Below, piece by piece: positions 1 through 64,000 of a stretch of 64,000 nt of DNA. The DNA lies in contig NC_134849.1 of assembly GCF_965363235.1 (NCBI RefSeq), positions 13,790,863 to 13,854,862 of the forward strand, in the 5' to 3' direction. The first letter of the stretch is position 1; every line of letters starts with the position of its first letter. The notes beneath the pieces are model-generated. The model worked only from the letters and a program-made list of their open reading frames with translations, was not told where the DNA came from and searched no databases. Both the position numbers and the translations under genes were made by a program. This DNA is from Mytilus galloprovincialis. Lineage: Eukaryota; Mollusca; Bivalvia; Mytilida; Mytilidae.

Positions 1-134
1 AATAATTACACTGTTCCACAAAAGTATAATTAAATCACAATATTTCACAATGTAGAATAATAAAAGTTCAGTTTTCCAAAAGTGAAAAACAAAAAGTCAA
101 GTTACTAAAAGTAACATCCGGTACTATAATGTCA

Positions 135-280
135 TCCGGTAAACTGTAAACAAACGCACGTGGACGATGATCACATGGGTCGGAATGTTAGTAAACATAA
201 GCACGTGGTAAAGTTCATCACATGGTACCATAACGGAAGTAAACAAACACACATGGTCACTGCATACATGGACTCGAGAC
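135..280. repeat. Tandem repeat of about 55 bp with E-box motifs
   Basis: Three diverged units each read GTAAACA..., then CACGTGG (CACATGG in the third), then about 20 bp later a CATGG. Two units carry perfect CACGTG E-boxes. A short open frame crosses it but looks like a product of the repeat. Confidence 0.5.
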
Positions 281-510
281 ATCTAATGGTGGTCACTGAC
301 ATCACATCTGGATCTCCACAAAAACTGGTGTGTGCCATCAACCCAACGAAACGTGGGCGCCATTTGTAGTAGGTGGTTTTCTATGCGTTAATGAATAACA
401 CCAACAAGAGCTAAAGGTTCCTTTTTGTTAAATTCAATTATTTTCGTATTTCTGGCCTTTACAAGCTGTATATGCCCGCAATTTCGCGGGTGTGTTCTAG
501 TTATCTTCAG

Positions 511-648
511 TGGCGGATCCAGAACTTTTCCTAAGGGGGAGGGGGGTCCTCTGACTGACCTAAGGGGGGGCCTCTCCAGTTATGCTTCAGTGATTCCCTA
601 TATAATCAAATTTTTCCCACGAAAGGCCCCCCCCCTTGGATCCGCCTA
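511..648. mobile_element. Non-autonomous TIR element remnant (CAGTGGCGGATCC family)
   Basis: Starts CAGTGGCGGATCCAGAAC and ends CTTGGATCCGCC with G-rich/C-rich inner arms. CAGTG ends of this kind are typical of hAT elements. Related ends occur at 1080-1117 and 1673-1784. Confidence 0.5.
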
Positions 649-1079
649 AAAGCTCAATGAAATTTTTCAAATTGTCTTAGTATTTACTACTAAATAAAAT
701 ACCATTACGATTCCTGCATGTCCATGTGGTTTTAACACAGCCTCGGATGGCTCTCAGTCTGAATCTAATTCATGAAGTAATCATACGAATATATGATAGT
801 TCGTATATAAAGGAATTGGCAGCCGTACATTTTTACTTCAAAATGGCACCAAACACATGACTATCGTAAATGACTTTTAAATCGATATATGAAAATTAGA
901 TCTGCCCAGAGCTCTATGATCACAAATACATGTAACAGAACTTTTTCCAGTGGGCATTGTGGTTTCTGCTAATTAAACATTTGAAATATAAGCCAATCCA
1001 AATGTATTACCGGTCCATGATAGAGCATGATATTTATAAATTGTGTAGAGGATTATCCAATGAACATAATTCCTATAGG

Positions 1080-1117
1080 CAGTGGCGGATCTAGACATTT
1101 TCCTAAGGGGGACCCAC
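1080..1117. mobile_element. Single end of a CAGTGGCGGATC-family element
   Basis: CAGTGGCGGATCTAGACATT followed by CCTAAGGGGG matches the left end of the copy at 511. No opposing end was found nearby, so this is a fragment. Confidence 0.45.
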
Positions 1118-1672
1118 TGACTTATACAGTTCACATTCATATACTTTTAAAAGAAACATAACATTGAGAATGGAAATGGGGAATGCCACTCAAGAGCAGA
1201 AAACAGCGGAAGGTTTCACGCCGGGGAACAATACTCGGTTTGGGAAATGATGTTATCTGAGAAAAATATTAAACACATATCATAAACATCGTGAATAAAA
1301 ACACTGTGTCCAAGTTGTGTCCAATGCCACGGACGGGGATTCAGTGGAATTAACGTCACACAAGGACAGCACATTATTTTGTCACCAAGGTCGGTTTATA
1401 GACCGGTATCGTTAACTATCTGATTAGAGTAACTTATAGTAAACAAAACTTAATTATTTCAAGAACACGTACAGGTTAATAAAAGTGTTATTCCCAGGTC
1501 AATATATATATAGTTCACACAAATATAATCTCTGCAGAAACTATGATAGAAAAATATTGAAATTGGCATTAAAAAGGGTTATTCCCATGTTCCAAGCGGT
1601 CCAAGGTGGTCTGAATAAAGAACGTGTCCATTATTTATTGAAAAAAATTATTTGTGTGCATAAAATTGCAGT

Positions 1673-1784
1673 GTCGGATCCAGCCGTTTAAAAAAAGAGT
1701 TTGGTCCAACCATATGCTCCCATTCAAATGCATTGATCGTCCCAAAAAAGCGGGGTTCCAACCCCCTGGATCCACCACTGAATC
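1673..1784. mobile_element. Short TIR element, CAGTG...CACTG, same family as at 511
   Basis: CAGTGTCGGATCCAG at the left and CTGGATCCACCACTG at the right form imperfect terminal inverted repeats about 110 bp apart. No clear 8-bp target duplication remains. Confidence 0.5.
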
Positions 1785-1863
1785 GTCCGAAACGCTTTGA
1801 CATTGCTTCGTCGTACTTTTATTAAACCAGTACGAACAATATGGCATCCTTTTCTCCAATAAA

Positions 1864-2290
1864 ATTGAAATTTGAAATGGAGAACAATTTAGAGACAACT
1901 ACCCGACCAGAGAGAGAAGCACAAGGCCACATATGGGTCTTTAACATAGCGAGAAAATCCCGCACCCTGAGGCGGAATTCAGCTGGCCCTAAACAAAAAT
2001 GTGTATTTAATTTAGTTCGGTGAAAATGAACGTCACATTAAAATAAGACACATATGAATGAACCAAAATTTAAAATAAAACATACAAGACTAACAATTAC
2101 CAGAGGCTTCTGACTTGGGACAGGCACAATAATGCAGTGCTGTCAAACATGTTTTTGTTCGATCTCAAATCTCCCTCTTTACTTCAAGCTAATGTAGAAA
2201 AATAAACACACGGAAATACACACAGCAAAACTCAGTTTCAAAGAAGTCGGAACCCGATGTTAGAATAGACAACAGAATTCAATCATACTT
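1864..2290 (+). repeat. Dispersed repeat family A, copy 1
   Basis: Begins TTGAAATTTGAAATGGAGAA and contains the CCCTGAGGCGG...CAGCTGGCCC block and the CTTCTGACTTGGGACAGGC block. It lines up with copies at 2360-2760 and, reversed, 8000-8270. Confidence 0.7.
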
Positions 2291-2359
2291 TCTCCACATA
2301 TAAACTGAAGGGATTTACATTTCACAAATTATAAGATTTGTTAAAAATGCATGTATAAA

Positions 2360-2760
2360 ATTGAAAATGGAGAATGGAGAATGTGTCAAAGAGACAACAA
2401 CCCGACCACAGAACATACAACAGCGCAGAAGGTCACCAATAGGTCTCCAATGCAGCGAGAAATTCCTGCACCCGGAGGCGTCCTTCAGCTGGCCCCTAAA
2501 CAAATATATATACTAGTAATGGACGTTATATTAAACTCCAAAATATACACAAGAAACTATTCAAAATAATACGAGACTAACAAAGGCCAGAGGCTACTGA
2601 CTTGGGACAGGGGCAAAAATGCGGCGGGGTTAAACATGTTTCTGAGATCTCAACCCTCTCCTATACCTCTAGCCAATTTAGAAAAGTAAACGCTTAACAA
2701 TACACACAGTAAAATTCAGTTCAAGAGAAGTCCGAGTCCGATGTCAGAAGAGGTAAACTT
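2360..2760 (+). repeat. Dispersed repeat family A, copy 2
   Basis: Has the same order of blocks as copy 1: AATGGAGAATG, AGACAACAACCCGACCA, CACCCGGAGGCGTCCTTCAG, then CTACTGACTTGGGACAGG. Fragments of the start of the family also appear near 1162, 36765-36835 and, reversed, 54645-54715. Confidence 0.7.
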
Positions 2761-3404
2761 TTCTGTAAAATTATCAGTTGCATTCATTGTGGATCCAAAT
2801 AATATGAAAACACGCAACGATATAATTCTGTATAACATCAAGAACGTACAATTTATAAATTGTTTTGTATTCTATTGCAGTTTTACTTCGTTGTTGCTCA
2901 ATTGTCACAAATTCGCAAACATAAGTAGACCAGATCGGACGTTGCAGCATATTTATACATCCCGCACGGCAAAACGGACACTCCGTTCGTATCTCTTTTC
3001 CCTTGACTACCCTTGTGGTGCTAGGGGTACGTATCTGTTTCCCTGTACATTGTTTTCTTTTATAAATTAAGTCAAATTTACTTCCCAATTGCTGTTTTTA
3101 CTGATTTTGCTTTGATGAACTAGAACATGAAATTCGTAATCACGGATTAAAGTGTATCTGGTCATAAAAATTGGGTCGTTCCCAATGCTCCTTTTACGTT
3201 TCAGGGTGCTTTCCATACGACTTTTTTGTGGAACTTATTTCCCATACCAGCTAGTCTGTATCTTAGCAGCTCAGTTGGATTTAAAGCAACTTTGTCAATT
3301 TTCTAAATACTACGTACCACTACATATATTCTCATTAATTTGATCATTTTCAAATTATTAATGGCTAATCGAGCAGTTCTGAATTACCTTTTACATGTTT
3401 TAAA

Positions 3405-3625
3405 GCAACACGACGGGTGCCCCATATGGAGCAGGATCTGCTTACCCTTCCGGAGCACCTGAGATCACCCCTAGTTTTTTGGTGGGGTTCGTGTTGTTTA
3501 TTCTTTAGTTTTCTATGTTGTGTCATGTGTGCTGTTGTTCATTTTTAGCCATGGCATTGTCAGTTTGTTTTAGATTTATGAGTTTGACTGTCCCTTTGTT
3601 ATCTTTCGTCCCCCTTTTAAGAGTT
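3405..3625 (+). mobile_element. 3' tail of a Penelope-like element (family B), copy 1
   Basis: Contains CGACGGGTGCC, GGAGCAGGATCTGCTTACCC, CCGGAGCACCTGAGATCA and the end TATCTTTCGTCCCCCTTTTA. The same sequence directly follows the reverse transcriptase fragment at 32593-33411 (minus strand), which identifies it as that element's tail without its coding part. Confidence 0.7.
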
Positions 3626-3629
3626 GTGG

Positions 3630-4300
3630 ACTTAATCAGTTATGCATTTTGTTATGGTCATAAATATGAATTAACTGTTAACAAAACTTTACATTTCAAG
3701 AGAACATCAAATTCGTAGTCACAGAATTGAATTTCGGATAAAATCGGTGATTACCAATATAATCCGTTCAATGTTTTTTTTTATACTTTTCCATAATGAA
3801 TACTTTACTATGCTCTTTTTAAAAATATAATAAAAATGATGGGTCACCGTGTTATTTTTCAAGCAATAATTTGTTGCAAATTACCTGAATTTGCCTAGAA
3901 TGATCATGACAAAACACATTTTTGTGTATAAAACGAAATCTATGAGTTAGAACTTTGAAATAAATTGTGAGAAGATAGTTTTTATAATATGTTTTACTGA
4001 GAAAAAAAAGATTAAAACTGGTGTCACCGAAATCGTTTTCTTGCTACACGTATAAATTAAAAAGTCCAAATCATTCCAGTATAATTTTTTTTACTATAAG
4101 AGTTATTTCCCCTTAGCTTAGTTGAAAAATTGATTCTAAAACACAAATGTTCGGTTTTGTTTAAATATTTTTATTAATGCAATACATCAGCAAGTTTTCT
4201 TCATTTAAAAAAACAGTCTAACCAATTAAATTGCACATTTGTCTTTAAATTTGCAGATTTGGGAAAATAACTATAGACCGATTGGGTACTGCGATAGTAC
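3630..4300. other. AT-rich sequence upstream of ADHFE1, no gene seen
   Basis: Low-complexity AT-rich DNA with short A and T runs. No splice-consistent coding sequence or recognised repeat was found; it probably holds distal promoter sequence of ADHFE1. Confidence 0.4.
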
Positions 4301-4304
4301 AATC

Positions 4305-4317
4305 CAAGATGGCGGTA
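4305..4317 (+). promoter_or_regulatory. YY1-like motif upstream of ADHFE1
   Basis: CCAAGATGGCGG, the usual core of metazoan YY1 sites near transcription starts, lies about 365 bp before the ADHFE1 start codon. It is followed by a short CATCTA tandem run. The link to this promoter is inferred from position. Confidence 0.35.
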
Positions 4318-4670
4318 TACCATTAATCTGCCTTCTACATCTACATCTACATCCGTAAAGAGTCGGTTGACTCATCACACGAATGTGTTAACCTTAAACT
4401 AAGAAATAAAGTTATGTCTTCACAAACTTCTACGTCTTTTTCCAGAGCCCATAGAAATAATCGACAACAAATCAGACATTAAATGAACATTATACCGTAC
4501 GTTTTCCAAATGACTTTTCATCCGTTTTTGTCGCGATGACAATGGGAGATAATTTCACAATGAAAATAGGAAAATCAGCTGTTCAAAATCTTCAGTGACC
4601 TAAATTGTCTGTTATCTTTAGTTCACCTGTCCTTTACCCTGATACCTATTAAGTGTCTCAGCACATGAAA

Positions 4671-7600
4671 ATGGCCTCTACAAGCGTTTCCAGATTTTCT
4701 CGGCTACTACGCACAGTTTGTACAAGGTAAATCAAGGAAGCTCATTTCTGACAAGTTGGTGATCCTTGCAAAATTCACTTTTTAAATTGGTTATGGCCCG
4801 AGAGCACAGTTATATCTCAGTGCATTTCTTTCAGACATTCCTCAATCGTTGCTATTATTGAGGGATCGAGAACTATCTAAGGGGAGGGGCAGACACATAG
4901 TTCAGGTAAAAAAAAAGGGGGGGGGGGGTGCCTGGCACTCAAAAAATGAAAATGAGGAAAAATCCAAAGTACTATAAAGTACTTCAAATGACAAATTTAT
5001 GGCTATACAGATTTATTCAACTCATTTTCATAGATCAAAGATAATTGTAAATGTAATTTATACCTGTCATGCCTGTCAAAAAACTTTTTTTGGATCTCAA
5101 GTCTCCCCCTTTTCTTAATCTTGATTTGCTGATCACATTTAGGCCAAACAAAAAAGTATGTGTGTTTACTGTCACATGTTGAAAAAAAAATAGGGAAGGT
5201 AGGTAGGGATTTTTTAAAAATTTTTAATATTTTTTTTACATCGAGTAAATCATGTGACGTCTATGGCATTTTATGGGAGCAACATTGTGACTTTAACAGT
5301 CATGACAATGCTTAATCAAAAATGGTCCAAAAAACTTTAGGGTGGGGGATAAAAATTAGTGTAGGTAGGGATACAGTACACACACATACTTTTTTGCTTG
5401 GTTTACAAACATATACCATTCACGATTTTACATGTTTTAAGAAATTTATAAGCAGTAAAATACATTGTATATCTTGTCAGATATATTCAAGACAATTTCA
5501 AGTTACAAAGTATTGTGTATGTGTATAACTATAACTATACTTGTCAAGACAATTACATTAATCATGAATGGTATATGTAGCTAGGATTGTTGAATAAAAC
5601 ATTCATACATTTTTATGATTTCAGAAAATTTAATCAACCTGAGATAGCTGGGATTCAATTAAAAGGTATAGAGTATATATCTTGATTTTTATTTCAGTTC
5701 AAATGACATAAATATAAAGCATGTTAACTTAAGATATATATGACGGATTAGACAACCACAGTGATATGCATTGTACAAAATTGTGCAGATTTGAAAACTT
5801 TAAAGTGAAAAAGGAAAACAGGTAGAGGACATCATAGAGTCTTCAACAATAAAAAAAAGTCTTTGAAAGTTATATTGCTGGTGCAGTATCAATTTTCTTG
5901 GATTTTGTGGTACCCCTCCAAACACAAAGGACTAGTTTCACATTTACCGAAGGTGCTGAATTCAACTTTGTCAATAAGGTTGAATTTGATTCTTAAATGG
6001 ATCCATTTCAAAGGTTGCCGGCTGGTATAGGAAGTAAAAAACACTAAAGACTCCCAACATGTTTTAAAATTTGTCAAAGTCAGCACATTTCAAAAAGTGC
6101 AAAGGTTAATTTTGAATCACTAGCCACAACAATTTTCTGGATTTGCTGTACAAAAATGGATTTCATGCTGATGTAAAAAATGAATCTTTGATTTTTTTCA
6201 GGTCATTTTGGAACTTCTGCTGCAGAGAAAGAATATGCATTTGAGGTGATTTTTGTTTGTTTCTTTCCTTTTTATGCATTATAAGATTTTTCACATATTT
6301 ATCATGTTTATACCATGTACTTATGAAATCAAAAATAGGTTGAAATTAAAGGATGTTTTATGAATCTAGCAGAAAAATTGATCTCATGAAAAAGGGTTGG
6401 TATGGGATACAAAGTAGAGAACAATTGGTTAAGAAAAATAAAGGAAAGCAAAAAATCAACCTAAGATAAATAAAAAACATAGAACCCACCACTGTCGTGA
6501 CATTTTTCACACTTATTTTCTTTGATATTTAGTTTTGATTCTTTCTTGTTTTCTCTTTAGACATTACATTTTTTTAAACACATTATTCCTATTGAGAGTG
6601 AAATGATTTAATTTCATAATATTTTTCAGATGGCTTGCTCAAACATCAGATATGGAGAGGGAGTAACAAAGGAAGTAGGAATGGTAGGTTATAGGTCAAT
6701 CTGATTTAAATAAAGATCCTGTGTCCATGCATTGCTTACCTAATAAGAAGGGGGCGGGACCTTTTTCTGGACGTCTGGATAGGGTGTTTTTAAGCTCAGG
6801 ATTTCGGGATTTACCCTTTCTGGATCTGGGATTTCTTTTTTCGAATTTCGGGATGTTGGAATTATTTTTTTTAAATTCGGGACTTCAGGATTTCATGTTT
6901 GTAAGCCCAGAATTTCGGGATCAGGACCCCTCCGACCCGCCTCTAATAAGGATCTGACAGTTTAGACTGGTACCAAACTGTTATTGAGTGGCTTGCATAT
7001 TCAGAAGGCATACTGAATATTTTACGGAGGGAACCAACATACTGACAATGCAGCATTCTACTTTCTGTTTTATGACCTTTCAGGATCCTCTGGTTTTGTT
7101 GTAATCATATACAAACCTTAATTTTATTGGCTGATGTGAAACAAACAAAGTGTCATCTGATCCTTGTAAGCTAAGAAGGATGGCTTACAAATTTTTATGA
7201 TAACTTATATACTGAATCATGTCTTATCATTCCCTTTAATTGAAGCCTAGAAAATTTGATGATTTTTTTTCCATGAGAAATGAGTGTTTTTAAATTTCAA
7301 AGTATCAGCAAACAGGAAATGGCCTCACAGCCGATGTTAAAATTACTCATGAACAACTGTGCAAAAAAATTGCTTACACACTACAACTCACCATTATCAA
7401 ACTGGATACAAAATATTAGATCAATCCGTTCCATAGAAGCCAAAAAACCCCTAAAGGAATGGACAGACAATAGTCCAGCAGATACTTGTGGTTGATATTG
7501 GTTGCTGTTATTCATGATATATTTGTGAAAGCAGTTGCTGACAATATTATATTTTTACAAGGACACAATGACCTTTAAGAATAAATGTTATGACAGACAT

Positions 7601-10600
7601 TTTATGTTACAGGATTGTAATAACTTTGGTGCTAAGAAAGTATGTTTGATGACCGACAAACATCTGGTTGATTTAGATTGTGTAAAAACAGTTCTGCAAT
7701 CATTGGATGACCATAAAGTCAACTATAAACTGTACTCTAATGTCAGAGTGGAGCCCACCAATGAAAGGCAAGTACAAACCCTATGTATTGTTTAAGTGGG
7801 GTACATGTAGTTTGATCAAAGACAAATACATAGCAGTGTTCCAGCTAGGATTTGAAAATAGAGGGGCGCGTTTTTAAAAAACACTGAAAAAAATCCAATA
7901 CTTAATATTACCACATAAAGACATATTTTTAGCAAGCATGTAACTTAGTAAATAGCTATTATATACAAGTTTAAAAATCATTTATTTAGAACATATAAGT
8001 TAAAATCAAACTGATAGCAATAAAAGACATCCTTTGTTAGTCTTGTATTATTTTAATTTTAGTTTCTTATGTACAATTTGGAAATTAGTATGGCGTTCAT
8101 TATCACTGAACTAGTATATATTTGTTTAGGGGCCAGTTGAAGGACGCCTCCGGGTGCGGGAATTTCTCGCTACATTGAAGACCTGTTGGTGACCTTCTGC
8201 TGTTGTTTTTTTCTATGGTCGTGTTGTTGTCTCTTTGGCACATTCCCCATTTCCATTCTCAATTTTATTACTATATTCATTTCTCTTTCAGAACTACAGA
8301 TTTTTCAAAGAAGAGTTCAAATGCAAATAAATAATATTAAACAACAATGACAAATCTTCTGTTTTTCTTTTTGAAGAAGGTTGTCACACATTAGTTTCAT
8401 CACAGTTTAATTTTACAGTTAATATTTTTGTTAATGTCTGTGTTTTCAAGTTTGCCCTGTGACTTGTCTTTATCAATTTGACCTGAGAGAATATTTTCTC
8501 CACCTCTGCTGTACTGAGTGGTTGTACATGTCATATTGCAACACTGAATAGTTTTGCGCAACAAGAGGGTACATGGATAATAGGTTTTTATCCTAATGAC
8601 AAGGTGAATGAAATAGCTCTAGCAGACTAGATAAGGAACGATCTGTAAGTTCTGCTGAGGACACAAGAGCTATAAAGTCCTGTTATTGAATAAGGAGAGT
8701 TTCTATCTCTGTATAACCATACATTGTTTCACTGTTGTCTGTTCAATTCAACAAGCATCTCCGTATACAATGGTATATTTAATGTTGAGCGTATCTAATA
8801 AAATCAATAAGTTTGTCAAAACAGATTTCAATCACAAGCACTTGTTTCTATTCATATTGGAAGACCCCCTATCAACGTGTATTTACGGAAATATACGTTG
8901 ATGGGGGTCTTCCAATGGATAGAAACAAGTGCCTGTGATTTCAATAAGAAAATTGATACAAAAATCGGACTTTCGAGAGCTCCGTAATCGGCACAATAAT
9001 AAATTATTTCAATTTTGTAAGTTTATTATCAATTCAACAAGCATCTCCGTTTAGGCAGCAACCATTTGATTTTCTGGGGGGGGGGGGGGGGCTATGGTTT
9101 TTTTTTGAAAAAAAAGTTTGTTTCCAGTTTTTGGAGAAAAAAATAATTTGTTTTTGATTCTGAGAAAAAAAAATTGTTTGTTTCACCCTCAGCTGCCACC
9201 ATATGTAATGCTAAAATTGAAAGAAAAAATTTGTTTTCGACTTGTCGCGAAAAAAATAGATTGTTTTTCGCCGCAGGCGGAAAAAAAATTTGTCCAGAAA
9301 AAAAAACCATAGCCCCCCCCAGAAAATCAAATGGTTGCTGCCTTACTTCATGTTGAGCGTATTTAATAATATCAATATTAAAGTTAGTCAAAACGGACTT
9401 CAATTTAAGAAAAAATGATATAAAAATCGGACTTTCGAGTGCTCCGTAATCGGCGGAATTTACAATAGAAGAACAATTGCGATATTTGATAGAAACCTTT
9501 CTTCTAAATGAACGTTATTTTATAAATAACAAATACATTAGAAATGAACACCGTTCACATTTATTTTATAAATTCTATTTTGCATCGTCAGGTGTTAATA
9601 TAATCAATTCATTTAACTTCGATGTTTGGTGATTCAGGGCAAAGGGATTAGACAGGGTCGTAAATTTCACCTGATTAAGTAATTGACTCCAATCAAATAG
9701 GTGATTATATACAGGTAACAAGTGTCAACAATTTTAATCTGTTGTCTTAATGAAGTGTGTGTATAAAGAACTCAACAAAATGGCGACGATATGATGAAAA
9801 AAGATCGTTTTTTAAACTTTTTTTCAAAAGGGCACAGAGGGGCGCAGGGGCGCTTAAAAAAGGCAGAGGGGCGCAAAATTTCGGGGGCGGGGCGCGGCGC
9901 CCCTCCATTTCATGCTAGCTGGAACACTGCATAGTATACGTTCATCAACCAATAAGAGCTTGTCCCAACACGAGAGCATAGAGGGTGAAAGTCATTCTTA
10001 ACACCAACAATTGATCGATCTATTTTACATTCATCATGCTTGAAAATGTGATGGAATGTCACTGATTTTAAAATGACTTTAAGATATTGTTATGCCTCTG
10101 CAGTTGATGAGAGGGCATTAAGTTTTACTCTTGTCCGTCTGAACGTCTGTTTGTACTTCCCAAAATTGGTTTCTGTTCTCTAACTTTAGTTTGCCTCAAA
10201 CAAATTTTATGAAACTTATGTCAATGCTTATTACCACAAAACACAGATCAAGTTTGAATTTGGGTAGCGAAATCGCTTTAACCATTCTAGAGTTATTCCC
10301 AATAACAAATCTGTTCTCTAACTTTAGTTTGCCTCAAAACAAATGTTATGAAACTTATGTTCAATATTTATTACCACAAAACACATGTCAAGTTTGAATT
10401 TTGGTGGCCTCACTTTTCCTGTTATTTAGTTATGCCCCTTTACAAATGGAAAAGTTGCTGAATTTTTCGTTTCCCTTCTCTTACTTAAGATAGTCTCAAT
10501 CAAATATTATGAAACTTATACACAATGCTTATCATTGCTTATTACCACAATATTTCAATAAAGTTGAATAAAATATTGTTCTCAAGTTTTGTCCCTTTAA

Positions 10601-13600
10601 AATGTTATAAGCAAGCGGGTGGCATGATCTTATTTTTATGTTAATATCTTTTAATTCTGTAAAAATTTGTATATCCTTTCCTGTTTTGCAGCTTTCAGGC
10701 CGCCATAGATTATGCCAAGGAGGAGCAATTTGACTTGTATATTTGTGTAGGAGGCGGGTCAGTGATGGACACATGTAAAGCAGCCAATTTGTATGCCAGC
10801 AATCCATCAGCAGAATTGTTAGATTATGTCAATGCCCCTATTGGCAAAGGTTTACCTGTTACTCATACATTGAAGCCACTTATTGCAAGTAAGTACACGA
10901 AGGCATACCTGTCAACTGACCTGTATTCTGCGGGTGTGACCAGAGATTTTCACAATTCTGAGGGATCACCCGGAAAACCCGCCGGGTCATTGAAATAACC
11001 GGGAATTCCGAAAATGACCCGCTTTCACCCGTATTTCTTAGCCTTGAGATTGATTTCATAAGTAATATTCCTTTGAAATACCGGCAAATTCGTAATTCAT
11101 CCATGAACAGGAAGTTCATCTAGCTATGTAAACTATCAAATTAAGTGACCCATTAAGTGCATGACTTCACTTGACAGCTTTGACACTTAATTAACACCAA
11201 TTACCTTAGCTTTAGGTTGTAAATAAATTGCACCATTGGTTTACAAACTGAACTAGAGTTACTTCCCCTTATTTGTCACCTTTCAAAATTATTCCTTAAA
11301 TTTACGTTTTATGGGTGAAAAAGATTAAATCATAAAAATATAAAATTCAAATACATATTGAAAAATAACTTTTCATTATTTTTATACCTTTATACAATAT
11401 TTAAAAAAAAGTTGAAAATTGTTTTTTACATTTATACTTCCTTTAACTGTATTACTATATTTTATCATAGTCTAATTTCCTTGTTAAATGAAAAACATTG
11501 TGGTTAAAGGCTACATAGTCAATAGTCTTAAACATTTAAGAATTACATTAAAACATGTAAAAGTGTTTGATGATTGTAGTATTTTTTCTCAAAAAGTAAA
11601 GCACATAAGACTGAGTTACACAAATTTATAAAAATATTTAAAAGTTAATGAATTAATATTTAATTAGATTTAAAATGACTTAACAAAGTGAACATGCATT
11701 GATGTTTTGGTATCTTTGATATACATTATTAGAAAATGTACCATAAATACTGAAATTCAGCTCGAAAAAGTTCGTACGCGTTATGACCTGAGATTTGATT
11801 CTTCAATGCAGGTCATGACCTGCATTTTCATCGTCACAGGTTGACAGGTATGTGAAGGAAGAAAAAAAAAAGGGAAAACCTAAGTTGATCAAGGACACCA
11901 GTCAGACAGTCAAAACCAGTGATACCATTGTTGGACCAGAAGAATGAGACCTTTTTGTACCAAATGTCCAATAATCGTTTTCTAATTTAAAACAATTGCT
12001 AATTGCTCAGATTTTTCTGGTTAATTATAATTTATCTCTGGATCATGTTGATTTAATGTTTAGTGAGTCTTCACTTTGCCATCTTTAGAGGGCAGGCAGC
12101 ACATTTTTAACTTTGTTGTTTCATTCATAAGCGTCATGTTTTGAAATGATGTTAATGCGTCAAGAACTTTCCCAAATTTTCGCAAAATTCTATTTTATTT
12201 TGGTACATTTTCCTGAGCTCTAGTGCATTAATTTTTTTTTGTTATGCCTCAGAATATAAATAAGGGTTCTGCAGATTTAATTTCAATTACAATTTTTAAC
12301 ACAGCAAAATCGACAAACGTTTGTATATAGGTAACAATACATGTGGATTTATGTGGGAGGCATATTTTAACAGCCATTATTATGTATATCTCTGAGTCTG
12401 CCCTAAATATATATATATCAAGAATTTCATCAGGGTATTGTTTACAAAGCGATAGAAGCACGTCATATTAGAATTATAGTTTTGTTTTGTCAGTAATGTT
12501 TGCATTAATTCCATATCATCCTTTAATTATTTTCAGTAACAACAACAGCAGGAACAGGAAGTGAAACAACAGGAACATCAGTGTTTGATTACCTCCCCTT
12601 GAAATCTAAAACAGGTTTGTGTGTTACTATGTTACAGTATAATAGAATGTAAAGCAATGATTTTCTTATACAGCATTTCTTCAAGAGCCTGAAATGCAAT
12701 GGGTACTCACTTGTTAACTTAAGTCACAGTCTTGTGTATAAAATTACAATGGCTTATTTGTCAATTTTCATCTAAGGAAAATTATATTGTTAAAAAATCC
12801 AGCATAAAACAGTCCTATATATTTTTATTTTGGTAATAAAGGCTGGAATTATATTTACAAAAACATATATAGTTGTAAGTTGATGAAATTCAAAATCGTG
12901 ACCTTTTGAAATACCAAAATATAAGTATCAATAAGATGTAGAACTATATCTCTAAATTACTGAGTAATTATACATGTTTAGTTATGTGTAAAATCATTTT
13001 AAATAAAATCAAAAACAGAACCGATAACGACAATATTCAAAGATCACACTTTCGTTCAAATCTTTAAGAACAATTGCCATAAGCTGATATAGATCATGTC
13101 TAAGGAATGTACTTACGTGAAATTTCTAAATCTAGAATTTAAAATTGATACTTTCAAATATTGACTTCAGGGAATTTGTAGAACTGTTACATATCAGCGA
13201 AATTCATGTTTTATAACGATATTATTTCCCTGTAACCAATTCTTATTTCATATATAGTCAAGGGAAATAACATCTGATAGGTAATTAGTACATACATTAT
13301 CATGATTGCAGAATATTAATTAACCCATATTCCAAACTTTGCTCTAGCATGTCTAGGACTGACCTGATTGTTTAGCCGATTGACCTATTGACATTTGCAA
13401 TAAAAATTAGCTTCTGCTTTGTGACATCATATAATTTAACTAATTAATAAATAGTGTAAAATCCAGAACCTCACCTAAGTACATCCTTAATTAAAGTAGC
13501 AAACGGCCAGAATTGTCAGAAATTAACTAATAAAATATAAATGCTTTTTTTAAGGGGGAAATAACTCTTACAGAACTTAAATTTAAAAAAAAAGTTGCAT

Positions 13601-16600
13601 TCTGAAATGTAGTAGCCCCTTTTAACTAAGCAATACCACAACTGTATTTTATTATATCTATAAGGGAAATAACTCTTACTAATTTAGAGAAATAGAATGA
13701 GGACTTTTACAATATATTAATTTACCTTTATTGTAGGAATATCCAATAGAGCTATTCGACCAACATTAGGCATTGTAGACCCTCTACATTTACGTACTAT
13801 GCCAGAAAGAGTAGCAGCTTATAGTGGTATAGATGTATTATGGTTAGTTTAAAATAATAAAAAAAGACAGATATTTTGTCAAGGACACAAATTTAAAAAT
13901 ATTTAAACTTTGATTTTGTAACTATTTAAAAATATTCTTGTAGTAAAAAACCATTATTAAAAATGCTTTTAAAGATATTGAAGAAGGCCAGTGGTGGAAA
14001 CATCTTAAATTATGGTTTATTACTACAGTAATGTATTATATGTTTCCTATTGAAATATCTGAAACAAGTATTTGAAAATAGACATGAGAGAATCATTTTA
14101 AAGAAATAATATATTAACAGCCCTATGAATGTCAAATATGGGAGCTAAATATTTGAAATGTATATTCTCATCTTAATTATTTAACATAAACATTCAGAGC
14201 AATTGCAGTCTAAAATTTTTAATTTGTTTTTTTACTGAAAAATGACAATGGCTAAGTAGCATTAAAAAATGTTAAATTAATGTTGATAAAAAGAAATTAC
14301 AATTTATTATTAATACTTTTGTGATGAAGGTCATTATAGTGGATATCTGCATGATCATACTAAAAAAATGTTGATTTCATGATGAAGAAAAAAAAAATGA
14401 AAAACAGAAATTGCTTTTGCACCAAATTACACAAAACATATAGTAATAAATGACCTTCATGCATGAAAACATATAAAATAAAAATTACAAACACTTGACA
14501 TTAAAGTAATCTGTCATCACCCTCTTTGAACTAATTTGTCCAGTGGTAATACTTATATTAGTAATTTTATACACTTAAAAAAGTAAGAAATGTTTACTTG
14601 TTTGAATAAATTTATCATAATTTCATTTCCTTATCAATTTTGAATGATATTACCTTTTTATTCTTTTAAGAAAGAAAAAAATATAGATGAAATTTTTATA
14701 CAGCCCCTGATATTATTTTATTTTGGGGGTTAAAAAATGTCCTTAACATTCTTGTGTTGCTTTTTATTTTCTTCTATTTGGAGTTTAACAATTTATTTGA
14801 AGAACTAACAAAATATTTATTACCTTATATAAGTATAACAAATCTGAATGACTAAGGGAGATAACTCTGCTTCCCAAATTATTTCCCTATTCCAGTAAAT
14901 AGAAAAAAAATACTTCCCCTGACTGTAAATAGACTTGTTAATTAATTTGGTGACTGCCAATCATGATTTTAGCTACCATAGTACTAATTTCTTCTTTCTT
15001 TTTTTTGGTCATACAGCGGTTCAACTATTCCAGATCTTTGAATTTCAAATATTCGTTTTGAGCATTCCATGAGGACAGTACATTCAGGAAAGCACTTAAG
15101 AAGTATGAAATTCATAAAGTATTGTTTTTGTTTTTCAGTCATGCTATTGAGTCCTACACAGCAATACCCTACAGAGACAGAGTAACTGGAAGACCTGCCA
15201 ATCCAAACTTAAGACCCGCCTACCAAGGTTGTAATCCAATCAGTGATATCTGGTGCATGCATGCTTTAAAGATGACAAACAAATATCTTAAAAGGTATGC
15301 ATATGCAAACTGAAAGTTGGTTAATAAGATTTGGAAAAAGGAATGTCAATATAATTTTTTCTGAGCAAAACTTCATGTAATACCCAATGAGGTGATGAAG
15401 ACTCTATTTATTTGGGGGTAAAAGGTTAAAAGAGCTTAGCAACCATTAATAGACTGAATTTTGAAAAGGATAACTACTGTTAATCACATGTGTAAATCAA
15501 AATAATATTGCAAGGTTTTTATTTATCCGACAGTATCAGGTTGTCAAAAATAAAAAGTTGCATTCTTGTATTCATAATATTTAGTAGTAAAATTCCATTA
15601 TAAAGTATTTGTACACCTTTACAGTGTTTTCCCCAGACCGTTTTAGCGCTGCGATTTTCAGCGCTATTACAATTTCCCGCTGTCCTATTGCACTGACCGC
15701 AGCGCTATCTAGTGCAAGCGCGTCGCTATATTTTTTTCGTAATTTTCAATTTTTTTTTGTAATTTTCAAATTTCCTGCTTATTTTTCACTTCGGATCTAT
15801 TGATCGACTGGTTTACTATTTCTGAATGAATTATTTCCGTTGTATTAAGTAACTCCGCAGGACCAGTCTAATAAATTTTACAAAATAGCAACGGTGACCT
15901 ATAGTTGTTAATTTCTGTGTCATTTTGGTCTTTTGTGGATAGTTGTCTCATTGGCAATCATACCACATCTTCTTTTTTATATTTGAAAGATCAAAATAAA
16001 CAAAGATTTCAACATTGACATCTATTTTTTTTTCATTTAAAGAATATATAGAGGCATACATATGATTAGAAACAAACCCCAAGCTGATACGACTTGTGAA
16101 ATTTCACTTTCTCGATGTCCAGCTATGATGAGGCCATATTATAAAACGTTAAGGTCAGAAAAATGAGAAATCTTTCTGCTAAAAAATGTCTATTCTTATA
16201 AAATGTCGTAAGGTGAACAGTACACTGCTACAATGGTTACAAAATCAAACAGAAGCTGACAATGAGTTTATTGTTGGTCCTACATGTCCTGTTAGTAATA
16301 ACAAATCTTCACATAGGTAGTCTGGTGTAGACCCATCATGGAAAAAGACTTCTCCTTCAGTTTTATACACAGATAGAATGAGGATTAAAGATATGAATTT
16401 ACAATGGAGAAAAAAAGACTTTTTATATCATGTATATCCAGTCAATAACTTTAACAAAGGGGTACATTGTAACTTCCATAAGAATGATGAGGACATCATT
16501 ACAAGAGAAAACATCAATAGCATAATATAATAAAAACACATAACAAATCAATTACAAACAAACTGTGCGCCGCGATAAAGTTACTTTTTTTATTAAGTGT

Positions 16601-19600
16601 TGTCCATGATTTTTATTTAATTATATATATAGAATATTAGCTAATGAAATTAATGAATATTTCAATTCAAAGAGCAGTTTATGATGCAGATGACGATGAA
16701 GCCAGACAAAATATGGGATTGGCATCAGCGTATGCTGGCATTGGGTTTGGTAATGGAGGTGTTCATTTGTGGTACGATTGAATACCACATTTCATGATTT
16801 TTTTTTTTGATTTTTTAATGGTTCTTTGGTTGGAAGTGATAAGATGGAATACATTAATTATTTATCTTAAAATTTTCATTTTAAGTTAAACAAAATTTAA
16901 AGGCTTTGAAAATACAATTTAAAATTTTTTTGACATACAATTCTTGACAATTGGTGCTATAATCAATACCAATTATGATAAAACATATCAAAGTATAAAG
17001 AAATTATTCAAAACTAAGGTTCAAACTGCCATGGTCAAATGTATCCTTCTATGAATTGGCCTATTTAATGTGTTTTATTTAAGATTGACCTTTACAAAGA
17101 ATTAATCTATATTTTTAATGTATTCCATTTTTTATTGATTAGCTTGCTTACTGTGAATTCTTTTTATGTGTAGTATTCCTATTTTCGTGCATTTCATGGG
17201 TTCAGGTAAACTATGAAATGAAATATGTTCAACAAAATACTGAATTTCAATAGTCTTGTTTTTTTTACTTTGGTAAAACTACAAATTTGAATAGTAACAA
17301 TTTAGCAATTTTTTTGTAAATCAACAAAAATTGGTTACCACAAAAATAAATGAATTCATAGTATTTTGATAGATTTATTGCTCTTATCATTTTAGACATT
17401 TGTAAATTTACTAAAATGGGTTAAAATTTGGATTGACATTTTCTAAAAGCAATGTGTGTCAAATGGGGAAAGTATTTTTTACGAAAAATGCAACAATTCT
17501 GTTAAGAATTGGAAACTTTTTATCACTGAAAATATATAATGGATATCTTTGATAACACCAAAGTGATTCCAAACTGTAATGATTATTGCAATACTTCTAA
17601 TTGTGTGGTTACATGAGCATCTGTGATCATGTTTATGTATGTTACTGCTTGCCTTGACTTTGTACTTTCTAGAATTGTAGATGTGATGGTAAACTAACAG
17701 CAAACCAATTCTCTTTATTTTAATATTGACTAATATGATTAATAGCATGACTTTTTTTCTTTAATAACTGGTGGTCTTTGAATGCATTATTTGTGTTATT
17801 ATACTTTACTATAGCAACCACTTATAGAATTATTAAGATGTAACTGTAATTTACTGTATGATTTTCATTGTTTTTGGCGCACATTTGCATGTCAAAATAA
17901 CAACCTTTCCTTGATTTAATAATTTTGATTATACACCTTTCGTGATGGCCATAATTGTAGATCATGTATGGAGGAAATTATTTAAAGGGAAAATATGTAA
18001 TGTACAATGTACTTTTCTTAGGGAATTAATTTTATAAATTGTTATATGCAAATTTCAGGGCCATGACTTTTAAAGTTCCCATTTGAGATGTTGTAAATAA
18101 TAAAGCTGAGAAAATTGTGAAAAATTATGACCAAAAAAAGGTCTCACAAAAAATGAGGACCTTGCATTTAAATTTTTTATAGCATGATAATTTTCTGCAT
18201 GCAGCATTTCCAAATTCTTTTGCAATTATAAAGCACATACAACTTTTTCAATCTAAGATACTATTTGTTAAGTGTAAATATCTGTTTTTTTCTAACTGAA
18301 AGTTAGCACTCAATAATTTAAACTACTTTAACATTATATATCCAATCATATACCGGTAATATAAATATATCATATTCTAAGGCTAACAGTTATATGTACA
18401 GTGTAAACAAATTATTTTTTGTGAGTAATTTATGTTCGAGATTTAAGGGGTTAGAACAATATTGTGAATATAGGCTGGATAGAAACAGACCAACTTTAAG
18501 TTAATATCACCAAAAATAAGTTCAATGTAGAAAAAAAATTATCTGAAAAAAAGTCAAGAAAGTTCATTGAGTTATGATTGCTTTTTGCTATTTCTTTGCA
18601 TCTGGCTTTAAAAAAAGATTACGATATTAGAAAATGATCTTCTTAAAAATTATTTTTGTAGTTAATGTGGGATTTAATCTATACACTATTTTGTCAGAGT
18701 TGCAACCAACAGTGATCAATGGATTCATGAAATCCCCCACCCCCCTCACCCCCCCCCAAAAAAAGAAATGTATTTCAGATTTACCCGTATTTTACTTCAG
18801 AGCTGTTTACGACAAAGGCGATGTTGAGGCTAGATCAGAAATGCACATGGCAAGCTGTTATGCTGGTATTGGGTTTGGTAATAGTGGAACCCATTTATGG
18901 TAGGAAGAAGATAAAATCAAATAAAAAAGACTGGAACAAACTATTCCAAATAGAATTTAACAAACAATAAGAGTACATTTAAATGACCTATTTACTTGGA
19001 AACCCACATGTACATAATGAACAACTGTTGGTGATTGCATGTATTAACCACTTTTTATTTTTGCATGAGAGATCAATGAAAAGTTTGTCTCATTTTTTTT
19101 CAAAAACATATATTCTAACTTACCACATAACACAGATTATTTAAATTCTGTTTTATATTAATGCATACAAATCATCATGATCATTGATGGAACTTACTAT
19201 TATAAAACACATAACAGATTAAGAAAGAGTTGTCTCCATTACAAGGTCTTCTGCCTTAAATATTGCTTCTTTGAAATACTCATTTACTACTTCTGAGCTG
19301 TTTGTTATGAATGTGTTATGGATGTTTGATGCAATGCTTCAAGCTTTCTGGCTGGTATTTGACTTTTGGATAACTTATGCATTTTACTGCTTACACTTTT
19401 ATAAATCTACAATAATTAGCTGTTTGAAACTTTATCCATAATAACATAACTTATTCCTTTCTTAATTTGATATATGAAGCTATTTTCAATTTAATTATGT
19501 TTTTGTAAAATTGTGAAACAGATAACCAGATTTGAGAAATTTTTATTCATATCATAACCAGATTTGAGAAATTTTTATACATTCATGATATGATGCATGA

Positions 19601-22600
19601 AATTCAATACGTTTGAGAACTGATAAATTGGTATAAAAACTTAACTTTATCAACATGTAATGCTTAATTTAAAGTTTTTTCATTTGATTTCATTCTTTTT
19701 TAATGAGTGATTATTCAGCAGTCCACTTATAACCTTGAAATCAAGATATTTATATATTTTATATTTTAGCCATGGAATGTCATATCCTATCTCAGGACTG
19801 GTTAAGAATTTCAAATCCAAAGATTATGATGATGATCATCCTATGGTGGTAAGATTCATTGATAATTACAATGCAACATTGTTTGTTACGTTCATTTTGA
19901 TTGGATAACGTCACAAATTTTCATGACATAAAATCACAATTGATGCTGTGAAAACATAAGGGCAAAAAATGTATGATTTAGGTTTGTTTTCTATCAGTTT
20001 CATGAAAGTGGAGCTAACAATATGGTTTTTAAGCTCCAATGGCATCAATTGGTGATTTGATGGTCACGAATACTTGTTGGCTGACTTCACTAAAGCTTTG
20101 CAAGTAAACTTAATTTGTAACCATCAAATCACTAATTAAAGCCGTCGGAGCTTAAAATACAATACAGTTATCTCCTTATTATTATGTGGAAAAAATATAG
20201 ATCTATTATTAGGTAAAAACTGCTAGAAAATAAGATTGATTGATTTTTGTCAGACTCTGATGTAGGCTTATGTTGTAATTTCTCTTCTCCACAGAGAAGA
20301 TTCTTTAAAAAAATTCAGTTCTGTGCATATATTTAATAAATCAAAAGTGTTTAAACCTTTATTCGACAGTGCTCTTGTTTTATATCTACACAAATGGTTA
20401 AACTCAGTCACTTGTTAATAGTCTAAACATGTGCAATATCACTGAACAGAGATTTGAAAACCTCAATTTGCAGCAGATTAGAGATATTGACCTATTAAAA
20501 TGAGAAGTGATATTTCTTAAGAGGGAAAATGTCCAGTAAAGTTAGCAAAAACTCAGACACATATGAACATTTTCTAATACAATGTATCCAGAATATAATT
20601 TATTAATTTTCGTGGATACCAATATTCATGGATTTCGGAAAACTTAAATGTTCAGGGATATTTAATTTTGTGGTTTTGAAGAATTCAGCATATAAGTTTT
20701 CAGAAAATTTTTCATTTGTTGAACATTTAATATCATAATTCACCTGTTCACGAAAATAAGGAATATTAGTGAAGTCACCATAGTGTGACAATAAATGACC
20801 CATGTTTTATTTTCTTATAGCCACATGGACTATCTGTTATAGTGTCTGCCCCTGCTGTGTTCAACTTTACTGCTCCAGCTTGTCCAGAGCGCCATCTACA
20901 AGCAGCAGAGTTTTTGGGTAAGTATCAGAGATGATTTGATTTTCAGTTATTTTTTCCTATAAGAAAATATTTAAGAACTTTTGTTAAATCATCTTAAATT
21001 ATACATGGTTATTCTGTTACAGTAGTGAACTTAACACTATAACTGAATAGTTAAACTTATGGTGAACAAACTACGAAATGTTACTAGGTAAACAAATTTA
21101 GACATGAGAAGAAAAATATTTCAATATTGCAAGAAACAAAAAGGAATGATATTAATATTTACCCCAAAACAGGATAACCAATGATGGAAAATAGGAATTA
21201 AGAGAAAATAGTGTAATCAAGGATCAAAAGATAGGGATAAGAGAAATTGTTTGACCTATAATAGAAAGATAGGAATAAAGAGAAACAGGTGTGAACAATG
21301 ATAGCATGATTTGAATAAAGTAAAATTTTAAATTATACAAAGTCAGACAAAGTCAGACAAATATATTTACCATGAAATCAAGCTTTAATTGTATTTTCAT
21401 CACAGGTGTTGATATCACAAATAAAAGAAAGGAAGATGCTGGTCCAATTTTATCAGACAGACTTAGACAAATCATGCAAGACTTAGAAATGCCTGATGGT
21501 CTGGCTGCATTTGGATACACATCAGCAGACATACCAGCTCTAGTCAAGGGAACATTACCTCAGGTATGTGTTAAAGGGGATACACAGCAGACATACCAGC
21601 TCTAGTCAAGGGAACATTACCTCAGGTATGTGTTAAAGGGGATACACAGCAGACATACCTGCTCTAGTCAAGGGAACATTACCACAGGTATGTGTTAAAG
21701 GGGATACACATCAGCAGACATACCAGCTCTAGTCAAGGGAACATTACCACAGGTATGTGTTAAAGATACACATCAGCAGACATACCAGCTCTAGTCAAGG
21801 GAACATTACCTCAGGTATGTGTTAAAGGGGATACACATCAGCAGACATACCAGCTCTAGTCAAGGGAACATTACCTCAGGTATGTGTTAAAGGGGATACA
21901 CATCAGCAGACATACCAGCTCTAGTCAAGGGAACATTACCTCAGGTATGTGCTAAAGGGGATACACATCAGCAGACATACCAGCTCTAGTCAAGGGAACA
22001 TTACCACAGGTATGTGTTAAAGATACACATCAGCAGACATACCAGCTCTAGTCAAGGGAACATTACCTCAGGTATGTGTTAAAGGGGATACACATCAGCA
22101 GACATACCAGCTTTAGTCAAGGGAACATTACCTCAGGTATGTGTTAAAGGGGATACACATCGGCAGACATACCAGCTCTAGTCAAGGGAACATTACCTCA
22201 GGTATGTGTTAAAGGGGATACACATCAGTAGACATACCAGCTTTAGTCAAGGGAACATTACCTCAGGTATGTGTTAAAGGGGATACACATCGGCAGACAT
22301 ACCAGCTCTAGTCAAGGGAACATTACCTCAAGTATGTGTTAAAGGGGATACACATCAGCAGACATACCAGCTCTAGTCAAGGGAACATTACCACAGGTAT
22401 GTGTTAAAGGGGATACACATCAGCAGACATACCAGCTCTAGTCAAGGGAACATTACCTCAGGTATGTGTTAAAGGGGATACACATCAGCAGACATACCAG
22501 CTTTAGTCAAGGGAACATTACCACAGGTATGTGTTAAAGGGGATACACATCAGCAGACATACCAGCTCTAGTCAAGGGAACATTACCTCAGGTATGTGTT

Positions 22601-25149
22601 AAAGGGGATACACATCAGCAGACATACCAGCTCTAGTCAAGGGAACATTACCTCAGGTATGTGTTAAAGGGGATACACATCAGCAGACATACCAGCTTTA
22701 GTCAAGGGAACATTACCTCAGGTATGTGTTAAAGGGGATACACATCAGCAGACATACCAGCTCTAGTCAAGGGAACATTACCACAGGTATGTGTTAAAGA
22801 TACACATCAGCAGACATACCAGCTCTAGTCAAGGGAACATTACCTCAGGTATGTGTTAAAGGGGATACACATCAGCAGACATACCAGCTCTAGTCAAGGA
22901 AACATTACCACAGGTATGTGTTAAAGGGGATACACATCAGCAGACATACCAGCTCTAGTCAAGGGAACATTACCACAGGTATGTGTTAAAGGGGATACAC
23001 ATCAGCAGACATACCAGCTCTAGTCAAGGGAACATTACCTCAGGTATGTGTTAAAGGGGATACACATCAGCAGACATACCAGCTCTAGTCAAGGGAACAT
23101 TACCTCAGGTATGTGTTAAAGGGGATACACATCAGCAGACATACCAGCTCTAGTCAAGGAAACATTACCACAGGTATGTGTTAAAGGGGATACACATCAG
23201 CAGACATACCAGCTCTAGTCAAGGGAACATTACCACAGGTATGTGTTAAAGATACACATCAGCAGACATACCAGCTCTAGTCAAGGGAACATTACCTCAG
23301 GTATGTGTTAAAGGGGATACACATCAGCAGACATACCAGCTTTAGTCAAGGGAACATTACCTCAGGTATGTGTTAAAGGGGATACATATCAGCAGACATA
23401 CCAGCTCTAGTCAAGGGAACATTACCTCAGGTATGTGTTAAAGGGGATACACAGCAGACATACCAGCTCTAGTCAAGGGAACATTACCACAGGTATGTGT
23501 TAAAGGGGATACACAGCAGACATACCAGCTCTAGTCAAGGGAACATTACCACAGGTATGTGTTAAAGATACACATCAGCAGACATACCAGCTCTAGTCAA
23601 GGGAACATTACCACAGGTATGTGTTAAAGGGGATACACATCAGCAGACATACCAGCTCTAGTCAAGGGAACATTACCTCAGGTATGTGTTAAAGGGGATA
23701 CACATCAGCAGACATACCAGCTTTAGTCAAGGGAACATTACCACAGGTATGTGTTAAAGGGGATACACATCAGCAGACATACCAGCTCTAGTCAAGGGAA
23801 CATTACCTCAGGTATGTGTTAAAGGGGATACACATCAGCAGACATACCAGCTCTAGTCAAGGAAACATTACCACAGGTATGTGTTAAAGATACACATCAG
23901 CAGACATACCAGCTCTAGTCAAGGGAACATTACCTCAGGTATGTGTTAAAGGGGATACACATCAGCAGACATACCAGCTTTAGTCAAGGGAACATTACCT
24001 CAGGTATGTGTTAAAGGGGATACATATCAGCAGACATACCAGCTCTAGTCAAGGGAACATTACCTCAGGTATGTGTTAAAGGGGATACACAGCAGACATA
24101 CCAGCTCTAGTCAAGGGAACATTACCACAGGTATGTGTTAAAGGGGATACACAGCAGACATACCAGCTCTAGTCAAGGGAACATTACCACAGGTATGTGT
24201 TAAAGATACACATCAGCAGACATACCAGCTCTAGTCAAGGGAACATTACCACAGGTATGTGTTAAAGGGGATACACATCAGCAGACATACCAGCTTTAGT
24301 CAAGGGAACATTACCTCAGGTATGTGCTAAAGGGGATACACATCAGAAGACATACCAGCTCTAGTCAAGGGAACATTACCTCAGGTATGTGTTAAAGGGG
24401 ATACACATCAGCAGACATACCAGCTCTAGTCAAGGGAACATTACCTCAGGTATGTGCTAAAGGGGATACACATCAGAAGACATACCTGCTCTAGTCAAGG
24501 GAACATTACCTCAGCTATGTGTTAAAGGGGATACACATCAGCAGACATACCAGCTCTAGTCAAGGGAACATTACCTCAGGTATGTGTTAAAGATACACAT
24601 CAGCAGACATACCAGCTCTAGTCAAGGGAACATTACCTCAGGTATGTGTTAAAGGGGATACACATCAGCAGACATACCTGCTCTAGTCAAGTGAACATTA
24701 CCTCAGGTATGTGTTAAAGATACACATCAGCAGACATACCTGCTCTAGTCAAGGGAACATTACCTCAGGTATGTGCTAAAAGGGGATAAGTTGAAACAAG
24801 GATGGTTAGAAAATTGTTCAATGACATTAAAATGCTGGGTTATTTCATTAAATGTTTTGCACACTCCCGATGATATGAGACAATAAAAATACAATGCATC
24901 AGTTAAGGATGTTCACTACTCTTAGTTTTGACATTTTGTCAGATATTGGGAATCCTCTAGTTTTATCCATGAAGTGCCAATAAGAATTTTCCCATAATTT
25001 TATTGTGTTTAAAATTGAACTTTTTTATTTTTTCGTCTTAACACAATTTTCTATTTAAATTTCAGCATAGAGTTAATAAATTGTCACCAAGACCACAGAC
25101 AGAGGACGACTTCGCAATGTTGTTTGAAAACAGTATGAAGAATTACTAA
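4671..25149 (+). CDS. ADHFE1: Hydroxyacid-oxoacid transhydrogenase, mitochondrial (iron-containing alcohol dehydrogenase family), 14 exon positions
   Basis: Family knowledge: this enzyme oxidises 4-hydroxybutyrate to succinic semialdehyde while reducing 2-oxoglutarate to 2-hydroxyglutarate, in mitochondria. Exons read from the sequence: 4671-4726, 5625-5665, 6202-6245, 6630-6683, 7613-7767, 10692-10888, 12537-12614, 13737-13842, 15139-15294, 16673-16771 or 18801-18899, 19770-19848, 20821-20917, 21406-21563, 25066-25149. All phases agree and give 1404 nt (467 aa), equal to human ADHFE1. Residues 1-22 are basic and free of acids, like a mitochondrial presequence. GGGSVMD (137-143) and TTTAGTGSE (184-192) are the cofactor-binding loops. 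Likely Fe ligands are D241, H245, H330 (HGMSYP) and H357 (PHGLS). The start ATG opens the presequence. Intron 5 uses a GC donor; the other introns are GT-AG. No clear AATAAA lies just after the stop. Confidence 0.95.
5144..5406. mobile_element. Small inverted-repeat element in ADHFE1 intron 1
   Basis: AAACAAAAAAGTATGTGTGT at the left and its near-complement ACACACATACTTTTTTGCTT at the right, about 260 bp apart, with AGGTAGGTAGGGA and GTAGGTAGGGATA inside. It looks like a miniature TIR element; target duplication not resolved. Confidence 0.45.
6748..6942. mobile_element. 195-bp MITE flanked by the 8-bp duplication CTAATAAG
   Basis: CTAATAAG occurs at 6740-6747 and again at 6943-6950, tightly flanking a segment that starts AAGGGGGCGGG and ends GACCCGCCT. 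The inside has repeated TTTCGGGAT motifs. An 8-bp duplication fits hAT-like transposition. It sits in ADHFE1 intron 4, 64 bp after the donor of exon 4. Confidence 0.65.
8000..8270 (-). repeat. Dispersed repeat family A, copy 3 (reverse)
   Basis: The reverse complement carries TTCAACTGGCCCCTAAACAA and AATACAAGACTAACAAAGG, matching the copy at 2360-2760. It lies inside the 7834-9929 element. Confidence 0.65.
8726..9470. repeat. Duplicated block with hairpin inside the 7834-9929 element
   Basis: TTCAACAAGCATCTCCGT, then ATGTTGAGCGTAT, then AAAATCGGACTTTCGAG and GCTCCGTAATCGGC occur in order twice (from about 8735 and from about 9032). The first copy contains a hairpin with arms at 8828-8880 and 8890-8943 around GGAAGACCCCC; the second is split by the MITE at 9054. 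Confidence 0.6.
9054..9342. mobile_element. PIF/Harbinger-like MITE, TTA target duplication
   Basis: Perfect terminal inverted repeats start GGCAGCAACCATTTGATTTT and continue into a G-run/C-run. TTA flanks both sides (9051-9053, 9343-9345), the 3-bp TWA duplication typical of Harbinger elements. The interior is itself nearly palindromic, rich in AAAAAA and GTTTGTTT. The open frames through it are products of this structure. Confidence 0.75.
10085..10570 (+). repeat. Repeat with internal units of about 120 bp, upstream of ADHFE1 exon 6
   Basis: Three diverged units share TTCTCTAACTTTAGTTTGCC, then CAAATTTTATGAAACTTATG, then TTATTACCACAAAACACA and CAAGTTTGAATTT. The start TATGCCTCTGCAGTTGATGA looks like the head of a dispersed element; its class is unknown to me. 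Confidence 0.5.
10904..11852. mobile_element. 0.95-kb TIR element, CATACCTGTCAAC ends, 15 bp after the exon 6 donor
   Basis: Left end CATACCTGTCAACTGACC, right end GGTTGACAGGTATG, flanked by CGAAGG (10898-10903) and TGAAGG (11853-11858), a likely 6-bp duplication with one difference. Subterminal GACCTG and ACCCG motifs. No transposase frame. ADHFE1 exon 6 ends at 10888, so the insertion spared only the donor and a few bases. Confidence 0.65.
15623..15740. mobile_element. Single end of a hAT-like element in ADHFE1 intron 9
   Basis: CAGTGTTTTCCCCAGACC followed by repeated AGCGCT motifs is a typical hAT-type terminus. No matching opposite end was found. Confidence 0.35.
15925..15990 (+). repeat. 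Dispersed repeat family D fragment
   Basis: GTTGTCTCATTGGCAATCAT then ACCACATCTTCT. The same fragment occurs at 49600-49665, 50155-50212, 55000-55060 and, reversed, 52845-52985 and 59715-59748. Confidence 0.6.
16673..16771 (+). CDS. ADHFE1: ADHFE1 exon 10a, first of two alternative homologous exons
   Basis: A 99-bp exon entering in phase 2 and leaving in phase 2, encoding [11 protein letters not shown] to [11 protein letters not shown]. This segment lies just before the Fe-ligand histidine in HGMSYP. The acceptor has a poor pyrimidine tract (ttcaattcaaag), weaker than that of exon 10b, which would suit regulated use. It matches exon 10b at 22 of 32 residues and shows no stop or frameshift. 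Its NGGVHL end is closer to the human protein than that of 10b. Confidence 0.85.
18801..18899 (+). CDS. ADHFE1: ADHFE1 exon 10b, second of two alternative homologous exons
   Basis: A 99-bp exon with the same phases as exon 10a (2 in, 2 out), encoding [18 protein letters not shown] to [11 protein letters not shown]. The acceptor is strong (tattttacttcag) and the donor is TG|gtagga. The segment around [10 protein letters not shown] is closer to human ADHFE1 than the same part of 10a. Joining 10a to 10b would give TG+A, an immediate TGA stop, so only one can be used in a full-length product. Skipping both would keep the frame but remove 33 residues. Confidence 0.88.
19520..19580. repeat. Short tandem duplication in ADHFE1 intron 10
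   Basis: ATAACCAGATTTGAGAAATT followed by TTTAT occurs twice, about 35 bp apart. Confidence 0.6.
20022..20163. mobile_element. Foldback element in ADHFE1 intron 11
   Basis: Left arm TTTTTAAGCTCC...GGTGATTTGATGGT and right arm ACCATCAAATCACTAA...GGAGCTTAAAA are inverted repeats about 140 bp end to end, looking like a small MITE. Confidence 0.55.
21175..21330 (+). repeat. Diverged short tandem repeat upstream of ADHFE1 exon 13
   Basis: Three loose copies of a roughly 55-bp unit with GATAGGAATAAAGAGAAA, followed by a perfect double of CAAAGTCAGA. Purely intronic. Confidence 0.4.
21513..24789 (+). repeat. Minisatellite of about 51 units made from the end of ADHFE1 exon 13 plus its splice donor
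   Basis: The unit is 65 bp: the last 51 bp of exon 13 (codons for [17 protein letters not shown]) followed by 14 bp of intron starting gtatgtgttaaag. I counted about 51 occurrences of the donor over about 3.28 kb, giving a mean period near 64 bp. Common variants are 62 bp, lacking either GGG before the unit or TCA within ACACATCAG. Point variants (CTCAG/CACAG, CTCTAG/CTTTAG, CATCGG, CATATC) mark units. A block of about 400 bp at 23240-23640 recurs at 23878-24278, offset 638 bp, showing higher-order duplication. Reading from exon 13 into the next unit meets TAG, so only the first donor gives the normal protein. Confidence 0.97.
24907..25015 (+). mobile_element. Truncated TTAA-type MITE just before the last ADHFE1 exon
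   Basis: TTAA then GGATGTTCACTACTC, with GACATTTTGTCAGAT, GGGAATCCTCTAG and TTTTATCCAT, matches the left half of the element at 57504. The right end is absent before exon 14 at 25066. Confidence 0.5.
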
Positions 25150-26130
25150 TGAAGTTGTTATAACAATTCTTATGCAATGAACAAATGTAGTGATTTTTAT
25201 AGATAATCAGATGTAGCAAATACAGGGTAATTGTTCTGGTACTTATCAATATTGTTTATTCTTATCGATCTGATAGGAATGAATTAGTAGTAGTGGGGTA
25301 CCAGCAATACACCAATATTTACGTATCCCATTCAGTGGTGTAAACTCTTCAATAACAGCTCTATTATTTTCATGTCTTTTTAAATAATTAAAAAAAAAAT
25401 GAAATCCTTAACTTCATATAACATCTGGTAGTTTCAAGCCAAACAGTAACCATTGAGAAGTAAACACATGTAAATTGGATTCTTATGTTTAGGAAACAAG
25501 TGTTTTTCTTTTTCTCTCCTATCACATTGTTTTGTTTTTAAATATCTCACTTCCCATAAAAAATATTTTTAATTTTCAATCCATGCTTAATAAGTTAGAA
25601 AATGTAATCAAGTTGTATATTACTGAATACTTTCAATCATCTATTTTGTATTGTCCTTGTTGCTTCAGTATAGTTGACTAACTTTTAGGGTTAGTTCAAT
25701 ATTTCTGTTGTTGCTTAGTTACATTTCATAACTGTCTGTAAATTCTAGTCTTGTTTTACAGTGATATATAGTTACATTGTAACATTGTATACTGTAAACC
25801 TACACTGTTATGTATATTATATATGCAAGTGTCTTTGTTTGTTTGATTTGAAAGATTTGAACTGATTTAAATTTTTTGAATGCACTATTATGTCAATCAG
25901 ATTTTAGATATATATATATATATTTGTTAATCACAAAATTGTTAAGAGCTTTGATATAATACAATTTATAGATAATAATTATATGTGTTTATTTGATGCC
26001 TGATGTTTTCCTAAACATCAAACAGAAATTGTAACAACCCAGTCCCCAAAAGTCTTCTTACTTTATTTGATTTTTTTATGTTTTTGAACCAAGCTTCACT
26101 AATTAGTTTTTCGAACAGAAAAAATGTGTC
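25150..26130. other. 3' UTR and flank of ADHFE1, no gene seen
   Basis: AT-rich sequence with a TA microsatellite near 25910. No convincing polyadenylation signal directly after the stop; the first AATAAA (26140) belongs to the SINE copy. Confidence 0.4.
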
Positions 26131-26138
26131 TACTTTCA

Positions 26139-26577
26139 AAAATAAAGCTTTCAGTGGCCATGTGCTACCTTTCCTCGTCAGTTTTAATCTAGCGGCGTAC
26201 TACAGTACATGATATATAAGGCATGGAGATGTTATTGTTACAGATCAGCTCAATTATCTATAGTAAAGGATCCTATAAATTAATGCAAGATACAGTCACA
26301 GAAAATAGTTATATTAATAAGTACGTCTGAGTCAGTGACAACTCTACAACAGATTTATCCATCGGATCACCATTAATGATGGTGATACATTGCTGTGTAC
26401 ATTATGTATATACAACTCATCTAAACATCAACCCAACAATGTTAGATCTGTAAATTTGCTTTTGCAAATTTTTTGTTCTTCCCTCGCCGGGATTCGAACC
26501 CATGCTACTGAGGTATCGTGACACCAAATCTGCTGCACTGTAGCCGTCCCGCTAGACCACACGACCACCTGGACTTC
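26139..26577 (-). mobile_element. tRNA-derived SINE, copy 1 with tRNA-like head
   Basis: On the minus strand a tRNA-like head has an A-box region GTGGTCTAGCGGGA and a B box GGGTTCGAATCCC (about 26575 to 26486). It is followed by a body ending at AAAGCTTTATTTT (26139). It does not fold as an obvious functional tRNA, so I call it a SINE head. Confidence 0.65.
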
Positions 26578-26581
26578 ACAA

Positions 26582-26915
26582 AAAATAAAGCTTTCGTTGG
26601 CCGTGTGTTACCTTTCCTCGTCAGTTTTAATCTAGCGGCGTACTACAGTACATGATATATAAGGCATGGAGATGTTATTGTTACAGATCAGCTCAACTAT
26701 CTATAGTAAAGGATCCTACAAATTAATGCAAGATACAGTCACAGAAAATAGTTATATTAATAAGTACGTCTGAGTCAGTGACAACTCTACAACAGATTTA
26801 TCCATCGGATCACTAGTAATGATGGTGATACATTGCTGTGTACGTTATGTATATACAACTCGTCTAAACATCAACCCAACAATGTTAGATCTGTAAATTT
26901 GCTTTCGCAAAGGAT
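26582..26915 (-). mobile_element. tRNA-derived SINE, copy 2 without head
   Basis: Repeats the body of copy 1 almost exactly, with offset about 443 bp, from AAAATAAAGCTTTC to GTAAATTTGCTTTCGCAAA, but lacks the tRNA-like part. Confidence 0.65.
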
Positions 26916-26989
26916 CCTACAAATTAATGCAAGATACACAATAAACTATATAACAATAAACTTGAAAAATTAAATATATGACGGTTTGT

Positions 26990-27240
26990 TTATATCTTAC
27001 TTTGGAATTTCAAACAAAGATTACGAATGGATTCCTTAAAAAGAACTAAAATCACAAAAATACCGAACTTTGAGGAAAACTCAAAACACAAGTCCCTTAT
27101 CAAATGGCGAAAATTTCAAATCAAAAGCTCAAATACAAGAAACTAATTGAAAACAACTGTCAAATTCCTGACTTGGTACAGACATTATTATGTAGACAAT
27201 GGTAGATGAAAACTGGTGTTATAGCTATCTAAACCGCGAT
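26990..27240 (-). repeat. Dispersed repeat family L, reverse copy
   Basis: TCAAATGGCGAAAATTTCAA, ACAACTGTCAAATTCCTGAC and TTGGTACAGACATT are the reverse complement of the family L copy at 35790-36035. Another reverse copy lies at 47150-47300. Confidence 0.55.
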
Positions 27241-27309
27241 CTTTAAATTTATCCAAATATCTAAAGTGTCCCAATGAACAACTAAAATTGTATTTAATTA
27301 GTAATCAAC

Positions 27310-29330
27310 AGTATACGGGCCTCTGTCAACTTCTAGTGTATCAGCAATCAACTTAAATTTGAATTGATTGTGATGCTTACTTCTCTAGGGGTGGTATGGA
27401 TCAGATGAATATGTGAATACTTAAACAAATCAAAGATCTCTTAGATAACATATCATATAAGTATCCCCCCTTACTTGACATCAGTCCTCTAAATTTACTT
27501 TTCATACAATACTAAATATTTTCTCCACCATGAATAGATTACCGTAATATGCATATGAGGGTTTGTACTTTCCACAGTGTACAATCATTAAACATTTTCG
27601 ATTTTAGAATTCTACTTTATTTTGTCAAATAAATCTTTAAAAAGTTTAAATTTATCATATGAAATCATTTTTTTTTTAAATATATTTACAAGAACATGAA
27701 AAAGATGTTTTAAATATATATGTGTTTGATTTTTTCTATTGTAAATTATTATACAAATTGCCATGACATAATTTGAAGATATATATTCCAAAATCGTATC
27801 ACGGTTTACACATACAAAAATTCCACATACAAACGTCTCTGCATGACGTGTTACTTTGAAATTTCCCAGGGAATTATTCAATTTATAAATAGATTTATTA
27901 TAAATACATCGATTTTTTTTTCAATTTGTACAAGAGGAGTATTTTTTATTTGCAATGCTAAAAGAACTCTGTATCAGCTTACACGATGTTTTGAGAAATG
28001 TTATTTTTAACTGCAATATTGATTATCCATGTCATTCGTTGTTTAGGAAATACACATTCTAAAAATATAAACGTTGAATTCCCCGATTTTTTTTCTTCTA
28101 AATATAGCGTTCATTGATTATATGATTTAATTTTTATTTAAATCGGTGCATAAATCTTTTTAATTTCATTAATGTCTTTCTTCTGGACAAGACAGAGTTG
28201 CAGAAAACAATATGTAAGACTAAATATTTAACTTGCTAATATTTTTTTTCAAAAAATGTAGCCTATGCTGACACATTGTTCATTCATTTTATAGGGGTGC
28301 AAGTAGGGTACCTAATAACTCTGAAAAAGTTAACGAAATAATAAACGGCCATACTTTTCTTTTGTGTGAACTGTTACTTGATAGGGTTGTCAGCTTTTTG
28401 ATATTTGCATCACATTCTTTTCAATTCAATTGAATTGGTATTATTCGTTTTACTCCTAATTGAAACGGGAAAGTATAGATCTTTTGAAAACAGAGTCTTT
28501 TGTGCTGCCCCTGAAGACATGACCTTACATGTTATACACACTTTCGAAGAACCAAGAATATTGTTTAACTCAATGTTTACAAAAAGCTTGAACAAATGAT
28601 AACTTTGAATTAATAAATTGAAATATCAAATGATCATGCATTTTAAAAATGAAACAGAAATAATATATATTTCGTTATCATTATATAATGTTTTGATTCA
28701 TTCTTATAAAAGTTTGTTCTTTTTTTATTTATCAATTTCGTTTCATTTCTGTTCGTTGCGGTTTTTTTTATTTGTTAACTTCTTTTATTTCTGTTTTTTT
28801 CTCTCGTTTCGTTTCTTTTTATTTGTGTCGTTTCTATGTCGTTTTGCACTGTACAATTATCACCCTTCAAGTTAAAGGAGAAGTTATAAAAAATATGATT
28901 GTAATGTTTAAAAAAAACCCGATCTTGCTCGTCTATTAACTATTTTCAGAGTTAATCCTACCATCAGGTTATTATGTCATTTCATTTGATTATTATCTAT
29001 TTCCAATCGTGAAGATACCTTACTTGAGTCATCTAGTCTTCTTTCATCCATGTCCAAATTACCATCTTTTGATAAATTCGCTGCCGGTTACTTCTTAGTT
29101 AACACATGGTTAACCAATCGTTTTGTCGTAATGAAATATTAGGGTTACATGATCAGTTCTCAATTGTATATATAGCTATTTGCAATCTTTTTTTTTTTAA
29201 ATATAGATGAAAAAGGTATTAGTTTAAATTAAATATAGTAATATGATTTGACAAAATGAGAACATGAAGAACATTTTCGTTTTGTTAAATGAAACATGTG
29301 AAAAAATGAAAACAATTTTACGAATTTTTG
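27310..29330. other. AT-rich intergenic DNA, no gene seen
   Basis: Only short open frames. A long pyrimidine-rich stretch lies at 28710-28860. No splice-consistent coding sequence was recognised. Confidence 0.4.
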
Positions 29331-29335
29331 GTCCA

Positions 29336-29475
29336 CAATGCTTTTCAACTTCGTTCTTTATTTGACCTTTTTAACTTTTTTTTTATTCGAGCGTCACTTT
29401 ATGATGAGTCATTTGTAGACGAAACACGCGTTTGGCGCAAATACAAAATTTAAATCCTATTATCTATGATGAATT
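29336..29475 (+). repeat. Dispersed repeat family C, copy 1
   Basis: TCGAGCGTCACTTTATGATG, GAGTCATTTGTAGACGAAAC and CGCGTTTGGCGCAAATAC. Copies in reverse lie at 31282-31440, 36928-37085 and 57186-57365, with a fragment at 50411-50440. Confidence 0.65.
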
Positions 29476-29484
29476 TATTAACTT

Positions 29485-30210
29485 GATTTATTAAATATTT
29501 TGAAGAGAAACACGAGAAACACTGAAATATACGTTACCCCCACGACTACTACCTTCCTCATTTGTTAATTGTCTTTGCAAGAAAGAGAAAGCGCTCGTCT
29601 GTCTTAACAGATAATAACATTTATCAGTCTTATGATGATATGTGACCCTAAACATTAGACCTCTTGGTTATACAGATATTTTAAATTTTGGACTTCTTCA
29701 TAAAATACATTGGTATTTATTGGAAATGTTGACAAATTGACAATCACTTTTGCTTAATTACTATTCCCTGTTGAGAAGAGGTTTCCCCAAATTATGTCAT
29801 TCATTTGTAATTTTATAAATATTTCAAGTTTAGGGTAAATAAAATATGTATGTCTCTTCTAATCACAACATTTTTATCCCCATAAGATAAAAAAAAAAAC
29901 TTTATTGAATTTGGTAAATCCCTGTTGGAACCTTTTTTACCATATACATCTGTGACATTACATGACTCATTTACTTCCCGGTTCACAAATAGACGTGATG
30001 ACCTCATTACCTTAGTAATATATGATTTAACCTATTTCCCAATTATCATATATATATAGTTCGTATATATAATACAATTCAACAAATCATAATAGAAATA
30101 TATTTACTATTTCACAGTAGTTAAATGACCTCTTGATGTGTTTGTATGGAATAAATACAGGTTATACATTCTCTTTTGAATCTTGAAAATGTTGTCTTGG
30201 ACAATCTATA
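29485..30210. other. AT-rich intergenic DNA, no gene seen
   Basis: No coding sequence or repeat structure recognised. Confidence 0.35.
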
Positions 30211-30217
30211 AATCATT

Positions 30218-30825
30218 TAAGCATATATTTTTGTCATATGACCTGACTAATAAATTTTAGAAAATTGCAAACCATTTCTTGTTAACGCTAATTATGAAAT
30301 TATTCAGTTCTAAATTTAGGCAAATATTTCCGTACCTATAAATACATGAAATAAAATTAAGCACAAATAGATATTTAAAAAACCTGATTGGATATCAAAA
30401 GTTATTGATGCATGTGTTATGCTTGTTTTATTGGTATTTTTGTCTTTACCATATTATGTTTACCCATGTTTAGGACACGCAGCTATACTATTATTTATAC
30501 GATCTATTAACATGATTAACTTTTTAAGCATATATTTGTCATATGACCTGACAAATAAATTTTGAAAAAAATGAAACCATTTTCTGCTTACGTTTATTCT
30601 AATATTATTTCTAAATTTAGGCACATATTTCCGTATCTATTAATACATGAAATAAAGATCAACACAAATAAATATTTAAAAACCCTCATTGGAAATAAAA
30701 TGTTCGTGATGCATACATTGTATGTGTTATGCTTGTTTAATTGGTAGTTTGGTCTTAACCATGTTTACGCATATTTAGGACAAGCACCTGCATTAATAGT
30801 TTGTTAATACTTATACGTTGACTTA
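30218..30825 (+). repeat. Diverged tandem duplication of about 300 bp
   Basis: The block at 30218-30500 recurs at 30527-30820. Shared landmarks in order are AAGCATATATTT, GTCATATGACCTGAC, TCTAAATTTAGGCA, AATACATGAAATAAA, TGTGTTATGCTTGTTT and TTTAGGACA. Confidence 0.65.
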
Positions 30826-30839
30826 TTTCTTTTAATAAA

Positions 30840-30990
30840 ACGTTAATCATAAGCTTTGGTCGAGTTCGTGTTGCTAAGCCATTGGTTTTATATGTTGTGT
30901 TTTGTGAAAGACTGTTTGTCTGTTGGCTTTTTTTTTCTTTTTTAGCCATGGCGTTTGTAAGTTTATTTTCGACTATGATATATATATAAT
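30840..30990 (+). mobile_element. Diverged Penelope-like tail (family B)
   Basis: GAGTTCGTGTTG, TATGTTGTGTTTTGTG, TTTTTTAGCCATGGCGTTTG and TTTATTTTCGACTATGA resemble the middle of family B but with many differences. Confidence 0.4.
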
Positions 30991-31281
30991 AATTACAAAA
31001 TATTTCAAGCGAGTTTGAATTTGTACAGGTTTTATAACTGGTTGGCCCTTTATGCTGAATACTTTACCTCAAGCGATAGGCTTATATAACACATTACGGT
31101 CCCTGCTGTATTGATTTTCGGTTTCAAAACAGTGAATTTTCTCGTAGAATGCTATATTATTACGTTATCGTTCAATGACGTCGGATAGCTCATTCATAAA
31201 AAAAGCATATGACGTGGGAGTATGATTGGAAGAGCCCAAACAATATATATTCAAATTTTACCACGAGTGTGTACTCAAATA

Positions 31282-31440
31282 AACTCATCATAGATACAAG
31301 GATTGAAATTTTGATTTGCACCAAACGCGAGTTCGTCTACAAAAGACTCATCATGAAGTGACGCTCGAATAAAAAAAAAGTTAAAAATGCCAAATAAAGA
31401 ACGAAGTTGCAGAGCATTGAGAACCAAAACTTTATAAAAG
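31282..31440 (-). repeat. Dispersed repeat family C, copy 2 (reverse)
   Basis: CTCATCATAGATACAAGGAT, ACCAAACGCGAGTTCGTCTA, AGTGACGCTCGAATAAAAAA and GAGCATTGAGAACCAAAA. Confidence 0.65.
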
Positions 31441-31449
31441 TTTTGCCAA

Positions 31450-32235
31450 ATACATCTCAGGTAATTTTTTCCCACGGTTAAAACCCCTTAATATTTCAAA
31501 AAATAGAAAATTTTGTAAACAGTTAATTATGACCATATAAATGATAATTCATGTCAACATAGACGTAAGTTTTTGAAGAAAATTATATTATAATAATGTA
31601 ATTAGATTCACATTATGTTTGGATTTGAATACATTATGTTATATTGAGCGAGTACGTAAAATAACATAAAAAAGCCTTCAAATTCTTTATGAACATTAAA
31701 AAGTAGATATATTTTACGATTGGTACTATTGATCGAGTAAAACGCTCCTGTGATAGAAGGTCATAATAGCAATATTTATCGTTAATCCCTACGCATATCT
31801 CATCTGATTCAGTCATTCCCTAATCGTTGTATTACGTCTTTGAGATGTGATACAAAATTACAAAATGTCATAGAAGTTATCAGCTACGTTACAGTATATA
31901 TATTAGAAGACGTCTAACACTTAGTTTCATCAGGGGTAAAACGGTACAACATAGTGTCTATCGGGAGTTAAAACTTTAACAATGTAACACTGTTTCTCTG
32001 TTCTGTTTCGTTCAATGCTTTTATTATTTTAGTATTTTTGACATGATATTGTCAGTTTTTTTTCGTCGCCGCATGAGTTTGAATATCTCTATGGTATCTA
32101 TTTTCTCTGTTTTATAAATCATTGGTTACAATGCCAACTAGTCAATAACAGACAAAGATCCAGATCCAGCGCTGGCCTCTAATAACTTGGTTGTACTGTT
32201 ATTTTATTTATCTATTATCAATTGATAAGAGGGTT
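31450..32235. other. Intergenic DNA, no gene seen
   Basis: AT-rich sequence with only short spurious frames. Confidence 0.35.
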
Positions 32236-32236
32236 A

Positions 32237-33540
32237 CTAACTAAGAAATTTACTTTTAAAGTATATGATAAAAGGAAATGTATCATAACATAAAAGAGGA
32301 ACGAAAGATACCAAAGGGACAGTCAAACTCATAAATCTAAAACAAACTGACAACGCCATGGCTAAAAATGAAAAAGACAAACAGAAAAACAATAGTACAC
32401 ATGACACAACATAGAAAACTAAAAAATAAACAACACGAACCCCACCAAAAACTAGGGGTGATCTCAGGTGCTCCGGAAGGGTAAGCAGATCCTGCTCCAC
32501 ATGTGGCACCCGTCGTGTTGCTTATGTGATTACAAATCCGGTAAATAGTCTAATTCGGTAGGTCACATTCATGAAAGGGAAGGGGATTGTAGTTACGACG
32601 TAAGGAACATATCCGATATCATTTGTGAAACGGTTATTCCATAACGGTTAACCAACTCGTGATGGCGTCCGTAAAATTTACGAAGGGATGATTTCAACTT
32701 CACCATTTGGAACTCTTGGTTTAATAGCTTCCTTGTGAGCAGTAACCCTCTATCAAGAAAATCATGATAGGAAATGCAAGCACGGGAATATCGTATCAAT
32801 TGGGAGATATATACCCCGTATGCAGGTGCTGCTGGAATGTTGCTACTTAGAAATGGAAAGTTCACAATTGGAAAGCTGAAATCATCTCTTTTGTCGTAAA
32901 GTTTTGTTTTCAACCGACCCTCATTGTCAATTTCTAGATGTAAGTCAAGATATGAAGCCGACTTAACTGTATCTGTAGTATCCTTTATCTCCAATTCGAT
33001 AGGATAGATGCGTTCCACATAGTCACCAAATTTTGAATTGTTTAGTGAAAGAACGTCATCTATATAGCGGAAAGTAGAGTTAAAGGATATTGCTAACTTC
33101 TTATCTTTCTTCCTAAGAAGTTCCTGCATGAAGTCAGCCTCATAATAATAAAGAAACAAGTCGGCAAGTAGAGGGGCACAGTTTGTTCCCATTGAGATGC
33201 CGACAGTCTGTTGAAAAACACGTCCTCCGAACGTTACAAATATGTTGTCAATCATGAAATCAAGCATCCTGATAATATCGGTTTCAGGGAATTTTTTGTT
33301 TGAATCAGAGTGATTCTTTACAAAGTATGATTTATCCCTCCCTAAGACAAGATACTTGTATCTACGTTGGCCATTCTTTTTTATGAAGCAAAGTAATACC
33401 AACTCTTTCAATTGTCTTTTAGTTTGGAATGTGGAATACTTGTGTACAGAGTAGAAAAGTCAAATGTTTTAATACTGTTACAAGATGAAAGAGAGTTAGA
33501 TTGTATGTACTCTAAAAGATCTTTGGAATTTTTTATTGTT
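32237..33540 (-). mobile_element. Penelope-like retroelement fossil: reverse transcriptase fragment plus 3' tail
   Basis: A 272-codon open stretch at 32593-33411 (minus strand) has RT motifs: MGTNCAPLLADLFLYYYEAD, then FRYIDDVLSLN with the YIDD catalytic box, then SYLDLHLEID. Traces of the earlier RT motif (TFDFSTLYTSIPH) lie just upstream, to about 33540. Downstream is family B (32237-32530), which therefore serves as the 3' tail. MGTNCAPLLADL with RYIDDV fits Penelope-like RTs better than LINE or LTR types. The copy is incomplete at its 5' side, and no GIY-YIG nuclease is recognised. Broken and probably of moderate age. Confidence 0.72.
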
Positions 33541-33559
33541 CGCATGAAATATTGCTAGT

Positions 33560-34480
33560 CCGACAATATATATATCATATAGTTCAAAGTCATAATGAAA
33601 TACTGCCCAGAACAATATTTCTGTATGAAAAGTGTCTTGGTCCATAAAATTCGGTTTTGAACAATTTTTTTTCACAGTGAAATTATGTCAATGAATATAT
33701 ATTTATATACCTATGATGAGCAAAACTAGTTTTCTGTTAATAAGTGAATATATTTACCGTTTTGGTTGTAGCTGTTATTATCAAATCAAAGAAACATTCT
33801 AAAAATATTATTATTCAAAATTATTTGACTAAACAAAATTTCATGACAATCCATACATGGTATATTGTCTTAATGTTCAAACATTTAACCTTGGATATTC
33901 TCCTTTTACCATGACAAAATGTAATCTATGAATTTTTGTCTGTAATTTGAAATTTGTCCTTTTTTCGACATTTGTTTTTATAGTTGGAGACAAATTTCAT
34001 AATACATAGCCATGAACTAATGGGTAGGGGAACAATACTTCATACGACTATATGTTGTTTGACAGCGAAAGTGAGAAAAGCAATCGAGTTGAGATGACCA
34101 ATGATAATCTGTTTATCGCTATTTTACCTGTGGCGACGTTGTCAATTTCATGTCAATTTCGCCACGTGTCCTTAGTTTCTAGCGATAATTTTTCCATCTC
34201 AAGCGAGAAGCTAATATGAAAATTATCACAAAAAAAGATCAAAAGAAAAATGCACAAAATAGCGATAACATTATTTATATGAAAATAATTCTCGAATCTC
34301 AAATCTCACCACAATAAGAATTAATTCAATAAACAGTTTTTATTTTAATCGGAAAATTCGACAATTTAAATTTTGTTTATTTCAAGAGTTGTCTTAGCGT
34401 CACCAAAGTATTGGAGAGACCTGCAGAATAATTCTTACCAATTACAAGTAAGAATAGTTACAGAGAATAGACCAACATCA
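33560..34480. other. Upstream region of the EXD1-like gene, no other gene seen
   Basis: AT-rich; no clear TATA box or initiator could be singled out. The start codon at 34489 is the first ATG of the long open first exon. Confidence 0.35.
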
Positions 34481-34488
34481 TTTACAAT

Positions 34489-37400
34489 ATGTCTGTTGAT
34501 AAAGAATCTACTTTGTTAAAATTAACGCTTGAGGGAGAAATAATAACTTCTGAAACCGTGTCAACGGATGAATTATCGAATGTTATCATAACCATGAATA
34601 CAGAAAGAAAGAAACTAGTTATGTCTTTCCACTGGACGGAAGTACATTCCAAACCTAAGGCATTAACAACACTTATTATCGCATGGGCAACAACACGAAA
34701 CAGCAAGTTATTTGAAAATAATGTTTTGACAATCGAAGAGAATGATATCAAAAGCAATTTTTCAAAGATTAAAGAAATCCTTGAGGATAGGATTATACCG
34801 AAGGTTAGTGTTATATCAATTTTCTACAACCCAAATTTCTCATAGACATTTAAAAAGTATCTATCTGATGTTTTTAGAGATAGAAACGTATTTATTATGT
34901 TTATCATCAAGGGTTACAGAGTATGAACCATGAAATAGGGTAAATTATTTGCAGCTCCTACTCAGACTTTGTAAAACGTCATCAGTGTCTGAGCAGAAAG
35001 TTGATGAACCAGGGGTATGTCAAAGAACGTCTCGTCCTTTTTCTTAAAAAGTTTATCAGAAGGTACCAATACCTTGGTGATACATAATCCGTATCAACTT
35101 CACATGATGGTCATGATGTATAGATTCTGCGTACTGAAGTTGTTTATCATCTTAACAAGGTGTTATATTGTTCTTTCATTTGTTATTGTTCTATTATTAA
35201 TATTATTTTTACTATTGGATTGTTTTATGTAATATCCATTTAACGTGGCTCTGTACTTAAACATCCCGTCAATGGGTTTGTATTATCTTTCATTTTTTGC
35301 TGGTGTGTTTTGTATATGCGACTTTTTGTGTTTCTTTGGTTCTTAAAACGTGACTGTGTACATTAAAAGATCCCGTCAATATGATATTGTTCTATAATTT
35401 GTCATTATGATATATTTCTATTATGGATTTGAAAATACGTTGAACCACAACCGTCAAAATTATCCAATCGCGTAGTGAAATGAACTATTTGTGGATTCTT
35501 ATAAATTCTATATAACTTTTGGACTATTTTCAATCTCGGTCTATTTCTGAAATTAATTCTTACATACTTTGATTGTATGCTAACATTGCGCATGTGAAAT
35601 TTTTAAATTGTTTGTATATACATTGAACGACAAATTTATGTGACGTATACAATTTTCTGACGTCAGACACGCGAATCAATGAATGTGATTGAAGATAAAT
35701 GTTTTTTGTGTTCTGTTTAATTGTTCCTTTTAAAACTGTTACACGATGATGACTGCTGTACCCATATTTTGACTATTTTATTTATTATGTCTGGTTAGTT
35801 CATGCATCATTGTAAATATAACGGAATTTGATGAGACTGTCACCAAAGTGAGAGGTTTAGCGCTATAAAACCAGGTTTTATCAACCATTTTCTACATTTG
35901 AAAAAGTCAGGAATATGACAGTTCTTGTCCATTCGTTTTTGATGTGTTTTGTCATTTGATTTTGCCATTTGATTATGGAATTTCAGATTTTATTCTCCTC
36001 AGAGTTCAGTATTTTTGTGATTTTACTGTTTACTCGTTGATTCGGATGTCATAAAAATTGACAATTTACATATTTGTGTTTAAGATATCATTATCTTCAT
36101 AAATAACTTTAAAAAATGAAGCCATAACCTGAAAGCTACATTGTACCTACAATAGAAACAGGTTTTACAAATATGCAATTCTTAAATTATTTTCATAGAT
36201 AACATTTAATCCGAGAGCAGACTTCACCAGCTTGTTAGATTACGGCATCAAACTTCAGAATATATTTGACATACAGGTATATATTCTATGCATGAGTAAC
36301 TCCAGACAATATCAGGTTTCAAATGTTCAAGCATATCTTTTAATGGAAACTATGCTAGGAAAAAGAAACACTCCATACCGACAGTTTCACATAGGTGAAT
36401 CAGCAAATCGTTGATACTGAATATTTCTATACATTTATCTTAAAGTATATTTAAAAATTTGGAATATATCGTAAGTATTTATGAATAAGTTCAGGTCACA
36501 GTTTTCTTTAAATATTGATCCAGTACATAACTTTACAATTGAACTTAACAGTATATTCTTTTTAAGGGTAGTATTTTTGAAGCCAATTATGAATACAAAT
36601 TTATAATTCTTAACACAAGACGTCCAAGAATTCAGTCAAGTATTAGTACTAGTACCTGTAATAGAGAACAAGTAAATACATTGTTAATGACACATTGACA
36701 TTCCTGATAATATGTTTACAAAACGTATTAGTTTGTACCTATTACTTCGACTAAATAAAACTGAGAATTGAAACGGGGAAGGTGTAAAAGAGACAACATC
36801 TGATTAAAGAGGAGAAAACAGTCCAAGGCCCTAATGCTTTTAAATTTGTATATTACTTGTTTTTAATTCCTAACAAATGTTTCTGAAAGAGAGATACTTT
36901 CATATAGTCATTGTAAATAGTTATCTAAGGTACCAGGAGTATATTTTGATACGCCAAACGCACGTTTTGTCTACATAAGACTCATCAGTGACGCTGAGAT
37001 CAAAATAGTATAAAGCCATACAAGTTTGAAATTGAAGAGCATTGAGGAACCAAAATTCCAAAAAAGTTGTCCAAATACGGCTAATTAATGAGAGGATAAA
37101 AGTCAAACATAAACTTTTAACATGTATTGATACTTACATATACAAATTATAGACAGAGAAGCAAAACATATCGACTTTTCATGTAACGTTGTTTTAGCAA
37201 CTCAGATAGCAAAATATAACTATAACTTGTTTTTATAACAGGCATGTGTGCAGTGCATAAATGCAAGGAAAAATGAAAAAGGCGCTCTCGTGATGAATAA
37301 AAGCAACACTTTAGATGAAATATGTACGATGTATAACATACAAAATTACGAGAATTTGCCTATGCATGTGTCTAACGTGATAAGTCAAATGAATATAGAA

Positions 37401-40147
37401 GAGCTTTTAACAAAAAAGAATGGGTATGTACACTGATTATTTGATATAGATATTCGATAAAAATGTTTGTTCTAAATCTGTATACAGAATTTTACTTTAT
37501 TTATATTCTATGTCAGTTTAAAATTTAGTCAGCTTGAAAAAAACATGAAAAATGCGTACAGTGATGAATACATTTTTTTCTCATCTATATTTCGTCTATT
37601 ATTTAATTAATTGAATTATACAGTTATGTTCCAAGTCAAATTATTTCAAACTGATTAAGCATGATCGGTTGACTTATCATCAAAATCAAGTTTAGCAATC
37701 CGTTTGATAGAATATAATTGCTAATTCAATAGTTACTATGCTATGCATATTGTTAAACTCTAGATCTTTTGAAAATAAAATGTATAGCTTTCTCGTCCAG
37801 TTCCATTCAGATAAGCGTCATTTTAGCAAAAATGGTGAAGTAAAACATATTAAGACATCTGATTATTATCACTGTATTGTCTTTTCGACTATCAATCCCC
37901 GAGGGTATCACCAGCCCAGTAGTCAGCGATTTGCCATTGATATGACTTACAGTTATCAATAGGTGTGTTTCTCTCGGTTTTGATTTATGACCAAGATTTG
38001 CTTCAGTTAAATCGATTGATGACTATTGAGCAGCAGTATACTAAAATTGTCTTTATTTGAATGTTTCAACTATTAAGAAACAAAATTGTCAACTGAACCT
38101 TGCAACCTTGGAAGTTTTTAATATTTATTGGCTTTTCAATTTGGCATACTTTTAAGACTTTATATCCTCAATTATGTAGACTTTAACTTGGAAATAGACA
38201 TGCGGTCACTTTGGAATTTTTAAATGACAAGAAGTAAAACCCTTCCCAAAGTGGGATGTCCGTTTGGAAGTGTGGGTTGTACATATACGTCCGGTCAAAA
38301 TGGGGACATTAAATCCTATGTCTCGTGTAAAGAGGGTACCACGCTCGTTGCACGTTAAGAACCCCTGCAACAACTGTTTGAAGGGTCAATAGGTAGCCTG
38401 TTGCGAGGTAAAATCATAATCAATATACCCTTCATATTCAGGTGGCAGTCTGGCCTGCATCACGGACGGTTTCTGTTACAGAACTTACCTATTGTATTTA
38501 ATGTTCATTTGTTCACATGCATGAAATATTTTTTATTTTAAGTAAGCAGTCAGAATTCAAGTAATTAATCAATGTAACAACATATATTCTAAAAAAGGTG
38601 TTAATTATTACTAAATTACTGTTAAACCCGGTTTACTTTTTTTTCTCTTTTATTAAGGACATGGTTTACAGCGTTAAAGAGGATAAAATTTTTATATAGA
38701 AGAAGAATGGCAAGAATTGTTAATATAACAAAAAAGCAGGAAGAATGGATGAGAAGAAATTCTCATCGATTTAGCAGCTATGAAGAAACTACAGCAGCTC
38801 GGAAAGATGAAAAGAAAAGGAAAAGAACAACATGCTTTTACCAACGTAGTATGGGGATAGAAATGGAGAACGATTCTTCACATCTATATTGCACGGGACT
38901 GAAAAAAAATGTCATCAAAAATCGACAAAAAATGTCCGGGATATCTAAAAACGACGATGTTAAGCATAATAGTAAATATTGTGCATCATCGATCTCTAAA
39001 CATCATACTTCAGACAAGACTCATAAAGTTTGCGTACTTGCAAACTACCAAGACACATTAAAACGGTGTAACAAAATAGCATAAAATTGATGATCACGAC
39101 TTAATCTGGCCATGTTGAATGGCTAAATGATACTTGACATACGTAATCATAAGTAAGCACTGTAAACGTAATTTAACAACTTAATTAAAAAAAAAATTGG
39201 TAAAATCTTATCAACATTAAACTGACAAAACAAACTATAATTGATGCAAAATTATAAAATATACTAAATAAAAGTAAAATTTAGTCGAGTTGTTGTTGGA
39301 TTGTTCTAATAACTTTTACACAGAAATGCATAGAGACATAAGGTCTTCAACAATGATTATGGGTCTATGGTCAAAATTAGGGCTAAACAGTCAATCTTCA
39401 CCTGTCACCCCAGGTCGAAAAATTGGGGAATTAAAAAAAGAAAAACAATTATCATTACAACAAGGGGTAAATTAATAAAAGTTAAAATGAACTGAGATTG
39501 CTATGCATAAACAGTTTGTTATGATTGTTTGGCATATCAAGAGACATTTCATGATACATAGAATAGTTTGTTAACGTTCAAACACGTTTTGTATTAACAT
39601 TCAAAATAAAAAATCTTACTATACCATATGCGCATTTCAACAATTGATGTCTCAAAATATTTGGTTATCGAAAACCTAATACAAAAAAGCTATAGACTTG
39701 AAGAGATAATCAAACCAGAGGACAAACAATCAAGCCAGAAACGGACAATGAATCAATGATATACACGAGGAAGATACTTTCATAATTTTGAAATAACTTG
39801 AAAAAATATAAAACATCAAATTGAAATAAAGAAATAGCCGTATTTATGTTGAGTATTCTTCCAGTAACTATATATTTTCTTAAAGTTTGTGCCAAGAATT
39901 TTCTTTAATATATATTCAGGATAAATTCTACGGATCATCCCCATCCGTGTCAGTTGTTGAGATCCCCGCTCTTAAACCATCAATTTTCTTGTTCGTCATG
40001 TCGGGAAAAATCGAATGTTGTATAAGTGGAGTTCTCCTGAGGTATATATTTATCTGGTTCGGGAAATCTCGTAACAGAATTCTAGCTGTTACAATCATTA
40101 ATAGTCGGCAGCATGTTGAACAGAAACATTTACATGCAAAACCCTAA
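34489..40147 (+). CDS. EXD1/Egalitarian-like 3'-5' exonuclease-fold protein, probably catalytically degenerate, with two possible C-termini
   Basis: Exons read from splice sites and phases: 34489-34803, 36199-36276, 37242-37423, then either 38658-39084 (stop, 333 aa) or 38658-38971 joined to 39324-39466 and 39920-40147 (419 aa). Both sums are whole codons. I do not recognise the protein with certainty. The segment KITFNPRAD...DYGIKLQNIFDIQ (residues 105-131) resembles the ExoII region of DEDD exonucleases such as EXD1 and keeps an N-x3-D pattern (N109, D113). The expected ExoI D-x-E is replaced by FHWTE (47-51), and no ExoIII Tyr/Asp is evident, so activity is doubtful. After TWFT the tail is strongly basic (RRR, KKRKR). 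In that family EXD1 acts in piRNA biogenesis as an RNA-binding adaptor; that role here is conjecture. AATAAA at 39267-39272 could end the short form. Confidence 0.55.
35790..36035 (+). repeat. Dispersed repeat family L, forward copy in intron 1 of the EXD1-like gene
   Basis: GTCAGGAATATGACAGTTCT, TTGATGTGTTTTGTCATTTG and GAGTTCAGTATTTTTGTGAT. A weaker forward copy lies at 42100-42205. Confidence 0.55.
36928..37085 (-). repeat. Dispersed repeat family C, copy 3 (reverse)
   Basis: CGCCAAACGCACGTTTTGTC, CATAAGACTCATCAGTGACG and GAGCATTGAGGAACCAAAAT, lying in intron 2 of the EXD1-like gene. Confidence 0.65.
37880..37990 (+). repeat. Dispersed repeat fragment, possibly the other end of family C
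   Basis: CCCCGAGGGTATCACCAGCC then CAGTAGTCAGCGATTTG. I recall this block lying upstream of the family C motif in mussel repeats; in this window that is not shown directly. Confidence 0.35.
38230..38490 (+). repeat. GC-richer block in intron 3 of the EXD1-like gene, likely a dispersed repeat
   Basis: CCCAAAGTGGGATGTCC, GTAAAGAGGGTACCACGCTC, GTTAAGAACCCCTGCAACAA and GGGTCAATAGGTAGCCTGTT stand out in composition from the AT-rich surroundings. No open frame and no terminal repeats seen. Confidence 0.35.
39267..39272 (+). terminator. Candidate polyadenylation signal for the short form of the EXD1-like gene
   Basis: AATAAA lies about 180 bp after the exon-4 stop codon (39084) and before the next candidate exon (39324). 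That is the expected place if the short form ends here. Confidence 0.3.
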
Positions 40148-40494
40148 ATGACGAATATGGTATAATTGAGATTATTTTGTTAGATAGTTTGTCGCATAAC
40201 TGACATATTCCTGTATTTACTAAATTAAAATTAAAAAATGGAAAAGATGTTTGTGGGCATCAACTCTTGTCAAAATCTTGCAATTGCGAGTAAAATCAAG
40301 AATGCTGATTTTTTTCCATTCTCATACTCATACTACAAAGCGAATATAGTTGTTAATTGGAAAGTGATTTTGTAAACCATATTAATTATCGTCTATAAAA
40401 GTTTGTTAGCTGTTTTATATAAACTTAAGGTAGCACAGTACAAAGATTTTTTCACTACCAATCAGACAACTTTAAACTGATGTATTTCATTTCA

Positions 40495-40905
40495 TCCTTC
40501 TTTATATTTTATAATGAGGTGTCAATAGAAAGGAGAAAGATTTATCTTTCAAATTGTGAAGATTTCATTATGACATAATTATTACATAATTAATTGTTAT
40601 GTAACTAGTTGTTATATTGTGATGTTCACTCAATTTAGCGTCTTTGTTTTTCATAGTATCCCAAACTATTTTGGACACTGTTTTGGAGGTCAAACTGTGT
40701 TGTGCAAGAATATAAAAAATATTTTGGGATGCTATGAAGTGCAAAGAAGTTAGATTCTTTCAAGTATAGAAATCACAATACAGCAAGTAATTACATAACA
40801 ATTAATTATGTAATAATTATGTCATAATGAAATATCACAATTTGAAAGATTAATCCTTCTTCTTTCTTTTGGTATCTCATTTATAAAATTTAAAGAATAT
40901 AATGT
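40495..40905. repeat. Imperfect inverted repeat with arms of about 190 bp (foldback element)
   Basis: Left arm landmarks CTTTCAAATTGTGA, TTTCATTATGACATAATTAT, TACATAATTAATTGTTATGT and CATAGTATCCCAAA recur as complements in reverse order from 40725 to 40880. The DNA could form a long hairpin with a short loop near 40690-40720. Confidence 0.65.
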
Positions 40906-41530
40906 CAATAATCCAAAAGTGTTTGATTTGTCCTACGCTTCAGAATTTCGAACTGTCCGTTTACTTTTGTCTTAAATTGGACAATGTTTTGTAATTTTTT
41001 TTACTATTGAAATGAGTTATGTTACAACAAATAATTGTTAACTTTACGTGGTATATTATTCTTGAGCATGTGTGATTCTTTTCAGCGTACCGCTCATCAG
41101 CTGATTATTATCTTAATCACTATAATTACTATTTAATTACATGTTTTTATTTGTACTAAACTGACTTTAAAAATGGCGCATTGATGGCTAAACAAAACAT
41201 TAAAATGCTGCAATATGGTTGTATGCCTGTGTGTCATGAATCATATAGAAAGAACGTAAAGTTATTGGTTTATGCCAGCACAATTTTTTAGAAATATATT
41301 TATTAAACAAACAATTTCTGTTACAGAAACGTAATCCACATTGTTGATGTATAAGATATCATTTATCCAATTTTGCCTTATCAAAAGTATCAAAAGTATC
41401 AAATGTCCAATGTGACACATGGTACGTTGAAAAAGTCATGCTATATTAATGAGAGTTTGCACGAAAGGAAACGGTAAAGATTCACATTGCATTTTATGGT
41501 ATTCATTCAGAAACAATCGAAATCAGAATA

Positions 41531-44500
41531 ATGCATTGGATATTACTTTGTGTCTTGATATCAACAGTTTATTGTTCCATAATTGAAGAAAACGGAGGTG
41601 AGATGTATATTAATATTTCGATTCAAACATGTACAGTTATCAAAAAGAAACCATAATGTTTATAAAGTTTGTGATTATTTTAAATCTTTTAAAGAATTTC
41701 ACAAGTTCTCGTAAATTCTTTTATTTACTTTAATTACGTTTTAGGTACTTCAAACCTTTGGCGGAACTGTTTGACGTAAACTTGAATGATCGCCGACTCG
41801 AACTTGGTCGGTGGTTGATACAGAATAGATTTGGCGCTCAGGGCTTTCTGCTGGTTGTTGCCATTGTACATTTGGCAACAAAAGAAAAAAGTCATTGTTT
41901 GCGGAATACTTTGGCAAACGAATTATAGAGGTCTAACGTCTTTCGTCGTGTTCCTATTTTTCGTACTTCTCGGATGTTTTCCCTTGTCATTCAACACTTT
42001 TACCTTGAATTCGTCATCAGAAATTCAAAATTAAGGTCATTGTAACAAAAAACGCAATCATTTGCACAAAAAAAAATGCACATAGTCAGGCATAAGACAT
42101 TCGTTTGATGTGTTTGTGCTTTTTATTTTGCTATTTGCTTTGGAACTTTCTATTTAGAATTTACCGAAAGAGTTCGGTATTTTTGTTACTTTACTGTTAA
42201 ATAGCTACATGTAATTATCTAAGCAATTAATGATTTAATCTTTATGGTTTGATAGAATGAAGTTGTCAAATTGGGTCTGCGTCATATGTCTTTAAAATGA
42301 GTTGTTTTTATAACGTCGATTAATTTAAAATGATTGTTTGATTGTTTTGATTAGTGACTACGTATACACAATCGTTAGAAATACATGTATTGGTTAACAG
42401 GATATGTTATAATATGTTTAAAACAATATGCGTTACTAAGTACAAGATGTGAATTTAAATTATTTTAAATGTGCATCATCTTTTTAACTGTCCCGGTTTG
42501 TATTATTGTTAAAGTCATATGAAACGAGTGACCGGTGAAATCACATATCCTAAACTTAGTCTTCTGTGAACAATTTTATCATTTTTACGCATCCATATCG
42601 TATAATCATCAAAAAAATATTTCAGTCGGTCAGTGTTGATGTGAACATATGACAGGTAATTAATTGTCGTGTTTTGGAGCCGAGATTTACCGATTGCAGC
42701 ATTTGTAAACGATCAACAAAAACATGGATTGGGTAAACCACGTGTATAATATGTACAATAAGATATAGTTTATTTCGATGACGGAGAGATGAATACGTTT
42801 GTTGACTCTCTCTGCCACGATGGGTTTCCCCTTCACATTTGCGTATTACGACCACACGTTTTTTACGAGAAAGGTCATGCACGCGAAAGTTACGGATAAC
42901 ATGTCGGCAAATTTTTGTCTGGAAGCGAACAATTAAAAAAGAGTAAATTTCTTCTAAATTTGGACAAATTAAGGAATAAACGTCAGAAAAAAGCATACTG
43001 AAATAAGTCACTACATATCAGTAACAGTCTGAAATGGCCTATATCCGTACTCGACTGTACTGATTTTTACTGGACCAGTCTGAATTGTACTTGACATTAC
43101 CCTTAACCGTACTCGACTGTACTGATTTGTACTTGATCCTTCTCTTTGACATTGAAAATAGCATGAAGTATTACTTGACCAGTCTGAAACATCTTTCTAT
43201 ATCTATTAACTCGTTCCCGACCTGTACTGGACCTATTTTGTTCAGTCTTACCAATATTCGACCAAAGGTCTGAACAATACTCGACCAAAGGTCTGAACAG
43301 TACTCGACCTGTCTGAACTATACTTGACCGAATAACCTCTAGGTTTTTTTAAAAATTTTAACTGTTAAAATAAATTTCTTTTTAACTGACATGACAACAG
43401 CCACAATAGAACAAAGATGTATTACGATTTTCACATCCTTATATGATTCTCAGATTTATCTCAGAGAAGGTTAAATCAGAATATCTTATATTATAATTTA
43501 GTTTAATTAATCTTAAAGTTTAAGAGCTTAGTTAAATAAAAGATTTTCTTTTACCTAAAAACTACACTTATCCTGAGGATAATAAAACCTTATTAAGGTG
43601 CTTCTTGTTTGGCATATTTTTTTTAATTTTAATTTTAATCTTAATTTTCCAAAAATCTAAAAAAAATAATACATAGGTTTCATGGTTACATACTATAGTG
43701 ATATAATTATCTCTTTTTAACTGAGGTAGATGTAGCAACAGCCAACAATATCACTTAATTTGTCCAACCTTATATTAGAAATATATCTTTTATTATAATT
43801 TGAGATATTTAACATGTGATGTATATCACATTGAAAAAATAAAATAAAAATAATAAATAAATTAATAAAATTAATAAAATTGTTCGTCTGATTAGTTTAT
43901 GAATTAATACCTCCTGTTTGGGGCTATCTCATATAACAGATCACACCTGATCAGAGAGTATTAAATTCTAAATAACATTCATCCAAAATTGCAACATCCT
44001 GTACACCTTAAATCGTAAGGCCTTTTGAATTCACTAGATAAGTTATACACGAGTTTATGAATAGTAGAGTACGACTGTAATTAAACTTTCTTAAGTGTTT
44101 ATTGTATGCCATGTCTTTAATTTTGACAAAATATATTAGAATTATAATGAAACATTTTTTTTTAAATTACTGCAACGTTTTTCCTTTTTTTAAAGTTTTC
44201 AAGTATTGTTATGGAAGTTTGATTATAATGATTATATACATTCATGCTGGACGCATTGCATTTGCGCAAATTTTGAAAAAAATCCAATCTTTTATTTGCG
44301 CCACGAGGTTATATTTCGTTTGCGCCAAAAAATTAAACTTTAATTGCGCCATTTTATAGGTAAAGCAGGTAATATATAACAGAAAAGTTAAATATTCATT
44401 GCTCTAAAATGTTTGTTCTACAGTGTTCCCCCTGGATAATTAAATTTGAGGGAGTTCATACTTTTTTCTGATACAAATCTAAGTCACAATGGGTTTAAAA

Positions 44501-47500
44501 TTATGTGTAGTGTTCACATGTTTGCACGAGCTGTCAAGCTATACATGGTCAATTCAGAGACAACGCAGAGGTTATCAAGTCTGTAATTTGTGATTTGTGA
44601 CAGAACAGACTTACAGCTTTGCTATAGTGTATCGTGCTTAGAACTGTCTCATAATTTTACTCCAGTTTATTTAGTGCTTTCTTTTATGTTTTATAACAAA
44701 ACTGTGCTTTATCAAAACAAACAGAGACAAAAAGAAGATAAGTTTGTAATTTGTGATGACCACATATATAAGTTATATGATGACTGATTCGGAGGAATAT
44801 GTTTAATTATGCAAACTTTATTAGTAAAAGTTTGTTTTATACTATCTACTTGTATTTACCTGTAATATTGGCACAAATGAAATATGGTTTGTGGCGCAAA
44901 TGAAAGATTTTTTTTTGAAAAAAAACGTCGCAAAAGCAAAGCACCGGTTCTCCATTCATGGTTTTACAAAACAAAGGTGTCATTTTTAAAATTGATAAAG
45001 TAACTTTAAATACTATTTTACATGTATATGTATTTTATTAAAAAAACAAAAATTCACTGCATTATTGACTTTCCTCAACTGACACCCTATAAAAGCTATA
45101 CTAGGCTTTAGTTTAAATGATTAAAATTGTACAACAACCACAAACTTTATCTGAAAGATTCAAAATTTTTGAAAAACATTGAAAATATTAGTCACAATTC
45201 AGTTTTGAGATAATTTGATCAGTTTGTTTTATGTTTATTTGAAATATTATATATATATATATATATATGTGTAACTGTTGATACATATGGTGTTGAAGTA
45301 ATATTCTGTTTATTGTAAAAGTTTGGTTTAATGCCATAATGAATACATTTATAATTTGAAACTGTTCAAGTTTCCAGTTCCTAAATTGATTAAATACAAT
45401 GTATAGATACAAAAATAAGCCTAGGTTTGTTACGACTTGGTCAAGTATGGTTCAGACTAGACCGAGTATGGTTCAGACTAGGCCGAGCATTGTTTAGTCG
45501 GGTTTAAAATGGTTAAGTACAAGTTCAGACTATTAAGTATTGCTCAGACTACAGTCGAGTATTAAGAAGTAAATTTCAGACCAATTCAGACTGGTCGAGG
45601 AAAAATCAGTACTGTCGAGTACAGATATATGTCATTTCACACTTTTACTGGTTTGTAGTGAGATATATAACAAAAACTAGCTATTTAGTTATGAAGAACA
45701 TAGGCATATTCTTTTTTTCAATTTGAAGTTTATGAATTTAAATAATCAACTAGCAGAAAATAATGGGTTAACCGATTGTTGCTTGCTTAACTTTTTGTGG
45801 CAATTATTTTATGCATATTAAGGACAAAAGATTGATTGATTGTTGATGCTTAAAGTCCAGTGCAAACATTTCAAACATGTTATGGACGACACATATCATT
45901 AATAAATTCAGTAGGTAGAGCCCCGTTTGGTTGTTTTAAATTCGGTCAAAATTGAACGTTCACAAAAAGGGGACGTTAAGGCTTCAATTGGACACAATTT
46001 GGGGATTGAATACACATGTGGATGTTTTCAATAAATGCACGCAATTGAACGTTCTTAAGGTAACACGATACCGAATGGCATATCTCCCGATTTCCAAAAT
46101 TTTTGGTATACGTGTACTTTGAATCGAGTAACATCGGAATATGTAATAAAAAATGGGGGTCACCATTTTTGTTTTTTTGTAATTTTCATAGGAAGACGTC
46201 AATTTTGGCGACAAATTTACTTAGGTATATAGGGGAAATGCCTTTTTTTCGGCTTACCTTTTTAGATTTTCGGATGGATGGCTATTTTCTTATATACGAA
46301 GAAAAACAAAAAACTAACATAATATCCAGGATTGCATAGTGAATCCATACACGTATAGAAACTCATATGTCACCATCCTTATTTTTGAAATAAATAGCTT
46401 CAAAGTTGATCGATAGGCCTAGAATTTGGCCAAAAACGTGTGACGTTATGGTGTACGGAATATAACGTTATTCCTTCTCAGAGAAATGGAGAAAAAAAAT
46501 GTGTCTTGTAATGCAATATAAAATTCTACTGAATCAGATATAATTTTATTTCGTCCTGCACATGGAATTTCACTCATATGAATTAATATTAATATCGTCT
46601 GATTTTCACATCAAACGAGCATATACTTGAAACTTGCGTGAACAGCTTCCATGTGAATCTTCTGATAATAGTTCATGCATAAATCACCGGAATTTTGTAC
46701 AAATTAAATTCACGTAAATATTTGAAATAAAATTATTTAAATAATATCTTTGTTCTAAAATTTGATTAAAACCATAAAAATTACCTTTAGATTTTTGTTA
46801 AGTTTACGTGAAAATTAAATGAAACATTTAACGTGAGATTCATCTGAACTACTGATTTTTAACTCCATATTAGACAATGGTGGTATCATCACTGCATCCC
46901 GTGATACAGAAATATAATTATTTTTTTTAAATCTGATTCATTTAACAGTTTTTTAATTGCTCGGTTTGATGGTTGTTTAACGTTCAGTGGCAAATAGTTC
47001 ATGCATGTTCGGGCGATACAATACAATTTTGAAAACAGTTGTTTATAACTTGACATGATAAAAGACACATTTCATGCACAGGTCAAAAAAGGTTAAACAT
47101 TCTGTTATTTGTGAAAATTATGAGGAAAAATAATGATCCTGTTAAAACACATTCCAAAAAATAAAATAACAAAACTCCAAGAAAAATTCAAAACGAAAAA
47201 TACCCTTATAAAATGACGAAATCAAAAGCTGAAAAACATCAAAAGAATGATAAACAGCTGTCATATTCTTGATTTGGTACATACACTCTGCGTGGTGTAA
47301 ATGTGTTACTTTTTTGCTCAGCAAGTCGGACAAACCTTGCAAACTGTTAACCCGAATAATTCAGTCGTTATATTTCGCTTACTACATTAAGTAAGTAGGA
47401 GAGATCGATTACGGGGAGGGACTGAATTATTCGGGTTAGCAAACTGTATGCAAAATTTCACAAATTTCAACATTCTGTCATTTGTAAAAAATTATTGACA

Positions 47501-50500
47501 ACAAATCTTGAGATCATATATGCATTCTTTATATAAGTAAAACAACTGCGAAATTTAAAAGTTCCAGCTTGAAATTCAACCGGTATAGGATGTAAGCCGG
47601 AGTCTGTACTCTGTGTGCCTTTGTATTTTATCAAAATGCCTAATCCAGCAACCTGTCATGAAACAAAAAAGAAAAGCCAGACGATATGCGCACCTATAAT
47701 ATGAGTAGTAACACCAGGTACATAGTTTTAAAGTTGAAGCAAAACGACTGTAGTCCTAAATAATTAGCCGAATTAACCCTATATATACTAAGTGTGGAAT
47801 TAACGGTCGAATGGAAAAATGTTTAACAATATGATGATACGTGCTCTATAAGTATTTTTGAATATGCAGTTCATATAATGGAATGGTAATTTGGAGATCT
47901 GAAATGTAATAGCAATGTAAGAAGGCTAGCATTTCCGTAATTTGTCTTTGGTGGAAAGTTGATTAATTGGAAATGTTACCGCATCTCCTTATATTTCATT
48001 ATGGTTTGAATTTTCTAGAGAAGAGCAAAAGTTTTAAGACTTAAACTAATATTTACCAAGAGACTGAAATGTCACTGTGACAATTATACTACACATACTC
48101 AAAATTTTTCAACGTTTACTAAAACTACAAATAAGAAGTGTAAAGATACTATTCCAATTAGCATTATAGTCACGATTTTCTTGATGTCTTTGGTGTTGAT
48201 GTCGTTTAATTAATGCCCAGCTGTTGCTATCTTATAAATTGCATATCACATATCTCTCTTTATCATTCTATCAGCCAACTTTTGTACAAATAACATGTAC
48301 ATGTACACATTTGTTTTTTAATTTGTACTAATAATGAGCAAGCGGTAACGTAGATACTAAGTTTTGCGTAACTGTTCAATTTTAATCTTCCTCGCGGTCT
48401 GCGTTTAAACTTTGTCGATTTTTTTGAAAAAATTAGAGGCAAAGATTTAAATTTTAACAACTAAAGTTCTAAGTGACGGGTGTAGATTGTAGGATTGATT
48501 GCTTTGATTATTGGTTGCTTAACGTCCAGTGGAAAATATTTCATGCATGTTCAGGACGAGAACAAGTTAACAATAAAAACAATAGGTAGGTTTTGCAATA
48601 GAGGCAGGGCATCCGCGATGATGGTCGGGAAAATTTTAACTGACGCGATACATGTATATATATACTTGTATACTTGTTCTAAAAACTAATTTTAAGAAAG
48701 AAACATTCCGGGCCTTTTCCAAAGCCTAGTATGCGAGCAATATTGCCCTCAGAGCCCTAAAAGATAACTTTGTTAATTTTCTTTCAGTCGTTTTGTCTCC
48801 CAACTTGTACATGTCCATTATTTCCAACTCAAAACTAAAAAAAACCACCGAATACCCATGCAAGCGTAAATTAACACGAATATAAAATCTAAATGATTTC
48901 AAGATCTAGCTTTTTTACAGTCTCTCGCCGTTTGAATAATAAAAAGTCAGTCGTTTGCATGTAAATTTCAAGAAAAGAATTATAACGGAATCAGGGAACA
49001 CGAAATCGGTCTGACTACAGCCAACCCCAACTATCAACTTGCGTTTGTAGACGCAAGTGGATACTCGGGCCTGGCTTTATTCAGACTGTAACAGAACCTT
49101 AATTTTGTTATTTTATTTCTGCCGAATCAAGTGCCCATGTATTTCTCAGCCTTCGTTAACTTTCTAATGCTTCATTCCGATGTTACTTTCCGTCCTGAGT
49201 AGACCTGGTTTATACGATTACAAAACTGGCACTGTATTTTAAAATATTTCCAAAACTATATCGAATTTACTCTGTACAGACCAAATAACTACTTTTTTAC
49301 ATTCCATACAAACAAACTATTTTTTGTATGATTTTCAACGTCTGCTTGTATTGTGCTTTTCCCCCTAATTATATCCGTATTCTCATCCAAATAAATTTCA
49401 ATTTTGTCCGAGCTGTTTTTTTTTATGACCATTTTAAAACGAATTTTATAGTTGTAAAATTCCCCGGTTTTTTTTCACACATCATTCAAGCTTCTATAAA
49501 TTAGATTTCTACTTTCAAAACAAAATTTCATGGGGATACGCCGTGAATCATGAATAAGTACTTATTGCAAAAATAAACCAAGGTTTACTTTTATAAATTG
49601 TTATTTGGATGGAGAGTTGTCTCATTGGCACTCACACCACATCTTCCTATATCTATACAAGCATAAAAATAAAGTGATAAAACTGTGTCTGTTATGCATA
49701 AGAACATATATAGATAAAGCGTGCAGATGCTTAAATATCAAAGAAACAGAATATTTAAAAAGTAAAGTAATACTTTTTACAGATTAACAATGAGCAGAAT
49801 GATTGCCGGAAAACGATAAAACAATCTATGTCAAATAACCGCTACGTATTGCGTCAAAACTCTCGGCACTCTGCATCTAGGGAAAGTTACCGTTAAAAAT
49901 GTCACACAAAACACGGTGCATTGGCTTATATGTATGAACGTTATTCGATAACGTCAGGAACGATAACTCATGGCGTAACGTCATTCGGTATCGTGTTACC
50001 TTAAAAGGGAACGTTTTGGTGCCTTTTAGCAACTAGATATATTTTTGCAGTGCAGTAAAGTCATATAAACACGTTTGGGGGATGGACATGTTTCTGAATG
50101 TTACAAATATATTAAAACCGTTATTTGATATATTATTTTTTACCATTTACACGTTCTGACTTGGATGAAAAGTTGTCTCACTAGCACTGATACCACATCT
50201 TCTAATTTATATACAATTTGATTGCATTGTTCATGTTGTTTCAAAACGTCCATATAGCATCATGATTAGTGAATCGTTATTTATGACCAGTTTGATTCCC
50301 TTGGAATCATTTTTTATATAAAATTTGAATTATATAAGGATAAAGATGCTAAAATATATGAATGCAGTTATTTTGTCATTTGCATGGAACCAAAAAAAAA
50401 AAAAAAAAAAAAAAGACTCGTCATAGATACCAGGATTAAATTTTGACTTTAAACCGTTATTTGGTATTGGTATATTTTATATACTAGAAGGTTTTTTTTT

Positions 50501-53500
50501 GTATTAAATATGATAAATATGAGAAAAAAACATTAAAAAAATGTATCGCATTAAAATGCCAATATGTTTACTTTAATGAAAATGCATGCACCCTCTAGAG
50601 CAGTAATGTCTTGTAATGCCTGTATATCAGTTGGGTTTCGTTCAGTGTGATTATTATAAGATTAAAATACTTGAACTATCGATTGTGATGAATAAGAAAA
50701 TTTGCAATTAGTTCTTTTTTTAAGTGGAAGTCTTGAACTGATATTGTTATAAGTACTTTTTGTACATGAGGATGATATTTTTTAATAACATATGACAAAT
50801 TAAATTTCCCAAAATTTGTGTGAATCGCTTATCTATCACTTTTTATTTATTTAAGGAATATAATATATAATCATGGTGGAATTTGATAATCCTAAATATA
50901 TCTAAGTGGAAGAAATATTTTTGTGTATTGTGCCAGAGGAACATTCAAATGTTACCCTTAAAAAAAAAGAGTATTTGGTTAGTAAGTGACAAATAATTTA
51001 TTATTTTCCTCTCTAAATAGATTCCGGTATTATCTCTCGATCAATATTTGATCATAGCTTGTGCCTTGAGTTTATAAAGTTGCTTCGGGTTGACACAAGG
51101 GCCGATATGAAAAAGGAAATGTTAAAATCTATGAATAAAATATCAACTTTTTCTACAGATATTTTATATTTCAATATTAAACATTTCGTTTAGATCAATA
51201 TTTCCCTCTATTAGAAATATTTGTTAAAAACTGAAAAAAAACTCATAACAATTGTCATATGTCCGAAGCGCTTATTCTTGAATTACCTCCACAAAAAACG
51301 CTGAGAGCTAAATATTTGAAAGCAAAAGATGTATAAAAACCGAAACAGTTAAATTTTAAGCAAAATGTTTCTTTTTCTTTTATTTTAAGAAAAGAGAAAT
51401 ATTCGAAAATCATCCGAGGAGGATTCAACAGTGCACAATATCCTTCACGAAATACAAGGTAGAATTTATTTTATTATTTTTCTGTATTAGAGAATTAATA
51501 AGAAGTGAATTCGTAAACGATAATCAACGAGCTACTTTAGTCAGAGAAATTGGTTAAATACAATGTATTATTTTTTTCAATTTATCTGATTATGTTTAAG
51601 GTTAATAATCTACAATACTTGACTTTTTCTAAAGTCATTATAAAACTGCAAATGATCCAGAAGTAACACATACAATTCTATAAAGATGTATTGAAAGGAA
51701 AATGTAAATTGTTTGAATCCATATTTAAGTTATATAAAACCATTTCTTAAGATTACCATTTATTTGTTTTTAATATTATTTGTGTCAAATCCACATCGCA
51801 ACATAACATGAACTTGTTTCACTTGTTATCCTAATTTCGGTCATATAGTCTAAAAGCCAACTTTTGATTTTCTTCTTTAGAAGTGAGAAATGTTCGAAAA
51901 TCAAGCGAGGAGGATTCACGAGTAGACGATATTCTTCACGAATTACAAGGTAGATTTGAATGATTGATTTTATATACTAATTTTCTATAATTTAGCTGAT
52001 TTTGTTTGAACTGTATACTCTACCATCATTGATCATGTCTACAGTGCTTGACTTTTCTACAATATAACTATTTTTAACCAGATAAATATAGATTCCTACA
52101 CTGCAACAAGTGTATTACGATATTTCTCCACTCTAGACAGTTAAATTTTATTATTTACAGCGCGAGGCTTGCCGAGCTTTTTAAATAAATAAAATGTAAC
52201 TGTCGAGAGTGGAGAAATATTAATTTAAAAAGATTGATTTAATTGATGGAAAAAAATAATGTTTATATCTTATTATATTCTGTGTATTTTCCTGGATACT
52301 CAGAGAGTATTTCACATGGATACTTTATTGAAGCTTAGACAATGAAGTAAAGTTGTAACAAGCAATTTGAAGAATAAAGAATATTTATTTATTGTTAAAA
52401 AAAAGGATCTGCTTACCCTTAGAGAGCACCTAAAATCACCCCCAGTTTTTGCTTAGTCTTTAGTTTTCTATGCTTTGTCTCCTGTACTAGTATTTGTTTG
52501 TTTGTTTTTTTATGTTTAGCCATGGTGTTGTCAGTTTATTTTCAATCTATGAGTTTGACTCTCCCTCTGGTAGCTTTTGTCCCTCTTTTCCAATTACTAA
52601 CCAATATTTGTATAATTACACTCATCTATTTGTGAAAAATCGTTGTGTCTGTAAAAGTTTTTATTAAACAACTAAAGTTATTAGATATTGTATCTATTTG
52701 CATATTGTAAAAATGGGATGGGACTGCACTTGTTTTATTTGTTTTTCAAAAAGCAATGCATTGTTATCTTTAACAGTGAATAAAACTACTCTTAATAGAA
52801 ACTTTTCATGGGAGCACTTTCTTAAAATGCAATATGTATAAACAGATAAGATGATATGGTATGATTGCCAATGAGACAACTCTCCACAAGAGACCAAATG
52901 ACACAGAAATTAACAATTTAAGTTCAGCGTACGGCCTTTAACAATGAACAAAGCCCATATCACATAGTCAGCTATAAATATGTGTATATATTTTACAATT
53001 GTAGGAATATGTTTACCGGAAAATCATTACAAATCTGCAAAGGACATTAAAAAGGACACACAAACGATTGTCAACAGTAAGTATAAGAACAAAGATATAA
53101 CTAGGGGAACACATATTAATATTTGAATGTAACTTTTAACGAATTGTAAGCAGTAATGAGCAACATTTCTTTATCTCTAATGTCAAATAAATGTCCTCAT
53201 AACTTATTTTTAATTTTGAGAGTCTAATATGTTTCATGGTCATACTTAACATTATGCTTTTTCTTTTAGATATGGCAGTGTACAAGGATATTATAAAACT
53301 GACTGGCCAATTAAAGAACGATCTTAAGTGGATTCTCAGAGGTATCTTCATTCTGTAAATGCATAGTTCTAGATTGAAAGGCATAAATAACGAACAAGCA
53401 TGTTCAGACGAACAACCGAAACACATTTTATTTATATATTATTTGTTTTTGATGACATTTAAAATGCATTTTTACAAATTTAAGTTTTGAAAATAGGTCC

Positions 53501-56500
53501 AGAAAAAATACCGGAACCTAAATGAGTTTTATTTTGAATCCAGCTAAAGTATTTTACGATAAGTAGTATATTTCGGTTTTAAATGGCTTTTTTTCATCAT
53601 TTTTGTATAAAGACTAAAACTTTCCTAGATAATTTTTAGAACCAATAAACGTTGTCATTACAACGTACAACTGACTTGAGATCGAATCCTGACTCAACTA
53701 TACATTAATCCACTTTAAACGATTTATACGTTGGCAGAATGCTGAAAGTTGACGTTGATGAATTAAAAAAGCATATATATTTTTCAGAATCGCATGGTGA
53801 AAAGCAAGTTGATAGACTACCGGGATTGTTGAAACTTGACGTAAAAGGCAAGTTTTGTATTTGTCTAAAGTAAAAGAGGGACGAAAGATATCAAAGGGAC
53901 AGTCAAACTCATAAATCTAAAACAAACTGACAACGCCATGGCTAAAAATAAAAAAGACAAACAGAAAAACAATAGTAAACATGACACAACATAGAAAACT
54001 AAAGAATAAACAACACGAACCCCACCAAAAACTAGGGGTGATCTCAGGTGCTCCGGAAGGGTATTTGTCTAAAGTAAAGCTATGATATACCTTTCAATTT
54101 CAAAATTCATGAAAATATCGAATTTTGTAAAGTCAAATATGAATTTCCTTTTTTTTTATTTAGTACCAACATATAATTATTATTTTGTCAGAAGACTGAA
54201 TGCCACAACACAAATTGATGTAGGAAATATAAGCCAAGGCAAAATTGTTTTGATCTTAAATGTTTCAGTTGAACTATTAGCTTTGACAGGCAGAAACTAG
54301 ATATGCGCATGATTGTTTTAATCACTACACAATGATTATTCTTTATCTATAATTGATTCAGAGACCTGTGTAGAGAAAATAACAAAGGATTGTACTGAAT
54401 TGAAGAAATGGAAAGTACAGTCTGGTGTATACAAGATACAGATAGGCAAATCTGAGGTCAAAGTTTTTTGTGACATGACAACAGATGGAGGAGGCTGGAC
54501 TGTAAGTTTAATATAATGATATTAAAACCGACTGACCAAAATGTCCATACACATTTACATTTGGCTGCAAAGGCATGGAAAGTGCAAGACTTGAATTATC
54601 TACTTAAAAGTAAAACGATCAGTGAAATCTTAAAAAATAGTGACCTTCTGATGTTGTCTGTTCTATGGACGGGTTGTTGTCTCTTTGACAAATTCCCAAT
54701 TCCCATTCTTAATTTTGCAAAAACAAATGTTAATGTTCATGATCATTGATGAAATTGATTAATTGATTAATTGATTGGTGTATAACACATATTTTAGCTC
54801 TATTTTTATGATGAAGGTGGTTACATTTATAATAACCCTTTTAAAAAATATGCATGAAGTGTTCATCCATTCATTACCCCAATTTCAGTATCTTTATCTA
54901 ATTTCGGAAAGGAGAAAATTTAAACGTTTGTATTACTATAGTCTGTAACCATGTAATTTATATCATGCTATGATTCGAAAATGTTAACTTTTTATACATT
55001 GTAACTTGGATGGAGAGCTGTCTCATTAGTACTCATACAACATCTTCTCTATATTAACATAAAAAAACATTATATAAGTAGGAATCACATAATAAACTTT
55101 TAAGCCAAATATTTTCTTTTAAACGATATTACAAAGGGAAGGCTTTCAAATTATATATGACCTGAGAAATTAAAACTGTTAAAAAGAATTCTAAAATAAG
55201 GAAGGTGCAGCGAGTTTGATTACAATTCCTAAGGGAAAAAACAATGTGTTGTCATACTCTACATAAACAAGTAGTTTAAAGAGAAGGGTCATTAAGTCCA
55301 CATTTTGTTAATCTTTCTACAGAAAGTAAAACGTCTTTAAAACGACGAAACAAGTTGAATAATCGTCGTTTTTCATAATTGTTCACACATTATTTAGACT
55401 GAAGTGATTTGAAAAGCCAACAACCAACGAATCCGATAAACTCTGATATTTTCATCAAGTTCGGTTCAAAACGTGCTGCATTCAAGTTATTCTAAAAGTA
55501 ATTCTATAAAATTTAATGTTTGCTATTTTAAACAGTTAAACGGCAAATTATTTTGTATTATTAAAATAATTTATAAGATTGTTTTTACCATTTCCCAAAA
55601 TATTTATTCATGTTGCCATTTATACTAGGTTATCCAGAGACGATCCGATGGATCTGAAAACTTCGACCGATTGTGGAAAGACTATGAGAATGGATTTGGT
55701 AATAAAAATGGAGAATACTGGTTAGGTAAGTACAGTATAAGAAAAATCAAACACACAAAGCGTACATTAGGATAAAGGGCGGGTAATGTAATCCTGTAAG
55801 AACTCCATTGTTCAAAAAGCTTCATCATAGTATGCAGATGAAAGTCGTGACCATTTTTCTTAGAATATTTTACTTTTCTTTACATTTAATATTTTGAAAT
55901 GGAAAAATAATATTAGTTGTTGCCTTTTTCTAAAAAGCACATTTAAAACCACAATTGATAAATGAAAGTAATTTAATTCAACGTTCTAACTTTGTCAGAA
56001 CGTAAATTGTCGTTTATAAAGTTAAGAAGGACACTAATGCATCATATATATTTAAGGGAATAAAAACATACACAGCCTTACATCAAGCGAGAAATATGAA
56101 CTGAGAATCGATCTGACGGACCTGTCCAATAACAAAAAGTATGCTGTATATAAGACGTTTATAGTAGGCGATGCAGCGTCCAAGTATAAATTGACCGTTG
56201 GGGATTACAGTGGTAATGCAGGTAATGATAATATATCTCTCAATCATTTTAACATATCCTTTCACTGTGATAATTTTAATAGATAGAAAAACAGTTTAGT
56301 TGGATATGTTCTACTCATATCAATTATGATTACATGCTCTTTTTTTTAACCTCTCGAATTTCCTTATCTAGCAACTTAAGCTTGTAACAAGAGCATATGC
56401 ATATGGAGTTCAACGTGTATATAACATGCTTTTACATTTACTGTCTTTGTCAAACACTGAAAAGATTACAGAAAAATGCAGCTTCAAAATCTTATATTAG

Positions 56501-59218
56501 ACGGCCATAGGATTATTGTCAATCGTGTCTAAGGAAACTGCAACGTATTGTTATCCCTCATACTTCATATAAAGCAGTTGATATTCTTTTGACTAAAAGT
56601 TCGAAAGAGTCGGTAGTGACGTAGTGGTATAAATATACAATTTGTATATGTCACGTGTGGTGTCCTGTACACTTCTGATTGTTAATTGATTTTGGACACA
56701 AATAGAAAAATAGCATAATATAAACTGTGTCAACACACAACTATTGTTTATTCAATAGTAACAAAAAACGATCCACAGTTCAAAGATTATATTATATTAT
56801 GTTCAGAGTTCGGATATCTTCTAGCTAATATTTTCAGTGCAGTATAGATACCAAATTATCATTTGGTTGCTTCTGTTTGTCAAGACACAAATCATTTAAA
56901 GCGAAAGGTTTGGTTAGCCACAAAACAAGGTTCAACCCACCATTTTTTTTTCTAAAAATGTTCTGTACAAAAATAGGAAAATGGCTATTGTTATCTTATA
57001 GTTCTATTAGGTGTGTGTTGCGTTTTAGTGTTTCTGTCGTGTCGTTGTTCTCCTTTTATATTTCATGTGATTCCCTCAGTTTTAGCTTTTAAGCTGGATT
57101 TGTTTTTCTCAATCGATTTATGAACCTCCCAACAGCGGTATACTACTGTTGTCTTTACTTATGATGTTCTTTTAAATTGTTAAAATGCTAGATAAAAGAA
57201 CTGATCACAGATGCAAGGTTTAAAACTGTGTACGCAATACACGTGTTTCATTAACAAAGGACTAATCAGTGACGCTCGAATCTAAAAAAAAATTAAATTA
57301 CAAATAAATGCGAAGTTGAAGAGCATTGAATGACTTACAATCCGGAAGGTTTAGCTAAATACAACTACGCGTCACTAAGTAAAATTGAAGCGGATCTTAG
57401 ATAAAATAAATGACCATACATATGTAATCGCATTGTTATCTGTTTCGATTTGACTTATAATTATGATGGTGCAATAAATGGGGCTTAATCCTCCTGTGCT
57501 TAAGGATGTTCGCTTGTCACGTTTTGGAAATTTTGTCAGATTTTCGGAATCCTCTGGTTTTATCCATTTGAATGCCTTAAAAGAAATTGCCCTTTGACAT
57601 GTTTGACACCCATTTTTCTTTTTAGAAATCTTTTACATGTACAATTATAAGCCATCTGTAAAAGTCTTATTAAATCCTTGTTATTTTTTAATAGTTTTCG
57701 AGCACTTAAACATGGTAATGATAAAGCTTTGAGAAATCAAGAGAGAACATTATCCCGGCAAATTTTCATTAGCTAAAATCTCAAAAACAAGCACATTGAC
57801 CTATATTTGTTTTGTTGCTCTTTTGGTTCCTTTAATAATCCCTTATCAATATATACTTGTGTCATGAGAAGTTTGTTTTTTGACACTGAGTAGCGAACCT
57901 CCTTAATTAGAGAAAAAGACAAACGTACCTTAATTGCTCTTACAATATAAAGGTATTAAAGTTGTTCCCCAATCATTTCGACTTATTATTAAATATTGTC
58001 TGTTTTCACATGTATGGGTCATTAAAAAAACATGCATTTTTCGATGAGGGAATATTTGGTAAAATGATGTCATTGTTTAAAACATTTAAATGTGTCCCTC
58101 TATTCTATAGTAGAATAGCAACTAAATTCAGACATATGCAATGGGAAAAATGAAGAGTTCCTTCAATTATAACAATTTTATGTCATCCTTTGATAGAATC
58201 CGGTCAATGGTGTTACCAATTCAAGACATGCATTTATATACTAAATATTGTTGTTAAAGATCAAACAACTGTTCCAATTTGTTGTTAAGGTTAAAATTAC
58301 TACTTATTGACATTATTCATATAGCGATGCATTCTATTTAAATATAAATTTCCGAATAAACTGTTGTGTAAAATATAGCTGTCCTAATTATTGCCGTTTT
58401 TTTATATTAAAAAGTACCCTTAAACTGAATATGTGTAAAATGTTGAAGACCGAATGATTAGAATCTCCATCTCTAGCTAAGGGGTGAAGTTCACATAAAT
58501 ACTGATTCAATGAGGTCTAATTATTCACTAGCAAGTGCATAATTTATCATTAATGTTTCTTAGCTCAATTCAATCAAATTGAACCATACTGGCTGCTAAA
58601 AGCGAATTATTATTTCACTAACTCACCTTCATTAATGATTGAAAAAAAACCAAATCGTGCATTAGGATTTTTATATCTCGTAGCTTGTGCCCTTTTAAAA
58701 CCTTTAATCGTTGAAAGTTTAAAACGTGTTAAAGCATTGCTATCAATAGCACATGAAATTCATGACATTCATAATGATGACCAGCCCTACAGACAAAAAC
58801 AATCATTTTATCATGTAATTCTATTTGTGAAACTGTTTTGTAGACGATCATTGGGAAAAGGGTGCTCTCAACTACCGACTCCGAGTTAATTTATTGTCAG
58901 GGAAATAAGAAATACAATTAAAATGGTCAATTTAATCACTGTTTATCTTAATTTAATTCAAAAGTAATTTAAACTATCAATCACACAGTTTTCATACATG
59001 TAGGGAATAATATGGTCAAGCATAATGGAAAGGTGTTTTCAACAAAAGACAAGGATAGTGATCGAAGTGGAAGAAATTGTTTAAAAAATTGTGGACCATG
59101 GTGGAATACAGTATGTTGCTATAGTGCTCTTAACAGGAGCTTCGGCAAGGGACTACACTGGTCTCATTTCAGCGGACACAAGGCCAAGGCGTCAGTTATG
59201 ATGATTAGAACACTTTAG
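41531..59218 (+). CDS. Secreted fibrinogen-related protein (FReP), 10 exons
   Basis: Exons: 41531-41597, 51390-51458, 51881-51949, 53005-53076, 53270-53341, 53788-53847, 54362-54501, 55629-55725, 56057-56221, 59004-59218. They sum to 1026 nt (341 aa) with all phases consistent. Residues 1-15 ([15 protein letters not shown]) are a signal peptide. Residues 23-136 form a stalk built from five small exons, all phase 1 to phase 1, two of them duplicates. A complete fibrinogen C-terminal domain runs from about C139 to 341: [45 protein letters not shown], then the calcium loop KDKDSD (285-290) and the C296 / C308-C309 pair. FRePs are lectin-like, often immune, in molluscs; ligand unknown. Intron 6 has a GC donor. 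Intron 1 is 9.8 kb and filled with transposons. AATAAA lies 10 bp past the stop. Confidence 0.92.
43028..45642. mobile_element. 2.6-kb non-autonomous DNA element with repeat-bearing inverted arms
   Basis: Left arm (43028-43330) starts CTGAAATGGCCTATATCCGT followed by ACTCGACTGTACTGAT. The right arm (45426-45642) is its imperfect complement, ending ACTGTCGAGTACAGATATAT then GTCATTTCAC. Both arms hold many copies of the short motifs TACTCGAC and CAGTCTGAA. No transposase and no clear target duplication. It lies in FReP intron 1. Confidence 0.6.
44235..44968. mobile_element. Nested foldback with GCGCAAATG motifs
   Basis: GCATTTGCGCAAATTTTG...TCTTTTATTTGCGCCAC at the left and GTGGCGCAAATGAAAGAT...GCAAAAGCAAAGC at the right are inverted, about 730 bp end to end. 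It sits inside the 43028-45642 element. Confidence 0.5.
45825..45895 (+). repeat. Dispersed repeat family K (three fragments nearby)
   Basis: TGCTTAAAGTCCAGTGCAAA then CATGTTATGGACGA. Related fragments at 46955-47020 (GTTTAACGTTCAGTGGCAAA) and 48498-48565 (GCTTAACGTCCAGTGGAAAA). Confidence 0.5.
47150..47300 (-). repeat. Dispersed repeat family L, reverse copy
   Basis: TAAAATGACGAAATCAAAAG, AACAGCTGTCATATTCTTGA and TTTGGTACATACA correspond to the reverse of the 35790 copy. Confidence 0.5.
47348..47438. mobile_element. 91-bp MITE with 9-bp target duplication GCAAACTGT
   Basis: Perfect 19-bp terminal inverted repeats TAACCCGAATAATTCAGTC, flanked by identical GCAAACTGT at 47339-47347 and 47439-47447. 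A 9-bp duplication suggests a Mutator-like transposase. It is nested in the TTAA element. Confidence 0.8.
50128..50450. mobile_element. 323-bp insertion between 13-bp direct repeats
   Basis: AAACCGTTATTTG is found at 50115-50127 and 50451-50463. The insert holds a family D fragment, an A-tract of 20 or more at about 50393-50414, and a family C fragment. Long direct repeats and an A-tract suggest retroposition. Confidence 0.5.
51390..51949 (+). CDS. Duplicated 69-bp FReP stalk exons (exons 2 and 3)
   Basis: Exons 51390-51458 and 51881-51949 are both 69 bp and phase 1 to phase 1. They encode [21 protein letters not shown] and [21 protein letters not shown], plainly a recent tandem exon duplication. 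Symmetric phases mean either or both can be included or skipped without shifting the frame, allowing stalk-length variants. Confidence 0.88.
52109..52232. mobile_element. Foldback element in FReP intron 3
   Basis: ATATTTCTCCACTCTAGACA and TGTCGAGAGTGGAGAAATAT form inverted arms, with the short palindrome around GCGAGGCTTGCCGAGC between them. Confidence 0.6.
52405..52595 (+). mobile_element. Penelope-like 3' tail (family B), copy in FReP intron 3
   Basis: GGATCTGCTTACCCTTAGAG, TTTTTTATGTTTAGCCATGG and CTATGAGTTTGACTCTCCCT; more diverged than the copy at 53875. Confidence 0.65.
52845..52985 (-). repeat. Dispersed repeat family D, longest copy (reverse)
   Basis: GGTATGATTGCCAATGAGAC, AACTCTCCACAAGAGACCAA and AGCGTACGGCCTTTAACAAT. 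The longest family D copy in the window. Confidence 0.6.
53875..54060 (-). mobile_element. 186-bp Penelope-like tail insertion with 18-bp target duplication
   Basis: GTATTTGTCTAAAGTAAA lies at 53857-53874 and again at 54061-54078. The insert, read on the minus strand, runs from CTTCCGGAGCACCTGAGATC to TATCTTTCGTCCCTCT, the family B tail. The perfect duplication marks a fairly recent, 5'-truncated retroposition in FReP intron 6, 27 bp after the exon 6 end. Confidence 0.85.
57186..57365 (-). repeat. Dispersed repeat family C, copy 4 (reverse)
   Basis: GATCACAGATGCAAGGTTTA, AATCAGTGACGCTCGAATCT and GAAGTTGAAGAGCATTGAAT, in FReP intron 9. Confidence 0.55.
57504..57902. mobile_element. 400-bp TTAA-type MITE in FReP intron 9
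   Basis: TTAA then GGATGTTCGCTTGTCA at the left, and TGACACTGAGTAGCGAACCTCC then TTAA at the right, make imperfect inverted termini. Half of the same element occurs at 24907. Confidence 0.6.
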
Positions 59219-59227
59219 TTTGACTTC

Positions 59228-59233
59228 AATAAA
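59228..59233 (+). terminator. Candidate polyadenylation signal of the FReP gene
   Basis: AATAAA begins 10 bp after the TAG stop and runs straight into a genomic A-tract. The 3' UTR would be very short, so a later signal may be used. Confidence 0.35.
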
Positions 59234-59244
59234 AAAAAAAAAAC

Positions 59245-61255
59245 ACTTTGAAACATAATTCTGAGCTTCAGTTTAATTTGAAATATTTTTCTAGTATCGG
59301 ACATGTGTTTCCTTTTATAGACTTCCTATATACTAAAATTTATCGAAGTTTTTTTTACTTATTTCAAACATTTAATCAAATCTTGAATACAATATTCAAA
59401 TTTGAGTATTATTTGCCAATCGAAAACCCAAGATGGTCGTCCAGTGGAACACAGTTAAACATAGAACCCAAAGAGAAAAACAGGCAAGCCATATAGCATT
59501 CAAAAATTATACTAGGGGTTGGAAGAAATAAAAGGTTATACATCAACAAAGTATCTGTTTGAATCATGCATATCACGCAAAAATTCAGTTTGAAAGCTTG
59601 AAAATGCAAAAATATCATTACTCCAACCAAACTATTACTATGCACACTGATCTGTGTCAAAGAATAAAAACCATTGGTTAAATATAAGATACAGCATGAA
59701 GATAAAAGAAATAGAGGATGTGGTATGATTGCCAATGAGACAAATATTTAGATTTATTCCTATGAAGAATAAACCCAGTTATCGTAGGAAAGTTGGCTTA
59801 AGTTTTGGGAGTTGTACCGCTTTTTGCACGTGGTTGAATTAATTTAATATGAGTGACGTTGATTATTTTAACGTTGATAACTGTGACGTCATTCATTCTT
59901 TCCCACGCTGCAGCAGAATGTAGAAGACGTAAAAAATTGGGTTCCTTATGAATTAACAAATGTTGTTTCAAAACATATTCGAAAGATAAAAAGTATGGAC
60001 TTTAAGTAATGGTTAATATGTAGATTTGGGTATATTGCTTAAGAAATTATTGTAGTTTAAACATGGATAGGCATTATATTTGTGATTATTTTAGCCCGCG
60101 CGATAGTGAGGGCTAAAAGAACACGAACATTATGCCTCAATATTCAATGTGTATAAGTGTAGAGGGTTTGTAAATGCGCTTCCATGGAACTCCCTTTTTT
60201 TGTTTTTTATTGTAAACAAGCAAACGACTGGCAATGTGATTTTTCAGACGGAGGAATTGAACAGCCAGCATGAACGGTTGTCGTATCTAGGTCAAATATG
60301 TCAATTTTGAATTGCAACACATTACAGTCATAATACATGAATTAATAACAACATGATGTGCATCGTTGAAGATTTGAGAAGCGTTTTAAGTTAATGAAAT
60401 ATATATATATTTTTTTTTTCAACGTAACAATATCTTTATTGCATATTTGCTGTAACAATTTACTAAGTTTACAGCTTTAACTTAGTATCCCTCATGTTAG
60501 CTTACCTAATAGTTAAGGGAAGCACTATTTGGCAAGGTATTATTTATTCATAATATTAGTATTCATAACATAAAATATTTCACAAAATATATTTGATAAA
60601 TTATTGTGATTATACACATACATTACATTTTGCTTCTTTTTCTCTTTTTCATAGTATTTTTTTTCCGGAAGCAACTCCGTTATCGGTATGATTCGTGTTT
60701 CCATTAGTATTGGGCACAGTGTTGTTTTTCGCATGTGCGTTATCGGGTATAGTTTTTATGTGTGTCGTCTAAATTATATAAATATTATCCACTGGATTTA
60801 ACGATTATATATGGTGAGTTTACTATTCAAGTTTTCTTTAATTATCTATTGATCTTTTTTTATCGAAATGTATGTGTGTAATTCACAAATAGATAATTTA
60901 AGTGTAACAAGTTGGAACACTAGACATCCGAAATGATACATTATTTTTCCACATTAATTAATAAACGTACGGATACATTTATACTATAACAATTCTTTTT
61001 ATCTTTTGTAAATACACATTTTGAAATATAAAAAATGCAGTATAATTTACATGTGGTGACTCATGCATGGCTGAACATGCTTACAAACATTGAACATGCA
61101 TGGTTGAACTTGATTATAATATTACCATATTTGTCTTGTGTACAATAATCAATTTTGTTCACAATATTTTGTGCTTCGTAAAAAGATTAGTCCTGATTCA
61201 ATTAAATCTTTGCAATGAATCTATTTGTTTTTAGAATTATCTGATTAGTTTTTTT
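59245..61255. other. Intergenic DNA after the FReP gene, no gene seen
   Basis: AT-rich with a family D fragment at 59715-59748 (reverse) and an AT microsatellite near 60400. No splice-consistent coding sequence. Confidence 0.4.
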
Positions 61256-61259
61256 GTTA

Positions 61260-64000
61260 TTAAAGTTGTTTATTTCAATAATTTCTGAAATTTCTTTCTG
61301 GAAAATGTTTAAAATGTTTAATTTTTTTTGTCTTCTTTTCTGAGACAAAACGTGATTTGTATATTGAGAAGGATATAATAGTTAATATGTAATTAATATC
61401 AAAGTATGCTAAATCTTCAATTTTGTACCCTGTTACTAAATTTTCTAGGTTTTTAATATCTTTTTCAATACCTAGGGATTTCATTAATGTCATTATTATT
61501 TTTAGAAAGTCATTATTATATGAGCAATTGACAAAAATTGTTCATAGTCTTCCTTTTTTTCACAATGCTTACATAAGTTGTCTTCAGGAATTTTCCACTT
61601 GTTTAAAAGTTCATTACTTGGCAGTATGTAGTGAATAAGTTTCCATCTAAATATTTTCAATCTATTATCAGTTAGATATTGAAAAATGAAAACACAAGTA
61701 TTTTTCAATTTAGAATTTAAGTGCTTCCCAAATATTTTTTCCCACATAATAAAACCATTTGGTTTTTCACAACTATTTTTCAGTGTGAATATTTTATAGA
61801 GTTCTTTTGTACTCATCAAGGGAGTAATTGTCCTGTGCATAATTTTTAAGTCGTTTATAAATTTAACTTTAGTTTTGAATGAATCTTCAGTGCAAAGAAT
61901 TGTTTTCCAATCAGTTGGTATTGCTTTTTTTAACATATATATTTGCCTTATCCAATTTTGTTTATATTTTAGTTTAGTTAAAATGATAGTTTCAGAGATA
62001 TTGCCCTGTTCATCAATTACATCATTTATATTGATAATGTCACTTTTTATCCAATCTTCAAAGTTTAAACATTTTCCATTAAACCGGATATTATCATTTC
62101 ACCACAAAATTTGTTTTCTAATTTCAAGAAAATTTTTAGGATATTTTGTATTACCTCCCTTTACACTTATCCAATCTTTAATTCGTTGTTTATAGAAGTC
62201 CGGTAAATATTGTAACTTATTTTTATCAATATCGTTTATATTCTTTAAATTCATTTTAAATACAAGAAGATTTTTCCCTAATTTGTTGAAGTAGAATTTG
62301 GGAATAATTGTCCAGTTGTCATTTTTATTTTCATTTAATTTAAGAATCCAGTTGATATGTAGTGATTTTATATAAGCATCAATGTCTGTCATTTTAAGTC
62401 CACCTTCCAGAAAATCATTTGAAAGTGTTGATCTTTTTATTCTATCTCTTTTGCCTTTCCAAATAAAATTGTATATTAAAGTTTTAAAGTCTTGCAACAT
62501 TTCCTTAGGAATAATAGTGTTTGATGCAACATATGTTAGGTTTGGTAAAACTAAAAATTGGATGACAACTATTTTTCCTATGATAGTAAGATTTCTTTCA
62601 CTCCAATCAGATATTATTTTTTTACTTTTTAACAGTTGTTTTTCAAAGTTAAGTTTTTGACATTCTTGTTTATTATAACCAAAGTAACTTCCGAGGCTTT
62701 TGATTGGTGTAGTACACCAATTTATATTTTCATATTTTTCCCGACTGTGTTTTAATCGACCAATCCATATTCCTTCAGTTTTTGTTTTATTCAATTTCAA
62801 ACCTGAGAGAGTACCAAATGTTTCTATTAAATTAATTGCTAGAGATACATCTTTTTTTGATTGAAGAAATAGAGTAGTGTCGTCAGCTAATTGGCAGATT
62901 TTCAGGGTGTTACTCTTACCGTCTAATTTTATTTCTAGTCCTTTTAAGTTTTTATTTTCCCTTATCTTTATCGCCATAACTTCTACAGCTAAAACAAATA
63001 GTAAGGATGATAACGGACATCCTTGTCGGATCCCGCGAGATGCCCTAAAACGGGAGGAAACCCATCCATTATTAATAATGCATCCTTTAATATCAGAGTA
63101 CATTGTCTGAACCCACCTTATAAAATTTTCTTTAAATCCAAATTTTTTTAAAGTCTCAAACATGAAGTCCCATTCTAGTGAGTCAAATGCTTTTGTAAAA
63201 TCAAGAAATAAAATTGCCCCATCAATTTTGAAAGTTTCAGAATAGTCTATGACATCTTGATTTTGTCTTATGTTGAAACCAATATACCTATTTTTGACAT
63301 ATCCTTTTTGATCAGTATGTATAATCTTTGGTAGCAGGGGTTTTAATCTTTGTGCTAAGGCATAAGCAAGTAATTTAGCATCATAGTTTAAAAGAGTAAT
63401 AGGTCTGTAATTGTCTAGAGAAAAGGGATCATTCTTTTTATAAATTAGAGATTAAGCCAACTTTCTGAGTGTTAGATAGTTCTCTTTTTTCATAGCAGTA
63501 ATTGAAAGTGGAGACTATAAAAGATTTAAGTTCATCCCAGAATGTTCTATAAAATTCCACATTTAGTCCGTCAAGCCCAGGTGCTTTATTAAGTTTCATT
63601 TTAAAAATCGCATCAGTACATTCATCAACAGTTATTTCCCCTTCGCAAGAATTACTTTCACAATCAGTTAATTTCTTATATTCCTTGAGAGAATCTAAAT
63701 ACTTTTTAGTTGCTTCTATTTCAGGGTTTTTTGTAGAATATAAATTTTTATAATAATTTGCTTCTAATTTTAATATTTTGTCTTGATCTCTTGTAATTTG
63801 ACCTTTTTCATCATATAATTGGGTTATTGTTTTTCTACTCTGTCTTGATTTTTCCATCCCTAGAAAATATGCAGAATTTTTCTCTCCTTCTTCAACCCAT
63901 TTTACCCTTGCTCTTACTTGATTCCCTTTTATTTTTTCGTTATAGAGTTTTCCTATTTCATTTTCTATATTATCTATTTCTTTTAATATATTATTGTTGT
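61260..64000 (-). mobile_element. LINE of the L1/Tx1 type, ORF2 RT to C-terminus, running past the window edge
   Basis: Minus-strand coding traces run from the window edge to about 61275. They include KMKLNKAPGLDGLNVEFYRTF, IDGAILFLDFTKAFDSLEWD, GIRQGCPLSSLLF, the LADDT box (normally FADD), and SGLKLNKTKTEGIWIG, then a C-terminal zinc knuckle LCKHCEKKEDYE. The order and motifs fit L1/Tx1-clade RTs. The reading frame is broken by a frameshift near 63450, an in-frame TGA at 62099-62101 and a frameshift near 61540, so this copy is inactive but fairly little decayed. The endonuclease part would lie beyond 64000. Confidence 0.85.

Follow-up and report, generated by a model that had tools for sequence, protein, structure and literature searches.

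Minisatellites that span exon-intron boundaries are known from amphioxus, where they are called mirages. In the available excerpts of two papers (PMC3087553, PMC3902484), they are described in Adh3, the globin genes BflGb6 and BflGb9, troponin C and PGBD5; many of their copies carry AG/GT, the edges of the clusters escape homogenization, and the repeats are proposed as a substrate for intron gain. RT-PCR and Adh3 data are said in the same excerpts to suggest that regular splicing is undisturbed. In humans, variable internal tandem repeats of segmental duplications, some of them at exon-intron boundaries, alter gene structure (PMC2812944, in excerpt), and the units of a minisatellite in IFI6 (6-16/G1P3) supply alternative splice donors (as cited in an excerpt of PMC4526556). 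The Rogers model, in which introns are gained when AGGT segments are duplicated in tandem, has been discussed for ATP2A1, potato RdRp and fission yeast (PMC4974935, in excerpt). As far as these sources go, boundary minisatellites are described for amphioxus and as isolated human cases, and none was found in a mollusc in the literature searched.

Here we describe a minisatellite of this kind in the mussel Mytilus galloprovincialis. The window, that is, the whole 64,000-nt stretch of DNA analyzed, carries an ADHFE1-like gene on its plus strand; with a human ADHFE1 protein as bait, tblastn recovers an exon chain from 6624 (at least) to 25149. Its exon matches have open reading frames, and the first coding exon or exons were not found with tblastn. 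The Pfam Fe-ADH family has three matches in the genome, every one an exon of this gene, and the search with this family found no second Fe-ADH copy elsewhere in the genome. Two similar 99-nt exons of the gene, at 16673-16771 and 18801-18899 (plus strand), encode the same protein stretch in the same phases and look mutually exclusive, because joining both creates a TG|A stop. The reading frame also points to a GC-AG intron at 7768 (plus strand, AAAG|GCAAGT). Scans of the 64-kb window with Rfam (at gathering scores) and for tRNAs gave no matches. In the genome as a whole, a COX1 search was likewise empty, and myticin, a mussel protein family, has 17 matches compared with none in any of 14 prokaryotic control genomes, as befits a mussel of Mytilus type. 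The 3′ end of the gene and the repeat that it contains are arranged as follows, in window coordinates:

21406..21563, plus strand: penultimate coding exon of ADHFE1, ending in the 51 nt that form the exonic part of unit 1 (tblastn match 21399-21563, E 9e-15; splice sites read)
21564..25065, plus strand: last ADHFE1 intron, with the intronic part of unit 1 followed by units 2-51 (splice sites)
25066..25149, plus strand: last coding exon of ADHFE1 (tblastn, splice sites)
21513..24783, plus strand: 51-unit minisatellite across the exon-intron boundary of the penultimate coding exon (TRF, unit list)
21513..21517, plus strand: GGATA, exonic microhomology copy at the array start (sequence)
24784..24788, plus strand: GGATA, intronic microhomology copy directly after the last unit (sequence)
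23251..23631, plus strand: units 28-33, identical to units 38-43 at 23889-24269 (unit comparison)

TRF delimits the repeat at 21513-24788, with a period of 65, 51.1 copies, 95% matches and a score of 5899. Each unit joins 51 nt of exon, the final 17 codons of the penultimate coding exon, to 14 nt of intron that begin with the donor. The units are 65 bp (37 units), 62 bp (11), 59 bp (two) or 66 bp (the last one) in length, two 3-nt deletions, one or both, accounting for the shorter ones, and they fall into 22 sequence types. When the unit was searched against its own genome (1.385 Gb in 331 contigs, with the array on contig C12 of 81.3 Mb), at least 51 matches were obtained, all of them at this array. 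With head-to-tail units of minisatellite size (65-bp period, 51 copies), a unit that spans an exon-intron boundary (51 nt of exon and 14 nt of intron) and AG/GT signals that are largely kept, the array is, judged by structure as read from the sequence, a mirage.

The edges and internal order of the array suggest how it may have arisen. An exact GGATA stands at both edges, in the exon at 21513 and in the intron at 24784, and the founding duplication would therefore have been bounded by a 5-bp match: the segment from the exonic to the intronic GGATA was probably duplicated by slippage or repair between these matches, after which unequal exchange would have enlarged the array to 51 units and homogenized it. 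The last unit, at the 3′ edge, has a fourth A found in no other unit, as expected of a less homogenized edge, and a C that it shares with units 7, 44 and 46. Units 28-33 are an exact copy of units 38-43, a multi-unit duplication of six units; in 2000 shuffles of the unit order the longest repeated block averaged 2.7 units with a maximum of 6, so that six was reached at least once by chance. Because this block is repeated exactly, it is plausible that copy number varies between individuals. The donor 9-mer is as variable as the rest of the unit (2 of 9 columns versus 15 of 57), and the donors therefore appear to have been kept by homogenization or youth, not visibly by selection, which as an explanation is unsupported here. 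Passage of variants through the coding unit was also considered and set aside: five of the ten distinct types of exonic substitution are synonymous, against an expected fraction of 0.27-0.31, which is no significant excess (P 0.08 to 0.15, at 0.25 to 0.30).

Of the donors themselves, 31 read TCAG|GTATGTG and 18 ACAG|GTATGTG, with single cases of TCAA|GTATGTG (unit 13) and TCAG|CTATGTG (unit 47). GT is thus kept in 50 of 51, being lost in unit 47, and the full CAG|GTATGTG in 49. For these 49 intact donors, the duplex with U1 is scored at -9.2 or -9.6 kcal/mol, and only one of the ten other ADHFE1 donors scored is stronger (-11.4 kcal/mol). The elements that govern the outcome of donor choice are:

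21564..21569, plus strand: donor 1 (CAG|GTATGT), the sole donor giving the normal frame (computed products)
21603..21605, plus strand: TAG, upstream of donor 2 and in frame with donor 2 or any later one (computed products)
21626..24774, plus strand: donors 2-51, with CAA|GT in unit 13 and no GT in unit 47 (donor list, U1 duplex energies)
21529..21535, plus strand: exonic ACATACC, which complements GGTATGT of the donor and occurs in every one of the 51 units (unit list; shuffle, fold)

Splice products were computed for donors 1, 2, 3, 4, 5, 10 and 51. On translation, donor 1 gives the normal C-terminus and the other six end at the TAG at 21603-21605, which precedes donor 2 and is therefore contained in every longer product. 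The stop lies 20 nt before the junction with donor 2, 82 nt with donor 3, 147 nt with donor 4 and 3163 nt with donor 51. By the general rule for vertebrates, decay calls for a stop 50-55 nt or more before the junction; use of donor 2 should then give a truncated mRNA that escapes decay, and decay of the mRNA is expected from donor 3 onwards. An earlier note, made from the sequence alone, had proposed that a splice donor was amplified about 51 times as a coding-exon minisatellite, the unit being the end of an ADHFE1 exon (17 codons) plus a complete 5′ splice site. TRF and the unit list confirm this, the exon being the penultimate coding one, and the computed products bear out the further statement that only the first donor gives the normal frame. 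Its count of about 51 near-identical donors is right for the units, of which only 49 have donors that look intact, and its view that any later donor adds an in-frame TAG and leads to decay holds for the TAG, whereas for decay it holds from donor 3 and not for donor 2.

The explanation that we favor, and consider probable, is that this is a mirage-type minisatellite that was founded by microhomology duplication and then grew and was homogenized to 51 units. Unit 1 alone would be coding, the remaining units being intronic and spliced out with the last ADHFE1 intron. Donor 1, which is nearest to the exon's own acceptor, would still mainly be paired across the exon, and the array would be tolerated, and nearly neutral, because donor 1 is still chosen. 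The distance from the exon acceptor to donor 1 is 158 nt, and each later donor lengthens the exon; exon definition should therefore favor the first donors. When two 5′ splice sites compete, SRSF1 can favor the downstream, intron-proximal one and hnRNP A1 the other (PMC5585400, in excerpt), so theory leaves the choice of donor unsettled. Some leakage to donor 2 and beyond is expected, which would give truncated protein or decay. Besides the effect of SRSF1, the following count against this explanation: masking is predicted for donor 1 no less than for the other donors, a six-unit block was reached at least once in the 2000 shuffles, and three of the seven AGs in the unit overlap the weakest real acceptors in pyrimidine fraction.

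Were the later donors used often, array length would set how much ADHFE1 mRNA is lost to the premature stop, and copy number would tune the output of the gene, in line with the earlier note's suggestion. The donor train is suited to this, with 49 intact sites that few other donors of the gene exceed in U1 pairing, an in-frame TAG included with every later donor, and a precedent for intron-proximal donors winning in the excerpt of PMC5585400. We nevertheless regard such tuning as unlikely, since with no second Fe-ADH copy found and the exon matches open, selection would probably oppose any heavy loss of output, and since the amphioxus arrays are reported, in the excerpt of PMC3087553, without disturbance of regular mRNA splicing. 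Because those boundary arrays suggest regular splicing, an effect of the mussel array on ADHFE1 output would not be the default expectation. A different effect, also improbable in our estimate, is predicted by folding: the ACATACC of each unit would pair with its own or the preceding donor, reducing the access of U1 and slowing removal of the last ADHFE1 intron. This motif complements the donor over 7 nt (shuffle P 0.021, from mononucleotide shuffles and one donor), and the longest donor complement within 60 nt on either side of the ten other ADHFE1 donors is at most 6 nt. The predicted probability that the 9-nt donor is unpaired has a median of 1e-4 over the 51 array donors (maximum 0.0065, in the mutated unit 13), compared with 0.0015-0.11 for the ten other donors and a gene background median of 0.037. 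The exon-intron join without the array is predicted to be more open (0.0027) than donor 1 in the array (3e-5), as it is, with weaker contrast, in four other folding windows (0.0014-0.0042 versus 1.2e-4 to 3.0e-4), and 10 of 300 shuffled-exon arrays fold to be as masked as the real one. Folding would give donor 1 no advantage over the other array donors. The donors may not be freely on offer, as the earlier note has them: with ACATACC in every unit they are predicted to be hidden, the first included. Against an effect in the cell, the masking is a thermodynamic prediction, the 7-nt complement is encoded by D-I-P codons and has the shuffle P given above, and U1 binding during transcription may outrun folding.

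Nearly every unit ends in CAG|GTATG, which could in principle act as acceptor and donor together, so that stepwise removal or re-splicing within the array would leave a correct mRNA. The junction is common to 49 of the 51 units, so splices within the array would rebuild it, and duplication of AGGT is an established model for the gain of introns (PMC4974935, in excerpt); the pyrimidine tracts of the unit-end AGs, however, are weak, with fractions of 0.39-0.44 (six checked) versus 0.50-0.78 in 12 ADHFE1 acceptors, and we consider this ratchet-like scheme very unlikely. The consensus unit has seven AGs with pyrimidine fractions of 0.28-0.56, three of which, at 0.50-0.56, overlap the two weakest real acceptors (0.50). 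Splicing inside the array by way of internal acceptors, whether to include extra exons or as a ratchet, seems unlikely as most internal AGs are weak, with the reservation of these three. Least credible of all is that the array is an assembly artefact or the gene a non-functional copy: it is known from one assembly, but it sits in an 81-Mb contig, it contains 22 distinct unit types, the ADHFE1 exon matches are open, and other genes carry the same kind of structure.

Boundary donor arrays are not special to ADHFE1. The 15 loci from a first donor search resolve into four distinct arrays, the first four along contig C1, and all four encode conserved exon ends beside the donor. For gene naming, these four CAGG arrays were read at the level of sequence, and peptides were taken from the units of some further arrays. 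The four are:

C1:594366-597482: L-type calcium channel exon (L035), three units of 54 bp, a multiple of three (PDB chain, 22 of 22 residues identical, E 1e-5)
C1:7059442-7068959, together with the next array (places to 7069966), minus strand: glycogen debranching enzyme (L040), 64-bp units, 20 or more in number (E 1.6e-7)
C1:7059442-7068959, together with the preceding array (places to 7069966), minus strand: second glycogen debranching enzyme array (L041/L049), 78-bp units (E 1.6e-6; GDE_C E 7.5e-9)
C1:4813736-4816878, strand opposite to the search pattern: F-box only protein 7, FBXO7 (L036), 67-bp units, donor CAG|GTAAGG (E 1.1e-4)

Three of the names rest on the PDB search: the Pfam matches of the calcium channel exon (Ion_trans, E 0.034) and of FBXO7 (PI31_Prot_N, E 0.051) are below the cut-off, and the exon at L040 has no Pfam match. 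The second debranching enzyme array is most likely in the same gene as the first, by position and strand, the evidence coming from the array units. By eye, TTATT stands at both edges of the calcium channel array, like GGATA at that of ADHFE1. The peptide of a further array, at C1:127977324, weakly resembles phosphodiesterase (E 0.028 for PDEase_I, which falls short of the curated cut-off, and 0.17 for the best PDB match), and those of C2:98194090, C1:130654007, C3:6366283 and C1:127201178 gave no family match. Since similar arrays occur at exon ends of other conserved genes, the structure looks like a type of repeat that recurs in this genome and has been little studied, not like an isolated case.

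Donor arrays were counted across the genome as runs of three consensus donors at spacings of 40-70 nt, with one-base-changed patterns as controls; places within 10 kb were merged into arrays, which fused the neighboring L040 and L041 into one. Rates were taken for each pattern over the stretch covered by the matches listed (about 100 places), hence the unequal lengths. Among the matches listed, the two donor patterns each come to 0.092 arrays per Mb, with 24 in 261.2 Mb for CAGGTRWGT and 12 in 130.1 Mb for AAGGTRWGT. Of the controls, CAGCTRWGT yields 14 in 673.9 Mb, CAGGARWGT 4 in 131.7 Mb and AAGCTRWGT 16 in 421.0 Mb. When pooled, donor arrays are 3.3 times as frequent per Mb as control arrays (P 8e-7). 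Within contig C1, again among the matches listed, there are 13 and 12 donor arrays versus 2, 4 and 1 control arrays. Before merging, CAGGTRWGT has 943 places versus 292 for the reversed pattern and AAGGTRWGT 1338 versus 383, and the controls have 152 (CAGCTRWGT), 303 (AAGCTRWGT) and 732 (CAGGARWGT), the last being high and near the 943 of the donor pattern. For CAGGARWGT, 87 of the roughly 100 places among the matches listed are one array on C1. The donor patterns stand apart from the controls only when arrays are counted. In a 200-kb sample, single motifs differ little in number (4 CAGG, 4 AAGG, 6 CAGC and 4 reversed CAGG), and the excess is therefore one of arrays. As a rough figure, the two donor motifs at this spacing would correspond to some 180 arrays genome-wide. 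Large minisatellites are common in this genome, with three arrays of at least 1 kb in 200 kb. A consensus donor was found in none of the 32 TRF rows of the 200-kb sample (period 20-500, at least 2.5 copies), which makes donor arrays a minor part of the arrays present. Some pattern matches are not donors, since C1:118398197 looks by eye like a plain coding repeat.

Two further observations were made in these searches. A very long array at C1:131675885-131684740, with a period of about 52 bp over about 9 kb, dominates the control CAGGARWGT. The acceptor-like pattern TTTTCAGG x3 has 311 places versus 143 for its reverse, unmerged, and these are perhaps mirages at 3′ boundaries.

In a mollusc, the excess of donor arrays across the genome suggests hot spots of minisatellite birth or retention at exon-intron boundaries. 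We propose, tentatively and at somewhat less than even odds, that donors are preferred places for this in the mussel lineage, giving a genome-wide class of about a hundred to a few hundred loci that includes ion-channel and metabolic genes, and that differences in the length of these arrays are a lasting source of variation in splicing and of intron lengthening. This genome offers many loci at which to test how tandem duplication relates to the growth and gain of introns. Work on the choice among equal 5′ splice sites has mainly used two or a few copies, and a train of 49 near-identical donors between two acceptors amounts to a natural experiment on how the spliceosome makes it.

Turri, Cuin and Porter reportedly described in 1995 IFI6 units of about 12 bp in which later donors add residues; in ADHFE1 the later donors meet a stop, and the unit is 65 bp. 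The repeats in human segmental duplications have four units on average, compared with 51 here, and no train of donors is described in the excerpt concerned. As in intron gain from AGGT segments, so far as that source is available, a segment with AG|GT has been duplicated in tandem; unlike it, an existing ADHFE1 intron has apparently been lengthened and we infer no new one. With respect to amphioxus, and within the excerpts on its mirages, two BflGb6 haplotypes have three and six units where the mussel array has 51, and the latter differs further in having a single 5′ boundary with nearly all of its donors intact. Haplotype or somatic changes in length and regular splicing are reported for the amphioxus mirages, whereas the mussel array is known from the sequence of one assembly. 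Set beside these systems, what seems new is a mussel genome with a significant excess of donor arrays, and in it one gene with 51 units.
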